A DNA stretch of 64,000 nucleotides, from NCBI RefSeq assembly GCF_000177075.1, contig NZ_ADEG01000090.1, forward strand, positions 1 through 64,000, given 5' to 3'. Position numbers and translations under genes: made by a program. The notes beneath the pieces were generated by a model. The model was not told the origin of the DNA and searched no databases. It was given only the letters and a program-made list of their open reading frames with translations. Shown here one piece after another: positions 1 through 64,000 of the stretch (positions are counted from its first letter, which is position 1; each line of letters starts with the position of its first letter). This DNA is from Hoylesella buccalis ATCC 35310. GTDB taxonomy: Bacteria; Bacteroidota; Bacteroidia; Bacteroidales; Bacteroidaceae.

Positions 1-28
1 TTTATGGTAGTTTTAAATGTCAGTAAGA

Positions 29-1669
29 TTATTCCTGCTCCAATGCCAAGGTTCGTGTGGTCTGGTCACAAACCTCACTGGGGCCCCAATACTGGATAGG
101 CCCTGGGTAAACATAGCATGTATGGTTAGCCCATTCGTCACGGTTGGCAGCGAAAGTCTTGAAAGGCTTGCCTTCCAACTCTACCAACGCCTTGCGGATT
201 ACCGGTTTCATTTCACCTGTACGACGCTCCATGTTCATCATCATGGTGATAGGTACACCACCTGCTTTCCAGTTGTCGGTGCAGTCGGTGGTATTCTTGA
301 CAATGGCCATGTATCCTGTCTTACCGTTTGCGATGAGCTGAGCAGCACTGGTTCCAAGCGCATAGCAATAGTCGGCATCAAAATTAGACGGTGCTGCACA
401 GCGACCTTCGTAACCAAAGAAATGGTGAAGAGGTGAGAACTTACCTTGATATTTGCCTTGCTTCTTCCATTCATTGAGCTTAGCGGAAACCATGTTGGAC
501 AGCAACTTCTCGGTTTCAATTAAGGAAACCTGAACATTTCCGTGCGGGTCGCGATCCAAACTCAGCTGACGAGCCACATCTTCCGGCAACGTTTCGAAGG
601 TAGAGCGGTTGGCATCAGAGAGGTGAGCCAGGATGTATTCACGCTGTGCGTCCTTGTCCAAATCCTTATAATCGGCACCATGAGCGGCCAGCAGATCGTT
701 CAATTCGGCGATCAAGCGACCGATGGCAGGGATGAATTCTATCAAGCCTTCGGGAATGAGGACCACACCAAAGTTGTTTCCTTCTTTGGCACGGTAGGCC
801 ACAACAGAAGCAATGTTCTCAACAATTTCATTCAGCGTCTTGTCTTTTGCCTGTATTTCTTCTGACACAAGACAAATGTTTGGCTGTGTCTGCAATGCAC
901 ACTCCAGTGCAATGTGAGAGGCCGAACGGCCCATCAGCTTGATGAAATGCCAGTATTTGCGAGCCGAATTGCAGTCACGCTCAATGTTTCCAATGAGTTC
1001 TGAATAGGTTTTTGTTGCCGTATCAAAACCAAATGAAGTTTCAATTTGCTCGTTCTTCAAGTCGCCGTCGATGGTCTTTGGACAACCGATGACCTGCACG
1101 CCATACTGCTTGGCAGCGTAATATTCGGCCAAAACGCAGGCGTTGGTGTTTGAATCGTCACCACCAATGATAACAAGTGCTTTGATATCCAGCTCGCGAA
1201 TCACTTCCAAACCCTTTTCAAACTGGTCTTCTTTCTCCAGCTTGGTACGTCCGGAACCAATCATATCAAAACCTCCTGTATTGCGATATTTCTCCAAGAA
1301 ACCAGCAGTAATCTCGATATAATTGTGATCCACCAAACCACCAGGCCCCATCAAGAAACCATACAAGTGGTTTTCTTCGTTCAATTTCTTAACGGCATCG
1401 AACAAGCCACTGATCACATTATGTCCACCAGGTGCCTGACCTCCACTGAGGATGACGCCTACATTCATCAACTTGTGTTCACATTTATCACCAGGAACAA
1501 ACTCTACGAGAGGCATTCCGTAAGTATGTGGGAACAATTTTTTGATTTCATCCTGATCATCAACACTTTCAGTTGGTGCTCCTTCCTTGATTTTCACAGC
1601 ACCTTGAAGAGCTTTTGGCAGTTTTGGCTGATAAGAAGCTCTTTCTTTTTGTAATGCACTTGTTTTCAT
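29..1669 (-). CDS. pfp: Pyrophosphate--fructose-6-phosphate 1-phosphotransferase (PPi-PFK)
   Basis: Interconverts fructose 6-phosphate and fructose 1,6-bisphosphate using PPi instead of ATP, so the step is reversible and serves glycolysis and gluconeogenesis in the cytosol. The 546-residue length fits the long PPi-PFK clade. Visible motifs are GGQAPGGHN (about 76-84), GGDDSNTNA (169-177, with Asp where ATP enzymes have Gly), PKTIDGD (197-203, with the PPi-type Lys) and MGRSASH (substrate binding). An ATP-type PFK at 50707-51684 carries GGNGS and PGTIDND at the same sites, so the window holds both cofactor types. A TAAATTTG promoter box lies upstream at 1725-1732. The product is complete; its terminator would lie beyond the window edge. 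Confidence 0.95.
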
Positions 1670-1724
1670 CTTTGCAATTTTACTAATATAATAAATGATA
1701 AATTTTCATTGCTCTTAGGTTTTG

Positions 1725-1732
1725 CAAATTTA
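1725..1732 (-). promoter_or_regulatory. Candidate -7 box for pfp
   Basis: On the - strand this reads TAAATTTG, a match to the Bacteroidetes TAnnTTTG box, about 55 bases before the pfp start. The best TTG upstream is 24 bases away, slightly beyond the usual 19-21, so the match rests mainly on the -7 box. Confidence 0.45.
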
Positions 1733-1795
1733 CCCTTTTTCTTTGAGATAGAAAAACAAACAATTAAGAAAACAAGTTTTTTTCCAGTCAATGTG

Positions 1796-1825
1796 TTGCA
1801 TATACAGATATTTTTTCTACCTTTG
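1796..1825 (+). promoter_or_regulatory. Promoter of the 1869-5315 run
   Basis: TTG at 1796-1798 and TACCTTTG at 1818-1825 are separated by 19 bases, an ideal Bacteroidetes sigma-ABfr promoter. It lies about 43 bases before the start at 1869 and probably drives the small protein, the acyltransferase and the amidase-like gene together. Confidence 0.65.
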
Positions 1826-1868
1826 AACTATCATACAATTTCGTACAAACTATAAAGAGACAATTCAT

Positions 1869-2141
1869 ATGGCAAACAAAAGAGATTTAAAACGAATAAT
1901 TCATTATGTTTGTAGTGACCTTTTAGCAGAATGCGTAGCCGCCTCGCTGTATAGTGAAAAACCCGAAAAGGAGAATATTGATGCGCTGCTGACGTCGATC
2001 TTGACGTTGCAGAGTCAATATATTAAGCGCGTATCTCATCCCGAACCAGGAATGAAGCAAAAGGAATATTACAAGGATTTGATTGCAAAATTCAACTCAG
2101 ACGTGTCTGAAATTGTAGATCAGATATCGAATATTTATTAA
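1869..2141 (+). CDS. Small conserved helical protein, function unknown
   Basis: A 90-residue protein without signal peptide or membrane segment. The sequence is charged and looks all-helical, with a Glu/Lys-rich stretch near residues 30-40. I do not recognise a named family. It has its own good promoter, an A-rich ribosome entry region and only 16 bases to the acyltransferase start, so it is very likely real and the first gene of an operon with the acyltransferase and the large secreted amidase-like protein. A soluble accessory role in that envelope operon is inference only. Confidence 0.75.
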   Translation: MANKRDLKRIIHYVCSDLLAECVAASLYSEKPEKENIDALLTSILTLQSQYIKRVSHPEPGMKQKEYYKDLIAKFNSDVSEIVDQISNIY

Positions 2142-2157
2142 AAAAACCGAAGCGTAT

Positions 2158-2718
2158 ATGCTAAATCGTTTGTGTAGATGGCTATTATATAGTTGCATGG
2201 GATGGACAAAAGTTGTAACTGTTGACCATCCCAACAAATACATTATCTGTCTTGCCCCACACACCAGCAACTGGGATTTCATCATTGGATTGCTTTACAT
2301 GCACGCAGAGGGCATGAAATCAAACTTTCTGATGAAGAAAGAGTGGTTTGTAGGCCCTCTCAAACCCCTTTTGAAAGCTATGGGGGGAATACCTGTTTGG
2401 CGTTCAAAACATACGAGCATGACGGACAACCTTGCAGCCTTTGCTCAAAAGAAGAAAACTTTTCAACTTTGTATCACACCCGAGGGAACACGGTCTCTTA
2501 ACTCAGATTGGAAGATGGGATTCTATTACATTGCCCTGAAAGCAAACATACCCATCCTCCTGTATGGTCTTGACTATCAACGTAAGACTATACAATGTAC
2601 GAAAAAGATTGTTCCCACAGGAAATGTAGACGAGGAGATGAAAGAGGTGAAACTATATTTTAAAGGTATGCAAGGCAAACATCCCGAGAAATTTTCGATA
2701 GGAGAAATTGCCCAATGA
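2158..2718 (+). CDS. PlsC-like glycerol(phosphate)/lysophospholipid acyltransferase
   Basis: A 186-residue acyltransferase of the PlsC/LPLAT superfamily. HTSNWD at 35-40 is the catalytic H-x4-D motif, GGIPVWR at 76-82 is motif II and PEGTR at 108-112 is the phosphate-binding motif III. These enzymes move a fatty acyl chain to a glycerolipid or related acceptor at the inner face of the membrane. The protein is shorter than housekeeping PlsC (about 240 residues) and has no clear N-terminal membrane helix, so it may be a peripheral, specialised member. The last codons overlap the next gene by 4 bases, implying translational coupling with the secreted amidase-like protein. The acceptor is not predictable from sequence. 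Confidence 0.85.
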   Translation: MLNRLCRWLLYSCMGWTKVVTVDHPNKYIICLAPHTSNWDFIIGLLYMHAEGMKSNFLMKKEWFVGPLKPLLKAMGGIPVWRSKHTSMTDNLAAFAQKKKTFQLCITPEGTRSLNSDWKMGFYYIALKANIPILLYGLDYQRKTIQCTKKIVPTGNVDEEMKEVKLYFKGMQGKHPEKFSIGEIAQ

Positions 2719-5315
2719 GGTTACGCACAGTTTTATTTCTGTACTGCGTGTGCCTGTCACTCCACCTATCAGCTCAGTACAACAGTAGCTTCACACGGGC
2801 ATGGGGTGATATTGACCATCAGGATAAGCCGTGGGTAACGAACACATCGAAGACCAACAAGATTAGTAAAGGACTGGAGAATAGGCATATTTCTGTATGG
2901 GCAAGCCATGGCTACTATTACGATCAGAATAAATTTAAGTGGAAATGGCAGCGGCCAAACCTATTTGGAACCACCGAAGATTTGTTCACTCAGACCATTG
3001 TCATCCCCTACCTTATTCCCATGCTCGAGCATGCCGGAGCCTGTGTATTTACACCACGAGAGAGAGATTGGCAAAAACATGAGGTCATCATTGATAACGA
3101 TGACCCAAATAAAGGGACATCCTATCTTGAGATAAACGTTAACAGAAATTGGGAACGAGCTAATACAAAAGGCTTTGCAAGGACAAAAACCATCTACAAC
3201 GACGGCGACAATCCCTTTCAGCAAGGTAGTGCGAGGATGGCTCGCTCAACCAAAAGCAAGCATCCAAGTTTGGTATCTTATCAGCCGAATCTGCCTCAAG
3301 CCGGAAGATATGCCGTATATGTGAGTTATCAAACAGTAGACAAAAGTGTGGATGATGCCGAATACATCGTCTATCACAAGGGGCAGGAAACCACTTTTAG
3401 GGTCAACCAACAGATGGGAGGTGGTACTTGGGTTTACCTTGGGACCTTCGATTTTGACGCTGGGAGTAATCAGTTTAACCGAGTAGTGGTGACAAATCGC
3501 TCGAAAAAAAAGAGACGCTTCGTGACGACAGATGCTGTTAGATTCGGTGGTGGAATGGGTAACATTCAACGCGGAGGAAGCATAAGCGGCCTGCCACGGA
3601 CGCTTGAAGGTTCGCGATATTATGCACAATGGGCTGGCGCACCCTACAGTGTCTACGGAGGGAAGGGCGGTCAAGACGACTATTCCGATGACATCAACGC
3701 CCGATCCAAAATGACAAATTGGCTCGCAGGTGGAAGTGTATTCGCACCATCACTGCCAGGACTAAGGGTTCCCCTTGAGTTGGCATTGGCTGTTCACAGT
3801 GATGCAGGATATAGTGCCGATGGAAAATCGCTCATTGGCTCTTTGGCTATTTGCACAACAAACTTCAATGATGGACGCTTGAATGCGGGGATTTCGAGAA
3901 TGACCTCAAAGGACTTCGCCAATGATTTACTGCAAAATGCAGTCAGAGACCTGAGTACCGACCAAAGATCCTGGCCCAAGAGATACCTCTGGGACAGAAA
4001 CTATTCGGAAACGCGTGTGCCGGAAATCCCCTCAGCGATACTGGAAACCATGTCTCATCAAAACTTTCCAGACATGATTCTCGGTCAAGATCCCAACTTT
4101 AAGTTCAGCTTTGCCCGTTCTATCTATAAGACCATATTAAGATATATCAACCGGCAGCACGGAAAATCGTATGTTGTTCAACCTTTGGCACCACAAGATT
4201 TCCACATCGAGTTTACATCCAAGAACAAGGTAAAACTGTCTTGGTCGGCACAAACCGACCCCAAAGAAGAAACTGCTACACCATCATCGTATAATGTATA
4301 CATGGCGACAGGAACGAGTGGATTTGACAATGGAAAGAATATCAGCAAAACATCTTATTCCATTGAACTTGAACCTGATGTGCAATACAACTTTAAGATT
4401 ACGGCCTGTAACAAAGGTGGTGAGAGTTTTCCCACAGAAACTTTGTCGGCTTACTATTCACCTTTAGCCACTCAAACGGTACTGGTTGTCAACGGATTCA
4501 ATCGTCTTTCGGCGCCCAAGGTGATTGATGATGAGCTTCAACAAGGCTTTGACCTCCATGCGGATATTGGAGTTGCGTACGGAAAGACTGCGGGATGGGC
4601 AGGATATCAAGCAGCTTTTGACAAATCACGCATGGGCAGTTTGACAGAAACAGGTTTGGGATATGGAGGCAATGAATTGGCGGGACAATTCTTTGCAGGC
4701 AACACGTTCGATTATGTAGTAGACCATACGGCCGCTATTGCTAGTTCTAAAAAGTACAATGTGGCGAGTTCATCCAGCCAAGCAGTATGGTCGGGTCAAG
4801 TAAAACTGAACAAATATCCCTGTATTGACCTGATATTAGGATTGGAAAAATATGAACCGTACACAGTAAAATACTATAAATCGTTCACCCCTCAGATGCA
4901 AACTCTGTTGACAGACTATGCCAATCATGGCGGAGCAATCATGGTTAGCGGCTCGTATATTGGCTCGGATATGACCTTTGAAACCGAAAGATCGTTTCTC
5001 AACAACGTTCTGAAACTATCCTATACGCCCAGCGATAGTATTGTTTCCTCTAATGCTGTACATGGCCTGGGCATGAACATGACGTTCTACCAAACGCCTA
5101 ATGAAGAGCATTATGCCGCGCAATGGCCCGAAGTTCTTTCTCCCAATCCAAGTGCTATGTGTGTCATGCAATATGCTAATGGTACCAGTGCCGCAGTTGC
5201 GTACAAGGACAACCATTATAGATGCTTCACCATGGGTTTCCCTTTTGAATGCATCATCGATCAAAAGAATAAAGAACTGCTGATGCGGGGAATATTAAAC
5301 TATTTGCTAGAATAA
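2715..5315 (+). CDS. Secreted amidase-like protein with inserted golvesin-type domain, FN3 and C-terminal alpha/beta domain
   Basis: 866 residues, with a signal peptide (about 1-20, cleavage after LSA). The halves of an N-acetylmuramoyl-L-alanine amidase (Amidase_3-like) fold appear at about 58-120 and 300-480: His65 (ASHG), Glu88 (TTED), His361 (AVHSD) and Glu444 (LETMSH) fit the zinc ligands and catalytic Glu. Between the halves, about 185-280 resembles the golvesin/xanthan-lyase carbohydrate-binding domain. A fibronectin type III domain spans about 490-580. Residues 590-866 form a Rossmann-like domain reminiscent of GATase-like domains. Related Bacteroidetes proteins are often labelled xanthan lyase without evidence. 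Probable role: periplasmic or surface peptidoglycan or glycan turnover. The start overlaps the acyltransferase stop by 4 bases. Confidence 0.8.
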   Translation: MRLRTVLFLYCVCLSLHLSAQYNSSFTRAWGDIDHQDKPWVTNTSKTNKISKGLENRHISVWASHGYYYDQNKFKWKWQRPNLFGTTEDLFTQTIVIPYLIPMLEHAGACVFTPRERDWQKHEVIIDNDDPNKGTSYLEINVNRNWERANTKGFARTKTIYNDGDNPFQQGSARMARSTKSKHPSLVSYQPNLPQAGRYAVYVSYQTVDKSVDDAEYIVYHKGQETTFRVNQQMGGGTWVYLGTFDFDAGSNQFNRVVVTNRSKKKRRFVTTDAVRFGGGMGNIQRGGSISGLPRTLEGSRYYAQWAGAPYSVYGGKGGQDDYSDDINARSKMTNWLAGGSVFAPSLPGLRVPLELALAVHSDAGYSADGKSLIGSLAICTTNFNDGRLNAGISRMTSKDFANDLLQNAVRDLSTDQRSWPKRYLWDRNYSETRVPEIPSAILETMSHQNFPDMILGQDPNFKFSFARSIYKTILRYINRQHGKSYVVQPLAPQDFHIEFTSKNKVKLSWSAQTDPKEETATPSSYNVYMATGTSGFDNGKNISKTSYSIELEPDVQYNFKITACNKGGESFPTETLSAYYSPLATQTVLVVNGFNRLSAPKVIDDELQQGFDLHADIGVAYGKTAGWAGYQAAFDKSRMGSLTETGLGYGGNELAGQFFAGNTFDYVVDHTAAIASSKKYNVASSSSQAVWSGQVKLNKYPCIDLILGLEKYEPYTVKYYKSFTPQMQTLLTDYANHGGAIMVSGSYIGSDMTFETERSFLNNVLKLSYTPSDSIVSSNAVHGLGMNMTFYQTPNEEHYAAQWPEVLSPNPSAMCVMQYANGTSAAVAYKDNHYRCFTMGFPFECIIDQKNKELLMRGILNYLLE

Positions 5316-5411
5316 CGGACAGGCTCGCCCAGCAGCTTATGGAAGCACAACAATGGCATGAGAATTGCAGTTTGATTGACATAAACAACCACTTATATAA
5401 TAGCAGAAGAT

Positions 5412-5747
5412 ATGAAATATAAAATCCAATCCAATCCATCTGGCACGAGATGTATCGAAGTTTCGGACGAACATCTGACCTGTATTCAGAAATATGCTTT
5501 ATTCGAAAACCTGGTTGATAGCACGGGCATCATTGATGAAGATATACTGAACAAGCTAAAACTGAATGTCAGATCCTTGTTAGAATCAGATGCAAATCAT
5601 GACAAAGCCCTACTGGATCTTTGCCTTGACGTTATCTACCACGCCAACATGAAGGCATTTGGCCTCAACCAATTGGTGAAACTGTATATAGACTGGGCAA
5701 ACCAAAAGACCGAGGATAAAGAATGTATCACGAGTCGTGAGGACTAA
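5412..5747 (+). CDS. Conserved protein of unknown function (111 aa)
   Basis: A 111-residue, mostly helical, acidic protein without signal peptide or membrane segment; I recognise no family. It starts after a 96-base gap behind the amidase-like gene and ends 18 bases before the radical SAM gene, so it could be co-transcribed with that gene. The A-rich leader before the ATG is typical of Bacteroidales starts. Confidence 0.6.
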   Translation: MKYKIQSNPSGTRCIEVSDEHLTCIQKYALFENLVDSTGIIDEDILNKLKLNVRSLLESDANHDKALLDLCLDVIYHANMKAFGLNQLVKLYIDWANQKTEDKECITSRED

Positions 5748-5765
5748 AATAAAGACAACACTCAT

Positions 5766-7724
5766 TTGAAAGATTATCAACTTACTGATTTTCTTCCAAC
5801 CACTAAGAAGGAATGCAAGTTAAGAGGTTGGGAAGAACTGGATGTCATCTTGTTTTCAGGAGATGCCTATGTTGACCATCCATCCTTTGGAGTTGCCGTC
5901 ATAGGGCGTTCACTTGAAGCTGCGGGATACAAGGTTGCCATCGTTCCTCAGCCTGATTGGCATGGCGACTATCGCGACTTCAAGAAGCTGGGTAAGCCGA
6001 GATTATTCTTCGGTATCTCACCAGGTTGCATGGATTCGATGGTAAACAAGTACACTGCCAACAAGAGATTGCGCAAGGAAGATGCCTATAGTCCTGACGG
6101 AAGACACGATTGTCGTCCTGAATATCCAACCATTGTTTATTCTAAGATTCTCCGTCAACTATACCCAGACACCCCCATTGTATTGGGTGGCATCGAGGCT
6201 TCCATGAGACGTCTTACGCACTATGACTATTGGCAAGACGCGCTTCGCAAATGTATTCTATGCGATTCGGGTGCCGACATGATTCTGTACGGCATGGGAG
6301 CGAAGTCTGTTTTATGCTTATGTCAAAGGATTGCAGCCGGTGAACCCATCCAAGAGATTCACGATATCCCTCAAACTGTGTATCTTGCTCAAAAAGAAGA
6401 GATTGATGGTGGCATCAAAGAAGACGATATTATCCTACATAGCCACAAGGAATGCTTGAAAGAAAAACGACTGCAAGCCGATAATTTCAGGCATATAGAA
6501 GAGGAGTCAAACAAGATACACGCACAAAGATTGATTCAGGCTGTGGACAACAAATATGTGGTAGTCAATCCTCCTTTTCCAACTTTATCAACTCAAGAGA
6601 TTGATGCATATTATGACTTGCCCTATACGCGAGTGCCACATCTCAAATATAAGGGTAAACGTATTCCTGCCTACGAGATGATAAAGTTCTCGGTAAACAT
6701 ACACCAAGGCTGTTTTGGCGGTTGCGCTTTCTGCACGATATCGGCTCATCAAGGGAAGTTTGTCACTTGCCGATCGAAAGAAAGCATCCTGAGAGAGGTA
6801 AAACAGGTGATTGACATGCCAGACTTCAAGGGTTATCTTTCAGATCTTGGAGGGCCGTCAGCTAACATGTATGGCATGGCAGGAAAGAATCATCTGGCTT
6901 GTGAACACTGCAGACGCCCATCCTGCATTCACCCCAAAATCTGCCCCAATCTCAACACAGACCACAGTAAACTCCTGGATATTTATCGATCCGTCGATGC
7001 TATTCCCGGCATAAAAAAGAGTTTTGTCAGCAGTGGTGTTCGGTATGACTTGCTGTTGCACAAAAGCAAGGATGAAGCGACGAACGCCGCTGCACAAGAA
7101 TATACCAAAGAACTGATTAAGAACCATGTGAGTGGTCGCTTGAAAGTAGCACCCGAACACACGTCAGATGCAGTATTGAACTTGATGCGCAAGCCTTCTT
7201 TCAAGTTGTTCGAACAATTTAAAGTCATCTTTGACAAAATCAACAAAGAAGAAAATTTAAAGCAACAACTCATCCCCTATTTCATTAGCAGTCATCCCGG
7301 TTGCCAAGCACAAGATATGGCAAACCTCGCCATCATCACCAAAAAACTAAATTTTCAGCTTGAACAGGTGCAAGATTTCACCCCTACTCCCATGACTGTC
7401 AGCACAGAAACATGGTACACAGGATACGATCCTTACACGCTGGAACCAGTTTACTGTGCCAAAACACCAAATGAAAAACTTGCCCAACGACAATTCTTCT
7501 TTTGGTACAAACCAGAGGAAAGAAAGAGCATTGAAAGAGAGTTGAGAAAGATAGGGAGGCCAGAACTGATTGAGCAGCTTTTTTCTCATGCACCTAAGCC
7601 CCCAAAAACATCGTCCCGAAAAGATGAAGCAAGCTCGCAAAGAACAAGCCGCAAACGCCCCGCTTCATACAATCCAAACTTTTCGAACAAGCGAAAAAGG
7701 GAGAAAAACAAACGCCGAAATTAA
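5766..7724 (+). CDS. YgiQ family radical SAM protein
   Basis: 652 residues of the YgiQ/UPF0313 family. The N-terminal part (about 1-290) is a B12-binding-like/UPF0313 region. The radical SAM core begins near residue 310 with a C-x3-C-x2-C cluster (CFGGCAFC), and a second Cys-rich region (CEHCRRPSC...C) follows near residue 375. The C-terminus is a very basic tail (Lys/Arg/Ser-rich, last 50 residues), suggesting nucleic acid or ribosome contact. The reaction is unknown. The start is TTG at 5766 directly behind CATT, with a leading KDYQLTDFLPTT that matches the usual family N-terminus, so a non-ATG start is likely. The 3' end converges on the GH43 gene. Confidence 0.9.
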   Translation: MKDYQLTDFLPTTKKECKLRGWEELDVILFSGDAYVDHPSFGVAVIGRSLEAAGYKVAIVPQPDWHGDYRDFKKLGKPRLFFGISPGCMDSMVNKYTANKRLRKEDAYSPDGRHDCRPEYPTIVYSKILRQLYPDTPIVLGGIEASMRRLTHYDYWQDALRKCILCDSGADMILYGMGAKSVLCLCQRIAAGEPIQEIHDIPQTVYLAQKEEIDGGIKEDDIILHSHKECLKEKRLQADNFRHIEEESNKIHAQRLIQAVDNKYVVVNPPFPTLSTQEIDAYYDLPYTRVPHLKYKGKRIPAYEMIKFSVNIHQGCFGGCAFCTISAHQGKFVTCRSKESILREVKQVIDMPDFKGYLSDLGGPSANMYGMAGKNHLACEHCRRPSCIHPKICPNLNTDHSKLLDIYRSVDAIPGIKKSFVSSGVRYDLLLHKSKDEATNAAAQEYTKELIKNHVSGRLKVAPEHTSDAVLNLMRKPSFKLFEQFKVIFDKINKEENLKQQLIPYFISSHPGCQAQDMANLAIITKKLNFQLEQVQDFTPTPMTVSTETWYTGYDPYTLEPVYCAKTPNEKLAQRQFFFWYKPEERKSIERELRKIGRPELIEQLFSHAPKPPKTSSRKDEASSQRTSRKRPASYNPNFSNKRKREKNKRRN

Positions 7725-7933
7725 AAAGAAGTACCCTACAAACGAAATAACGTCTATCACTGAAGGCGACATGAAGGTACATAAAACGGCGAAAGAAAGT
7801 TTGTTTGGTGAAACGATAGCAACGTATGACAGTCCTAAAACAAACTTTCCTTCACATTTCTTATTCACGCACGACTCTCACAAACCAGATAAGTGCGGGC
7901 TTTTCATCCCAAGATATGGGAAATAGCTCATCA

Positions 7934-9037
7934 TCAATAAGCTATTTCCTGTTCACTCGTTGTAGGGCCATTCACCTTCAATTTGCCATCTTGGATGGTC
8001 ACTTGATCCATGAAGACGACACGCTTTGACGGGTCTGCTTGCATGCGTGCATGATATACGGTGTACATCTTGCCATCCGGCATGGTGATGAGCATGTTGT
8101 GACCCGTACCCATCACGGTACCACCCTTTGACACATTTTCTTGCAAAACAGGATTGTTCTCCGCCTTCTTGAACGGTCCCAAAGGATTTTTAGCTGTCGC
8201 ATACCCAACCGCATAGTGTGCTCCTTCAAACGAATTGGCAGAATACATCATATAATACAAGCCGTCATGCTTGAAGATATACGACCCTTCCGTCCAACGT
8301 CGATTTACTTCTCCAGACGTTACCGACCTACTCTCCCATTCCGATTGTTGGTCATCAAGCTTGGTAGGAGGAGCCAACAGCAACTTTGGTTCGCCAATCA
8401 CACCCGTGAAATCAGGCTTTAATTCAACTCCATACACCCAACTTTCTTCTACCTCATCAAACTTTCCCTCTTTTTTGGCCTTGTCAGCAATCTCGCTTTC
8501 TACAGGATGTTTGTAGCAACAACGCGAATAATACAGGTAGCACTTGTTGTTTTCATCATCAAAATAAACATTGGCATCGATGATTGGGTATGGAGGATTA
8601 AAGATAGGACGGTTTATCAAATCCCGAAAAGGACCTGTGGGTGAATCAGATACAGCGACGCCTATCTTGAAAATCTCCAATTCATTCGTTGGATTTTCCT
8701 TGGCATTAGCACAGTAAAACAGATAGTATTTCCCGTTTCGTTCATACACTTCAGGCGCCCAGAAGCAGTCTTTGTTCCACTGTTCGGCTGTCCCACCCGT
8801 ATAAATTTGACCACACGAATCCCAAGTTTTCAAATCTTCAGAGACGAAAGCTTCGAAGCCATTCGCCAGAGAAGTGCCATACATATAATATTTTCCATCG
8901 CTTGCATGTAACAAGAATGGGTCGCCAAAATTCAGAGGCAAAGGATTTTTAATAATGTTGGTATGCTGTTTTGAACATCCGATAAAAACAGACAACACAC
9001 AAAGTAATGCGATGATTACGCCTGATTGTTTCTTCAT
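7934..9037 (-). CDS. Glycoside hydrolase family 43 lipoprotein (arabinosidase/xylosidase type)
   Basis: A 367-residue exported enzyme with a lipoprotein signal (FIGC, Cys21). The GH43 five-bladed propeller triad is visible: Asp39 in FGDPF (general base), Asp154 in PIIDAN (pKa modulator) and Glu250 in WTEGSY (general acid). GH43 enzymes remove arabinose or xylose from plant polysaccharides; the exact linkage cannot be told. It starts 22 bases after the HU-LysM gene, so it may be read through from the ftsY run, or have its own unseen promoter. No susCD pair or other carbohydrate gene is adjacent, so this is an isolated GH43 rather than part of a visible polysaccharide utilisation locus. Confidence 0.9.
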   Translation of the reverse strand: MKKQSGVIIALLCVLSVFIGCSKQHTNIIKNPLPLNFGDPFLLHASDGKYYMYGTSLANGFEAFVSEDLKTWDSCGQIYTGGTAEQWNKDCFWAPEVYERNGKYYLFYCANAKENPTNELEIFKIGVAVSDSPTGPFRDLINRPIFNPPYPIIDANVYFDDENNKCYLYYSRCCYKHPVESEIADKAKKEGKFDEVEESWVYGVELKPDFTGVIGEPKLLLAPPTKLDDQQSEWESRSVTSGEVNRRWTEGSYIFKHDGLYYMMYSANSFEGAHYAVGYATAKNPLGPFKKAENNPVLQENVSKGGTVMGTGHNMLITMPDGKMYTVYHARMQADPSKRVVFMDQVTIQDGKLKVNGPTTSEQEIAY

Positions 9038-9059
9038 AAACAGTAATGATTAAGATAAA

Positions 9060-10436
9060 TTATTTAGATTTCTTCTTTAATTTCAATGCTGGGATTTTAA
9101 CTTTGTCACCCTCCTTCACTTCTTGCGTCTCATTCACAGCCTCCATGTAGCACTCCATGCCAGGCCCTAAGTAAGTTTTACTGATAGAAGTCAAGGTCTG
9201 TCCTTTACGCACCGTGACGGTTTGTGCCACACCCGTTATGACATAAGCTCCGGTTCTAACTCTCGGATCCGAATCATATTTTGAGGCCATTGTTTGGCTG
9301 TTCTGATGAGACTGGTCACGCTTGGCGCTCTCAGATGCCACCTTTGCAGCTGCATCCTTCTCTTGTTTCTCATTTTGAACACCATTGTGAGATTGCTCTG
9401 TTGACTGTTCACTCCGATCGGCAGCAGACGTATTTTCCTGTCCCTCACTGTCTACCGCTGCATTTTCAGAAGCCGATTCGCCTTGAACACCAGCCACGTT
9501 TTCCTTCACTTGTGCAGCTTGTTTAACAGCATGCAGCTCTGTCATCAAATGCTCTATTCGGTTATCACGAGCCGCAAACTGCTTACCGATATAATAAACG
9601 CCAAGACATGCCACTAACAGCAAAGCACATACGGCACCAATCAGTAGCTTTTGATTTCGCTGTGTTCGAGCCAAATTGGCACGCAACTGTTGATTTTTTT
9701 CATTCAACTCATTCAGTTCGGCTAACTCAAGTGATTCTTTTTCTTCGTTTTCCTTCATGGATGATTGCGATATATTGTCAGTTGTTTCTGTGACATTTCT
9801 TTCTTCCTGGATTGGTTGGTCATCAACCACAGGAGCCTCTTCAATGGGGGGAATCTCTATTACCTCTTGCTCACGCACGCCATCTTCAATGAGATTGCCA
9901 GAACGAGGCTCTGCGTCGCTGTCATTCAACACCTCCTCATTCACAGTAGATGATAGTTCTGGTAATGGTTCAGGTGATGGTTTTTCTTGAAGATTGTCCT
10001 GCGGTTCAACTTCAACCTGTTTTTCTTCCGCAGGCAAAACGGTCTCCACAGGTGCACTGCTGTCGGCATTTTCTTGTTCCTCAAGCTGCTGATAACGTTC
10101 ATCTATCTCCGAAAAATCGGCATCATCGCTCACCGTAACCGTCTCAAACTGCTCAAACGGACTGTTTACTTTATCTCTTAAGATTGGTTCGGGCGTGAAA
10201 GAAATCTTCTCTCTCCCCTCAATGATGATGCGTTCACCCGTGTTCACATCCACGCTCTCACGGGCATTCACGGATGTCACCTTGAACGTTCCAAGTCCTT
10301 TAATCTTAACTTGTTTATCGGCTTTAAGCCCCGTTGTTAAAACGTCTACGAGTAAAGGGATGAAAAATTCGGCCTCACTTTTCGATAGCTGGTGCTGTTC
10401 TTCCAACACACTCGCCAAATCTGTGATCTTTATCAT
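9060..10436 (-). CDS. Membrane-spanning HU-like DNA-binding protein with C-terminal LysM domain
   Basis: 458 residues with a striking order: HU/IHF-like domain (about 1-90, with KIKGLGTFKV and the NTGERI arm), acidic Glu/Pro-rich linker (91-230), coiled coil (231-260), one transmembrane helix (about 264-286), second coiled coil (288-310), a Gln/Ser/Ala-rich linker and a LysM domain (about 405-451, VRKGQTLTSISKTYLG). Arg/Lys residues just before the helix place the N-terminus in the cytoplasm and LysM in the periplasm. HU domains bind DNA and LysM binds peptidoglycan, so a chromosome-to-wall tether is a plausible inference. Its start overlaps the stop of the plain HU gene by 4 bases, pointing to coupled synthesis. 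Confidence 0.85.
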   Translation of the reverse strand: MIKITDLASVLEEQHQLSKSEAEFFIPLLVDVLTTGLKADKQVKIKGLGTFKVTSVNARESVDVNTGERIIIEGREKISFTPEPILRDKVNSPFEQFETVTVSDDADFSEIDERYQQLEEQENADSSAPVETVLPAEEKQVEVEPQDNLQEKPSPEPLPELSSTVNEEVLNDSDAEPRSGNLIEDGVREQEVIEIPPIEEAPVVDDQPIQEERNVTETTDNISQSSMKENEEKESLELAELNELNEKNQQLRANLARTQRNQKLLIGAVCALLLVACLGVYYIGKQFAARDNRIEHLMTELHAVKQAAQVKENVAGVQGESASENAAVDSEGQENTSAADRSEQSTEQSHNGVQNEKQEKDAAAKVASESAKRDQSHQNSQTMASKYDSDPRVRTGAYVITGVAQTVTVRKGQTLTSISKTYLGPGMECYMEAVNETQEVKEGDKVKIPALKLKKKSK

Positions 10437-10720
10437 GAGTCGCCTCCTTTCTTCAACTGTTCCTTGACAGAAGGCATGGGTCTGAAACTAAGAACCAATT
10501 TGGGAGGAACCAACATCTTCTTGCCTGTTGAAGGATTCGTCAGGATGCGTTCCATCCGCTTTTTCACTTCAAAAGTACCGAATGAAGGGATAGCAATCGA
10601 TTCGCCCTCTCCAAGAATGTTTGTCATTTCTTCCACGAGCGTACGAACATAGTTTTGCGTCTGTTCTTGCGTATAGCCTGCACGTCGTGACAATTCTGCA
10701 ATAAACTCTTTGTTATTCAT
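10433..10720 (-). CDS. HU family DNA-binding protein
   Basis: A 95-residue HU/IHF protein with the canonical layout: two N-terminal helices, IPSFGTFEV beta region and the TNPSTGKK DNA-gripping arm, ending in SFRPMPSVKEQL. It bends and compacts DNA as a dimer. It could pair with the HU domain of the next gene, with which it overlaps by 4 bases (ATGA). It lies 18 bases after rimO in the same run. Confidence 0.93.
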   Translation of the reverse strand: MNNKEFIAELSRRAGYTQEQTQNYVRTLVEEMTNILGEGESIAIPSFGTFEVKKRMERILTNPSTGKKMLVPPKLVLSFRPMPSVKEQLKKGGDS

Positions 10721-10738
10721 GGAACTTGCTGTATATGT

Positions 10739-12037
10739 TTAGACAATCTCGCCGTACAAATCAAACTCTTCGGCATCAGTGATCTTCACTTGATAAAAAG
10801 AACCAATCTGCACGGCCTTCTGTCCACCTTGTATTAATATTTCGGGATCAACCTCTGGGGAACAAAATTCCGAGCGCCCGATAAAATAGTCATTTTCCTT
10901 CCTGTCTATGATTACTTTCATGGTTGAGCCTATCTTTGCTGCCTCTATCTCAGCACTAATTTCCTGCTGAACCGCCATCAACTCATCCAATCTTCGCTGC
11001 TTAACATCTTCAGGTATGTCGTCTGCATAGTGATTGGCACCGTAGGTTCCCTCCTCTTCCGAATACATGAAAGCACCCATGCGTTCAAATCGTGCCCATC
11101 GAACAAAGTCGAGCAACTGCTGAAAATCTTCCTCTGTTTCGCCAGGAAACCCAACCATCAGCGTGGTGCGCAGATGAATGCCCGGCACCTTTTCCCGAAT
11201 GGTGCAAATCAAATCCATGGTTTCCTGCTTGTTCACATGCCTGTGCATGCGCTCAAGTACCGAGTCGGAGATATGCTGCAGCGCGATATCAAGATACTTG
11301 CAGACGTTTTGTTTCTCGTTCATCACGTCCAAAAGCTCAAGTGGAAACTGGTTCGGATAAGCATAATGCAAGCGTATCCACTCAACACCTTCTATGTCAG
11401 CCATCTCACTAATCAAGTCAGCGATATGTCGTTTTCCATCAAGGTCCACCCCATAATAAGTCAACTCTTGGGCGATGATTTGAAACTCTTTCATCCCATC
11501 AGCCACCAAGTTACGAACCTCTTGTAGAATTTCGTCTTTCGGTCGGCTGACATGCTTGCCAGTAATGATTGGAATGGCACAATAGGCGCAGTGGCGATCA
11601 CAGCCCTCCGCTATTTTGATGTATGCATAATGAGCGGGTGTCGTGAGATGTCGCTGACCGCTGCAAGCCTTGATTTCAGCCTTTCCCAAATCAGCCAACA
11701 GCTGCTTGTAATTGAACTTGCCATAGAATTTGTCCACCTCAGGAATCTCATTTTCAAGCTCATTCTTATAGCGTTCACTGAGGCAACCCATGACAAAAAG
11801 TTTGTTCAAACGACCTTCTTTCTTCGCTTCAACAAATTGAAGTATCGTATTGATACTCTCCTCTTTAGCTGTTTCAATAAATCCGCATGTATTGATTACT
11901 GCAATCTCACCATCAGGTTGTTCGCTGTCGTGCGTGCAGTCGTACCCATTCGCTTCAAACTGCTTCATCAGCGTCTCGCTGTCAACGAGATTCTTTGAGC
12001 AGCCCATCGTAATGATATCTATCTGATTCTTCTTCAA
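10739..12037 (-). CDS. rimO: Ribosomal protein S12 methylthiotransferase RimO
   Basis: 432 residues. Adds a methylthio group to the conserved Asp of ribosomal protein S12, using two [4Fe-4S] clusters. The N-terminal MTTase domain carries Cys13, Cys51 and Cys85. The radical SAM triad is Cys146, Cys150 and Cys153 (CDRHCAYC). The C-terminus is a TRAM domain (about 365-432). The opening MGCSKNLVDSE is diagnostic of RimO rather than MiaB. It starts 16 bases after the ftsY stop. Confidence 0.96.
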   Translation of the reverse strand: MKKNQIDIITMGCSKNLVDSETLMKQFEANGYDCTHDSEQPDGEIAVINTCGFIETAKEESINTILQFVEAKKEGRLNKLFVMGCLSERYKNELENEIPEVDKFYGKFNYKQLLADLGKAEIKACSGQRHLTTPAHYAYIKIAEGCDRHCAYCAIPIITGKHVSRPKDEILQEVRNLVADGMKEFQIIAQELTYYGVDLDGKRHIADLISEMADIEGVEWIRLHYAYPNQFPLELLDVMNEKQNVCKYLDIALQHISDSVLERMHRHVNKQETMDLICTIREKVPGIHLRTTLMVGFPGETEEDFQQLLDFVRWARFERMGAFMYSEEEGTYGANHYADDIPEDVKQRRLDELMAVQQEISAEIEAAKIGSTMKVIIDRKENDYFIGRSEFCSPEVDPEILIQGGQKAVQIGSFYQVKITDAEEFDLYGEIV

Positions 12038-12053
12038 AATTATAGATTTTCTG

Positions 12054-13013
12054 TTATGATTCGTGCTGGAACAAACTGTCTACAAACTCTCGTCTGTTGA
12101 ACAACTGCAAATCATCCATCTGTTCACCCAGTCCGATATATTTCACAGGCACCTTCAGTTGGTCACTGATACCGATGACCACGCCCCCCTTGGCCGTTCC
12201 ATCCAATTTTGTGATGGCCAGCGAGGTAATCTGAGTGACGGCAGAGAACTGCTTTGCTTGCTCAAAAGCGTTTTGTCCCGTGCTGCCATCCAAGACGAGC
12301 AACACCTCATCAGGAGCTTGAGGCAGCACTTTTTTCATCACATCTTTGATTTTCTTCAATTCGTTCATCAAACCCACTTTGTTGTGCAAGCGCCCAGCTG
12401 TATCGATTAACACCACGTCGGCCCCATTAGCCTTTGCACTTTGCAGCGTATCAAACGCCACCGAAGCCGGGTCGGCCCCCATCTGTTGACTCACCACAGG
12501 CACGCCTACCCTTTCGCCCCAAATCTTGATTTGGTCTACGGCAGCTGCGCGATAGGTGTCGGCAGCTCCCAGGAATACCTTTTTACCCGATGCCTTAAAC
12601 TGATAAGCCAGTTTGCCGATGGTTGTGGTTTTGCCAACCCCATTGACACCAACGACCAAGATAACATACGGCTGATGGTCGGCAGGTAAGTCCCAATTCT
12701 CGTGATCCTCAGTGTTGTTTTCAGCCAATAAGGCCGCAATCTCATCGCGCAAGATGGAATTGAGTTCAGCAGTTGACACATACTTGTCGCGTGCCACCCT
12801 TTGCTCGATACGCTCAATGATTTTCAGCGTTGTGCCAACACCGACATCCGATGTGACGAGCACCTCTTCCAAGTTGTCCAGCACCTCGTCATCAACCTTA
12901 GACTTACCGGCAACCGCACGTGACAACTTTGAGAATACACTCTGCTTGGTCTTTTCCAGACCCTGATCCAGCGTTTCTTTTTTCTTCTTATTGAACAGAC
13001 CAAAAATACCCAT
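12054..13013 (-). CDS. ftsY: Signal recognition particle receptor FtsY
   Basis: 319 residues. Membrane-associated GTPase that receives SRP-bound ribosomes. The NG domain is complete: GVNGVGKTTT (G1), DTYRAAAVDQ (G2), DTAGR (G3), TKLDGTAKGG (G4) and a GLGEQ-type closing motif (G5). The acidic A domain of E. coli FtsY is absent; only a short basic N-terminus (FNKKKKE) precedes NG, as in other Bacteroidetes. First gene of the ftsY-rimO-HU-HU/LysM-GH43 run. Confidence 0.96.
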   Translation of the reverse strand: MGIFGLFNKKKKETLDQGLEKTKQSVFSKLSRAVAGKSKVDDEVLDNLEEVLVTSDVGVGTTLKIIERIEQRVARDKYVSTAELNSILRDEIAALLAENNTEDHENWDLPADHQPYVILVVGVNGVGKTTTIGKLAYQFKASGKKVFLGAADTYRAAAVDQIKIWGERVGVPVVSQQMGADPASVAFDTLQSAKANGADVVLIDTAGRLHNKVGLMNELKKIKDVMKKVLPQAPDEVLLVLDGSTGQNAFEQAKQFSAVTQITSLAITKLDGTAKGGVVIGISDQLKVPVKYIGLGEQMDDLQLFNRREFVDSLFQHES

Positions 13014-13152
13014 ATATTACCTTGTTGTTATTGAGTCACTCCTGAATGGAGTATAATTATTCTAAAATTACCTACTTCAGCATTTGCAAAGAAGGCGCAA
13101 ACCGAATGCAAAGCAAGTTTACATGTTTTGGTGAGGCGACGCCCAACTTATG

Positions 13153-13160
13153 CAAAGATA
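13153..13160 (-). promoter_or_regulatory. Candidate -7 box for the ftsY run
   Basis: Reads TATCTTTG on the - strand, followed by C, a common form of the Bacteroidetes -7 box. The leader would be about 135 bases. No clear -33 TTG at the right distance. Confidence 0.4.
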
Positions 13161-13353
13161 GCACATTTTTTTGACTCTTTCTGTTTATCAAATAGATTTT
13201 CAACCAATTCCTTCATAATTGTAACGCACGTCATTGCAACAGCTCTTCCAATTGGTTATAAGAACAAGTTTTCAATGCCGTGTAGCCAGCCTTTTCGGCT
13301 CTACGAACATCACGAAGACATATCATCAAACAACCAATCAGTCAACGCATTAC

Positions 13354-13435
13354 AAACTCATTGACTTTACCAGCCAATAAAATGCGAATAAGGGCGAAAA
13401 CTCAATGACTTTGCCCACCAAAGTCAATGAGTTTG
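13354..13435. repeat. Intergenic CTCATTGACTTT repeat cluster, locus 1
   Basis: Three copies: AAACTCATTGACTTT at 13354-13368, AAAACTCAATGACTTTG at 13397-13413 (one central base changed) and the inverted CCAAAGTCAATGAGTTTG at 13418-13435. The last two can form a near-perfect hairpin with a short loop. The same core occurs at 30.5, 43.1 and 53.2 kb. Confidence 0.8.
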
Positions 13436-13557
13436 CATCTGTGTTACATGAATGTGTAAATGGATAGGCTATTTTTGAAAAAAAATAGGAATGTGACAAC
13501 CAAAGTTGGCAGGATATGAGCCACCGGATTTATCATAGTTGTCGATGGGCGTGTTTA

Positions 13558-14148
13558 TCATTCAAACGACAACTTGTGAAGTGCATTTTTCAAACGTTCG
13601 GCCTCAGATTGACGAATGGCCAGCGTGATACTACAGGTGTTGTCAAAAGTTTGTGAAACGATTCGAGGCTGCAGCTCTTTCACAATTCTCATCACCTGAT
13701 TCATCATAGGATAGGCAAATGTGTAGGTGATGGTTTCTTCTACCAGTTTTACCTCAATCTGTGATGCCTCAATGGCTGCTGCGGCAGCTGAGCGGTAAGC
13801 GACAATGAGTCCACTGGTACCCAACTTGGTACCACCAAAATAGCGGATTACAACTATTAAGATGTCGGTTAACTCGAAGGAATTGATTTGTCCCAGTATC
13901 GGTTTTCCTGCGGTACTCGACGGCTCTCCGTCATCATTCGCCCTGAAGTTAACACGTTCAGCCCCCAGCATATACGCGTAGCAACAGTGTCGGGCGTCAT
14001 AATATTTTTTCTTGTACGCCTGCAAGATTGATTTTATTTCGTCTTCAGACGTTACATGATGCGCAAAGGCGAGGAATTTACTCCTCTTCTCAGAGTAAAA
14101 TCCCTCGCCTACTTTTTGTGATATTGTCTTGTATTCGTCTAATATCAT
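13558..14148 (-). CDS. yigZ: YigZ/IMPACT (UPF0029) family protein
   Basis: 196 residues. The N-terminal UPF0029 domain contains DDGEPSSTAGKPIL (near 77-90) and RYFGGTKLGTSGLI, hallmarks of the YigZ/IMPACT family. The C-terminal part is a DUF1949-like ferredoxin fold. Members are linked to translation control through GCN2/IMPACT homology, but the bacterial role is not settled. The start overlaps the DUF1015 stop by 4 bases, so it is translated with the serine cluster. Confidence 0.9.
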   Translation of the reverse strand: MILDEYKTISQKVGEGFYSEKRSKFLAFAHHVTSEDEIKSILQAYKKKYYDARHCCYAYMLGAERVNFRANDDGEPSSTAGKPILGQINSFELTDILIVVIRYFGGTKLGTSGLIVAYRSAAAAAIEASQIEVKLVEETITYTFAYPMMNQVMRIVKELQPRIVSQTFDNTCSITLAIRQSEAERLKNALHKLSFE

Positions 14149-15392
14149 GACAGCTTGTGAATCACCAATCCGCTACGTAGCTTGGGTTCAAACCAAGTAG
14201 CTTTTGGCGGCATAATCTTGCCAGAATCAGCGATGTCCATGATTTGTTGCATGGAAACTGGATAAAGAGCCAGTGCCATCTTCATTTCTCCACTGTCTAC
14301 TCGACGTTCAAGCTCTTCCAAGCCACGCAAACCACCAACGAAATCAATACGCTTGTCTGAACGTAAATCCTTGATTCCGAGCAGTTCATCAAGTATCAAT
14401 CGAGAAGAAATATCTACGTCCAACACACCAATTGGATCGTTGTCATCGTAGGTTCCTTGTTTAGCTTTCAAGCTATACCACTTTCCGTCGAGGTATAAAG
14501 AGAATTCATGCAACTGCTGTGGCTTGTAACTCTTCGTACCTTCCTCTGTTACATCAAAGTTTTTCTTCAAAGCTTTTAAGAACTCTTCTGATGACATTCC
14601 GTTCAAATCCTTCACCACTCTGTTATAATCTAAAATGGTTAACTGAGATGCTGGGAAGCATACAGCCATGAAATAGTTGTATTCTTCATGACCTGTATGA
14701 TTAGGATTGGCTTTTGATTTTTCAACCCCAACCAATGCAGCAGCTGCAGAACGATGGTGACCGTCAGCAATATACAAGGCTGGCATCTTCTTAAATTCAG
14801 CGGTAATGGTTTCTATATCCTTTGCATCAGAGATTACCCAGAACTGATGTTTGAAACCGTCAATAGGAGCAATGAAGTCGTATTCAGGCTTTTCTGAAGC
14901 ATACCGCTCAATCAATGACGTAAGCGTTTGATTGTCGGGATAAGCAAAGAAAACAGGTTCTATGTTGGCATCACATACCCGTACATGCTTCATTCTGTCT
15001 TCTTCTTTATCTCTTCGAGTCAATTCATGCTTCTTAATAACCCCATTGAGATAATCTTGGCAATAAGCACCTACTACCAATCCATACTGTGTTTTACCAT
15101 TCATGGTTTGGGCATAGATATAGTAGTTTTCGTGTTCGTCTTGCTTGAGCCAACCTTTCTCTTGAAACTTCTTAAAGTTCTTGGCAGCTTGCTCATAGAC
15201 GCGTGGGTCATATTCAGATGTTCCTGGCTCGAAATCGATTTCTGGTTTTATAATGTGATACAAACTCTTCTCATTATCTCCAGCTTCTTCTCTCGCCTCA
15301 TCAGAATCTAAGACATCATATGGACGTGACTCAACCTCTTCGACTAAATCTTTTGGAGGTCGAACACCTTTAAATGGTTTGATTGTTGCCAT
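14145..15392 (-). CDS. DUF1015 family protein of the serine cluster
   Basis: 415 residues, the usual family length. A conserved core IADGHHRSAAA (208-218) is reminiscent of DGHHR motifs in ParB-superfold proteins, some of which (SerK, SbnI) are free-serine kinases. That comparison is mine and unverified. The gene follows serA by only 5 bases and overlaps yigZ, and DUF1015 next to serA/serC recurs in anaerobes. No serB phosphatase lies here, so a role in phosphoserine or serine metabolism is plausible but not shown. Confidence 0.85.
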   Translation of the reverse strand: MATIKPFKGVRPPKDLVEEVESRPYDVLDSDEAREEAGDNEKSLYHIIKPEIDFEPGTSEYDPRVYEQAAKNFKKFQEKGWLKQDEHENYYIYAQTMNGKTQYGLVVGAYCQDYLNGVIKKHELTRRDKEEDRMKHVRVCDANIEPVFFAYPDNQTLTSLIERYASEKPEYDFIAPIDGFKHQFWVISDAKDIETITAEFKKMPALYIADGHHRSAAAALVGVEKSKANPNHTGHEEYNYFMAVCFPASQLTILDYNRVVKDLNGMSSEEFLKALKKNFDVTEEGTKSYKPQQLHEFSLYLDGKWYSLKAKQGTYDDNDPIGVLDVDISSRLILDELLGIKDLRSDKRIDFVGGLRGLEELERRVDSGEMKMALALYPVSMQQIMDIADSGKIMPPKATWFEPKLRSGLVIHKLS

Positions 15393-15397
15393 GGCGA

Positions 15398-16315
15398 TTA
15401 CTTATTAACTTGGAATTTTGTGCAACCGTCTTTGAAATAAGCATTGATTTGCTGTGCGGCAGCAATTCCGGCATTTGCGTTGGCTTCTGCAGTCTGTGCG
15501 CCCATCTTCTTAGGAGTAGTGAAGTAACGACCCTCGAACTTTGCAAATTCAGCATCAGCGTCTGGCTTGATGTCTGTCACAAATTTAAGATCTTCACGTT
15601 CACCCATTAAACGCAACAATTCTGGTTCGTTGATAACTTCCTTGCGAGCAGTATTCACCAAGATGCCACCCTTCTTCATCAAGTTAACAACATCATAACC
15701 AACACTTTGTTTTGTGTGTTCATTGGAAGGAAGGTGTACACTGACAATATCGCACTGCTTGAAAAGTTCTTCTTTGGTAGCTACGAACTGAACGCCATCT
15801 TCTTTTTTAGGATTCTCTGCATGTGAACGGCTGAAGCCATATACCTCCATACCAAAACCATTGGCGATACGAGCTACATGACGTCCAATGTTACCAAAAG
15901 CCAAGATACCTAGCTTCTTACCTTTCAGCTCACAACCTGATTTTCCAGAGAAGCAGCTACGAGACATATAAATCAACAAGCCAAATACCAATTCGGCTAC
16001 TGCATTAGAGTTCTGACCTGGCGTATTTTCTACCACAATACCTTTTTCTTTGGCATAGGCGGTGTCAATAGAATCGTAACCAGCGCCTGCACGAACAACA
16101 ACTTTAAGTTTTGGAGCAGCATCAAGGATTTCTTTTGTTATTTTATCAGAACGAACAATCATCGCCTCTGCATCTTTAACAGCTTCTTTGAGTTCGTCGG
16201 TAGAAGTGTATTTCTCTAACAGTTCAACACAATGATTCTGGCTCTCCAACTCTTTTTTAATAGCCTCAACAGCCTTTCCATTAAAAGGTTTTTCTGTAGC
16301 AATAAGTACTTTCAT
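15398..16315 (-). CDS. serA: D-3-phosphoglycerate dehydrogenase, short form with Lys active site
   Basis: 305 residues. Oxidises 3-phosphoglycerate to 3-phosphohydroxypyruvate with NAD, the first step of serine synthesis. The NAD-binding site is FGNIG (140-144). Arg224 in NTARKEVIN fits the catalytic Arg. Where most D-2-hydroxyacid dehydrogenases have TPH, this has TPKK (267-270), so the catalytic His is replaced by Lys, as in type IIIK enzymes. There is no ACT or ASB regulatory domain, so classical serine feedback is unlikely. It follows serC after a 181-base spacer with two hairpins. Confidence 0.93.
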   Translation of the reverse strand: MKVLIATEKPFNGKAVEAIKKELESQNHCVELLEKYTSTDELKEAVKDAEAMIVRSDKITKEILDAAPKLKVVVRAGAGYDSIDTAYAKEKGIVVENTPGQNSNAVAELVFGLLIYMSRSCFSGKSGCELKGKKLGILAFGNIGRHVARIANGFGMEVYGFSRSHAENPKKEDGVQFVATKEELFKQCDIVSVHLPSNEHTKQSVGYDVVNLMKKGGILVNTARKEVINEPELLRLMGEREDLKFVTDIKPDADAEFAKFEGRYFTTPKKMGAQTAEANANAGIAAAQQINAYFKDGCTKFQVNK

Positions 16316-16345
16316 TTGTTTAGAATATTGAATGGGTTAATTAAC

Positions 16346-16375
16346 TACGCAATCACATCAAGAGGTGATTACGCA
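16346..16375 (-). promoter_or_regulatory. Hairpin 2 in the serC-serA spacer
   Basis: On the - strand, TGCGTAATCAC and GTGATTGCGTA form an 11-bp stem with two G-U pairs and an 8-base loop, about 30 bases before the serA start. It could hide or expose the serA start region, or be part of an attenuator with hairpin 1. Confidence 0.5.
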
Positions 16376-16392
16376 TGAATTGATAAACAAAC

Positions 16393-16459
16393 AGGCTAAA
16401 ATAAGGTTGAATCAGGCAAACTGAATTATTAAGCTCGCCTAATTTCCTTATTTTAGCCT
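16393..16459 (-). terminator. Hairpin 1 in the serC-serA spacer, possible terminator or attenuator
   Basis: AGGCTAAAATAAGG at 16393-16406 and its exact complement at 16446-16459 give a 14-bp perfect stem with a 39-base loop. On the - strand the stem is followed by GTTTGTTTATC, a moderately T-rich tail. It starts about 40 bases after the serC stop. Either serC terminates here partly, or read-through to serA is controlled. Confidence 0.5.
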
Positions 16460-16496
16460 ATTCGTAAATCATAACTAGTGTGTAGTTTGTAATTGA

Positions 16497-17564
16497 TTAA
16501 TGTTTGTCTTCGAATTCCTTCATGCAAGCGATCAGCTCTTTCACACCATCAACACTCATAGCGTTGTAGCAACTTGCACGGAAACCTCCAACAGAACGGT
16601 GTCCCTTGATACCAACCATACCACGTTCGGTAGCGAACTCGAAGAATGGTTTTTCAAGATCCTTGTATTCATCATTCATGATAAAGCAGATGTTCATCAA
16701 TGAGCGATCCTCTTCAGCAACAGTACCCTTGAACAGTTTGTTTCTGTCGATTTCAGCATACAACAAGTCTGCTCTTTCGTGAGCCAACTTATCCATAGCT
16801 TCTACACCGCCGTTCTTTTTAATCCAACGTAAGGTTTCAAGAGCTGAATAGATAGGAACAACAGGAGGAGTGTTAAACATAGAACCTTTCTCGATGTGTG
16901 TGCGATAATCCAACATCGTTGGTATTTCACGTCCGGTCTTGCCCAGCATGTCTTCCTTAACAATAACGAATGTAACACCGGCCATAGCCAAGTTCTTCTG
17001 TGCTCCACCGTAGATACATGCATATTTAGCAACATCAATTGGACGACTAAATATATCTGATGACATATCTGCAATGAGTGGCATCTTTACATCCAAGTCT
17101 TTGCGAATCTCTGTACCGTAGATGGTGTTGTTAGAAGTAATGTGGAAATAATCACAATCTTCAGGTACGCTCCATCCTTTAGGAAGATAAGAATAGTTCT
17201 TGTCTGCAGAAGAAGCTACTTCTACTACTTCTCCGAAGAACTTTGCTTCTTTCAAAGCTTTCTTAGCCCATGTACCTGTGTTCAGGTAGGCAGCCTTCTT
17301 CACAAAGAAGTTGTTAGGAACCATGTGGAACTGCAAAGATGCACCACCACCTAAGAAGATAACTGCATAGCCTTCTGGTATCTGCAACAACTCTTTAATC
17401 AAAGCTACAGCCTCGTCAACAACAGGCTGAAAGTCTTTTGCACGGTGGCTAATCTCCATCAGAGAGAGTCCACTACCATTAAAATCAAGAATTTGTTTCG
17501 CTGTGTTTTCAATCACCTCACGAGGGAGGATTGATGGACCTGCATTAAAATTGTACTTTTTCAT
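16497..17564 (-). CDS. serC: Phosphoserine aminotransferase
   Basis: 355 residues, usual length. PLP enzyme converting 3-phosphohydroxypyruvate and glutamate to phosphoserine. The opening [10 protein letters not shown]-type sequence, the HRAKDF region, and [11 protein letters not shown] holding the PLP-binding Lys are all present, as is the C-terminal [14 protein letters not shown] phosphate-binding motif. First gene of the serine cluster. I see no clean TAnnTTTG box in the 113 bases upstream. Confidence 0.96.
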
Positions 17565-17677
17565 ATTAATTGATTAGTTAGTAGAAATAAATGTTTGTCT
17601 TATTTGGGGGCTAATTTACGACATTAGTCTGAAAGAAAAAAATATTAATGCATTTTTTTTGCGCAAAGCCTCTTTTT

Positions 17678-19003
17678 TTATAAAACTGGCTCTACCAAAG
17701 TCTTTATTCCCTTGATTTTTTCACCTTTGGACAGCTGGAGAACTTGTTGCAACTTATTTCGAACCACGGCCACGTATACATAATAGTCTTTAACATCGAT
17801 ACGTCCGATTTCTGTTGATTTCAAACCGCATTTCTTACACAAGAATCCCACGACATCCATCTTACTGATTTTATTTTTCTTTCCTTTTCCGATGTACAAT
17901 GTAGCCATTTTTGGTTCCATGGGAACTGATGGAATTTGTTCTGGAAAGTCAAAGTTCGTGATGTCAGAAGAGATAAACTCTGGAATGCTCTCTGTTGGTC
18001 CAATGATGAGAAAGCTTTTTCCTTTTTTGTCCCATCGGGCCGTTCTTCCTATTCGGTGTATGTAGCCATCTTCATGTTCAGACAAATGATAATGAACGAT
18101 ATTACTTACATCGGGAATGTCAAGTCCACGAGAAGCCAAGTCGGTACTGACTAAGACATTGACGGAACCATTAGAAAATTGATAGAGTGAATCTTCACGC
18201 TGTTTTTGGTCAAGACCACCATGGAAGACCGTAGATGAAAATCTATGTTCCTGCAAGTATTTATGAATTCGCTCGGCACTATCTCGGTAATTGACAAAGA
18301 CGATACTACTTTGATTGTCAAAAGTGAGCAACAACTTGGATAAGGTCTCCAATTTATCTTTGTCAGGACTGGATACAGCAAAGATTTGAATCTGCTTTGT
18401 GGCATTAACTTCATCCAAATAATCCAAACGCTGTAGACGGTTTACATTGACAAATTCAGGGATGGAGTCGGCATCTGTTGCCGATAGGAGAATTCGTTGC
18501 TTGATTGCATGCAGTTGTGTCAACACCTCCTTCATTTCATCCTGGAATCCCATTTCAAGACATTTGTCGAACTCGTCTATCACGACATATTGTGTGTTAT
18601 CTGTGACAATGTTTCCTTTGCTAAGATGATCGTTGAGTCGGCCTGGTGTGGCAAATATGATTTGGGGTTGAATCTGTTTCAACTGTTTGTGCTCATCCAT
18701 AGCTGGCCGACCACCATAACAAGCGTAAGAACGTACGGGCGTAGACAAAGCTTTCAAGATACTTGATGATTGGAGAGCCAACTCTCTGTTTGGTACGATG
18801 ACCACCGCTTGCAACGCATCGCGTGATACCTCTATTTTTTGTATCAACGGCAGTAAATAAGCCAATGTTTTACCCGATCCCGTAGGAGACAAGATGACAA
18901 CATCAGCCTGCTCACTCAGTATGAGCCAAGATGCCTCTTGCTGCATGGGGCTTAATTCATCTATTCCCAGCTTGTTTAAATTCATGTTGACACTCATGGT
19001 CAC
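17678..19003 (-). CDS. dbpA: DbpA-like DEAD-box RNA helicase
   Basis: 441 residues. Q motif near 16-20, SPTGSGKT (motif I), PNRELALQ, ATPGRL, DEFD (motif II, a variant of DEAD), SAT (motif III), HRIGRTAR (motif VI). The last 75 residues resemble the DbpA RNA-binding domain that recognises 23S rRNA hairpin 92, so a role in large-subunit assembly is likely. The gene start overlaps the preceding TPR gene by 4 bases. Naming as DbpA rests on the C-terminal domain; an RhlE-like helicase is the alternative. Confidence 0.85.
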   Translation of the reverse strand: MTMSVNMNLNKLGIDELSPMQQEASWLILSEQADVVILSPTGSGKTLAYLLPLIQKIEVSRDALQAVVIVPNRELALQSSSILKALSTPVRSYACYGGRPAMDEHKQLKQIQPQIIFATPGRLNDHLSKGNIVTDNTQYVVIDEFDKCLEMGFQDEMKEVLTQLHAIKQRILLSATDADSIPEFVNVNRLQRLDYLDEVNATKQIQIFAVSSPDKDKLETLSKLLLTFDNQSSIVFVNYRDSAERIHKYLQEHRFSSTVFHGGLDQKQREDSLYQFSNGSVNVLVSTDLASRGLDIPDVSNIVHYHLSEHEDGYIHRIGRTARWDKKGKSFLIIGPTESIPEFISSDITNFDFPEQIPSVPMEPKMATLYIGKGKKNKISKMDVVGFLCKKCGLKSTEIGRIDVKDYYVYVAVVRNKLQQVLQLSKGEKIKGIKTLVEPVL

Positions 19004-20217
19004 CCCTTCTTTGCGTTTATTATTTTATCAATCTCATCAAACTCTTTACCCATATTCAGATTTAGGTAAATAGTATAGAGCGGAAGGCTCCAACGATCTT
19101 TCATGTTAGGAGCCAGTTGTCGGTATCGTTCGAGATAGGGCAAAGCCTTGCGATAATCATTCAGAATCATTTGTCTATGTTGTTTAGACACCTGTGTTTC
19201 TTTGTCCAAAATGACGGCCTGATTAAAATAGGCCAGCCCCGCATTCAAATAAGGTTCCATCATGCTATCGTTCTCTGCAATCAATCCATCACATATTTCT
19301 ATACATTCGTCATATTGTCCCGTATTCAGCAAAACGGTACTTTTTGCAAAGCGATAAATCTGATTGGTGCTGTCGACCGATAGTGCTTGGTTAATGACGT
19401 GTAGTGCTTGATCGAAGCTATGATTCTGCACATAATAGTCTACCAGCCGTGGGAAGAAGAACGGAAAGTCAGGATGTGATGAGAATCCTTCTTCCAATGT
19501 CTTTAAGTACAAGGTAGTATCGTTCATTTCCTTATACGTTTGCGCCAAATATTGTAGCATGTAAACGTAGTGAGTTGTATCCTTCAATGCCAGTGGAGTG
19601 TGTTTCAAGGTTGCTTGGTGGTTCTTGAGCTTGTATGCATTGTAGGCCGCCCAATAGGAAGCCTCGGGTATCAACTTGTCACGTTTCATGTAATCATACT
19701 TTTTGAATAAAGGATGATATGCGCAATTAATGTATGCGTCATACATATCATAAGCTTCTTGATACTTATGCTTCAGCATGAAATAGGCTCCACCATTGAA
19801 AAGATTGGGTCTGATTTGATTTAAGAACTGGGCATGTTCATCTCTGTATTCTATTTTGATGACTCCATTTTTGTTGGGAGTCGCATCAACAGAGTCAAAC
19901 GCTTGCAAAACATCAAACATTCTCTTTCCCAATGAAAATAACTTAGCCGTATCGTACTTTTGCTTTAAATACAGCTTTTCATTTCCCTGTTCATATTGCT
20001 TTTTAACAGCTTCGAACAGTGTTATCCATATTTTCTTATTATTTCTGTTCGTGGAGTCTTTCAACAAATTACTCATGGAATTCTCTGCTTTATCCAGATT
20101 ATTACCATGTTTAATCCATTGTTTAGCCTGGGATATTTCTTTTCTCTGTGCTTGTACTGAACAAACAACGATGATAAGTAGAAGGAAAATATGTATCAAT
20201 CTTTTCATGTTAATCAA
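19000..20217 (-). CDS. Exported TPR protein
   Basis: 405 residues with an N-terminal signal peptide (hydrophobic residues about 5-22, ending VQAQ). Tetratricopeptide-like repeats cover most of the chain, clearest at about 240-370 (SFDQALHVINQAL, QYDECIEICDGL). TPRs mediate protein contacts; probably periplasmic. It overlaps the helicase gene by 4 bases and resembles the TPR protein at 20468-21694 in size and layout, suggesting an old duplication. Confidence 0.8.
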   Translation of the reverse strand: MINMKRLIHIFLLLIIVVCSVQAQRKEISQAKQWIKHGNNLDKAENSMSNLLKDSTNRNNKKIWITLFEAVKKQYEQGNEKLYLKQKYDTAKLFSLGKRMFDVLQAFDSVDATPNKNGVIKIEYRDEHAQFLNQIRPNLFNGGAYFMLKHKYQEAYDMYDAYINCAYHPLFKKYDYMKRDKLIPEASYWAAYNAYKLKNHQATLKHTPLALKDTTHYVYMLQYLAQTYKEMNDTTLYLKTLEEGFSSHPDFPFFFPRLVDYYVQNHSFDQALHVINQALSVDSTNQIYRFAKSTVLLNTGQYDECIEICDGLIAENDSMMEPYLNAGLAYFNQAVILDKETQVSKQHRQMILNDYRKALPYLERYRQLAPNMKDRWSLPLYTIYLNLNMGKEFDEIDKIINAKKG

Positions 20218-20316
20218 CTATTATAAATTAATCAGTGCTTTTAAGAATCTCTCTAGTGAGATGATGTATTCAGCAAAGGTGATGAATAATTTCTGAATAT
20301 TGAACTCTTTCTTCTG

Positions 20317-20324
20317 CAAATATA
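20317..20324 (-). promoter_or_regulatory. Candidate -7 box for the TPR/helicase pair
   Basis: TATATTTG on the - strand, about 100 bases before the TPR gene start and just downstream of the terminator at 20411-20448. No well-placed -33 TTG. Confidence 0.45.
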
Positions 20325-20410
20325 CGGAAAAAGTTAATATCCTCTACATTTATTACAATAAACTTAACATTATTTGCAAAGGGATAAATAAAGTTTTGCT
20401 ATCATATAAA

Positions 20411-20448
20411 AACGTGGAGGATATACCTCACGATACATCCTCCACGTT
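20411..20448 (-). terminator. Terminator of the gyrA-TPR operon
   Basis: A 12-bp perfect stem (AACGTGGAGGAT at 20411-20422 with its complement at 20437-20448) and a 14-base loop. On the - strand it is followed by TTTATATGAT. It lies 20 bases after the stop of the TPR gene. Confidence 0.75.
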
Positions 20449-20467
20449 AAGATTATTAATAGTATTA

Positions 20468-21694
20468 TCATTTATTCAAATTCTCCATTTCCTTCGTTCT
20501 ACTGTCTTCAGCACCATAGAGCGAATAATAGCATTGATAAAGAGGATAGCTCCAGTTTGCACGACTCTTATCTGGATCAAGGTCACGAGCTTTTTCCAGA
20601 TAGCCAACTGATTCTGTATAAAGTTTCTTTTGCTCAGCAGCATTATTCAAAGCCTGCGCCTTTGAATTAATACAGAACCCAAGATAGGTGTATACCAGTG
20701 GGTCCTTGTCGTTCACAGATACCGCTTTCTTATAGCCTTCAATAGCTTCATCCCACTGACCAGCATTCATTGCAATTTGAGCTTTCATGGCCAAAGCACT
20801 GAAATTATTAGGATCTTCTTGCAGTTTAGAAGCAACCAATTTGTTCAACTCTTCTTTGTTGTCCATGCTGTTATACATGGCACTTAATGCGCTGAACACT
20901 TGCTCATTACCCTTCTCATTCACATACAATTCTTTCAAACTTTCAATAGCTTTCAACGAGTCTGATTTAGATGTGAGCCCTTGTGTAATGAGATACGACT
21001 TCAAGTTCAATGCCTCCTTATGCACATCTTTTGCTGTATCCTGCAAGGCTACATCTGCATATTGATTCGCCAAATCAACCTTCTTATCCTGAAAAGCATA
21101 GACAGCTGCTACACGCGCCACCTCTCCAAGATATTGATCATAAGCAGGTTTGTTAGCAACATCCTTAAACAAATTGGCTTGAGACGAAGATACATACAAA
21201 CCAAAGTTTTTCAAAGCTCCTTGCTGATCGTTCTTTGTACCCGCGTCCTGTCCTGCATTAATCAACTGTGGGCGTAAGTTGTACAAACGATTTTGATTGT
21301 CCTTGTGAAACTTAGGTTTTACCTTACCTTTCGCATTGGGCATCATATCGTATTTGTCTGCTTCAATACCAGCATTTATGGCATGGTAAAGTGCATCATA
21401 ATATCCCACCGTATCATACTGTTGCTGTTCACCCTGCTTGAGCTGTTGACTAAGCATATTCTTCTCAATGATAGCCTGCTCCTTATTCACTTTTTGCATA
21501 GCAAGGTCGACTAGCTTATTATAAGCTTTTGCTTTTTCTTCATTGTTTGCTAATTGTGACAAATTTGACTTGACCAAATTCTCTGCTTCAACAAATGTTT
21601 TTGCAGACAGGATAGCCTTTAACGCGTCACTGTCACCGGCAAAAGACGTTGAGGCACCCAGTGCCATCAAAGCCATCAACATTAATTTTTTCAT
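20468..21694 (-). CDS. Exported TPR protein downstream of gyrA
   Basis: 408 residues. Signal peptide about 1-20 (ending SFAG), then a helical region and TPRs, clearest at about 295-345 (QWDEAIEGYKKAVSVNDKDP). It begins 27 bases after gyrA and ends at a strong terminator, so it is co-transcribed with gyrA. Similar in length, export and repeat arrangement to the protein at 19000-20217. Function unknown; a periplasmic scaffold is a guess. Confidence 0.85.
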   Translation of the reverse strand: MKKLMLMALMALGASTSFAGDSDALKAILSAKTFVEAENLVKSNLSQLANNEEKAKAYNKLVDLAMQKVNKEQAIIEKNMLSQQLKQGEQQQYDTVGYYDALYHAINAGIEADKYDMMPNAKGKVKPKFHKDNQNRLYNLRPQLINAGQDAGTKNDQQGALKNFGLYVSSSQANLFKDVANKPAYDQYLGEVARVAAVYAFQDKKVDLANQYADVALQDTAKDVHKEALNLKSYLITQGLTSKSDSLKAIESLKELYVNEKGNEQVFSALSAMYNSMDNKEELNKLVASKLQEDPNNFSALAMKAQIAMNAGQWDEAIEGYKKAVSVNDKDPLVYTYLGFCINSKAQALNNAAEQKKLYTESVGYLEKARDLDPDKSRANWSYPLYQCYYSLYGAEDSRTKEMENLNK

Positions 21695-21721
21695 AATTTC
21701 GTTATTTTTAAAGGTTTATTT

Positions 21722-24331
21722 TTATTCGTTAGGCTCCAACTCGTCATCAAAATCTACCAATGGAGCCTCTTCAGCAGTTGACTTGTCTGTCCCAGAGTTC
21801 ATGGTATCCTCGCCCTCTCTATCGGGCTGATCCAATTCCTCTTTATTATCCTCTTCCAAGGATGCTTCCAGTTCTGAGCTCATGGTCTTGCAAACACTGG
21901 CGATGACATCATTCTTCTTTGACAGATTAATCAATCGTACACCTTGTGTAGCACGGCCCATCACACGACATTCTGAAACAGCCAATCTAATGGTGATACC
22001 ACTCTTATTGATAATCATCAGGTCGTTGTCATCGGTTACGTTCTTAATCGCAACCAGACGTCCTGTCTTATCAGTAATACTCAGTGTCTTGACACCTTTA
22101 CCGCCACGATTGGTCTTTCTGTAATCCTCTACCAAAGAACGCTTGCCATAACCGTTTTCACTGACAACCATGACCGTCTCGTTTACAGGATCATTCACAA
22201 CAATCATGCCAACTACAGCGTCGTCACCATCATCCAGTCGCATACCGCGCACACCTGTTGCGGTGCGTCCCATGGTACGAACGGTGTTTTCATCGAAACG
22301 CACTGCCCTACCATTACGGTTAGCCATGATGAGTTCGTTTTCACCATTGGTCAATCTCACATCAACCACTTCGTCACCTTCTGCAATGTTGATGGCGATG
22401 ACACCATTGGTTCGTGGACGAGAATAAGCCTCAAGGCTTGTTTTCTTCACGGTACCGTTCTTGGTTGCAAAAACGACATAGTGAGAATTGATGAACTCTT
22501 CATCATTCAAGCCACGCAAACGTAAAATTGCATTGATGGCATCGTCACTGTCGATATTGAGCAAATTCTGGATAGCACGACCCTTAGAATCCTTGGCTCC
22601 CTCTGGTATGTTATAGCACTTGAGCCAATAGCAACGTCCCTTCTTGGTGAAGAACAACATGGTTTGGTGCATGGTAGCGGGATAGATAAACTCCGTGAAG
22701 TCTTGATCACGATGTGTGGCACCCTTAGATCCAACACCACCCCTGGCTTGTTCGCGGAAGTCTGACAATGGCGTTCGCTTGATATATCCAAGATGACTTA
22801 CGGTAATAACAACAGGATCATTTGGATAGAAATCCTCTGCATTGAACTCATGTTCATCAGGAATAATCTTTGTGCGGCGGTCATCACCGTATTTCTCCTT
22901 CACCTCGTTCAGCTCATCTTTCATCACCTTCTTGCAAAGTTCGGGATCAGAAAGAATGTTTTCCAGATAAGCGATGAGTTTTTCCAACTCATCATATTCA
23001 GCATGCAACTGATCCATGCGAAGTCCTGTCAACTGAGACAGGCGCATGTCAACAATGGCTTTACTCTGCAGATTGTCCAGGTCAAACCGCTTTTCCAAAT
23101 TGGTTTGAGCTTCCGAAGGTGTTTTACTTCCACGGATGATGTGAACCACTTCGTCAATGTTGTCGCATGCAATAATCAAGCCTTCCAAGATATGGGCGCG
23201 TTCTTGTGCTTTCTTTAGCTCAAACTTGGTCCTGCGGATGGTTACATCATGACGATGCTCCACAAAGTACTTCACACATTCTTTCAAGCTCAACAAGCGT
23301 GGACGACCTTTCACCAGGGCGATGTTGTTAACCGAGAACGAACTTTGCAAAGCCGTCATCTTAAACAATTTGTTTAAAATGACATTGGCATTGGCATCCC
23401 GCTTGATGTCAATAACAATACGCATTCCCTGCCGACCCGACTCATCATTAACGTTTGAGATACCGTCCAGCTTACCCTCTTTCACAAGAGCAGCTATATA
23501 TTCGATGAGTTGTTGTTTGTTAACGCCGTATGGAATCTCTGTGACAACAATCTTATCATGGCTCTCATCACTTTCAATTTCAGCTTTTGCTCTGATGATA
23601 ATACGTCCACGACCGGTTTCGTAGGCATCTTTCACGCCCTGCAATCCATAGATATAAGCCCCTGTCGGGAAGTCAGGAGCCTGGATGTGTTTCATCAGTT
23701 CGTCCAGCTCAATTTCAGGGTTGTCAATATATGCGCAACAACCTTCAATCACTTCACGAAGATTATGAGTTGGCATGTTTGTAGCCATACCCACAGCAAT
23801 ACCATTTCCACCGTTTACAAGCAGGTTTGGTATTCTGGTCGGCATGACCGTTGGCTCCTGCAAAGTGTCATCAAAGTTGTTGGCCATGTCCACGGTATCC
23901 TTATCCAGGTCATCCATGACATGCTCACCCATCTTTGACAATCTACATTCGGTATAACGCATGGCAGCGGCAGAGTCACCGTCAACACTACCAAAGTTAC
24001 CTTGCCCGTCTACAAGCGTGTAGCGCATGTTCCAATCTTGTGCCAAACGTACCAAGGCACCATACACAGAACTGTCGCCATGAGGATGGTACTTACCAAG
24101 TACCTCACCTACTACACGAGCACATTTCTTATAAGGCTTATCACTCGTATTGCTAATACCCAGCATACCGTATAAGATACGACGGTGCACAGGTTTGAAA
24201 CCATCTCGTACATCAGGAAGGGCACGAGCCACAATCACAGACATCGAATAATCGATGTATGACGACTTCATTTCTTCCTCAATGTTAATCTTCATGATCC
24301 TGTCATGATCAATTGTCTGATTTTCGTCCAT
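21722..24331 (-). CDS. gyrA: DNA gyrase subunit A
   Basis: 869 residues. Breaks and rejoins DNA in the GyrA2B2 enzyme that introduces negative supercoils. Catalytic Tyr126 sits in AMRYTECR. The quinolone region reads HGDSSVYG (84-91): Asp86 and Ser87 match E. coli Asp82 and Ser83, but the residue matching E. coli Asp87 is Gly91. The C-terminal pinwheel holds a GyrA box (NRGGKG), so this is gyrase rather than topoisomerase IV. The final 50 residues are a strongly acidic tail. Followed by a TPR gene in the same operon. Confidence 0.97.
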
Positions 24332-24481
24332 TCAATCGTTAGTATAAATATAATGTTAAATTCCGTCTAAAATCGTCTATAAGCGCATTTAATTTCGCTC
24401 TGTGACGTTTTGCCTATTTATTTCAACATGCTAAAGTACAACTTTTTTCCGAATAAGAAAGGCTTTAAACGATAAAAAACG

Positions 24482-24489
24482 CAAAATTA
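24482..24489 (-). promoter_or_regulatory. Candidate -7 box for gyrA
   Basis: TAATTTTG on the - strand followed by C, about 150 bases before the gyrA start. It is the only match in the spacer, without a clear -33 element. Confidence 0.35.
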
Positions 24490-24572
24490 AGCTATATTGA
24501 GTATATTGGTGAAAGTGGAGTGATAGCCATCGTCTTCAAACCAATCGAGAAGCAACCTACTGTGAATTCCCT

Positions 24573-24597
24573 GCCAGCAACGATGCTGGCTGTTTTT
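24573..24597 (+). terminator. Orphan + strand terminator-like hairpin
   Basis: GCCAGCA-ACGA-TGCTGGC (7-bp GC-rich stem, tetraloop) followed by TGTTTTT. The orientation fits + strand transcription, but both flanking genes are on -. Confidence 0.45.
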
Positions 24598-24738
24598 CAA
24601 TCCTGGCTTTTCTTTGTGACATCAACAAGCCTACTGGTCTGTTAAAGAAGAAGGTAATAGCGAACAATCAAAGATTTCTATATATAATACTTCTTTTTAG
24701 ATTTATAAGGATAAACTGTTCTGGTTATGACTTACAAG

Positions 24739-25224
24739 TTACATGGAGAGCAGTTGTTCGTCTTCCAATTCACAACCACGGAAGCCCATTTCTTTGGCTC
24801 GTTTTTCATCGAATACAGAATAAACAGCCGACCCTTCAACACATAGTTCGCCCTGCCCATTCTCGATGGTTGCATCGATGAACACCAGGTTGCGCCGACG
24901 CTCTCGTATGTGGGCACGTATGGTCAATTGTGGTTCTGTCGTGGCAACCGGCTGTTTATAGCGCACTTCCAACTTGCTGGTCATGCCGGTGGATTGTAGT
25001 TTTCGGATGACCACCCACCCCGCTATCTCATCGATGAGCGTACTAAGAATGCCCCCATGGATGGTTCCTACCCACCCTTGGCCATGTGTTTGTGGATTCC
25101 AAAAGGAGATGATGTCGTCGCCATCCTCATAAAACTCCATCTTCAACCCCATCTCATTGTCTGGGCAACAACCATAGCAGTTGTACTTCTCCACTCCTAT
25201 CCAGGGATTCTTTATTTTTCTCAT
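24739..25224 (-). CDS. PaaI-type hotdog thioesterase
   Basis: 161 residues of the 4HBT hotdog superfamily. The segment HGGILSTLIDEIAGW (about 71-85) is the catalytic loop and helix, and the SKLEVRYKQPV strand is typical of PaaI-like acyl-CoA thioesterases. The CYGCCPDN stretch near 15-22 is seen in a Bacteroidetes subgroup. Substrate unknown. Lies between a hairpin at 25273-25301 and the spacer before gyrA. Confidence 0.85.
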   Translation of the reverse strand: MRKIKNPWIGVEKYNCYGCCPDNEMGLKMEFYEDGDDIISFWNPQTHGQGWVGTIHGGILSTLIDEIAGWVVIRKLQSTGMTSKLEVRYKQPVATTEPQLTIRAHIRERRRNLVFIDATIENGQGELCVEGSAVYSVFDEKRAKEMGFRGCELEDEQLLSM

Positions 25225-25272
25225 GTTACAATATTCTATCTCTTCTTATTAGTTATCTCATGGTTATCAATT

Positions 25273-25301
25273 AATGAGTGCCTCATCTGCGGGCACTCAT
25301 T
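25273..25301 (-). terminator. Possible terminator of the DUF5686 gene
   Basis: AATGAGTGCC (25273-25282) pairs with GGCACTCATT (25292-25301) around a 9-base loop, 30 bases after the DUF5686 stop. The tail on - is AATTGATAA, only weakly T-rich, so termination strength is uncertain. Confidence 0.45.
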
Positions 25302-25330
25302 CTAATGCAATAGCGTGACATTGCATCCAC

Positions 25331-27910
25331 TTAGAAGGTCATCATAACGCTGAACCTCACTCCGTTCTTTTTAGTATTGGGATGTCCATTGTAATTGATA
25401 CGATGAACAAAGTCTACACCAAAGAATTTGAAAATGTTGTGAACACCTGCCACAATCTCCATATAGGGCACTTTCTTGTCCATGACGTACGCCCCTTCTG
25501 GGAAAGCAAACAGGATGTCATCGGCCTGATTGCGCTGCAAAAAGGGATTATTCTTGTCTGTCAGAGTGCCAAACATGCCCTTAAAAGCTATATATTCACG
25601 CCACTTCAGTCGTTTGATGAGAGGAATACGATTCAGCAGTTTACCATTTATGTCCCATGACAAAGACCAGAACGCATATCTGTCTGTCAGAAATTCCATG
25701 TTGCGCATCATGGAGAATGTCTCGGGGTGTTCAAAATAGGAAAGGTTCACCGGTGGCATAATCAACAAAGGGAACGGCACCTTGTCCCACTGTGCGCCCA
25801 GGTTGACATATCCATTCAGATAACCCCAACTGCCCAGCCATTGCCGCTTGTAAACCCCAACTTCCGTAAAATTCATCGTATATTGTCCACCCAGGAAGTT
25901 TTTCAATCCCATGGTATGGCTTACTTTGAACTCAGGACTATCCAAGTTAATGGGCACTCTTTTCTGTTTAGTGTTCAAGAATGTCTGTCCAGGACAATAG
26001 CGCAAGCCAAATTGTAACTCCGTGGTTCTTATCTTGAAAATCTCTTGACGATCGCTCATGCGCATGAAGTGCAAGTCACCCGCCACCTCATTGCTCTCGG
26101 CTTTGACAGACGTGTTGACACTGAATCCCCAATCTGTTTCATAAATAAACGATAATTTCTGCCGGTTGTAGAAATACATCTGTTCTACCTTCTGCGTCTT
26201 AATGGCCATAAAGGCATTGTCTTTATTGTGTATCAAAAACTTATCGGCTGGCGACATCACGTCATAAGCGGTCTCAAAGACCAGATTACGTTGTGGAAAC
26301 TCAAACGGCGAGTTCTTCTTTTTGTTCAAGGCATAGGTCACCTCTGAACCGTAATAGGTTTTCTGCGACCGTGTTCCGTATGCCACATAGCCATTCCAGA
26401 ACAGATGCGGATTGAGTGCAGCCATCGTTCTACCGCTGATCCGGAAGCGCAAACCATCCACAAAGTTGCTCGATACAAGCGTGTTGATAGGGCCGAAGTC
26501 GAACTTGCTCTTGCGTTGGCTGCTGCCTGTCTCCACATAATTTTCAACAAGTGCTTTGATGCCCACCAACAACCATTTGAAGTTCTTCGATTGTTCCATA
26601 CGATGCACGAAAGCATCCATAGACGATTCACCCTTCGTCAATTCAACCGCACGATATTGATTCCAGAAATCCTCATCCCGAACCATGGCATCGGCTTCAT
26701 GCCGCACTTTGGCCCTACCCTTGAATATCTTGTTGGGCAATTCGTCAAAAGCATAGTCGCTCATGCGGGTATTACGCACAACCAGTACTTTGGAAAGAAA
26801 ACTCGTTAGTGACAATTCAGCCCACATGTCATCCTTGGTCAGCACCCACTCACCGTTATCGAGCTTGGTGTATTCTTGGTCTACGTGCAGGTCTTCGACA
26901 AAATTGACATCACTTTTCTTCGGTATGGTCAACTTACATTTCTTCACATGCAATGTCGAATCGGCCAGAACATACAGCTCTCCGCGGAAGCCAAAGTCTT
27001 GCTGGTTATTGGGAATAAACTGTAGATGATAGCACAAGTCACGATTTACATAAACCGTGTCTTCGATGTAATAGCGATAAAAAGAGATGGCCGTACGCCC
27101 GATAGGACTCACGAAAGGATACTGAAGCAGCCGAACATAGTCGTCGTAGATATCAACGTTCGTAAAAACATCTTTCATGATCACGTTCAAGGCTTCACCT
27201 GTTTGCAAAATCTTATTGACACCCTGACTTTGATGCCCTTTGATGATATTTTTCTCCGACTTCGGCTCTTTGCGGTAGATGTGCTGCGTTACCGTTTCGT
27301 CTACAGAAACGGGAAGCACTAATTTGTTGTTATAGCTGCTGGTTTCAATCTGGTCCAACATCCACTGCGACTTACTCAGTCTGCCACTTTCCAAATCCTC
27401 TGGCTTGATGTCACTCAAAGACAACGTAAGCTTTTGATACTTGTTATACTGGTAGTAAGGATGATTATCCAGATGATTTTTCTTCTTGGCTGCAATCACC
27501 CGCCGCATCAGTTCCACGGCAGGATTGTTTTTGCGTGAATAGCGACCACGCTTACTCTTTACCACCACCTCGTTTAGGCGTTTTGCATCTTCCTTCAAAA
27601 CGATGTTCAGATGCGACCCTGTGCTGGCATCAACCTTGACAGACTGCTGCTTAAAGCCCACTGAACTGATTGTCATCACCCATCCCTCATGCCGGGCAAT
27701 GCTGAATTTACCTTCTATGTCGCTGACAACAGCAACATGATGGCCTTTATACATCACGCTAGCGTATGGAATGGCATACCCATCCTCATCTACTATCACA
27801 CCCGTAATCTGCGCATGAGCTACACAGACAAAAGTCATGACTATAAACAGAAAACTAAAAAATCTCTTCACCTTATTATATATAGGGTCACCTGCCGGTG
27901 CAAGTGACAT
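25331..27910 (-). CDS. DUF5686 outer-membrane protein with carboxypeptidase-regulatory-like domain
   Basis: Up to 859 residues. After a signal peptide (ending VAHAQ, about residue 34) comes a carboxypeptidase-regulatory-like beta sandwich (about 35-115, TGVIVDEDGYAIPYASVMYKG), as in TonB-dependent receptors, then the DUF5686 domain. The long C-terminus is rich in alternating aromatic strands and ends in Phe (MMTF), fitting an outer-membrane barrel. Function unknown. The ATG at 27910 gives an odd n-region; GTG at 27871 would give KRFFSFLFIV directly and may be the true start. Confidence 0.85.
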   Translation of the reverse strand: MSLAPAGDPIYNKVKRFFSFLFIVMTFVCVAHAQITGVIVDEDGYAIPYASVMYKGHHVAVVSDIEGKFSIARHEGWVMTISSVGFKQQSVKVDASTGSHLNIVLKEDAKRLNEVVVKSKRGRYSRKNNPAVELMRRVIAAKKKNHLDNHPYYQYNKYQKLTLSLSDIKPEDLESGRLSKSQWMLDQIETSSYNNKLVLPVSVDETVTQHIYRKEPKSEKNIIKGHQSQGVNKILQTGEALNVIMKDVFTNVDIYDDYVRLLQYPFVSPIGRTAISFYRYYIEDTVYVNRDLCYHLQFIPNNQQDFGFRGELYVLADSTLHVKKCKLTIPKKSDVNFVEDLHVDQEYTKLDNGEWVLTKDDMWAELSLTSFLSKVLVVRNTRMSDYAFDELPNKIFKGRAKVRHEADAMVRDEDFWNQYRAVELTKGESSMDAFVHRMEQSKNFKWLLVGIKALVENYVETGSSQRKSKFDFGPINTLVSSNFVDGLRFRISGRTMAALNPHLFWNGYVAYGTRSQKTYYGSEVTYALNKKKNSPFEFPQRNLVFETAYDVMSPADKFLIHNKDNAFMAIKTQKVEQMYFYNRQKLSFIYETDWGFSVNTSVKAESNEVAGDLHFMRMSDRQEIFKIRTTELQFGLRYCPGQTFLNTKQKRVPINLDSPEFKVSHTMGLKNFLGGQYTMNFTEVGVYKRQWLGSWGYLNGYVNLGAQWDKVPFPLLIMPPVNLSYFEHPETFSMMRNMEFLTDRYAFWSLSWDINGKLLNRIPLIKRLKWREYIAFKGMFGTLTDKNNPFLQRNQADDILFAFPEGAYVMDKKVPYMEIVAGVHNIFKFFGVDFVHRINYNGHPNTKKNGVRFSVMMTF

Positions 27911-27991
27911 CTTGTCAATATTGTAATTTCATTTAAACCCTGAGGTAGGTCAGCCCCTATAGACGGTCAGGGGCGATTTCTCTCTATCATG

Positions 27992-27999
27992 CAAAGATA
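27992..27999 (-). promoter_or_regulatory. Candidate -7 box for the DUF5686 gene
   Basis: TATCTTTG followed by CAT on the - strand, about 80 bases upstream of the ATG. The leader contains a small hairpin (GCCCCT...AGGGGC, 27952-27973). Diverges from the inositol-lipid promoter. Confidence 0.5.
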
Positions 28000-28030
28000 T
28001 ACATAATCTTAGAATTTTAAAGAAAACTCT

Positions 28031-28061
28031 TTGGATATTAATATTTTTTCTATTAATTTTG
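28031..28061 (+). promoter_or_regulatory. Promoter of the inositol-lipid operon
   Basis: TTG at 28031-28033 and TAATTTTG at 28054-28061, 20 bases apart, followed by CAC. The ATG at 28071 lies 9 bases after the box, so the leader is extremely short; a TTG start at 28059 would overlap the box and is rejected. Confidence 0.7.
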
Positions 28062-28070
28062 CACCTACTT

Positions 28071-28541
28071 ATGGAGCGTCCGCCGCTGTTAGCAGTTATT
28101 ATTGGCACCGGTTTCGGAAGCGGATTCTGGCCATGGGGGCCAGGAACTGCAGGTGCTTTTCTGGCCACAATCCTGTGGCTGGCAATGGCGGTCACATTCA
28201 GTCCCACCACCTTATTTTTCATCACATTTGCCCTCATCGTTTTATTTACTGCTTTCGGCACCTGGGCTGCCAACGAGTTGGAACCATTTTGGGGTGAAGA
28301 TCCCAAGCGAGTGGTCATTGACGAGATGATTGGTATGTGGATGCCGCTGCTGGCTGTACCTGTACAAAATGGCTGGTACATAGTAGCATCCTTCGTTCTC
28401 TTCAGATTCTTTGACATCATGAAGCCATTGGGTATTAGAACGTTGGACCGTCGTCACGGTGGTTTCTGGGTGATGGCAGACGACCTGTTGGCTGGCGTTT
28501 ATAGTCTCATTATCATCCTTTTCACACAATGGGCTATATAA
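28071..28541 (+). CDS. PgpA-like phosphatase, probable phosphatidylinositol-phosphate phosphatase
   Basis: 156 residues, membrane protein of the PgpA family. Motifs DPKRVVIDEMIGMW, FRFFDIMKPLGIR and MADDLLAG match the acidic catalytic sites of phosphatidylglycerophosphatase A. In Bacteroides thetaiotaomicron the gene in this position of the inositol-lipid cluster acts on phosphatidylinositol phosphate. The same order here (phosphatase, GtrA, CDP-alcohol transferase, PAP2 transferase) supports that role, though true PgpA activity is the alternative. Its end overlaps the GtrA gene by 13 bases. Confidence 0.85.
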   Translation: MERPPLLAVIIGTGFGSGFWPWGPGTAGAFLATILWLAMAVTFSPTTLFFITFALIVLFTAFGTWAANELEPFWGEDPKRVVIDEMIGMWMPLLAVPVQNGWYIVASFVLFRFFDIMKPLGIRTLDRRHGGFWVMADDLLAGVYSLIIILFTQWAI

Positions 28542-29029
28542 AAAATGCAGTCATCACCTTCGGCAAAGCGCAGATATCGGCTTGGATAGCATCATTCGTC
28601 GACTTTGCCGTCACCATCATCTTGGCGCAATTTGCTGAATTATGGTACGGCTATTCCACATTCATAGGCGCCCTCATGGGAGGAATCACCAACTGCATCA
28701 TCAATTACAAATGGGTGTTCCATCCCGACTCTATCAATAAGCGTCACGTAGCAGCACGGTATATGATAGTGTGGGCGGGAAGCATTTTGCTCAACACCTT
28801 TGGCACCCTTTCTCTAACAGAAGCGACAGGTGTAAGTTTCATCATCGTGAAAGCGGCTGTCGCCATCGCCGTTGCCGTATTGTGGAACTACCAAATGCAA
28901 CGACTGTTTGTGTTTAACGCAAAGCTAAGCCGACCTCTGAAGAAAATAATCAACAAGAAAAAAACAACGATAGAATTGCCGGAATCTACATCCTCCGAGG
29001 CGTTTATCCTACCTGACATAGAAAATTGA
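28529..29029 (+). CDS. GtrA family membrane protein
   Basis: 166 residues with four predicted membrane helices (about 15-35, 42-62, 82-102, 108-128) and a charged C-terminal tail. GtrA proteins are linked to moving lipid-linked sugars across the inner membrane. Embedded in the inositol-lipid operon, where the orthologous position also has a GtrA gene; a role in flipping or supporting the inositol lipid is inference. Overlaps both neighbours by a few bases. Confidence 0.85.
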
Positions 29030-29031
29030 AC

Positions 29032-29673
29032 ATGATGAAATATAGAGACTATTTACAAAAACTCATTTATACCCTCATCAATCCCATCATCAAGGGAATG
29101 ATTAAGATGGGAATCACGCCCAACATGGTGACAACCATCGGTTTTGTCGGCAACGTCGTCGCCGCATTCCTCTTCATCCATGCCAGTCAACTCACGCCGA
29201 TATCCATGGGATTTTCATGGCTTGGCTGGGGAGGAGCCATTCTCCTTTTCTCCGGTTTGTTTGACATGATGGATGGCCAATTGGCGCGTTTGGGCAACAT
29301 GTCCACTACTTTTGGCGCATTCTGGGATAGCACTTTAGACCGCTACAGCGAACTCTTCTCGCTCTTCGGCATCACGCTTTACTTGATGACCGCTTCAGGA
29401 ATCTGGGCAGGTGTCATTACATTCCTGGCCCTGGTAGGTTCCATCATGGTGAGTTATGTGCGGGCCCGAGCCGAAGGTCTGGGCATTGAGTGCAAGGTGG
29501 GACTGATGCAACGTCCGGAGCGTGTCGTAGTGACGGCCTTGGCCGCCATCATCACCGGCATGACCAGCAACCTGTGGTGGCTCATCGGGGGCATGACGCT
29601 CATCGCTGTTTTGGCCAACATCACTGCTTTTTGGCGCGTGGCGCATTGTTACAAACAATTGAAAGACCGATAA
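29032..29673 (+). CDS. CDP-alcohol phosphatidyltransferase, probable phosphatidylinositol-phosphate synthase
   Basis: About 213 residues with several membrane helices. The family signature is complete: D-x2-DGxxAR-x8-G-x3-D-x3-D as [11 protein letters not shown]...GAFWDSTLD, with four metal-binding Asp. Such enzymes join CDP-diacylglycerol to an alcohol. By operon position the acceptor is predicted to be inositol phosphate. ATG at 29032 or 29035 is preferred to the TTG at 29026 that overlaps the GtrA stop. The next gene starts right after its TAA. Confidence 0.85.
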
Positions 29674-30504
29674 GTGTTCAGTATTTACATCATCTTGTTA
29701 TACATCGTGTTGGCAGCCTACAAGCCCACACGCAAATTGGCTTTGGCCTTAACCCCCTGGGCCTTGTTTGGTTGTACCTATGACGTGATGCGGCTTTACC
29801 CCAATTACATGGTCAACCCGATAGACATTCGTGACCTCTATGAGGCTGAGAAACAGCTTTTCGGCATCACGACAGCAGTCGGAACGCTCACGCCTAATGA
29901 GTTTTTCGCACAACACCACTGCACGGTAGCCGACCTTTTGGCTGGCTTTTTCTACCTCTGCTGGGTTCCTGTACCCATAGCGTTCAGTCTGTACCTTTAT
30001 CTTAAGGGCGACCGCAAGCATTATCTTCACTTTTCAACGGCATTCCTTTTCGTCAATCTCGTGGGATTTGCAGGCTACTACATCCATCCCGCTGCCCCAC
30101 CCTGGTATGTCATGCAATATGGATTCGAACCCCTGCTGCACACCAGTGGAAACGTTGCCGGACTGGGCAGGTTCGATGAACTCATCGGCATTCCCGTGTT
30201 CCAGTCGCTCTATGGCAAAAACGCCAACGTGTTTGCCGCCATTCCATCACTGCATGCGGCCTACATGCTTGTAACAACTATTTATGCCGTGATAAGCCGA
30301 CAGCGAAAAGCGGTCATTGCCTTATTTGCCATCATCTGCATGGGCATCTGGTGGACAGCCGTGTACACCAGTCATCACTACCTCATCGACGTTGTATTGG
30401 GAATCGCTACTTGCGTTGTAGCTGTCGTGGTTTTCGAATGCCTGCTGCTCAAGGTTCCCTCCATCAGAAATACCTTTAATGGCTACATTCGTCGCATATC
30501 GTAA
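29674..30504 (+). CDS. PAP2/Aur1-type transferase, probable inositol phosphoryl-ceramide synthase
   Basis: 276 residues, about six membrane helices. IHPAAPPWY (137-145), PSLHA (191-195, His194) and SHHYLIDVV (233-241, His235 and Asp239) are the three conserved motifs of Aur1-like PAP2 enzymes, which move a phospho-inositol head group from phosphatidylinositol onto ceramide. The GTG start directly follows the TAA of the upstream gene. Last gene of the operon; downstream is a repeat cluster, then a convergent regulator gene. Simple lipid phosphatase activity is the alternative. Confidence 0.85.
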   Translation: MFSIYIILLYIVLAAYKPTRKLALALTPWALFGCTYDVMRLYPNYMVNPIDIRDLYEAEKQLFGITTAVGTLTPNEFFAQHHCTVADLLAGFFYLCWVPVPIAFSLYLYLKGDRKHYLHFSTAFLFVNLVGFAGYYIHPAAPPWYVMQYGFEPLLHTSGNVAGLGRFDELIGIPVFQSLYGKNANVFAAIPSLHAAYMLVTTIYAVISRQRKAVIALFAIICMGIWWTAVYTSHHYLIDVVLGIATCVVAVVVFECLLLKVPSIRNTFNGYIRRIS

Positions 30505-30528
30505 AATAGAGACTTACTGGTCTGAAAA

Positions 30529-30612
30529 CAAAGTCATTGAGTTTGGCGTCCAAACACGTTGACTTTGCCTGCCAATCTCCATGCGTTTAGACACCAAAGT
30601 CATTGAGTTTGG
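30529..30612. repeat. Intergenic CTCATTGACTTT repeat cluster, locus 2
   Basis: ACAAAGTCATTGAGTTTGG at 30529-30546 and CCAAAGTCATTGAGTTTGG at 30594-30612 are inverted copies of the family; CAAACACGTTGACTTTGCC at 30551-30569 is a diverged forward copy. The first two units can form a hairpin with an internal loop. The cluster lies between two convergent genes. Confidence 0.8.
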
Positions 30613-30746
30613 TTAAGCGCCTCAATTCCTTGATAATTAGAGTAATACGATGATATCTATTCCTACCTTATTTCTGTCGTCGGTAGGAATTGTTTTCCAC
30701 AACAACATCCTGCAACTCTGCCGGAGCGATACGTCCCACAATCCTC

Positions 30747-31703
30747 TTATAAGTTCACGCTGCTGATGTCAACAAGGTTGGTGACAATAGCATAAATAGT
30801 AAGGCCCGCCGGCGAATGAATTTGCAGTTTTCTGGCTATGTTGCGTCGGTGCGTGATGACTGTGTTGATAGAAATGCACAGATGTTCGGCAATCTCTTTG
30901 TTCGTCATACCCTGTACCAAACTGATAACCACTTCTTTCTCCCTATCGCTTAACGCCTCTTGGTTTTGCGGTGTTTGATTGATCATGGATGAAATCTTTA
31001 CCGACACGTCATTTTTCCTTAACTGCCGCTCCAAATGACGGATGGCCGGTGTGAAGATTTCGTCCTCTACCAATGCGTGCTGCGAGAGCCATTGTTCACA
31101 ATTGTAGAGGTCGTAGAGGGTGGCCGTGAGCTGATTGTTTCTCAAACCATCAGAAGGTAAATACTTGATAATGATATTCTTGAGTTCTTTCAGTTTAAGG
31201 TCTGTCTGACCATGATGTTTTGAATAAGTTTCGATATCATAGCTCTCGTTGGCCTTGTTGTTCAGCAAATCATTAACGTAAGGAAACACGTTCTTCTCTT
31301 CATAGCGCATGTGGTTTCGAATGGTGTGCGCATATTCATCGTAAATCTTGATGATGAGCCGTGCCAGATTATCATTTTCATCGAGTGCACTCTCCAATTC
31401 TTTTCGGATAAAAGGCAGTTGAAAATCAAGATAATAAGCGTGGCTGGCACTTAGGTATTTGATCAAGGTAGGTATACACAATCGCTCTACATCCTCGGTG
31501 TCACGATACCCATTAATGGTGAGGTTGACGATGGCCAAAAAAGTATAGGTGTCCACATGTTCATCTTCACAAACCTCACGAACGGTTTTATCACCAAAAC
31601 CAAGGCTAATGCCAAACGACCCAAGACTTTGCAATATGCTATAATTGTCTGCGATGATAGAAATGAGCTTATCATCAGCCTCATACATCTTATGAACTTT
31701 CAT
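30747..31703 (-). CDS. Hemerythrin-domain LuxR-type transcription regulator
   Basis: 318 residues from the ATG at 31703. Order: ScdA_N-like helical region (about 8-65), hemerythrin HHE domain (about 80-225) with probable di-iron ligands His88, His131, Glu135, His163 or His164, His209 and Glu213, and a LuxR-type helix-turn-helix (about 250-310, LSDREKEVVISLVQGMTNKEIAEHL). HHE domains sense oxygen or nitric oxide, or repair iron-sulfur centres, so this is probably a redox or NO-responsive regulator. A promoter at 31735-31765 sits inside a longer alternative frame (to 31799), which settles the start. Confidence 0.85.
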   Translation of the reverse strand: MKVHKMYEADDKLISIIADNYSILQSLGSFGISLGFGDKTVREVCEDEHVDTYTFLAIVNLTINGYRDTEDVERLCIPTLIKYLSASHAYYLDFQLPFIRKELESALDENDNLARLIIKIYDEYAHTIRNHMRYEEKNVFPYVNDLLNNKANESYDIETYSKHHGQTDLKLKELKNIIIKYLPSDGLRNNQLTATLYDLYNCEQWLSQHALVEDEIFTPAIRHLERQLRKNDVSVKISSMINQTPQNQEALSDREKEVVISLVQGMTNKEIAEHLCISINTVITHRRNIARKLQIHSPAGLTIYAIVTNLVDISSVNL

Positions 31704-31734
31704 TGTATTACCCTCATGATTATGTATCAGTTTG

Positions 31735-31765
31735 CAAAAATATAAATTATTTACGAATGGCACAA
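31735..31765 (-). promoter_or_regulatory. Promoter of the hemerythrin-LuxR gene
   Basis: On the - strand: TTG (31763-31765) and TATTTTTG (31735-31742), 20 bases apart. The leader is about 25 bases to the ATG at 31703. Confidence 0.65.
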
Positions 31766-31770
31766 TCATA

Positions 31771-31840
31771 ATATTTAGGTATTTGATTGATGAATGCAAG
31801 AAAGAAGTACCTATTTCAGGGTTGTTTCATACCTAAATAT
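31771..31840. repeat. Inverted repeat ATATTTAGGTAT upstream of the regulator
   Basis: Perfect 12-base arms at 31771-31782 and 31829-31840 (ATACCTAAATAT), 46 bases apart. A partial third site (GTACCTATTT) lies near 31807-31816. The first arm lies 5 bases upstream of the -33 element, so it may be an operator, perhaps autoregulatory. Confidence 0.6.
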
Positions 31841-31957
31841 AATGAGCCATTCTGTCACCAATCTCCTTCATCAAAATGTAGCAGCAAGAAGAATTTAACA
31901 CCAACGGACGCAAGAAACAGTTATATGAAGCAACATTTGTTCGACGCATTCAAAGCA

Positions 31958-32006
31958 AAAGGTGTGCGCTAAGTCTTGACATACTCAAGGTTTAGCGTAC
32001 ACCTTT
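31958..32006 (-). terminator. Terminator of the DUF4301 gene
   Basis: A 15-bp stem (31958-31972 with 31992-32006, one G-U pair) around a 19-base loop that itself holds a small CTTGA/TCAAG hairpin. On - the stem ends in CACCTTT and is followed by TGCTTTG. It lies about 47 bases after the DUF4301 stop. Confidence 0.65.
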
Positions 32007-32052
32007 CCATGGGTGCAATCATTATTTTAAAATCAGCCGGCAGCGTGAAAGA

Positions 32053-33570
32053 TTAGGGTTGATGTTGCTCTCTCAACAAATCATTCACGGTTTTGACGGG
32101 GTTGAATGTGGACAATGGAACCTCTACGAATACCGTATTCCAATTGCTCATGGCTCCATTCCACAATCCAGGTAACTCTAATGCTTTCAACTCTTTACCA
32201 TCTTTACTTTTAGTAGAGATGAAACCAGTTTCCTTGTCTACGAAATCGGGCAAGTTGAATGGCTTTCCCTGATAATCTTTCAAAGCGCAAACCAGGTCTA
32301 CCGGATTGAAATGGGTTCCCTCATTGAACATTTTAACATATTCCTCATTGTTCTTGTCTATCTGACTGGACTCAAGGATTTGCGGACTGGTAGCGCCGTC
32401 TTTGCTATAAATAATGAAAGGACCTCCACCGGGTTCACCAATATTTCTAACCATCCCACACACACGCAAGGGGCGGTTAAGCTTTCCACGAAGATACGGG
32501 AAGAGCACCTCATCTTCCATGTGTTTCAATTTCTCATTGCGGCACATCAGGTCACGTTGTACAAATCGTATGATTTCCTCCAACTCCTCATGTGAGAATT
32601 TACCGCTTTCCAACAGGCGCAAGTATTTGAAACACTTTTCTTGTAGCTCAATCAACACCCCACCAATCACTTGTTTGTAGGTAACGGTATCGGTCTTCAA
32701 GCGATCTGGAACCACATTGTCGATGTTTTTAATGAAAACGACATCAGCATCAATGTCATTGAGGTTTTCGATTAAGGCACCATGACCTCCCGGCCTAAAA
32801 AGCAGGGTTCCGTCATTATTTCTGAATGGCGTATTATCCATGTTCGCTGCGATGGTGTCGGTGCTGGGCTTTTGTTCGGAGAACGACACATGGAATTGTA
32901 CCTTGTATCGCTTGGTGAATCTATCCACAACCTTTTCAACCCGCTGCTTGAACAGCTCCAAATGCTGGTGTGACACCGTGAAATGAATGTAAGAATCGCC
33001 ATGGCAGCTGGCATACAAAGCAGCTTCTACCAAATGTTCTTCCATGGGTGTACGTGGCGCATCGTCATATTCATGGAACAACAACAGACCCTTGGGCAGG
33101 TTGCCATAGTTGAGTCCTTTCGGCTCCAAAAGGTTCTCCACCACCGTTTTATATTGACCTTGGGCGATAAGCTTAGCAGCTTTTACCCCTTCGTTTTGCT
33201 CGCATACTTCTGTGAGTTCTTCGTAAAAAGCAAATTTCTTGAGGTTAGTGAAGAACTCTTTTTCGAAATCTGTCGTTGGAACCGTATAGTCGGCATGCAA
33301 AAACGCATAGAGATTTTTGAACATACGGCTGGCTGCACCCGAAGCAGGTACAAACTTTACGATGCGATGGTCGCCCTGTTTGTACTGATTCCACAACTCT
33401 ACGTAATGCTTTTTCATTACTTCGTCCAGCAAAACAATACCATACTCAACACTGGCTGCCGCCTTGATTGGAAGAAATGGGAAGCCGTTTTTAATGTCTT
33501 CCAACTGTTGATTGATTTGTTCTTCTGTAATACCTTTTTGAGAAATTTGTTGAAGATCTTGTTGTGTCAT
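32053..33570 (-). CDS. DUF4301 family protein, possible nucleotidyltransferase-like enzyme
   Basis: 505 residues, cytosolic, typical DUF4301 length. VPASGAASRMFK (74-85) resembles the nucleotide-binding loop of sugar-nucleotide pyrophosphorylases, and FRPGGHGALIENL (258-270) with IKNIDN (280-285) recalls the substrate loop and metal-binding NxDN of UDP-sugar pyrophosphorylases. A nucleotidyltransferase-like fold is therefore my inference; no reaction is established for the family as far as I know. It has its own promoter and terminator and diverges from the relA/spoT gene. Confidence 0.8.
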   Translation of the reverse strand: MTQQDLQQISQKGITEEQINQQLEDIKNGFPFLPIKAAASVEYGIVLLDEVMKKHYVELWNQYKQGDHRIVKFVPASGAASRMFKNLYAFLHADYTVPTTDFEKEFFTNLKKFAFYEELTEVCEQNEGVKAAKLIAQGQYKTVVENLLEPKGLNYGNLPKGLLLFHEYDDAPRTPMEEHLVEAALYASCHGDSYIHFTVSHQHLELFKQRVEKVVDRFTKRYKVQFHVSFSEQKPSTDTIAANMDNTPFRNNDGTLLFRPGGHGALIENLNDIDADVVFIKNIDNVVPDRLKTDTVTYKQVIGGVLIELQEKCFKYLRLLESGKFSHEELEEIIRFVQRDLMCRNEKLKHMEDEVLFPYLRGKLNRPLRVCGMVRNIGEPGGGPFIIYSKDGATSPQILESSQIDKNNEEYVKMFNEGTHFNPVDLVCALKDYQGKPFNLPDFVDKETGFISTKSKDGKELKALELPGLWNGAMSNWNTVFVEVPLSTFNPVKTVNDLLREQHQP

Positions 33571-33626
33571 ATTGAGTTCTTTATAAATTAGCGAAAGGAT
33601 ATAAGTATAAGTTTGCGTATTTGATA

Positions 33627-33634
33627 CAAAGATA
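33627..33634 (-). promoter_or_regulatory. Candidate -7 box for the DUF4301 gene
   Basis: TATCTTTG on the - strand, about 57 bases before the ATG, only 42 bases from the oppositely directed box at 33677-33684. Confidence 0.5.
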
Positions 33635-33676
33635 GTTACTTTTCATGAAATACACATTAGTTTACAATAAAAACAT

Positions 33677-33684
33677 TATCTTTG
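33677..33684 (+). promoter_or_regulatory. Candidate -7 box for the RelA/SpoT gene
   Basis: TATCTTTG followed by CATG, 23 bases before the ATG at 33708. A recognisable -33 TTG is missing. Confidence 0.5.
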
Positions 33685-33707
33685 CATGTATACTTTAAGG
33701 CAAATAG

Positions 33708-35915
33708 ATGGATACAAAGTTTGAATTCCTTGCGTCGGAAAAATCTGAATATATAGCCATATTCAAGCGCATCAAAGAAGCCATTGGCGATTCTTTTCAG
33801 GAAAACGATGAAGCAAACATCAAATCGCATTTGAAGACATCTCTGGAGAATGGCCTCATCACAAGAGATGCCTTTGGGTTGAACCCTGTGTTAAACTCGA
33901 TGCAGACAGCAGAAATTGCCGTCAACGAAATTGGCCTGAAAAGGGATGGCGTGGTTGCTATCTTGCTGTACCAAAGTGTGGTCAACGGTTACTTGGACAT
34001 CGATGACGTTAGCGCGAAATATGGTGAGGTAGTAGCACATATCATTCATGGCCTGGTAAGAATTAATGCACTGTATAGCAAGAACCCTGTGGTTGAAAGT
34101 GAGAATTTCAGGAATCTGCTGCTCACCTTTGCTGAGGATATGCGTGTCATCTTGATTATGATTGCTGACCGCGTGAACTTGATGCGCCATATCAGAGATG
34201 CTGAAAACGTGGAGGCAAAGCGACAGGTGAGTGAGGAGGCAAGCTATTTGTATGCTCCCTTAGCCCATAAATTGGGGCTTTATCAACTGAAGAGCGAGCT
34301 GGAAGACCTGAGTTTGAAATACCTTGAGCATGATGCTTATTACATGATTAAGGATAAGCTCAATGCGACGAAAAAGGCTCGTGACAGTTATATAGCGAGC
34401 TTCATCAATCCTATTCAGCAGAAGTTGGAAGATGCGGGCTTGAAATTTCAGATGAAGGGACGCACCAAGAGCATCCATTCTATCTGGCAAAAGATGAAGA
34501 AGCAGAAATGTAACTTCGAAGGTATCTATGATCTTTTTGCCATACGTATTATCTTGGATGCGCCTTTGGAGAAAGAAAAGATGCAATGTTGGCAGGTCTA
34601 CTCCATCATCACGGACATGTATCAGCCCAACCCAAAGCGATTGCGCGACTGGCTTTCGGTTCCAAAATCCAATGGATATGAGAGTTTGCACATCACCGTT
34701 TTAGGACCAGAGAACAAATGGGTTGAGGTACAGATACGTACTGAACGAATGGACGAGATTGCAGAGCGGGGTTTGGCTGCGCATTGGCGATATAAAGGCA
34801 TCAAGAGTCAGGGCAACATCGACGAATGGCTGGCCAGCATAAGAACAGCCTTGGAAGCAGGTGACGACTTGCAAGTAATGGATCAGTTCAAACTGGATCT
34901 ATACGAAGACGAGGTATATGTGTTCACACCAAAAGGTGAAATCAAGAAGTTCCCTAGCGGGGCTACGGTCTTGGACTTTGCCTATTACATCCACTCTGCC
35001 GTAGGTAGCAAATGTGTTGGCGCGCGCATCAACAATAAGAACGTTCCTATCAGAGAACAATTGAAATCGGGTGACACGGTTGAGATATTGACGCAAAGCA
35101 ACCAAAAACCAAACCAGAGTTGGCTGAAAATCGTCAAGACCAGCAAAGCGAAAGCCAAAATACGCCTGGCGTTGAAAGAAACTCAGGTGAAAGATGGGCT
35201 TTATGCCAAGGAATTACTGGAGCGGAGGTTCAAGAACAAGAAGGTGGAACTGGACGAAACCATCATGAATCACCTGGTGAAGAAGTTGGGATACAAGGAG
35301 ATATCTGACTTTTACAAGCAAATAGCTGATGAGAAACTTGATCCTAACAACATTATTGACAGGTATGTAGAACTGCGCGACAAAGAATTAAACGTCAACA
35401 CTCTGAAGGCTGTTCAACGTGCTGATGAGTTCAGTTTGGAGCATCCTGACGGACAAATGACCAGCCAATCTGACGTGTTGGTCATCGACAAGAACCTGAA
35501 GGGCATCGATTACACGTTGGCTCAATGCTGTCATCCTATCTACGGTGACGACGTCTTTGGGTTTGTAACGGTCAGTGGCGGCATCAAAATACATAGGAAA
35601 GACTGTCCTAACGCACCGGAAATGCGGAAAAGATTTGGGTATCGAATGGTCAAAGCCAGATGGAGCGGACAAAATGGGGCATTGTATACCATCGTACTGC
35701 GCATCATAGGGAATGACGATATCGGAATAGTGAACAACATTACCAGTATTCTATCTAAAGAAGAGAGAATTGTGATGCGTTCCATCAATATCGATTCAAA
35801 CGACGGATTGTTCAGTGGTAATCTTTCTGTTCAATTGGATGATGTGACGAAGCTGGATGCTTTGATCAAGAAATTACAAACGGTGAAAGGAGTAAAACAA
35901 GTGACCCGACTGTAA
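33708..35915 (+). CDS. RelA/SpoT (p)ppGpp synthetase with degenerate hydrolase domain
   Basis: 735 residues with the long RSH layout: HD-like region (about 50-200), synthetase (about 240-360), TGS (about 400-465) and C-terminal ACT (about 660-735). The synthetase core is intact (GRTKSIHSIWQKM, DLFAIRII, RLRDWLSVPKSNGYESLH, EVQIRT). In the HD domain the metal-binding His-Asp is replaced: LLHD becomes LLYQ (Tyr88-Gln89), the first His is absent around Asn63-Ser64, and ADRxHNM becomes ADRVNLM. It should therefore make but not hydrolyse (p)ppGpp, a RelA-like role in the stringent response. Confidence 0.9.
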   Translation: MDTKFEFLASEKSEYIAIFKRIKEAIGDSFQENDEANIKSHLKTSLENGLITRDAFGLNPVLNSMQTAEIAVNEIGLKRDGVVAILLYQSVVNGYLDIDDVSAKYGEVVAHIIHGLVRINALYSKNPVVESENFRNLLLTFAEDMRVILIMIADRVNLMRHIRDAENVEAKRQVSEEASYLYAPLAHKLGLYQLKSELEDLSLKYLEHDAYYMIKDKLNATKKARDSYIASFINPIQQKLEDAGLKFQMKGRTKSIHSIWQKMKKQKCNFEGIYDLFAIRIILDAPLEKEKMQCWQVYSIITDMYQPNPKRLRDWLSVPKSNGYESLHITVLGPENKWVEVQIRTERMDEIAERGLAAHWRYKGIKSQGNIDEWLASIRTALEAGDDLQVMDQFKLDLYEDEVYVFTPKGEIKKFPSGATVLDFAYYIHSAVGSKCVGARINNKNVPIREQLKSGDTVEILTQSNQKPNQSWLKIVKTSKAKAKIRLALKETQVKDGLYAKELLERRFKNKKVELDETIMNHLVKKLGYKEISDFYKQIADEKLDPNNIIDRYVELRDKELNVNTLKAVQRADEFSLEHPDGQMTSQSDVLVIDKNLKGIDYTLAQCCHPIYGDDVFGFVTVSGGIKIHRKDCPNAPEMRKRFGYRMVKARWSGQNGALYTIVLRIIGNDDIGIVNNITSILSKEERIVMRSINIDSNDGLFSGNLSVQLDDVTKLDALIKKLQTVKGVKQVTRL

Positions 35916-36007
35916 ATAAAGAATCTTTTTGCTCTCTCTTTTCATCCAGATACCAGCTAAGTATAATGATAAAAATCAGTATATTCGCATTGTCTTAGGC
36001 AGCAATT

Positions 36008-37306
36008 ATGAAGCAAGTATTTAAGTTGGCGTTGCCATCCATCATCTCAAACATCACCGTTCCCCTATTAGGTATCATCGACCTGACCATTGTGGGACAC
36101 ATGGGTGATGTGATTTATATTGGAGCCATCGCCATTGGCACCATGATTTTCAATGTGCTGTATTGGCTCTTTGGTTTCTTGCGAATGGGTACCAGCGGCA
36201 TGACATCTCAAGCATTAGGAAGACGTGATTTGACCGAAGCCATGAGATTGTTGGTTCGTTCGCTGACTATCAGTACGGCGATTGCTGCGATTTTCATCGT
36301 CTTCCAACTTCCAATTCGTTGGATGGCACTGTCCATCATGCAACCCACTGAACAAATAGCGGAACAGGCAGCGATTTATTTTTCCTTTTGCATTTGGGGC
36401 GCACCAGCCATGTTGGGGCTATACGGATTGACAGGATGGTTTATCGGCATGCAAAATACGCGAATCCCCATGTTGGTATCCATCTTTCAAAACATCGTGA
36501 ATATCGTTGCAAGCGTGACCTTTGTATTTGGATTTGGCATGAAAATTCAAGGTGTAGCGTTAGGAACATTGACGGCACAGTGGACTGGTTTTCTACTTGC
36601 CTTGTACTGTTGGAAGCGGTATTATGGCAGGTTGGCTGAATATAATTGGAAAGATGACTTGTTCAAGCGTAGCACGATGGTTCGATTCTTTGCCGTCAAC
36701 CGCGACATTTTCATACGAACGCTATTCTTGGTTGGTGTTAATTTCTTTTTCATTTCAGCCGGATCGAGGCAAGGAGCCATCATCCTGTCTGTCAATACGC
36801 TCCTGATGACTTTGTTCACCCTCTTCTCTTACGTCATGGATGGATTTGCTTACGCCGGAGAAGCCCTTAGTGGAAAGTATTATAGTGCAGCGAATAAGTT
36901 GGCCTTTGACAGGGTCTACAACAGCTTGTTCGCATGGGGAGCCATCATGGCTGTGGTGTTCACGCTGGTCTATGCGGTTGGAGGCAATGGCTTTCTGATG
37001 CTGTTGACCAACGAAGCTGTTGTCGTACAATCTGCCGAAGCATATTTCTGGTGGGCTGTGATGATTCCTATTGTCAGCGTATCGGCCTTTGTCTATGACG
37101 GTATTTTTATTGGTCTTACGGCCACAAGGGGCATGCTGGTATCTTCTGTGGTATCAGCTCTTGTCTTCTTTGCGTTGTACCTCGCCCTGCAAACCTACTT
37201 GGGAAATCACGCTCTGTGGTTGGCTTTCATCGTGTATTTAGGCTTGAGAGGTGGCATACAATGGTTTTTGTATCGAAGAATGCATCTCAATTGGGTGCAA
37301 AAATAA
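36008..37306 (+). CDS. MATE family efflux transporter (DinF-like)
   Basis: 432 residues, twelve predicted membrane helices in two halves. The N-terminal LALPSIISNITVPLLGIIDLTIVGH with HMGDVIYIGAIAIG is typical of MATE proteins, and lengths and charge pattern fit the DinF branch. Exports cationic or other small molecules in exchange for Na+ or H+; substrate unknown. It follows the RelA/SpoT gene by 92 bases on the same strand. Confidence 0.92.
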   Translation: MKQVFKLALPSIISNITVPLLGIIDLTIVGHMGDVIYIGAIAIGTMIFNVLYWLFGFLRMGTSGMTSQALGRRDLTEAMRLLVRSLTISTAIAAIFIVFQLPIRWMALSIMQPTEQIAEQAAIYFSFCIWGAPAMLGLYGLTGWFIGMQNTRIPMLVSIFQNIVNIVASVTFVFGFGMKIQGVALGTLTAQWTGFLLALYCWKRYYGRLAEYNWKDDLFKRSTMVRFFAVNRDIFIRTLFLVGVNFFFISAGSRQGAIILSVNTLLMTLFTLFSYVMDGFAYAGEALSGKYYSAANKLAFDRVYNSLFAWGAIMAVVFTLVYAVGGNGFLMLLTNEAVVVQSAEAYFWWAVMIPIVSVSAFVYDGIFIGLTATRGMLVSSVVSALVFFALYLALQTYLGNHALWLAFIVYLGLRGGIQWFLYRRMHLNWVQK

Positions 37307-37320
37307 AATGCCGTGAACAC

Positions 37321-37351
37321 TTTGAGATGCATGCCAAATCAATTATCTTTG
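37321..37351 (+). promoter_or_regulatory. Promoter of rmuC
   Basis: TTTG at 37321-37324 and TATCTTTG at 37344-37351 with 19 bases between. The box ends only 4 bases before the rmuC ATG, so the transcript would be leaderless or nearly so. Confidence 0.65.
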
Positions 37352-37355
37352 CAAT

Positions 37356-38738
37356 ATGGAATTCATATACTTAGCCATAGGCCTCGTCGTTGGAGCAATC
37401 GTTGTCTTTTTCTTGTTAAACGGAAAGCTGAAAAAGCTGGAGACCAGCAACATTTTGTCGAATCAACAATTGGCGCACGAACAAGAACTTGGCACTCAGC
37501 TACAAGCAGAACGTGACCGACTTCAGTGTGAGCAAGCAGAACAACAACAACAGTTGATAACCATCAAACTCGAGCTGGAACGAGTAACCACGCAGTTGGA
37601 ATCCGAACAAGCATCGCATTCGAAAGAGACAGAAATGCGCCGCGAGCAATTTGAGCAACAGTTGAAGACCGTTCAAGAGCAATTCTCAAATTTGGCAACA
37701 CGCATCTTAGAACAGACTTCGGAAAGGCTGAAGACAACCAACAACGAGTCGATGGAACATCTGACAAAGCCACTTAAGATGAACATCGAGCAATTGCAGC
37801 AAGCCATTCAGCACACAAATACAGAAACATCTAAGAATACAGCCTCGCTATCACAACAACTCAGAGAGATGAGTTTGCAAACACAGAAGATTGAATCCAC
37901 TGCAACCCGACTGACTAATGTAATTAGAGGAGGAAACAAGGCACAAGGTAATTGGGGTGAACGCATACTGACAGACATTCTGGAAAGTCAAGGTTACAAA
38001 GTCGGTATCGATTATGACATCCAGCACACATTAACAGATGAAAAGGGAAATGCGATTAAAAATGATGACACAGGAAGGCGGATGATCCCTGATGTCATTC
38101 TACATTACCCAAACAATGAAGATGTCATCATTGATTCCAAAATGTCTATTGATGCCTATTATCAATATGTAAACACCGAAGAAGAAGCTCTCAAGAAAAA
38201 GTTTGCAGCCGACTTGGTAAGCAGTATTCGAACACAGGCTACCAATCTCGCCAAGAAAGACTATAGCAAATATGTGCATTCGCCACGAAAAGCCATTGAT
38301 TTCGTCATCATGTTCGTACCAAACGAAGGGGCTTTGCAGTTGGCTTTAGACACGGATCCCAAGATATGGGGCGAGGCTTTTGACAAACAGGTGTTCATCA
38401 CCAGTCAACAAAACTTAATGGCCATATTGCGTATGATTCAGATAGCTTGGAGACAATACGCACAAACAGAAAACCAAAAGAAGGTTTTCGCCTTGGCTGA
38501 AGAATTATTGAAACGCGTAGGTGAATTCATTAAACGATTTGACAAGATTGGCAAAGACATTGACATGCTTCATAAAGACTATGGGGAGACTTACAACAAG
38601 GCTTATACAGGGAGACAGAGTATCGTGCAGAAGGCCAACGAACTGAAAGAATTAGGCGTAAAAGAAAGTGCAAATCAACCGATTCCTATGACCCAACCTG
38701 ATGTGTTGGACATTACAGAAGAAAACGAAGATGAATAA
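37356..38738 (+). CDS. rmuC: DNA recombination protein RmuC
   Basis: 460 residues. N-terminal membrane helix (about 3-22), long Gln/Glu-rich coiled coil (about 25-175), then the RmuC nuclease-like domain (about 180-400) with GGNKAQGNWGE, IPDVILHYPNNEDVIIDSKMS and FVPNEGAL motifs. RmuC limits recombination-mediated inversions. The ATG lies almost at the promoter. The end overlaps the start of the phosphatase gene. Confidence 0.93.
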   Translation: MEFIYLAIGLVVGAIVVFFLLNGKLKKLETSNILSNQQLAHEQELGTQLQAERDRLQCEQAEQQQQLITIKLELERVTTQLESEQASHSKETEMRREQFEQQLKTVQEQFSNLATRILEQTSERLKTTNNESMEHLTKPLKMNIEQLQQAIQHTNTETSKNTASLSQQLREMSLQTQKIESTATRLTNVIRGGNKAQGNWGERILTDILESQGYKVGIDYDIQHTLTDEKGNAIKNDDTGRRMIPDVILHYPNNEDVIIDSKMSIDAYYQYVNTEEEALKKKFAADLVSSIRTQATNLAKKDYSKYVHSPRKAIDFVIMFVPNEGALQLALDTDPKIWGEAFDKQVFITSQQNLMAILRMIQIAWRQYAQTENQKKVFALAEELLKRVGEFIKRFDKIGKDIDMLHKDYGETYNKAYTGRQSIVQKANELKELGVKESANQPIPMTQPDVLDITEENEDE

Positions 38739-39213
38739 GATGAAAAAGAGATTGTTATTCGTGTGTTTAGGAAACATTTGCAGAAGTCCGGCAGCAGAGG
38801 GCGTGATGAAATCCATTGTCAAGGCTGCTGGCATGGAAGATGAATTCGTCATCGACTCAGCAGGCATTGGAGATTGGCACATCGGGCAACTACCCGACCA
38901 TAGAATGAGAAAACATGGTGCACAAAGAGGATATCGGTTTGACAGCCGTGCTCGCCAGTTCAATGCGGATGATTTTGCGAATTTTGATCATATCTATGTC
39001 ATGGATCACGAAAACAAACGCATGATTACCGCTATGGCAGCTACCAAAGAAGATGCTCAGAAGGTAGAAATGCTGGCAAGTTACCTAAAAGACAAGCAGA
39101 ATGTTGATGTGGTACCAGATCCATATTATGGAGGAGATGAAGATTTTAAATATGCGCTTGACTTGATAGAAATCGCCTGCAAAGAGTTATTTAGTCAATT
39201 AAATAGGAAATAA
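38731..39213 (+). CDS. Low molecular weight protein-tyrosine phosphatase
   Basis: 160 residues from the ATG at 38731 (the ATG at 38740 is also possible). The P-loop VCLGNICRSPAAEG contains the C-x5-R active site, and VPDPYYGG near residue 125 supplies the acid Asp. These enzymes dephosphorylate Tyr or similar residues, often tied to capsule/BY-kinase control, but no kinase is nearby. The start overlaps the rmuC stop by 8 bases. An upstream in-frame ATG at 38701 adds ten residues inside rmuC and is less likely. Confidence 0.93.
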   Translation: MNKMKKRLLFVCLGNICRSPAAEGVMKSIVKAAGMEDEFVIDSAGIGDWHIGQLPDHRMRKHGAQRGYRFDSRARQFNADDFANFDHIYVMDHENKRMITAMAATKEDAQKVEMLASYLKDKQNVDVVPDPYYGGDEDFKYALDLIEIACKELFSQLNRK

Positions 39214-39370
39214 GCTGCCCATCTGTAATACCATGCGAATATAGTTTAATTGACTGAAGAACAGATTCGAGGAATCGCATATTTATAATCTTTTGGCATA
39301 CCATCAATGGCCTCAATATTCTATGAGGCGGCATGAGTACACGAGTTCCTATATTTTTAATCCTAATAAA

Positions 39371-39388
39371 TGCAATGTATACATTGCA
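39371..39388. promoter_or_regulatory. 18-bp perfect palindrome upstream of the ppdK promoter
   Basis: TGCAATGTATACATTGCA is identical on both strands. It ends 16 bases before the -33 TTTTG of the ppdK promoter, where an activator would usually bind. It does not resemble the CRP (TGTGA-N6-TCACA) or FNR sites. Confidence 0.6.
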
Positions 39389-39404
39389 CTTTTCTGTATA
39401 AATA

Positions 39405-39437
39405 TTTTGCAAGATTATAAAATATTGTTATTTTTGC
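39405..39437 (+). promoter_or_regulatory. Promoter of ppdK
   Basis: TTTTG at 39405-39409 and TATTTTTG at 39430-39437, 20 bases apart, followed by C. The ATG lies 41 bases further down with an A-rich leader. Confidence 0.65.
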
Positions 39438-39477
39438 AAAAGCATAAAATAAATAAATTAAGAGAATACTTTTCGGT

Positions 39478-42198
39478 ATGGATGTAAAAAGAGTTTATAC
39501 TTTCGGCAATGGAAAAGCCGAAGGTAAAGCAGATATGAGAAATCTGCTTGGTGGCAAGGGCGCTAACCTTGCGGAAATGAATTTGATAGGTGTTCCAGTT
39601 CCTCCTGGTTTTACCATTACGACAGATGTTTGTAATGAATATTTTGACAAAGGAAGAGATGAGGTTGTTGAACTTTTAAAAGGTGACGTTGAACGTGCAG
39701 TCAAGCACATCGAAACTTTGATGAACTCAAAGTTCGGTGATTCTTCCAATCCGTTGTTGCTATCAGTTCGCTCTGGCGCACGCGCCTCAATGCCTGGCAT
39801 GATGGATACCATCTTGAATCTGGGATTGAATGACAATGTTGTGGAAGGTTTGGTGAAGAAAACCGGAAATGAACGTTTTGCTTATGACAGCTACCGCCGT
39901 TTTGTACAAATGTACGGCGACGTAGTTCTCGGAATGAAACCATCGAACAAAGAAGATATTGATCCATTTGAAGCAATCATCATGGATGTCAAGGCCAAAC
40001 GTGGAGTGAAGCTTGACAATGAAATGAACGTTGATGACCTTAAGACATTGGTTGTACGTTTTAAGGAAGCCATCAAGAAACAAACAGGAAAAGACTTCCC
40101 TACCGATCCCATGGACCAACTCTGGGGAGCCATTTGTTCGGTGTTTGACAGCTGGATGAACGAGAGAGCTATCTTGTACCGCAAGATGGAAGGCATACCC
40201 GCCGAATGGGGTACAGCCGTTTCTGTCATGGCCATGGTGTTTGGCAACATGGGTAACACCTCTGCCACTGGCGTATGCTTCTCTCGTGATGCAGCAACTG
40301 GTAGGAACCGTTTCAATGGAGAATATTTGGTCAATGCGCAAGGTGAGGACGTCGTTGCGGGCATCAGAACGCCACAACAAATCACCAAGGAAGGAAGTAT
40401 AAAATGGGCCAAGCAGCAGAATATTAGCGAAGAAATACGCAAGTCCAATTATCCTTCCATGGAAGAAACCATGCCGGAAATCTATGAACAGCTGTTCAAC
40501 ATTCAACACAAGTTGGAAAAGCATTACCATGACATGCAGGACATGGAGTTCACTGTACAAGAAGGCAAGTTGTGGTTTTTACAAACCAGAAATGGAAAAC
40601 GTACAGGTACCGCTATGGTTAAGATTGCCATGGATTTGCTGCATGAAGGAGAAATTGACGAAAAGACAGCACTTAAACGCTGCGAACCCAATAAGTTGGA
40701 TGAACTATTACACCCTGTATTTGATAAACTTGCACTCGGTACAGCCAAAGTACTCACCAGAGGATTACCAGCTTCACCAGGTGCTGCAAGCGGACAAATT
40801 GTATTTTTTGCAGACGATGCTGTTAAATGGCACGAGGCTGGACATCAAGTTGTCATGGTACGTATGGAAACATCTCCTGAAGACTTGGCAGGCATGTCTG
40901 CTGCAGAAGGCATTCTGACGGCTCGAGGTGGTATGACATCACATGCTGCCGTTGTTGCCAGAGGAATGGGAAAATGCTGTGTTTCGGGCGCAGGAGCCAT
41001 CAATGTGAATTATAAAGATCGTACGGTAGAGATAGACGGCATCGTTCTTCATGAGGGCGACTATATATCTATCAATGGCTCAACAGGCGAAATATACCAA
41101 GGTGAGGTTGAAACACGCCCGGCTGAAGTTACCGGTGACTTTGCAGAGCTTATGAAACTTTGCGACAAATATACAAAGCTGGTGGTACGTACCAATGCAG
41201 ACACGCCGCATGACTCTGAAGTTGCACGTAATTTTGGTGCGGTTGGTATTGGACTCTGTCGCACAGAACACATGTTCTTTGAGAATGAAAAAATCAAGGC
41301 CATGAGAGAGATGATCTTGGCTGACACCCAAGACGGCCGTGAGAATGCACTCGAGAAGCTCCTACCCTATCAGAAACAAGACTTCTATGGCATATTGAAA
41401 GCAATGGACGGATATCCCGTTAACATCCGATTGTTAGATCCTCCACTACACGAATTTGTACCTCATGATTTGGCTGGACAAGAAGTCATGGCCAAGGATA
41501 TGGGCGTCAGTGTGCAGCAAATCCAAAAACGCGTGAACAGCTTAAGCGAGGCTAACCCCATGTTGGGCCATCGTGGATGCCGTCTGGGCAACACCTATCC
41601 AGAAATCACTGCCATGCAGACAAAAGCTATCTTGGGTGCCGCCATTCAATTGAAGAAAGAAGGATACGACCCACGTCCCGAGATTATGGTGCCACTTATT
41701 GGTATCGTGAAGGAGTTTGATGTGCAAGAAAAAGTAATTAGAGACACGGCAAAACAACTGTTTGAAGAAGAGGGAATTGAAATACCTTTCCATGTAGGAA
41801 CGATGATTGAAATCCCTCGAGCTGCTCTTACAGCCGACTTGATTGCTGAACGCGCTGAGTACTTTAGCTTTGGAACGAACGACCTTACTCAAATGACGTA
41901 TGGGTATAGCCGTGATGATATCGCAGGTTTCTTGCCTGTTTATTTGGAGCAGAAAATATTGAAGGTTGACCCGTTCCAAGTATTAGACCAAGACGGCGTA
42001 GGACAGCTTATTAAAATGGCCGTAGAAAAAGGTCGTTCCACTCGTAAGAATCTTACATGTGGCATTTGTGGTGAGCATGGTGGTGAACCAACTTCGGTGA
42101 AATTCTGCCATAAAGTAGGCCTTGACTACGTCAGCTGTTCACCATTCAGAGTTCCTATCGCCCGCTTAGCCGCGGCGCAGGCAGCAGTCGAGGAATAG
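39478..42198 (+). CDS. ppdK: Pyruvate, phosphate dikinase
   Basis: 906 residues, usual length. Interconverts PEP, AMP and PPi with pyruvate, ATP and phosphate. In the glycolytic direction it makes ATP from AMP using PPi. Domains in order: ATP-grasp N-terminus (GGKGANLAEM), the swivelling phosphohistidine domain with GGMTSHAAVVARGMGKCC (catalytic His), and the TIM-barrel PEP/pyruvate domain with LCRTEHMFF and GTNDLTQMTYG; catalytic Cys in CGICGEHGG. Followed by a hairpin at 42226-42264. Confidence 0.97.
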   Translation: MDVKRVYTFGNGKAEGKADMRNLLGGKGANLAEMNLIGVPVPPGFTITTDVCNEYFDKGRDEVVELLKGDVERAVKHIETLMNSKFGDSSNPLLLSVRSGARASMPGMMDTILNLGLNDNVVEGLVKKTGNERFAYDSYRRFVQMYGDVVLGMKPSNKEDIDPFEAIIMDVKAKRGVKLDNEMNVDDLKTLVVRFKEAIKKQTGKDFPTDPMDQLWGAICSVFDSWMNERAILYRKMEGIPAEWGTAVSVMAMVFGNMGNTSATGVCFSRDAATGRNRFNGEYLVNAQGEDVVAGIRTPQQITKEGSIKWAKQQNISEEIRKSNYPSMEETMPEIYEQLFNIQHKLEKHYHDMQDMEFTVQEGKLWFLQTRNGKRTGTAMVKIAMDLLHEGEIDEKTALKRCEPNKLDELLHPVFDKLALGTAKVLTRGLPASPGAASGQIVFFADDAVKWHEAGHQVVMVRMETSPEDLAGMSAAEGILTARGGMTSHAAVVARGMGKCCVSGAGAINVNYKDRTVEIDGIVLHEGDYISINGSTGEIYQGEVETRPAEVTGDFAELMKLCDKYTKLVVRTNADTPHDSEVARNFGAVGIGLCRTEHMFFENEKIKAMREMILADTQDGRENALEKLLPYQKQDFYGILKAMDGYPVNIRLLDPPLHEFVPHDLAGQEVMAKDMGVSVQQIQKRVNSLSEANPMLGHRGCRLGNTYPEITAMQTKAILGAAIQLKKEGYDPRPEIMVPLIGIVKEFDVQEKVIRDTAKQLFEEEGIEIPFHVGTMIEIPRAALTADLIAERAEYFSFGTNDLTQMTYGYSRDDIAGFLPVYLEQKILKVDPFQVLDQDGVGQLIKMAVEKGRSTRKNLTCGICGEHGGEPTSVKFCHKVGLDYVSCSPFRVPIARLAAAQAAVEE

Positions 42199-42225
42199 GA
42201 CTATTCACATTTATCAACAGCAATA

Positions 42226-42264
42226 GGTCAGGTAGTTGCGTGTATCTACACAAACTACCTGGCC
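42226..42264 (+). terminator. Terminator-like hairpin after ppdK
   Basis: GGTCAGGTAGTT (42226-42237) pairs with AACTACCTGGCC (42253-42264; one G-U), with an inner GTGTA/TACAC extension. The tail TTAACTTAAAA is only moderately T-rich. It lies between ppdK and the small secreted protein. Confidence 0.55.
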
Positions 42265-42280
42265 TTAACTTAAAATCGAC

Positions 42281-42754
42281 ATGTTATCAAGATTATTTAT
42301 TCTCATCCTTAGTTGTTTCTTTTTCATGAATACACAAGCTGACAATGGTGCAAAAGTTGCTACCGTTGGTATCGGTACAAAATATCAACAGGCATTGAAG
42401 GATATTAAGGCCGAGTTTGGTGAACCTACAACCATTGACCAACAAGCTATTGAATTCAAGAATATGACCTATCATAATTTTAAATTTGACTTAGTCATCT
42501 TCAAGTTCAAGAATGATAAATTAAATGAAGCACGCTTTTTCATGAGAGCCAAAAATAAAATAGGTGCCGATAAAAAAGTAGAAGCTTTGTCTAAAGAGCT
42601 GGGTAAAAAACATCCTCTATCAGAAGATTATGAAGATGGCTCATATTTCTATAAAGGCGGTTTATCACCAAAAGGCATAGGGCACTTGTTTACCATCTCG
42701 ACAGCCAAAAGACAAGGTGTATGGAATGCTGAATTGACATACGGTCCATTCTAA
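42281..42754 (+). CDS. Small secreted protein of unknown function
   Basis: 157 residues with a clear signal peptide (about 1-20, ending TQA). The mature part is lysine-rich, with a mixed alpha/beta look (TTIDQQAIEFKNMTYHNFKF, ELGKKHPLSEDYEDGS), and ends WNAELTYGPF. No family recognised. It starts 17 bases after the hairpin behind ppdK and has no promoter match of its own that I can see. Confidence 0.7.
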   Translation: MLSRLFILILSCFFFMNTQADNGAKVATVGIGTKYQQALKDIKAEFGEPTTIDQQAIEFKNMTYHNFKFDLVIFKFKNDKLNEARFFMRAKNKIGADKKVEALSKELGKKHPLSEDYEDGSYFYKGGLSPKGIGHLFTISTAKRQGVWNAELTYGPF

Positions 42755-42910
42755 TTAATGCATTTGATCTATTTTTTGTGTTCAATGAAAGCGTGGTGCA
42801 AAGCTACGATATAACTGTTGAATAAACACATGGCTTCATCTTAACAATTCCAGTTGGGGCACATACAAGCTATACTAGATGCTCAGAGCATATTAAATGG
42901 TTAAAAAATT

Positions 42911-42940
42911 TTGGGTATTGCCAAATTATTATTACATTTG
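42911..42940 (+). promoter_or_regulatory. Promoter of tRNA-Ser
   Basis: TTG at 42911-42913 and TACATTTG at 42933-42940 with 19 bases between, 12 bases before the tRNA 5' end. Confidence 0.7.
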
Positions 42941-42952
42941 CACACTCAAATA

Positions 42953-43043
42953 GGAAGATTGGCAGAGTGACCGAATGCGCTGGACTCGAAATCCGGTATA
43001 CCCTTTTTGGGTATCGGGGGTTTGAATCCCTCATCTTCCGCCA
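42953..43043 (+). tRNA. tRNA-Ser (anticodon CGA)
   Basis: The acceptor stem GGAAGAT pairs with ATCTTCC at 43033-43039. The anticodon arm is CTGGA-CTCGAAA-TCCGG, giving anticodon CGA (reads UCG). The long variable arm (ATACCC...GGGTAT) is typical of class II serine tRNAs. The T arm is GGGGGTTTGAATCCCTC. Discriminator G at 43040 and the CCA end is encoded at 43041-43043. The gene follows its promoter and is followed by a 19-bp hairpin. Confidence 0.95.
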
Positions 43044-43055
43044 ACGAAAGAGACT

Positions 43056-43096
43056 TCAAACTCATTGATTTTGAATATCAAAGTCAATGAGTTTGA
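43056..43096 (+). terminator. 19-bp hairpin behind tRNA-Ser built from the repeat family
   Basis: TCAAACTCATTGATTTTGA at 43056-43074 and TCAAAGTCAATGAGTTTGA at 43078-43096 pair over 19 positions with one G-U and a 3-base loop, starting 13 bases after the tRNA. GCTTTT follows. Likely acts as the tRNA terminator. Confidence 0.65.
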
Positions 43097-43144
43097 GCTT
43101 TTAAAGCATTGACTTTGGGCGGTTAAAGCATTGACTTTAGGCAG
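43056..43144. repeat. Intergenic CTCATTGACTTT repeat cluster, locus 3
   Basis: After the inverted pair come two tandem 22-base units, TTAAAGCATTGACTTTGGGC at 43101-43122 and TTAAAGCATTGACTTTAGGC at 43123-43144 (each followed by two further bases). The unit length matches the cluster at 53.2 kb. Confidence 0.85.
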
Positions 43145-43191
43145 TCATCTATTTGGTTATGCTTTTGACACAAAAAAAAAGGAACAAAAAA

Positions 43192-43225
43192 AGTTCGAGA
43201 TAACATCATCGTGTCATCTCGAACT
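43192..43225 (-). terminator. Terminator of the ATP synthase operon
   Basis: AGTTCGAGAT (43192-43201) pairs with ATCTCGAACT (43216-43225). On - the stem is followed by TTTTTTTGTTCC and more T, a strong intrinsic terminator 25 bases after the atpG stop. Confidence 0.85.
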
Positions 43226-43249
43226 ATTTTGTTCAATTACATAAAATGT

Positions 43250-44224
43250 CTAGTTATTAATAGTACCGCCAACAATATCCAGCAACTCGTTTGTAATGGC
43301 TTGCTGTCTACCCTTGTTATACTGTAAATTGAGTGAACGAAGCAAGTCATCTGCATTGTCGGTAGCTGTCTGCATAGCAACCATTCGAGCGGCATGCTCA
43401 CTTGCGTTACTATCTAGCAATGCCGTATAGAACATGAGGTGTAATTGATTGGGTATCAGGGTGCCCAATACAGTCTTGATATCAGGTTCTACAATAAAGT
43501 CGTTGTTCAAGGGCTGGGCATCTATCTCTTTTCGTTCTACCTTTAGGTTCTTTCTTCTCAGGTACTCCTGTGCTCTTGCCGTGGTGTAAGAAGATTTCAA
43601 ATCACGATCATTTCCCCATCCAATCTCCGTTGACAAATCAATGGGTAAGAAGGTTTTACGAGTCAGAATCTGCGAACCTACACTTTTAAAGTGATGATAA
43701 ATCATCTCCACCTTGTCATACTCACCGTTAAGAAACTTCTGTGCAATTTCATGAGCAATCTTTTGGCAGGTCTGTGCATTAGGCTTATCAGCCAATTCAA
43801 TGAAATTCCCAGCTGTTTTATACCCCATCTTTACAACACGTTCTGCAACTTTTCGGCCAATAGGATAAATAATAATGTTATCTTTATCAATTCCGAGACG
43901 ATGGTAATCTTCAATAGCCTGTTGCATCATTTTCAACACATTAATGTTAAAACTACCGCATAGACTGCTGTTTGAAGAAAAAACCACCAATGCCACGCGT
44001 GTCAAGTTAGGGCGTATGGCATCAAATGGCGTGTCAGCATCTGGTGTAGAAATAAGAAATGACTTAAGAATATGCTCCAACATATTTTCGTATGGGAGCA
44101 TATTCTCTACTCTGACCTGTGCATGATGAAGTTTGCTGGATGCAACCATCTTCATCGCACTGGTGATTTTTCGGGTATTCTTGACACTGGCAATTCGTGT
44201 CTTTATCTCTTTGAGTGACGGCAT
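43250..44224 (-). CDS. atpG: ATP synthase gamma subunit
   Basis: 324 residues. The central shaft that turns inside the alpha/beta ring. The N-terminus SLKEIKTRIASVKNTRKITSAMKMVAS and the C-terminal ARMVAMQTATDNADDLLRSL are the coiled-coil shaft helices and the family signature. About 35 residues longer than E. coli gamma, mainly through inserted loops in the middle (around 195-245), as in other Bacteroidetes. Last gene of the operon, 3 bases after atpA. Confidence 0.96.
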   Translation of the reverse strand: MPSLKEIKTRIASVKNTRKITSAMKMVASSKLHHAQVRVENMLPYENMLEHILKSFLISTPDADTPFDAIRPNLTRVALVVFSSNSSLCGSFNINVLKMMQQAIEDYHRLGIDKDNIIIYPIGRKVAERVVKMGYKTAGNFIELADKPNAQTCQKIAHEIAQKFLNGEYDKVEMIYHHFKSVGSQILTRKTFLPIDLSTEIGWGNDRDLKSSYTTARAQEYLRRKNLKVERKEIDAQPLNNDFIVEPDIKTVLGTLIPNQLHLMFYTALLDSNASEHAARMVAMQTATDNADDLLRSLNLQYNKGRQQAITNELLDIVGGTINN

Positions 44225-44227
44225 AGG

Positions 44228-45817
44228 CTATGAAACTTTATAAGAAGCTGTCACTTCGCTCATAGTTTGCTCGATGGTCTGGATGGCTTCGTCCGTTAAT
44301 TGGCCTGACTCAAGAACCTTCAGTACATCAGCATGTTTGGTGCGCATGGCTTCCAAAAAGGTATCTTGGCATGCTCGAACTTCATCAATTGGCACATCTT
44401 GCAACAAACCATGAACACCACAATATAGAATGGCAACTTGCTCGCCCACAGGAACAGGACTATATTGTGGTTGTATCAACAACTGATTGTTCTTTCTTCC
44501 TCGGTCAAGTGTCATGGCAGTTACCGAATCCATATCACTTGAGAACTTGGAGAATGCTTCAAGCTCCCGATACTGGGCTTGATCAATTTTCAAAGTTCCG
44601 GCAACTTTTTTCATACTCTTGATCTGCGCACTACCACCGACACGTGACACGGAGATACCCACGTTGACAGCAGGTCGGAAACCTTGATTGAAGAGATTGG
44701 ACTCAAGATAAATCTGTCCGTCTGTAATAGAGATAACATTGGTGGGAATATAGGCTGACACATCGCCTGCCTGGGTTTCAATAATTGGCAAGGCTGTCAA
44801 TGAACCACCACCTTTAACATGACCCTTCAGACACTCGGGCAAGTCGTTCATCTGCTCGGCTACCTCTTGCTGGTCATTGATACGAGCAGCCCGTTCCAAC
44901 AATCTAGAGTGTAGATAAAAAACGTCGCCAGGATAAGCTTCACGTCCAGAAGGACGGCGGAGAATCAGAGAAATCTCGCGGTAAGCAACGGCTTGTTTAG
45001 ACAAATCATCGTATACAACCAGAGCAGACTCTCCTCGATCGCGGAAATACTCACCGATGGCAGCGCCTGCAAACGGCGCATAGTATTGCATGGCAGCTGG
45101 GTCAGCAGCTGTAGCAGAAACGATGATGGAGTAAGGTAAAGCGCCACGTTCTTTTAATGTCTGAACAAGGTTTGCAACAGTGGATGCTTTTTGGCCGATT
45201 GCCACGTAAATACAGTATACGGGTTTACCGGCATCATAAAAGCTCTTCTGGTTGATAATGGTGTCAACCGCAATGGCTGTTTTACCTGTTTGACGGTCAC
45301 CAATAATCAACTCACGCTGTCCTCTACCAATTGGAATCATCGAGTCTACAGATTTCAATCCTGTCTGCAGCGGTTCTTTCACGGGTTGTCTGTAAATCAC
45401 TCCCGGAGCTTTACGATCCAGCGGCATTTCAAACGATTCTGTCAAATCGAGCTCGCCCAATCCGTCAATAGCCTCACCAAGAGGGTTGATGACACGTCCA
45501 AGCATGTTGTCATTCACCCGAATGGATGCGATGCGATGGGTACGTTTCACAACCATCCCCTCTTTGATGGCGGATGATGACCCCAAAAGAATACAACCAA
45601 CGTTATCTTCCTCCAGGTTCATCACAATTGCCATCACACCATTCTCAAACTCGAGCAACTCGTTAGCTTCGGCATTCTGCAAACCGTACACGCGAGCCAC
45701 ACCATCCCCCACGTTAAGTACGGTACCAGTTTCTTCAAACTGATTGTCCGAGCTGACACCACTTAGTTGTTGAAGTAGTACGTCTGACACTTCGCTTGGT
45801 TTTATTTTGTCTGACAT
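44228..45817 (-). CDS. atpA: ATP synthase alpha subunit
   Basis: 529 residues, non-catalytic nucleotide-binding subunit of F1. The Walker [12 protein letters not shown] and the family signature with [17 protein letters not shown] are present, as is the catalytic-site Arg in that region. Sits between atpH (19 bases) and atpG (3 bases). Confidence 0.97.
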
Positions 45818-45836
45818 TTTATTTTTTCTTTTTAAT

Positions 45837-46373
45837 TTATTTCTTAAGCTCTTTCAGGATATTGTTCAGTTTTGTTTGAACGCTGGCATCCATACGGTAA
45901 GAATCATACTCAAGGACAAAGCCTCCAATGATGTCTGGGTTGACTTCTGTTTGGAACTCAACCGTAGCCTGAGACTTGTTTTGAACCATCTGTTTCATTT
46001 TCTGCTCCACCTCAGGCGTGACTGTTGTTGCAGTAATCAATCGGCCACTGATGATGTTTTTCTGTTTTCGATAGAGCGTAATATAAGATGTGGCCATCAT
46101 CTGGATGACATTCTCTCTGCCTTCTTGTAGAACCAGCTGGATAAATTTCTCTGTCAATTCAGACAGATTCTTCCCACAAGCAACTTGCAAAAGTGCTTGC
46201 TTTTTGTTCTTTTCAAGCATCGGATTGTCAATTGTAGAACGCAGTTCAGGTACACGATTATACTGATCAGCAAGAGTTATCATCTCCTGATAAACCTTGT
46301 CTTCCAGGTTCTGCGCCATCGCACATTTTAAAAGCGCCCTCGCATATCTGACTGATATTACACCTATAGCCAT
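45837..46373 (-). CDS. atpH: ATP synthase delta subunit
   Basis: 178 residues. Links F1 to the peripheral stalk. The N-terminal helical bundle begins [13 protein letters not shown] and the C-terminal region ends in [24 protein letters not shown], a typical delta/OSCP ending. Located 6 bases after atpF. Confidence 0.95.
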
Positions 46374-46379
46374 ATCCTT

Positions 46380-46886
46380 TTACTCGTTATTTTTACCAAC
46401 AGAAATGTCATTCAGCAGTTTGTTGATTAACTCCATTTGACTCTCATTCGAAGAAAGTTTCTCGCGAACAATCTTTTCTGCTACCTGAACGGAAATCTCA
46501 GCTACCTGTGTGCGAATGTCTCGAATGGCATTCTGCTTTTCTGCTTCTATTTCAGCTTTTGCTTCATTGAGCAATCTAGAACCTTCATTTGTAGCTTTCT
46601 CCTGAGCTTTCACAACAATCGCATCGCGAGTATCCGCCGCATCCTTCAAAATTTGCGCCTGCTTTTCTCTCGCATTTTGGAGCATGGTTTCCCCTTCTTT
46701 CTGTATGTTTGCTAGCCTTTCATTGGCCTCATGAGCCTTTCTCAAGCTGTCGTCAATGAATTCCTTACGGCTATTCACCATATTGACAATTGATGGAAAG
46801 CCCCATTTCCATAAGATGGCCAATACAATGATAAAGACGATGGCCATCCAGAAAAACAATCCAAAATCAGGAGTTATTAATGACAT
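46380..46886 (-). CDS. atpF: ATP synthase b subunit
   Basis: 168 residues. One membrane helix near the N-terminus (about 6-30, LFFWMAIVFIIVLAILWKWGF), then a long charged coiled coil forming the peripheral stalk. Located between atpE and atpH in the standard order. Confidence 0.95.
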   Translation of the reverse strand: MSLITPDFGLFFWMAIVFIIVLAILWKWGFPSIVNMVNSRKEFIDDSLRKAHEANERLANIQKEGETMLQNAREKQAQILKDAADTRDAIVVKAQEKATNEGSRLLNEAKAEIEAEKQNAIRDIRTQVAEISVQVAEKIVREKLSSNESQMELINKLLNDISVGKNNE

Positions 46887-46975
46887 AAGCTATTATTAAT
46901 TTCTTGTTAATCAGTTGAAAGTGTATTTTCTACATCGACAGATGGCAAGACAAATACCATCTGCTATTTCAACTT

Positions 46976-47218
46976 CTATACAAACAATGAAAGCAGAGCA
47001 ATGATAATCGAAAGGAATGCTGCACCTTCAATCAACGCGGCTGCAATAATCATGGAAGAACGCAAGTCACCAATCTTCTCTGGCTGACGTGCCATGGCAT
47101 CCATAGCATTACCACCAATACGTCCGATACCGATACCTGCGCCAATTACAGATATACCACCGCCAATTGCGGCACCTACTTTTGCAACAGCATCTGCTGC
47201 TAATAATAATGATAACAT
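46976..47218 (-). CDS. atpE: ATP synthase c subunit
   Basis: 80 residues, two membrane helices with the RQPE loop. The ion-binding Glu sits in helix 2 (AAALIEGAAF). The Na+-type ligands of Ilyobacter (Gln in helix 1, Ser after the Glu) are replaced by Ile and Gly, so proton coupling is likelier. Helix 1 carries an Arg in GIGRIGGNAMD. Spacers of 89 and 43 bases flank it. Confidence 0.95.
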   Translation of the reverse strand: MLSLLLAADAVAKVGAAIGGGISVIGAGIGIGRIGGNAMDAMARQPEKIGDLRSSMIIAAALIEGAAFLSIIIALLSLFV

Positions 47219-47261
47219 AGTCGTTTTAATTTTAAGTTATTATTTTAATATATTTCAATTT

Positions 47262-48344
47262 CTATTCTATAGAGGCACTATGTTCCTTAACATGAGCGAG
47301 TGAGATAAAGACTGCGCTCAACATGGTAAACACTAATGCTTGGATATAGCATACCAACAGTTCCAGCAACATCATGAAGATGCTCATCAGGACGCTGACA
47401 ACAGTCATCAAAGTACCTGATACTGGGTTGATGGCAAACATGATAAAGATGATGCAGGCAAACGATATAGCAATGGCATGGCCAGCCATCATGTTGGCAA
47501 ACAATCGAATCATCAAGGCCAGAGGCTTTGTGAGGATTCCAAAGAACTCGATAAAAGGCATCAAAGGAATCGGTGCCTTCATCCACAAAGGGACGTCCGG
47601 CCAGAAGATTTCTTTCCAATATGCCTTCGTTCCTGTTAAGTTCGTTACCAAGAAGGTGCATAGAGCCAAGAAGAAAGTACAGGTGATGTTCCCCGTAAGG
47701 TTACCTCCTCCTGGTGGAAAAGGTATGACACCCATGAAGTTAGAGATGAGGATGAAGAAAAAACAGGTCAACAGATATGGAGCATACTTATCAGCTTCCT
47801 TACCCAGTGTCGGTTTAATTACATCATCATATACAGACATGACAAACATGTGCACCATCCCCACGAATCCTCCAGGAGCAGGGTCACTCGGCTTATGATT
47901 GCGACACCAGCGAGAAGGGATGAGAATACACAGAAGTAAGATAATGGCATTGATAAACAGAATGACAACGGTCTTGGTGATTGATATGTCGAAAGGCCGA
48001 ACCTCTTCTCCATTCACCATCTCGCAAATCTTATTCTCGTGTACTTCGTTATTTGCAATATACAAACCATAAGGACCTGGCCTGTTACCTTGTTCATTGG
48101 GTTCATGGGCAAATTCATTACTGCAAAAGACATGCCATCCTGTCGAGCTTTTAACGATAATCGGCAGATGTAACACGATTGGCTTGCCCATAAAGTCAGT
48201 TATGTGCCACTCGTAGGAGTCTTTAATATGGCCCATCAAAATCTCCTCCAAGTCAATATTTTCCTTTTCCTGGTCAGCAGCCATCGCTGGAGAAAGAACC
48301 AGAAACAGGGTCAATAGACAGAAGATATGTTTGATATATTTCAT
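47262..48344 (-). CDS. atpB: ATP synthase a subunit
   Basis: 360 residues, about 90 longer than E. coli a. A signal peptide-like start (ending SPAMA) and a periplasmic stretch of about 90 residues (with IDLEEILMGHIKDSYEWHIT and GWHVFCSNEFAHE) come before the membrane part, a Bacteroidetes trait. The essential Arg is in LALMIRLFANMMAGH. The start overlaps the AtpI-like gene by 4 bases. Confidence 0.95.
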   Translation of the reverse strand: MKYIKHIFCLLTLFLVLSPAMAADQEKENIDLEEILMGHIKDSYEWHITDFMGKPIVLHLPIIVKSSTGWHVFCSNEFAHEPNEQGNRPGPYGLYIANNEVHENKICEMVNGEEVRPFDISITKTVVILFINAIILLLCILIPSRWCRNHKPSDPAPGGFVGMVHMFVMSVYDDVIKPTLGKEADKYAPYLLTCFFFILISNFMGVIPFPPGGGNLTGNITCTFFLALCTFLVTNLTGTKAYWKEIFWPDVPLWMKAPIPLMPFIEFFGILTKPLALMIRLFANMMAGHAIAISFACIIFIMFAINPVSGTLMTVVSVLMSIFMMLLELLVCYIQALVFTMLSAVFISLAHVKEHSASIE

Positions 48345-48751
48345 TTCTTAATGCTTATTTGATTCTTCTTCTCTACTCGGGAAAAATATGTTGCGTCGTA
48401 AATAATCATCGCTAAATAGTAAATTGAGAACATAGCAGCGAATGCAATGACTTGTGTTCTTGTTCGAACGATGAGGCAATACGCCAGGACAACCAGTATT
48501 CCAACAAAAAACTTCACAGCCATGGCTACCAAGTAGAAGCCTGTTAGCTTCGTTGGAGATGTCTTAGCTGTTTTCTTCCACAAAGCAGCGTAGACCCAGG
48601 TTGAGGTTAAAAAATATAGCACACAAACCACCAGTCCTGTCAGCATGGCTGTGTTGGAAGTGATTTGAATCGCCAATAAGAAGACTAGCATGAATCCTGC
48701 AATGATCCATAAACCAACTTTCTTATATTGTTTAACCACAGAATCGATCAT
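48341..48751 (-). CDS. AtpI-like small membrane protein in the ATP synthase operon
   Basis: 136 residues from the ATG at 48751, with four predicted membrane helices (about 12-30, 35-55, 70-92, 97-117). By position (between epsilon and a) and topology it is the Bacteroidetes counterpart of AtpI, which helps assemble the c-ring; sequence similarity is weak, so the name is by inference. A longer frame would start inside atpC, which is unlikely. Confidence 0.75.
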   Translation of the reverse strand: MIDSVVKQYKKVGLWIIAGFMLVFLLAIQITSNTAMLTGLVVCVLYFLTSTWVYAALWKKTAKTSPTKLTGFYLVAMAVKFFVGILVVLAYCLIVRTRTQVIAFAAMFSIYYLAMIIYDATYFSRVEKKNQISIKK

Positions 48752-48765
48752 AAACTTGCCGTCTA

Positions 48766-49005
48766 TTATACTTCTACACAAAGTGAAACGTCGTTCTGCT
48801 TCACCTGAACAAAGCCACCCAGAATATCGATTTTCTGCTTTTGCTGATGTGTTTTATATTCCACCACTCCTTCTTCCAGAGAAGAAATAATGGGAGCATG
48901 GTCTGTTAAGATCTCAAAGCTTCCTAATGTTCCAGGCACCAGTACGCTTTCAACCTCGCCATCAAACACCACCTTTTCAGGAGAAACTATTCTTAGATGC
49001 AACAT
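48766..49005 (-). CDS. atpC: ATP synthase epsilon subunit, short form
   Basis: 79 residues. Only the N-terminal beta sandwich is present (LRIVSPEKVVFDGEVESVLVPG, LEEGVVEYKT). The C-terminal helical hairpin that inhibits ATP hydrolysis in E. coli (139 residues) is absent. Located 21 bases after atpD and 14 before the AtpI-like gene. Confidence 0.93.
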   Translation of the reverse strand: MLHLRIVSPEKVVFDGEVESVLVPGTLGSFEILTDHAPIISSLEEGVVEYKTHQQKQKIDILGGFVQVKQNDVSLCVEV

Positions 49006-49026
49006 ATATCTCTTCCTGTTTTGTGA

Positions 49027-50583
<1,557 letters not shown>

Positions 50584-50610
50584 CTAAATTAATCTTAAAC
50601 TTAAGTCCTG

Positions 50611-50618
50611 CAAATATA
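50611..50618 (-). promoter_or_regulatory. Candidate -7 box for the ATP synthase operon
   Basis: TATATTTG on the - strand followed by C, 55 bases before the atpD start. No well-placed -33 TTG. Confidence 0.5.
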
Positions 50619-50706
50619 CGAAAATACTTTGTATAGCTCGTTGGCTTTGCCACATATTAACAAAACCAATTGCTTTATTAACATATATTACCTTTGAAAA
50701 CTTTCA

Positions 50707-51684
50707 CTAAATGCTCAGTTCGTCAAGCACCTTGATGAGTTTTCGGTCAAAGGGTTTATCACTTCTGATGGCTTCTACCAGCGGGATGTAATCTATCTCG
50801 TTGTTTTTTACACCTATCATGATGTTGCGTTGTCCTTGTATGATAGCCTCAACAGCCGACACACCTGTTCGACTTGCCAAGATTCTGTCATGTGCGGAGG
50901 GGCGGCCTCCACGCTGAAGATGTCCTAAAATGGTGACGCGAACATCGTATCCAGGAAACTCTTTCCTTACACGATCAGCGTAATACAACGCACCACACTT
51001 GGGACTTTCGCTCACGATGACGATGCACGAGCGTTTTGATTTACGTATACCCCGCTCCATGAAGTGTCCCAATTGGTCCACGTCTGTTCTATCTTCGGGT
51101 ATAATGGCAGCTTCGGCACCCGATGCGATGGCACTGTTTTGCGCCAAAAAACCAGCATCACGCCCCATCACCTCTACAAAGAAGATGCGCTCATGACTTT
51201 GTGCCGTGTCCCTGATTCGGTCAACACATTCGACAATCGTGTTCAAGGTTGTGTCATATCCGATGGTGGAATCCGTACCATACAAGTCGTTGTCGATCGT
51301 ACCGGGCAGGCCAATACAACGTACGTCGTATTCCTTGCCGAACTCCATAGCACCCCTCAACGAACCATTTCCACCAATCACAATCAATGCGCCTATTTCA
51401 TGTTTCTTAACATTTTCATAAGCTTTCTTGCGTCCTTCAGGTGTCATAAACTCTAAAGATCGTGCTGTTTTCAAGATTGTGCCGCCCGACATGATGATAC
51501 CACTCACGTTTTCGGTCGTAAAATCCTTGATTTCGTCGTTAATCAGGCCATCAAATCCTTTGTAGATACCTTTAATCTTAAAGCCATTACAGATGCCCGC
51601 GCGCGTTACTGCACGAATGGCTGCATTCATTCCTGGAGCATCTCCACCAGAGGTCAAAACTCCTATTGTTGTTATATTATTCAT
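50707..51684 (-). CDS. pfkA: ATP-dependent 6-phosphofructokinase
   Basis: 325 residues. Phosphorylates fructose 6-phosphate with [16 protein letters not shown] and GGNGSLRG (the Gly typical of ATP users), PGTIDND with the catalytic Asp, and [11 protein letters not shown] are all present. Located 16 bases after nhaD, with a possible own promoter inside the nhaD end (51706-51733). Confidence 0.96.
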
Positions 51685-51700
51685 ACTTCAAAAAAATGTT

Positions 51701-53080
51701 TCATACAAAGATATATAGAGCCAGATAGCCCAACATGGTGCCCACCAATGCTTTCCACCCAATATTTCGCAAATACCAGACCACACGGATGCGTTCAGCC
51801 TTGATCAAGGCTAACCCACTCATCGAGCCAATGGCCAAGATGTTACCAGCTACGGCTGATGTGTATCCCACTATTTTCCAATATTCTCCGTCTTGTGCGA
51901 ATGCTGACAGGGAAGCTGTGGTGTGAACATCTTGCACTGCATGAAGCGACAGCATACCCATGCCTGTAGCAAAGTTGTCTAAGATGGTGCTCACCAGTGC
52001 GCTCACTGCACCCAACATCCACACATTCTGCACTCCCTGGTCCAACAAAAGTGTAAACCGCTGCAAGAATCCTGTTTCCTGTAAAACACCGACAGCCAGC
52101 ATGATGCCCATCACAAAGAGCATCATTTGTAGCACTCCGTATTGCAGCACGCGTGGTGTGCGGCGCTGTATCATCTGTTCTTCATTCATCAGTCGATGGT
52201 TGAACAATTCGTTCACCACCCAAAGAACGGATAGCACACAGAGCGCTCCGAGGAATGGACTCAACCGGGTGATATTACTAAACGACGGGATGAACCACAA
52301 CCCACCAATGCCGATGAACAGCATCAACAATCGTTGTCGCACGTTGAGATTGGTATCATCGCCACGATAGGGCATCACAATCCACTCGGTCTGCATCCGC
52401 TCGGGCAACATCCGCCCCACCCAATAAGTTGGCAGTGCCCATGCAATGAGGCATGGGATGAGTAGCGACAGCGAATAGTTGGTTGGCGTAACGGCTCCTT
52501 GACTCCACAAAACCAATCCCATGGGATCGCCGATGACCGTTAGTGCTCCCCCACAATTGGCTGCCAAGACGATGGCCGAACCATAAATCATGCGATATCG
52601 CCTGTTTGGAATAATCTTGTGCATGATGGTGAGCATCATGACCGTAGTAGTGAGGTTGTCGAGATTGGCCGAGATGATAAACGTCACAATGGCCAGCCGC
52701 CATAATATTTTCTTGCTACTGCGCGTCTTCAACAGTTGGCTGATAAAATCGAAACAGCCATTATTGTTCAAAATCTCCACAATGGTCATCGTAGCCAACA
52801 AGAAGAGAACTATCTCGGAGGCATGACCCACATGCTTAAGAAACACGTGGCGGGCAATAAACTCTTTGACGAGTATTCCTGTAGATTCTGCTCCGTCCAA
52901 GAAGCTAACATAGTCGGTAGCGTGTCGGCTCATCACAAAATCAGTACCGTAACCGACATACAAAACCCATCCTACTGTTCCTGCAAATATGGCAACAGCA
53001 GCTTTATTGACGTTCGTCTTGCTTTCTGTGGCTATCAAGAGAAGGCAGACTGCTAAAATACTGACAATGATGGGTGTCAT
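51701..53080 (-). CDS. nhaD: NhaD family Na+/H+ antiporter
   Basis: 459 residues, about 11-12 membrane helices. SANLDNLTTTVMM near residue 137 and ANCGGALTVIGDPMG (about 172-186) are NhaD motifs; Asn and Asp there are thought to bind the ions. Exports Na+ in exchange for H+. Co-directional with pfkA and downstream of rprXY, so it could be part of the sodium or stress response. Confidence 0.92.
   Translation of the reverse strand: MTPIIVSILAVCLLLIATESKTNVNKAAVAIFAGTVGWVLYVGYGTDFVMSRHATDYVSFLDGAESTGILVKEFIARHVFLKHVGHASEIVLFLLATMTIVEILNNNGCFDFISQLLKTRSSKKILWRLAIVTFIISANLDNLTTTVMMLTIMHKIIPNRRYRMIYGSAIVLAANCGGALTVIGDPMGLVLWSQGAVTPTNYSLSLLIPCLIAWALPTYWVGRMLPERMQTEWIVMPYRGDDTNLNVRQRLLMLFIGIGGLWFIPSFSNITRLSPFLGALCVLSVLWVVNELFNHRLMNEEQMIQRRTPRVLQYGVLQMMLFVMGIMLAVGVLQETGFLQRFTLLLDQGVQNVWMLGAVSALVSTILDNFATGMGMLSLHAVQDVHTTASLSAFAQDGEYWKIVGYTSAVAGNILAIGSMSGLALIKAERIRVVWYLRNIGWKALVGTMLGYLALYIFV
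51706..51733 (-). promoter_or_regulatory. Possible internal promoter for pfkA
   Basis: TATCTTTG at 51706-51713 and TTG at 51731-51733 on the - strand with 17 bases between, within the nhaD 3' end. The spacing is short. Confidence 0.4.
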
Positions 53081-53101
53081 GATAAAGTGACTTAATCACC
53101 G

Positions 53102-53133
53102 CAAAGATACTAAATATAATATGAATTAAACAA
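53102..53133 (-). promoter_or_regulatory. Promoter of nhaD
   Basis: TATCTTTG (53102-53109) with TTG (53131-53133) 21 bases upstream on the - strand, 22 bases before the nhaD ATG. Confidence 0.6.
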
Positions 53134-53211
53134 AACAATTGTGTGATTTTTCCATTAAAACCTCAAAACAGCCTTGTACTTCGATTTTGAATCTTCACAT
53201 GGAACATGCTT

Positions 53212-53277
53212 GGCAAACTCATTGACTTTAATGGGCAATTGCATTGACTTTAACGGGCAAACTCATTGACTTTGGGC
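53212..53277. repeat. Intergenic tandem 22-bp repeat, locus 4
   Basis: Three direct 22-base units at 53212-53233, 53234-53255 and 53256-53277, each GGCAAnnnCATTGACTTTnn plus two bases. The first and third have the full CTCATTGACTTT core; the second has TGCATTGACTTT. Confidence 0.9.
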
Positions 53278-53355
53278 CCCAAAACCAATGCTTTTAGATG
53301 AGCTTTATGACCTACTGTTTATCAACTACTTACAGATACCTGTATTCATTGAAAA

Positions 53356-53384
53356 AGGCACAGGACATAAACCCTGTGCCTTTG
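53356..53384 (-). terminator. Terminator of the rprXY operon
   Basis: AAAGGCACAGG pairs with CCTGTGCCTTT around a 7- to 8-base loop. On - it is followed by T. It lies about 42 bases after the rprY stop. Confidence 0.75.
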
Positions 53385-53425
53385 ATTATTTTCCAATAAG
53401 ATTTTCGCTTTGCTTGTAAACGATC

Positions 53426-54124
53426 TTAATCTTCCTCCGGTGTGATGAGCTTATAGCCCTTGCCGTGGATATTGATGATTTCAATCTGGTCGTCATCCTT
53501 CAAGTGCTTGCGCAACTTGGTGATGTAAACGTCCATGGAACGGGCGTTGAAATAGTTGTCGTCTATCCAGATAGTCTTCAAAGCAAAGTCGCGCTGCAGT
53601 ATTTCGTTCGCATGTGAGCAGAGCAAAGACAGCAACTCGTTCTCCTTGGTTGTCAACTTGGTTTGCTTGTCACCGATGGTGAGCAACTGCTTCTGCGTAT
53701 CGAACACAAACTTGCCGATTTTGTAAACTGTGGCTTCCTTGTTTTTCTTACCTCGTACACGGCGCAAGATGGCCTCCACACGCAACACAAGTTCCTCCAT
53801 AGAGAATGGTTTGGTGATGTAATCATCGGCTCCAATCTTGAATCCCTCGAGGATATCTTCCTTCAAAACTTTTGCTGTGAGGAAGATGATGGGCATGTCT
53901 GCGTTGGCTTGGCGTATTTCCTGAGCCAGGGTGAACCCGTCTTTCTTAGGCATCATCACGTCCAGGACGCAGATATCAAACTTGTCCTTCAAGAACTCTC
54001 TATAGCCAACCTCACCATCTGGGCATAATGTTGCGGTATAACCCTTAGCCTGTAAATACTCGCGAAGCAGCATTCCTAAATTCTCATCATCTTCACACAA
54101 TAGAATTTTTATTTTCTCTTCCAT
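53426..54124 (-). CDS. rprY: Response regulator RprY
   Basis: 232 residues. N-terminal receiver with the phospho-acceptor Asp in CVLDVMMPKKDG (about residue 55) and Lys in ITKPFS. C-terminal OmpR/PhoB-type winged helix (YITKLRKHL, IHGKGYKL). The sequence opens EKIKILLCEDDENLGMLLREYLQAKGY, characteristic of Bacteroides RprY, which in related species responds to stress and sodium conditions. It follows rprX by 27 bases. Confidence 0.93.
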   Translation of the reverse strand: MEEKIKILLCEDDENLGMLLREYLQAKGYTATLCPDGEVGYREFLKDKFDICVLDVMMPKKDGFTLAQEIRQANADMPIIFLTAKVLKEDILEGFKIGADDYITKPFSMEELVLRVEAILRRVRGKKNKEATVYKIGKFVFDTQKQLLTIGDKQTKLTTKENELLSLLCSHANEILQRDFALKTIWIDDNYFNARSMDVYITKLRKHLKDDDQIEIINIHGKGYKLITPEED

Positions 54125-54151
54125 AGTCTTGTATTTATTAATGAATAATTA

Positions 54152-55711
54152 TTAATCTTTAATGACGGGGAGTTTGATTGTAAACTTAGTCCCCTTTCTG
54201 TATTCACTGTCAACGGCTATCTCACCATCGTGTAGTTCCACAATTTGCTTGACATAAGCCAATCCCAGCCCAAATCCTTTCACATCGTGCACATTCCCAG
54301 TATGGACGCGGTAGAATTTCTCGAAAACTTTCTTCAAATTTTCTTTCTTGATGCCCAGTCCCGTGTCGCGAATTGACAGATACAAATGCTGATCATCGTT
54401 CCAAGTAGACATGTAGATGTCCAGCGGCTGATCAGGTTTTCCGTACTTCACGGCATTGTCCATCAGGTTGAAAATGGCGTTTTGGAAGTGTACTTCATCA
54501 ACGTAAATGGTAGAGTCAACGGCACCTATGTCCGTATATATCCTTCCTCCGGTATGTTCAACACGCAATGAGAACGAATGGGCAATGCTCTCAACCATCT
54601 CGTTGAGGTCCAATTCCTTCTTCTTGAACACGGTTTTCTTACGATCGAACATGGACATCTGCAACACCTTCTCCACCAAAAACCGCAGACGCTTGGTCTC
54701 TTCTTGTATCACCCCACCAAGATGGTTAATCATAGACTCGCTCTTGGTCAGGCTCTTGTCATTCAACATCTGCGCAGCCAACGAGATACTGGCGATTGGT
54801 GTCTTCAATTCGTGCGTCATGTTGTTGATGAAGTCGTTCTTAATCTCGGTATACCGTTTCTGCCTGAACACCACAACAATGGTGAAAATAAACGTCACCA
54901 GCAGGATGAAGGTGAAAACAATAGCTGGCATCATGAACCTTACTGAAGAAAAGATGTAGCTGTTCATATCGGGGAAGTGCACCTTCACCACTCCCATTTT
55001 CGATGCGGGGTCATTACGGAACAACACCTGTGAATAAGTATATTCCTCCCCTTTCTCTGAATAGTCAGAACATCTGTACACCTCGCGCCCATCCTGTGTC
55101 GTCACACGAAAGTGATATGGGATGTTGATTCCATTGTTCATCAGTTCCGACTTGAGGTCTTGATCCAACAATTTGAAGTTGACTCGCTCTTTCAGTGGCT
55201 TGTCTGAAGCTGAATACAAGATGGAATAAACCACCTCGTCGAGCAACGCTTTCTGGTAGATGTACCGGTTCTTGACAATCTCCTGCAACGACTTTGAAGC
55301 TTCTGACAGAGAGTTTTTATCGTTTTGCAGAATCATTCCCTTGGGCATCTGTGAGGGTTTCACCGTGATGGTCTTTAACTCAAAGGCCGAATACATGGTT
55401 CCATCCTTGCCCGTCACCGAGAACTGGTGGGACTGTTGCAACGTACCGTCGGGCTTTCCTGAACGAGTTCCAATCGAGTCTTGTATAAAAGCTCTCCGTT
55501 CTGTCTCGTTCACATCCTTCTGTAGGTAGCGCCACGTCTCGTTATATTCCAAGTTGCGTGATGCCTGATTCAAGGCTCTGTTGACCGATTCGTCAAACTG
55601 TTCCTTCTTCATGTCGGCCATTTCCTGAAAGTATTTCAACTGCAGGAAAAGCAACACCAGGAACGAAAGCCCCATGATTGTTGAGATGACCCAAATTGTT
55701 CTCTTCTTCAT
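54152..55711 (-). CDS. rprX: Sensor histidine kinase RprX
   Basis: 519 residues from the ATG at 55711. Two membrane helices (about 6-24 and 255-280) enclose a periplasmic sensor region of about 230 residues. The kinase part has the phospho-His in MTHELKTPIASIS, then N (NLMDNAVKYGKP), G1 (DTGLGI) and G2 (GFGLGLAYVKQI) boxes. The promoter box at 55718-55725 overlaps an earlier in-frame ATG (55720), favouring 55711. Partner of RprY. Confidence 0.92.
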   Translation of the reverse strand: MKKRTIWVISTIMGLSFLVLLFLQLKYFQEMADMKKEQFDESVNRALNQASRNLEYNETWRYLQKDVNETERRAFIQDSIGTRSGKPDGTLQQSHQFSVTGKDGTMYSAFELKTITVKPSQMPKGMILQNDKNSLSEASKSLQEIVKNRYIYQKALLDEVVYSILYSASDKPLKERVNFKLLDQDLKSELMNNGINIPYHFRVTTQDGREVYRCSDYSEKGEEYTYSQVLFRNDPASKMGVVKVHFPDMNSYIFSSVRFMMPAIVFTFILLVTFIFTIVVVFRQKRYTEIKNDFINNMTHELKTPIASISLAAQMLNDKSLTKSESMINHLGGVIQEETKRLRFLVEKVLQMSMFDRKKTVFKKKELDLNEMVESIAHSFSLRVEHTGGRIYTDIGAVDSTIYVDEVHFQNAIFNLMDNAVKYGKPDQPLDIYMSTWNDDQHLYLSIRDTGLGIKKENLKKVFEKFYRVHTGNVHDVKGFGLGLAYVKQIVELHDGEIAVDSEYRKGTKFTIKLPVIKD

Positions 55712-55717
55712 ACAACA

Positions 55718-55749
55718 CAAAGATAATAATTTTCTTAATTGCTTAACAA
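55718..55749 (-). promoter_or_regulatory. Promoter of rprXY
   Basis: TATCTTTG (55718-55725) with TTG (55747-55749) 21 bases upstream on the - strand, just before the ATG at 55711, giving a nearly leaderless transcript. Confidence 0.6.
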
Positions 55750-55874
55750 TAAGCTGTTAAATATTTCTCTATTATTATCGATAATTAACGAATTGTATAA
55801 TTATAATTATATATATTAGATTATAAAACAGAATTATCAAGAATGAGTATTAAGCTTGTGAACTCTTCAAACAG

Positions 55875-55910
55875 AAAAGGTGTGACATGGCGAACCACAT
55901 CACACCCTTT
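55875..55910 (-). terminator. Terminator of the EF-G paralogue
   Basis: AAAAGGTGTGACATGG (55875-55890) pairs with CCACATCACACCCTTT (55895-55910) through a 16-position stem with a few wobbles and a 4-base loop. On - the tail is CTGTTTG. It is 19 bases after the stop. Confidence 0.65.
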
Positions 55911-55928
55911 GACTTGTAAACAAACGGT

Positions 55929-58091
55929 TTACTCTTCCTCATTTGCGAGTTCAGCCTCATGCTCTTCTATGAGCTTCGCTTGCAAATCGTTTGGTACTAA
56001 CTCGTAACTTGAGAACTTGGTCGTGAACGACGCACGTCCGCCAGTCAGCGAACTCAACGAGATGGAGTAGCTGGACAATTCTTTCAATGGTATCTTGGCA
56101 GACAGTTTTTGGTATCCTGCCTCGCTATCCATTCCCATAATCAATGCACGACGGCCTTGCAAATCGCTCATCACATCGCCCATATAGTCAGCAGGAACAT
56201 ACACTTCCAAATCATAAATTGGTTCAAGAATCTTGGGACCGGCAGCCTTAAACGCCTGTGAGAAGGCGTGACGCGCAGCCAAGGTGAACGACAATTCATT
56301 GGAATCTACCGGGTGCATCTTGCCATCGTACACCACAACCCGAACATCACGCGCATAACTTCCGGTCAATGGTCCATGCTCAATGCAGTCCATTACACCT
56401 TTCAGGATAGCGGGCATGAAACGCAAGTCGATGGCGCCACCAACCACGGAGTTGATAAATACCAACTTACCACCCCACTCTAAGTCGATTTCCTCCTTAC
56501 TCTTGATGTTCATCTTGAACTCCTGACCGTTAAACTTGTAAACCGTTGGGTCAGGCATGCCTTCGGCATAAGGTTCCACAATCAGGTGAACCTCACCAAA
56601 CTGGCCTGCACCTCCCGATTGTTTCTTATGTCGATAGTCGGCTCTGGCTTGCTTGGTAATGGTTTCGCGGTAAGGTATTTTGGCTTCCACAAAGGTCACA
56701 GGCAACTTCTCATTGTTCTCCAAACGCCATTTCAAGGTACGCAAGTGGAACTCACCTTGTCCGTGAACAATGGTCTGGCGCAATTCTTTGGATTGTTCAA
56801 CCACCCATGTCGGATCTTCTTGACGCATCTTCAGCAAGGCAGCCATCACCTTTTCTGTATCAGCAGAATTAACAGCTTTAATGGCACGACTGTACTTTGA
56901 ATTAGGATATTTGATGAAGTCGAAACGCCACTCACAATCCTTTCCATTCAACGTATTACCCGTTTTAACATCCTTCAACTTAACCGTGCATCCTATATCG
57001 CCTGCGTTCAGCTGGTCTACTGCTATACGGTTGGCACCCGCACAAGCATACAATTGGCCAATACGTTCTTTCGATCCGCGGTCTACATTGGTCAAATCAT
57101 CGCCTGATTTCACGCTACCACTCATGACCTTGAAATAAGATACCTCGCCAATATGTGGTTCCATTCCGGTCTTGAAGAAGTAAAGTGACGTTGGACCTTG
57201 TGCATCTGGAGCCACTTCCTCACCGCGTGTATTGTGGATTTTCGGCATTTCACTCACAAAAGGAACAACATTTCCCAAGAACTCCATCAGTCTTCGTACA
57301 CCTTTATCCTCACCAGCGCAAACACAGAATACAGGGAAGATACTGCGCGTGACAAGCCCCTTGCGGATTCCTTCACGCAATTCATCCTCACTAAGTTTCT
57401 CTTCTTCGAAAAATTTCTCCATCAAACTATCATCATTCTCTGCTGCTGCTTCTACAAGTTGTCTATGCAGTTCCATGGCTTTTTCCATCTGGTTTTCTGG
57501 AATATCCTCAATAATAGGCATTCCACCTTCAGCCTTCCAGGAATACTTCTTCATCAACAGCACGTCAATGATTTCGTTAAAGTTGGCTCCTGTCTCCACT
57601 GGATATTGTATTTGAACACACTTGGAGCCATAAATATCTTTCATGGTATTGATGACAGCATCATAATCACATTTGTCTGAATCAAGCTGATTAACCAAGA
57701 AGATGACGGGCTTCTTCAGTTTTTCCGTGTATCTAAAGTTGTTCTGCGTACCCACTTCTGGTCCATATTGCCCGTTGATGAGAATCACAGCTTGGTCGGT
57801 AACATTCAAAGCAGTGATGGCTCCACCCACAAAGTCATCCGAACCGGGACAGTCAATGATGTTCAGTTTTTTGTTATTCCATTCTACATGAAATACAGTA
57901 GGGAACACCGAATAGCCGTATTCCTGCTCAACTGGAAAATAATCACTGACGGTATTTTTGGCCTCTACTGATCCACGGCGCTTGATGATACCACTGCCAA
58001 ACAGCATACTCTCGGCAAGTGTGGTCTTGCCGCTACCCGCACTGCCAAGCAATGCGATGTTTTTAATTTCGTTCGTTTGATATACTCTCAT
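55929..58091 (-). CDS. Elongation factor G paralogue with degenerate GTPase motifs (EF-G2 type)
   Basis: 720 residues with the full EF-G domain set (G, II, III, IV with SGGAGQFGEVHLIVEP and V). The GTPase motifs differ from true EF-G: G1 is GSAGSGKTT (not AHIDAGKTT), the switch I RGITI is replaced by YGYSV, the DTPGH box is DCPGS (Ser84 replaces the catalytic His), and NKxD is NQLD (134-137). Bacteroides EF-G2, reported to lack GTPase activity and to be induced on poor carbon sources, is the likely relative. Housekeeping EF-G must be elsewhere. Confidence 0.88.
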   Translation of the reverse strand: MRVYQTNEIKNIALLGSAGSGKTTLAESMLFGSGIIKRRGSVEAKNTVSDYFPVEQEYGYSVFPTVFHVEWNNKKLNIIDCPGSDDFVGGAITALNVTDQAVILINGQYGPEVGTQNNFRYTEKLKKPVIFLVNQLDSDKCDYDAVINTMKDIYGSKCVQIQYPVETGANFNEIIDVLLMKKYSWKAEGGMPIIEDIPENQMEKAMELHRQLVEAAAENDDSLMEKFFEEEKLSEDELREGIRKGLVTRSIFPVFCVCAGEDKGVRRLMEFLGNVVPFVSEMPKIHNTRGEEVAPDAQGPTSLYFFKTGMEPHIGEVSYFKVMSGSVKSGDDLTNVDRGSKERIGQLYACAGANRIAVDQLNAGDIGCTVKLKDVKTGNTLNGKDCEWRFDFIKYPNSKYSRAIKAVNSADTEKVMAALLKMRQEDPTWVVEQSKELRQTIVHGQGEFHLRTLKWRLENNEKLPVTFVEAKIPYRETITKQARADYRHKKQSGGAGQFGEVHLIVEPYAEGMPDPTVYKFNGQEFKMNIKSKEEIDLEWGGKLVFINSVVGGAIDLRFMPAILKGVMDCIEHGPLTGSYARDVRVVVYDGKMHPVDSNELSFTLAARHAFSQAFKAAGPKILEPIYDLEVYVPADYMGDVMSDLQGRRALIMGMDSEAGYQKLSAKIPLKELSSYSISLSSLTGGRASFTTKFSSYELVPNDLQAKLIEEHEAELANEEE

Positions 58092-58172
58092 AACGGTTAT
58101 AGATTTTAAAAAGGGTTAGTATTACGTTATTTAAGATTATGCCGTCTAAGTTAGGCATTTTTTGAATAAAGA

Positions 58173-58180
58173 CAAAAGTA
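58173..58180 (-). promoter_or_regulatory. Candidate -7 box for the EF-G paralogue
   Basis: TACTTTTG on the - strand, about 82 bases before the ATG, giving a leader of about 75 bases. Diverges from the hemW box. Confidence 0.45.
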
Positions 58181-58216
58181 TTATGGAAAAAATATAACAT
58201 ATTTAAATCAAATTAG

Positions 58217-58224
58217 TACTTTTG
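58217..58224 (+). promoter_or_regulatory. Candidate -7 box for hemW
   Basis: TACTTTTG followed by CATG, 20 bases before the hemW ATG. No clear -33 element. Confidence 0.5.
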
Positions 58225-58244
58225 CATGAAAATAGTCCATACCC

Positions 58245-59405
58245 ATGGCTGGCTTATACATACACATTCCTTTTTGCGCCAGTCGCTGCATTTATTGTGG
58301 CTTCTACTCCACCACGCACCTTGATGTGCGCCAACAATATGTTGATGCTTTGTGCCGAGAGATGCAGTTGAGACGCCATTACCTGCCCACGACAGACGAC
58401 ACAAGTGCTGTTGCTCAGCCTCTGATTTCCACCATATATTTAGGTGGAGGTACCCCTTCCCAACTCACTCCTGCACAACTTCAACAGATTTTCTGTACCA
58501 TCGTCACGGTTTTCTTTCATGGAGATGATACGCTGATGCGCACCCATTGTGAGGTAACCATGGAGTGTAATCCCGACGATATCACCCCGTCATTTGTTCA
58601 ATTCCTACAGCATTCGCCAGTGAACCGAGTGAGCATGGGTGTACAATCATTCAGCAACGAGCGTTTGAAGTTTCTTCACAGGCGCCATCATGCGCAAGAT
58701 ATTTCTCCTGTCGTGCAGCAACTTCGAAGCATAGGCATTGACAACATCAGTGTAGATTTGATGTTTGGCTTTCCCAACCAAACACTCGACGAATGGAAAC
58801 TGGACATCCAAAAGGCCCTTGCGCTACGAGTTGAGCACATTTCGGCTTACAGTTTGATGTACGAAGAAGGCACACCACTCTATCAACTACTAAGAAATAA
58901 TAAGGTGAAAGAAATTGATGACGAACTTTCTTTGACCATGTATCAAACTTTAGTGGATGAGCTGAAAGCTTCGGGATATGAACATTACGAAATCAGCAAC
59001 TTCGCCAAACCTGGCAAACGGAGCCAACACAACAGCAGTTATTGGCACGCCATACCCTATCTGGGCATCGGTGCGTCGGCCCACTCGTACGACATTCAAT
59101 CGCGACAGTGGAACGTTTCCAACATCAAGGAATACATCTCGTCCATCGAACAAGGTGAGATTCCCTTCGAGCGCGAATGGCTTGACGACGATACCCGCTA
59201 CAATGACTTGATAACAACCGCACTGAGAACATCCGAAGGCATCAACTTATCGATGCTCAGCCCTAAGCACAAAACCTATCTTTTACAACAAGCAGAAAAG
59301 CAAATCGCCCAGAACCTCTTGGAGATTCGGGGCGACTCAATTCGTTTGACGGCGCAAGGACTGTATGTAAGCGATGCCATCATGGCTGATTTAATTTACG
59401 CTTAA
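58245..59405 (+). CDS. hemW: Radical SAM family heme chaperone HemW
   Basis: 386 residues. C-x3-C-x2-C cluster CASRCIYC (Cys11, Cys15, Cys18) with the trailing F of HemW (YCGF). GGGTPS and the SMGVQSF and HRRHHAQD segments are typical, as is the C-terminal HemN_C-like domain (ISSIEQGEIPFE...). Such proteins bind haem and donate it, and lack coproporphyrinogen oxidase activity; HemN-like naming is a common mistake. The 3' end overlaps the converging gene by 26 bases. Confidence 0.9.
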   Translation: MAGLYIHIPFCASRCIYCGFYSTTHLDVRQQYVDALCREMQLRRHYLPTTDDTSAVAQPLISTIYLGGGTPSQLTPAQLQQIFCTIVTVFFHGDDTLMRTHCEVTMECNPDDITPSFVQFLQHSPVNRVSMGVQSFSNERLKFLHRRHHAQDISPVVQQLRSIGIDNISVDLMFGFPNQTLDEWKLDIQKALALRVEHISAYSLMYEEGTPLYQLLRNNKVKEIDDELSLTMYQTLVDELKASGYEHYEISNFAKPGKRSQHNSSYWHAIPYLGIGASAHSYDIQSRQWNVSNIKEYISSIEQGEIPFEREWLDDDTRYNDLITTALRTSEGINLSMLSPKHKTYLLQQAEKQIAQNLLEIRGDSIRLTAQGLYVSDAIMADLIYA

Positions 59406-59724
59406 AAGCTTCGTATGCCTGTGCTTTGACCTCTTTTTCCACCTCGTCCAACGGACGATGACCAGAAACAGCTGACTTGACCCAGACACATACCAAGAAT
59501 ACAACAATGACAGCTCCCGCAGAGGCCAACCACTTCAGCACCTCACTTTCACTACTAACCACGTTGAACGTCAGGATTCCCACCACAACAGGCAAGGCCC
59601 AAAGCAGCCAATCGAAGCCCGTTCGCATCTTATAGCTTTCTTCTATCTCTCGATACTCTTTGTTCTTCGCCAGAAGTTCACGGCGGTTTTCCAGCCAATA
59701 ACGCTCAAAGTCCTCCTCCATCAT
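59380..59724 (-). CDS. Small membrane protein of unknown function
   Basis: 114 residues with two membrane helices (about 38-57 and 66-85) between charged ends. No family recognised. The start overlaps the uraA stop by 4 bases, so it is translated with the permease and may be an accessory. Its end overlaps the hemW 3' end on the other strand. Confidence 0.7.
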   Translation of the reverse strand: MMEEDFERYWLENRRELLAKNKEYREIEESYKMRTGFDWLLWALPVVVGILTFNVVSSESEVLKWLASAGAVIVVFLVCVWVKSAVSGHRPLDEVEKEVKAQAYEAFKRKLNQP

Positions 59725-61088
59725 GCTTCTTCCTCCTCGGTACGCTTAGGCAACGCCAAGTTAAGTACTACGCCCGTAATGGCACTCAGGCCAATACCAC
59801 TCATCTTGGTCAGTTCGCTTTCACCACCAGGAAGCAAAAAGAAGATCAAGGTACTTAAAGCAATGCCACCTAATATAATAAGTAACACTTTGACCAAACC
59901 TTGCTTCATGGCATTGGCATAAACCAAACAACTAACCATGAGAATGCCGATGATTACGCCACGCAGACTGAAATCGAGCATCGCGCCACCAATTCCCAGC
60001 GTCAAAGTCACCGACACAATAATGATATTGCGTTGATTGTTAAGATTTACTTTGTGCTGAATCAGATTTTGAACTCCCACACTGGCAATGGTTCCAAACA
60101 GCAACAGCATGATTCCTCCCAGCACTGCTTGCGGAATACTCTGCAACAGAGCACTCAGTTTTCCAATCACAGAGAACACGATAGCCGTCAATGCTGCGAT
60201 GCGGATGACCTGCGGATGAGTCACTTTGGTAATCTGCATGGCACCCGTCACCTCCGAGTAAGTGGTCACGGGAGGGCCACCAAAGAAGGCTGCCGCAAGA
60301 CATGCCAACCCATCACCCAACATGGTGCGGTGCAATCCCGGCTCTTTCACGAAGTCTTTGTCAGCCACTGCGCTCACCACATACACGTCGCCGATGTGCT
60401 CTATTACCGGTGCAATGGCAACAGGAATCATGTAGATAAATGGCTTCCAAGCAAACTCGGGCCAATGAAAATGGGCCAATGAGCCGGGCAAGGCAAACCA
60501 CGACGCCTCATGCACTTTCGTGAAATCCACTTCACCCATCAGGGAAGCGACGATGAATCCAACCACAATGCCACACACGATGGGCACTAATTTAATTAAC
60601 CCCTTGCCGAGTGTCAGTACAAGGATGGCCGTCAACAAGGATACAAAGGCCAACGCCCAGTTCTCTTTGGCCATGTTCACGGCCGATCCCGACAAGGACA
60701 AACCAATGAGGATAATCACCGGACCGATGACAACGGGCGGGAACAACCGATCAAGGAGCTTCCTTCCCTGCCATTTAATCAAGGCACTCATCACAAAATA
60801 AACCAAGGCTACGCCAGCAATACCCGCCAACGTACCAGCCATGCCCCACATCTTGGAGGCCTCAATGATAGGTGCGATGAAAGCAAAGCTTGAGCCTAAG
60901 AAAATAGGTACCTTCCCTTTCGTTACCAAATGAAAGATGAAAGTACCTATACCAGCGGTAAACAATGCTGTTGCCGGGTCCAAACCTACCAACAATGGAA
61001 CCAAAACGGTTGCACCGAATGCAACAAAGAGAAATTGCACTCCCACAATTCCCTTACGTAAAGGAGTTAATTCAATGGTATTCATCAT
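59721..61088 (-). CDS. uraA: Uracil/xanthine permease (UraA type, NCS2)
   Basis: 455 residues, about 14 membrane segments, NCS2 family. The segment LAAAFFGGPPVTTYSEVTGAMQITKV carries the family signature, with PVTTYSE typical of uracil transporters. Imports nucleobases with protons. First gene of a two-gene unit with the small membrane protein. Confidence 0.9.
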   Translation of the reverse strand: MMNTIELTPLRKGIVGVQFLFVAFGATVLVPLLVGLDPATALFTAGIGTFIFHLVTKGKVPIFLGSSFAFIAPIIEASKMWGMAGTLAGIAGVALVYFVMSALIKWQGRKLLDRLFPPVVIGPVIILIGLSLSGSAVNMAKENWALAFVSLLTAILVLTLGKGLIKLVPIVCGIVVGFIVASLMGEVDFTKVHEASWFALPGSLAHFHWPEFAWKPFIYMIPVAIAPVIEHIGDVYVVSAVADKDFVKEPGLHRTMLGDGLACLAAAFFGGPPVTTYSEVTGAMQITKVTHPQVIRIAALTAIVFSVIGKLSALLQSIPQAVLGGIMLLLFGTIASVGVQNLIQHKVNLNNQRNIIIVSVTLTLGIGGAMLDFSLRGVIIGILMVSCLVYANAMKQGLVKVLLIILGGIALSTLIFFLLPGGESELTKMSGIGLSAITGVVLNLALPKRTEEEEA

Positions 61089-61093
61089 GCAGG

Positions 61094-61101
61094 CAAAATT
61101 A
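61094..61101 (-). promoter_or_regulatory. Candidate -7 box for uraA
   Basis: TAATTTTG on the - strand followed by CC, 6 bases before the ATG at 61088. No well-placed -33 TTG. If used, uraA would be nearly leaderless. Confidence 0.4.
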
Positions 61102-61141
61102 CAAATTAATATCGAATTGTGAATAAAAAAACAATAAATGA

Positions 61142-61172
61142 TTGCTACAGTGCAAGAAAATGAATATCTTTG
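61142..61172 (+). promoter_or_regulatory. Promoter of the lactonase gene
   Basis: TTG at 61142-61144 and TATCTTTG at 61165-61172, 20 bases apart. An upstream in-frame TTG start (61170) would overlap this promoter, so the ATG at 61257 is preferred. Confidence 0.65.
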
Positions 61173-61256
61173 TCTTGGTCAATCGTACCTTGTACGGTTT
61201 GCCCATCACCTCTTGTTTCATCCGATATGACGATCATCAATAACAAAACATACTTT

Positions 61257-62411
61257 ATGAAAATCAAGAATTTACTTTTACTCGCCTTGACTGTCTTCGG
61301 CCAAGTGACGTTACAGGCACAAGACAACATCAAACTAATCGTTGGAACCTATACCAATGGCACCAGCAAAGGCATTTACTCTTTCAACTTCAATCAGTCC
61401 ACCGGACAGGCCTCACCTCTCGACACGCTCGAACTGAAGAACCCATCATTCTTAACACTCGCCTCAGACGGCACGATGATTTATGCCGTAAGCGAAAACC
61501 ATGACGAGTCGGCAGCGGTTAACGCCATCACGTTTGACAAGACAACGGGACACATGCAGCTGCAAAGTTCGTTCCCCACGAAGGGCGAAGACCCTTGCTA
61601 TGTGGAGACCAACGGCAACCTGTTGCTGACGGCCAACTATTCAGGAGGCTCCATGAGCGTGTACCCCTTGAACGTAGACGGGTCGCTCTCAGCCATGTCG
61701 CAACAATTCAAAGGCTCGATAGGTGGACCAAACTCTGAGCGTCAACAGGCGCCACACGTTCATTGCGCACGATTCCTTCCCGACGGAAATGGCGTTATTG
61801 CTACTGATTTCAGTGCCGACCAACTGCTGCGATTCGAACTGGAAGACATGAAATCACTGGGTAACGCCAACGTTACCGCAAAGCTGTCCAAAGGTTCAGG
61901 ACCTCGCCATATCGCCTTCAGCACCGACAGCAGGTTTGTTTATGTGATGAGCGAACTGTCTGGAGCGGTCACCGCATACCAGTATAACTTTGGCAATATG
62001 AAGAAAATACAGGAGATACAGTCTGATGAAGTGGGTGCACAAGGCGGCGCAGACATTCACGTTTCACCCGACGGCAGATTCTTGTATACCAGTAACCGAC
62101 TGAAAAACGACGGCATTGCCATCTTCAAAATCAATCAAAAAACAGGCTTGTTGACAAAGGTAGGCTATCAGCGAACAGGCATCCACCCACGTCATTTCAA
62201 CATTACCCCCAACGGACGGTTCTTACTTTGCGCCTGTCGCGACGACAACACCATTCAGGTTTTCCGCATCAACAGTGCCAATGGCTTACTGACCGACACG
62301 CATCAAAACATCTCGGTGGATAAGGCGGTGTGCGTACAGTTCTACCCCATCGTGATGCAACCTGACATCCAGGGTGACGGTGTGTTTAGGGTGATAGAAG
62401 TGACAAAATAA
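61257..62411 (+). CDS. Exported lactonase family protein (6-phosphogluconolactonase YbhE/Pgl-like fold)
   Basis: 384 residues from the ATG at 61257. Signal peptide about 1-20 (ending LQAQ), then a seven-bladed beta-propeller of the lactonase family (YTNGTSKGIYSF, GGPNSERQQAPHVHCA, GPRHIAFS, GADIHVSPDGRFLYTSNR, HPRHFNITPNGRFL). Cytosolic relatives hydrolyse 6-phosphogluconolactone; with a signal peptide the true substrate may differ. The 85-base leader between promoter and ATG contains no obvious structure. Confidence 0.85.
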   Translation: MKIKNLLLLALTVFGQVTLQAQDNIKLIVGTYTNGTSKGIYSFNFNQSTGQASPLDTLELKNPSFLTLASDGTMIYAVSENHDESAAVNAITFDKTTGHMQLQSSFPTKGEDPCYVETNGNLLLTANYSGGSMSVYPLNVDGSLSAMSQQFKGSIGGPNSERQQAPHVHCARFLPDGNGVIATDFSADQLLRFELEDMKSLGNANVTAKLSKGSGPRHIAFSTDSRFVYVMSELSGAVTAYQYNFGNMKKIQEIQSDEVGAQGGADIHVSPDGRFLYTSNRLKNDGIAIFKINQKTGLLTKVGYQRTGIHPRHFNITPNGRFLLCACRDDNTIQVFRINSANGLLTDTHQNISVDKAVCVQFYPIVMQPDIQGDGVFRVIEVTK

Positions 62412-62574
62412 GTTTGTCGATTCATCTGCCTAAAACCATCATCCCCCTTCTGACCTATTTTTGTCCTTATAAATGACAAAAAAATGGCCATTGTAAAATG
62501 ATGAAATAGAAAAAATCAATAGGCAAACGACCCGCCTACATGACTTTTATTTCCAACAAATAGGTTGTTTTAGC

Positions 62575-62592
62575 AGAAAGTCATTGAGATTG
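62575..62592. repeat. Probable diverged copy of the CTCATTGACTTT repeat, locus 5
   Basis: AGAAAGTCATTGAGATTG matches the inverted core AAAGTCATTGAGTTTG with one change. Single copy here, so less certain than loci 1-4. Confidence 0.5.
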
Positions 62593-62636
62593 TGCGACAA
62601 TAGCATGCATATTGCCGCACAATCTGCATGCTATTG
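62589..62636. repeat. Two interlocked inverted repeats
   Basis: ATTGTGCG (62589-62596) pairs with CGCACAAT (62616-62623), and CAATAGCATGCA (62598-62609) pairs with TGCATGCTATTG (62625-62636). The arms alternate, so both stems cannot be nested; the loops are too short for a normal pseudoknot, pointing to two alternative structures. Confidence 0.65.
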
Positions 62637-62885
62637 GGGCTCAACAGCATTGTTTTTTCACCGTTTTTCTTGGCTTTTTGGGGAAAAATCGGGAGTAAAA
62701 AAATCTGTTTTTTCACCTCTCATTCCACAACACTCTGATTCACTTGCATTTATACAAATCGCCCATATTTTACGTATTTGCGTCGAGCTGCATGCTTGTT
62801 TGCAAAGAAGCCAAGCACGGAAGCATGCTCGTAAAAATCTTTCTCAAACGATAGTAGAATTTTCCTATGCAAATAATCTATCTAC

Positions 62886-62920
62886 TCCCCTCCCCTTTGG
62901 GGAGGGGTTGGGGGTGAGGC
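62886..62920. repeat. REP-like palindrome CCCCTCCCC-TTT-GGGGAGGGG
   Basis: A near-perfect GC-rich palindrome followed by TTGGGGGTGAGGC. Its translated form (PLPFGEGLGVRL) turns up often in false proteins of Bacteroidetes, indicating a common dispersed element. It ends 9 bases from the permease stop and may also end transcription. Confidence 0.65.
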
Positions 62921-62928
62921 TCTTTCTT

Positions 62929-63942
62929 CTATCTCTTCCAAATAATATAGATAATCACCGGTGCGCCAATCAATGGAGTTACGGCATTGAGTGGCAAGAT
63001 GCCTTGCGAACCGGGCAACACGCAAACAAGTTGGCACAAAAGAGCAATCAACGCCCCCATGGCCATGGTGATGGGAAGCAATTGAAGATGGTTGTCGGTG
63101 CCAATCACAAGACGCGCCAAGTGAGGAACAGCAAGCCCGATGAATGCCACCGGACCGCAATAAGCCGTGGTAACGGCCGTGAGCCATCCAGTAATCACCA
63201 AGAGCCAACTGCGCACCGAGCGCACGTCTACGCCCAAGTTGCGCGCGTATGTTTCGCCCAACAACAGAGCATTGAGAGGTTTAATCAGCAAAACGGAACC
63301 CACCAACCCTACCACAATCGCACATGTGAACATGGGCAGTTGCGACAACGACACGCCACCAAAGTTGCCCATGCCCCACATGGTAAACGACTTTACGCCC
63401 TCTTGGGTGGCGAAAAAGTTGAGAAGGGCAATGGCAGACGAGGCCAAATAACCAATCATCATGCCGATAATGAGCAGCATCACACTGCTTTTCACCCACT
63501 GGGCGAACATGAAAATGATGCCTGTCACGGCCATGGCACCCACAAACGCAGCCAACAAGACAGCCCATGCCCCACCTACGCTGAACAAAGCCGTGGACAC
63601 ACTGCCGCCCAGCAACAGCATAACGAGAGCCACGCCCAATGCGGCACCGCTGTTGATGCCAAAAATAGAAGGACCTGCCAAGGGGTTTTGAAACGACGTT
63701 TGCAACAGCAAACCAGAAGTGGAGAGTGCGGCCCCGCACAGCAACGCCGTGAGGGCTTGCGGCAAACGCGACTGGAGGATGATGAATTGCCAACTGGGTT
63801 TGCCCACATCTTGCCCGGACAAAATAGCCAACACATCCTGCGTAGGTATCGAAACGCTACCTACCAACAAGTTGAGCATCAGCAAAAGGCAGATGCAAAA
63901 CAATAAAGCCAAACTCAAAACAATGATATTGTTCTTTGTCAT
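62929..63942 (-). CDS. FecCD/BtuC-type iron or cobalamin ABC transporter permease
   Basis: 337 residues from the ATG at 63942 (MTKNN), about nine to ten membrane helices. Typical motifs: LQTSFQNPLAGPSIFGINSGAALG, the coupling-helix region MGALIALLCQL and the ending LNAVTPLIGAPVIIYIIWKR. Imports siderophores, haem or cobalamin with an ATPase and a binding protein. No ATPase gene follows; the gene ends at a REP-like palindrome. The TAACTTTG box at 63952-63959 argues against the ATG at 63954. Confidence 0.88.
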   Translation of the reverse strand: MTKNNIIVLSLALLFCICLLLMLNLLVGSVSIPTQDVLAILSGQDVGKPSWQFIILQSRLPQALTALLCGAALSTSGLLLQTSFQNPLAGPSIFGINSGAALGVALVMLLLGGSVSTALFSVGGAWAVLLAAFVGAMAVTGIIFMFAQWVKSSVMLLIIGMMIGYLASSAIALLNFFATQEGVKSFTMWGMGNFGGVSLSQLPMFTCAIVVGLVGSVLLIKPLNALLLGETYARNLGVDVRSVRSWLLVITGWLTAVTTAYCGPVAFIGLAVPHLARLVIGTDNHLQLLPITMAMGALIALLCQLVCVLPGSQGILPLNAVTPLIGAPVIIYIIWKR

Positions 63943-63951
63943 ACCCATGGG

Positions 63952-63959
63952 CAAAGTTA
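63952..63959 (-). promoter_or_regulatory. Candidate -7 box for the FecCD permease
   Basis: TAACTTTG on the - strand followed by CCC. The permease ATG at 63942 (or 63948) is only a few bases downstream. No clear -33 element. Confidence 0.5.
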
Positions 63960-63982
63960 GTTAAAAAGTGGGATAAAATCGC

Positions 63983-63990
63983 TAACTTTG
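63983..63990 (+). promoter_or_regulatory. Candidate -7 box for a + strand gene beyond the window
   Basis: TAACTTTG followed by CAC near the window end, pointing away from the permease gene. The target lies beyond base 64000. Confidence 0.4.
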
Positions 63991-64000
63991 CACACGGAAT

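Follow-up and report, generated by a model that had tools for sequence, protein, structure and literature searches.

Does a protein with an HU domain at one end and a LysM domain at the other hold the nucleoid to the cell wall, and does it do so alone? This question is raised by a gene of Hoylesella buccalis ATCC 35310, which occupies positions 9060-10436 on the minus strand of the 64,000 nucleotides of contig sequence analysed here, referred to as the window; all other features given below with window coordinates lie on the same strand. The ORF starts with ATG, its coordinates are exact, and it encodes a protein of 458 aa, which is assigned by ORF, Pfam and homologues as an HU-TM-LysM protein and putative membrane-anchored subunit. 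The preliminary description of the window, made from the letters alone, had read the order HU domain, acidic linker, membrane helix and LysM, and exactly this order is borne out by Pfam, AlphaFold2, Foldseek and the homologues. A chance or spurious ORF is ruled out by the conservation of the protein and by a dN/dS of 0.01 in its HU domain.

The N-terminal HU domain (residues 1-92, positions 10161-10436) is matched by PF00216 over residues 5-91 with an E-value of 2.8e-17 (63.2 bits against a cut-off of 22.4). Its HU/IHF fold is predicted by AlphaFold2 using ten orthologues and is also found by Foldseek, which returned many HU/IHF entries (E 2.5e-7). HU and IHF bend DNA through two beta-arms with an intercalating proline at the tip, and the NPxTG arm is typical of the DNA-bending members of the superfamily, to which proteins without it can also belong. 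In the 458-aa protein this arm is missing from the HU domain, which reads VDVNTGE at the respective position, as recorded in the arm survey described below. The HU domain is followed by a conserved signature (residues 93-115, positions 10092-10160) with the family pattern VN.P[FY]..FE, which was recognised from alignments and from a dN of 0; its fuller form in Bacteroidales, NKPFSQFETV.LNDGV, persists also in proteins that have lost the HU arms. Next comes an acidic low-complexity linker (residues 116-224, positions 9765-10091), delimited by composition, low pLDDT and dN/dS, with 29% D/E and 5% K/R over residues 92-230. The Pfam matches CD34_antigen and Trypan_PARP were judged to be artefacts of low-complexity linker sequence. 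The single transmembrane helix (residues 265-283, positions 9588-9644), assigned by hydrophobicity and AlphaFold2, lies within a long predicted helix (225-316) that passes through the membrane, and the model contains a second helix at 351-388 and linkers of low confidence. The coiled coils that had been described on both sides of the membrane correspond to these two predicted helices.

At the C-terminus, the LysM domain (residues 398-453, positions 9078-9245) was assigned from a predicted beta-alpha-alpha-beta fold, from LysM matches in Foldseek and VIA, and from weak Pfam evidence. The window protein does not reach the Pfam cut-off for LysM (PF01476, 13.0 bits versus 20.9, E 0.1). When the last 69 residues were predicted alone, the beta-alpha-alpha-beta arrangement was obtained with a mean pLDDT of 81.5, and it matched mostly LysM structures of the PDB with Foldseek (probabilities close to 1, lowest E 0.035) and mostly LysM chains with VIA (Z about 6, 46-57 residues aligned), among the matches being Kbp, T. 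thermophilus NlpC/P60, Ecp6, SleL and YkuD. A Z of about 6 is modest when taken alone, but the LysM call is upheld by the LysM-dominated match list and by homologues that match PF01476 directly, which holds for 8 of 34 (best E 1e-6); the fused homologue L112 also lies above the cut-off with 22.7 bits. On the basis of the models, their structural matches and the homologues, the C-terminal end of the 458-aa protein is supported as a LysM fold that is degenerate by Pfam, and wall binding by this predicted domain is plausible.

The topology was compared in 120 HU-TM-LysM proteins, 117 of which have one hydrophobic segment. The K/R counts on the two flanks of this segment favour a cytoplasmic N-terminus in 89 proteins and a cytoplasmic C-terminus in 15, with a tie in 16. 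Furthermore, a cytoplasmic N-terminus is supported by the fusion to a soluble HU in some loci and by the partner HU being a small soluble protein. The placement of HU inside the cell and LysM in the periplasm, which had been proposed from the positive charges in the window protein, agrees with most of the set.

This partner is encoded at positions 10433-10720, directly upstream. It is an HU protein of 95 aa with an NPSTG arm (PF00216, E 3.7e-25, 88.4 bits), and its stop codon shares the sequence ATGA (positions 10433-10436, from the ORF coordinates) with the start codon of the HU-TM-LysM gene. The preliminary description had noted a 4-base overlap with an ordinary HU gene, and the overlap is exact, but the gene is not ordinary. 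In a tree of HU domains all 27 sampled partners form one clade (98/97) and all 27 anchored HU domains another (100/96), both apart from generic HU, among which the housekeeping HU of the window genome, L138, is placed; the partner clade lies nearer to the generic HU. Because the partners form a clade of their own, the partner is a dedicated paralogue and not an ordinary HU, an assignment for which PF00216 and adjacency were used in addition to the clade.

The 120 loci, which come from many Bacteroidales families and from one family of another class (f135), show how regularly the two genes are found together. In 115 loci the partner HU is encoded by a separate ORF immediately upstream, on the same strand, and in four it is fused into the HU-TM-LysM ORF; the remaining locus, L122, is cut by a contig end. 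The separate genes are at most 25 nt apart in 107 of the 115 pairs and overlap in 80. All four fused proteins (L094/L108, L110, L112 and L125) have the order HU-HU-TM-LysM, and on the tree of genus g27, another genus of the same family as the window genome, the fusion label changes four times, gains and losses taken together, with at least two of these changes forced by well-supported branches. Moreover, the distances among partners and among anchored HU domains are correlated (r = 0.78), which partly reflects shared species history. As for IHF, there are thus two dedicated paralogous subunits that are inherited together, in separate clades and side by side or fused in 119 of 120 loci, which is in line with the earlier suggestion that the overlapping HU could be the partner. 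As far as the compared sequences tell, the conserved unit is the gene pair and not the 458-aa protein alone.

In the window the pair is preceded by rimO (positions 10739-12037, TIGR01125 and synteny), whose adjacency is lineage-restricted, and by ftsY (positions 12054-13013, TIGR00064 and synteny), and both are given as context only. The order ftsY-rimO is found near the pair in the family of the window genome and in some others, and elsewhere the neighbours are moxR, rho, a gene for an MscL-like channel or others, so the pair persists while its neighbours change. The synteny with rimO and ftsY was accordingly rejected as a functional clue, since it is lineage-restricted and the context varies. 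A GH43 family gene (positions 7934-9037, Pfam E 5.5e-56) begins 22 nt downstream of the HU-TM-LysM gene, and of the loci examined for it, only those of the window genome and of a close relative, L032, have it in full length at this position. The same genome also encodes a 160-aa HU-like protein (L142, G000:C83:23003-23155) whose match to PF00216 (E 7.7e-7) spans roughly half of the model.

The same domain order, which had been proposed as a search target across Bacteroidales, was found in many of their families and also in f135, a family of a different class that could be Balneolaceae, although this name is only a guess. A homology search detected homologues in most Prevotella-type relatives, and by our own count about 45 of the 295 Bacteroidales genomes in the sample contain strong matches (E below 1e-24), so the function is not universal. 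In genus g27 a match is present in 57 of 60 genomes, and all 30 loci that were read are a pair or a fusion. The named records of homologues belong to an uncultured Bacteroidales bacterium and to members of Prevotellaceae and Paludibacteraceae. When the best few candidates per genome were scored in further orders of the class, a procedure by which divergent copies could escape, the top hits were HU proteins about 95 aa long that stand alone. Two loci have unusual forms: in L101 (1190-2220) the HU part and the TM-LysM part are in two overlapping ORFs of different frames, owing to either a frameshift or a sequencing error, and the HU-TM-LysM homologue encoded by L058 (52-2217) is 721 aa long and has a much enlarged linker. 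Selection on the window protein was estimated against a 90%-identical orthologue of Prevotella sp. BV3P1 (L032). Besides the very low value for the HU domain, dN/dS is 0.00 (dN 0) in the 23 post-HU residues and 0.18 in the LysM domain, and it amounts to 0.21 for the region of the membrane helix and to 0.34-0.38 for the two linkers (0.34 for residues 116-255). Both the HU and the LysM end are under purifying selection, the spacers much less so, and these mainly provide length.

The two HU domains of the pair differ in their arms and charge. Counted with our own class boundaries and regular expressions, and excluding anchored HU domains in which the arm could not be delimited, an NPxT arm is found in the anchored HU of 2 of 61 other Bacteroidales, 0 of 26 in genus g27 and 7 of 7 in f135. 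The arm proline of the partner is present in 70 of 73 other Bacteroidales, 21 of 25 in genus g27 and 16 of 17 in f135, altogether 107 of 115. In Bacteroidales the HU domain of the anchored protein has a median net charge of -1 or -3, and that of the partner +5 or +3. Moreover, 13 of 26 anchored HU domains in genus g27 and 4 of 61 in other Bacteroidales have arms that are shorter or missing. The affected loci include L095, L096, L097, L098 and L099 and about half of L109-L137, in all of which partner, membrane helix and LysM remain. The earlier idea that the 458-aa protein binds DNA through its own HU domain is therefore not supported, considering the rarity of NPxT in Bacteroidales, a charge near zero or negative and the loss of the arms in several lineages, whereas the partner usually retains the features for DNA binding. 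In L095, L098 and L099 not only the arms of the anchored HU are lost but the partner arm reads DLSTG without proline, so that DNA bending is doubtful there. The asymmetry is absent or reversed in f135, where the anchored HU has an NPQTG arm and the partner is not basic (median charges 0 versus -1), and arm and charge asymmetry is therefore not general. Since the anchored HU has canonical NPxTG arms in f135, L100 and L103, DNA binding looks ancestral.

The best explanation for these observations, although we hold it with as much doubt as confidence, is a dedicated heterodimer of the HU/IHF type that tethers the nucleoid to the cell wall. The soluble HU (10433-10720) would be one half of the heterodimer and would, with its basic arm tipped by proline, make most of the contact with DNA, and the HU domain of the larger protein would mainly be the dimerisation half. 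The HU-HU-TM-LysM fusions offer indirect support for such a dimer. A flexible acidic spacer would link the HU complex to the helix in the inner membrane, and the periplasmic LysM would hold peptidoglycan, so that the pair could act as a multivalent tether of low specificity between nucleoid and cell wall. This might serve chromosome positioning or segregation, or keep the chromosome clear of the division site or attached to it.

The main rival is that the HU fold was repurposed as a protein-protein docking module, by which the partner HU or another cytoplasmic factor is recruited to the wall, with neither HU binding DNA in the cell. A comparable case is RodZ, whose HTH domain binds MreB. It counts against the tether that HU-like domains can serve as protein-protein modules, as in eukaryotic CCDC81, and so do the lost arms and partner prolines of L095, L098 and L099, the missing asymmetry in f135, the restriction of strong matches to a minority of Bacteroidales genomes, and the LysM of the window protein, which is degenerate by Pfam and has Kbp among its closest structural matches. 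A docking role would fit the anchored HU of Bacteroidales, which has neither intercalating proline nor net basic charge and in some loci shortened or deleted arms, as well as the loss of the partner proline in L095, L098 and L099 and the post-HU signature that is invariant between close orthologues. However, most partners keep their arm proline, are basic in Bacteroidales and lie nearer to generic HU, the anchored HU of f135, L100 and L103 has the canonical arm, and a family profile of the anchored HU finds IHF-alpha as its best sequence match in the PDB. We regard a docking role without DNA binding as unlikely.

The closeness of the family profile to IHF-alpha, a site-specific relative of HU, would also suit a membrane-bound regulator, in which the wall or fragments of glycan are sensed by LysM while the HU/IHF-like pair works at defined sites of the chromosome, similar to one-component membrane regulators; a single membrane helix and one periplasmic domain of a ligand-binding type agree with this. 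Nevertheless, no activation or wHTH domain was found by Pfam in the 458-aa protein, the long, low-complexity and weakly constrained spacers fit a flexible tether better than signal transmission, and the varying neighbour genes leave no constant local target, which makes a regulator improbable. Finally, the partner could be a free nucleoid protein that is merely co-transcribed, and the anchored protein could work alone as a homodimer, as adjacent genes are not required to form a complex and homodimers are common among HU proteins. Such independence is improbable in our view, because the pair is retained in many families and in a second class although its context changes, because the fusions need at least two label changes, and because an independent homodimer would hardly account for the arm asymmetry seen in Bacteroidales.

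Returning to the tether, a wider formulation can be given, which we put forward tentatively and with somewhat more doubt than confidence: the pair would be an ancient two-gene module of Bacteroidota, a split HU heterodimer with a DNA-gripping and a wall-anchored half that physically couples the nucleoid to peptidoglycan through the inner membrane and exists beside the tandem-HU protein HU-CCDC81-SPOR, its anchored subunit progressively losing the arms in some lineages and its genes having fused more than once. To our knowledge, chromosome positioning and segregation relative to the envelope have been little studied in Bacteroidota, and the two-gene pair is a concrete target for work on this positioning. 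If DNA and wall binding hold true, the pair would connect chromosome and peptidoglycan mechanically and directly, and it would be an HU-fold pair that divides the labour between gripping DNA and anchoring. In the open-access literature we found nothing on the HU-TM-LysM architecture or on any test of wall tethering.

Compared with known systems, the idea of such a tether is of a kind that existed before, since HU-CCDC81-SPOR of Bacteroidota (PF18174, PF18175 and PF05036) is already a known architecture; HU-SPOR type proteins had been named as a related idea from the start, and one is present in the same genome (L071, G000:C73, with all three domains and a hydrophobic segment near residue 200). 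Burroughs et al. are said to have predicted a chromosome-partition role for the HU-CCDC81 family in 2017. Both architectures have N-terminal HU-type domains, a single membrane helix and a C-terminal domain of a peptidoglycan-binding type, and the tandem HU-HU order of HU-CCDC81-SPOR is that of the natural HU-HU-TM-LysM fusions. Unlike HU-CCDC81-SPOR, however, the pair has LysM instead of SPOR, and its second HU is encoded separately in almost every locus. With Pfam, PF18175 reaches only 14.6 bits on the window protein versus a cut-off of 35, PF18174 is not reported and SPOR was not found, and with the models below cut-off the protein is ruled out as a plain member of that family. Family profiles place HU-CCDC81 about equally far from the anchored HU, the partner and generic HU, with weak matches to all three, which speaks neither for nor against a common origin. 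The source genome carries two different predicted HU-to-wall proteins. PF18175 is found in 261 of 295 Bacteroidales genomes (E up to 1e-5), and a replacement of HU-CCDC81-SPOR by HU-TM-LysM was rejected, as both co-occur here and, judged by eye, in most genomes with the pair. The heterodimers IHF alpha/beta and HU alpha/beta likewise consist of two dedicated HU-fold paralogues, whereas here one subunit of the putative dimer is membrane-anchored with a domain of a wall-binding type, and its arm is without intercalating proline in most Bacteroidales. The LysM domain shares the beta-alpha-alpha-beta fold of PF01476, its nearest structures being Kbp, a potassium-binding protein, the LysM of T. thermophilus NlpC/P60, SleL and YkuD; in contrast to typical LysM, the window copy is below the Pfam cut-off and lies at the periplasmic end of a protein that crosses the membrane once and has its HU domain in the cytoplasm. 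RodZ and MapZ are single-pass linkers from the cytoplasm to the wall and resemble the window protein in having a cytoplasmic binding domain, one membrane helix and an extracytoplasmic domain, but the cytoplasmic domain here has an HU fold and a dedicated HU partner.
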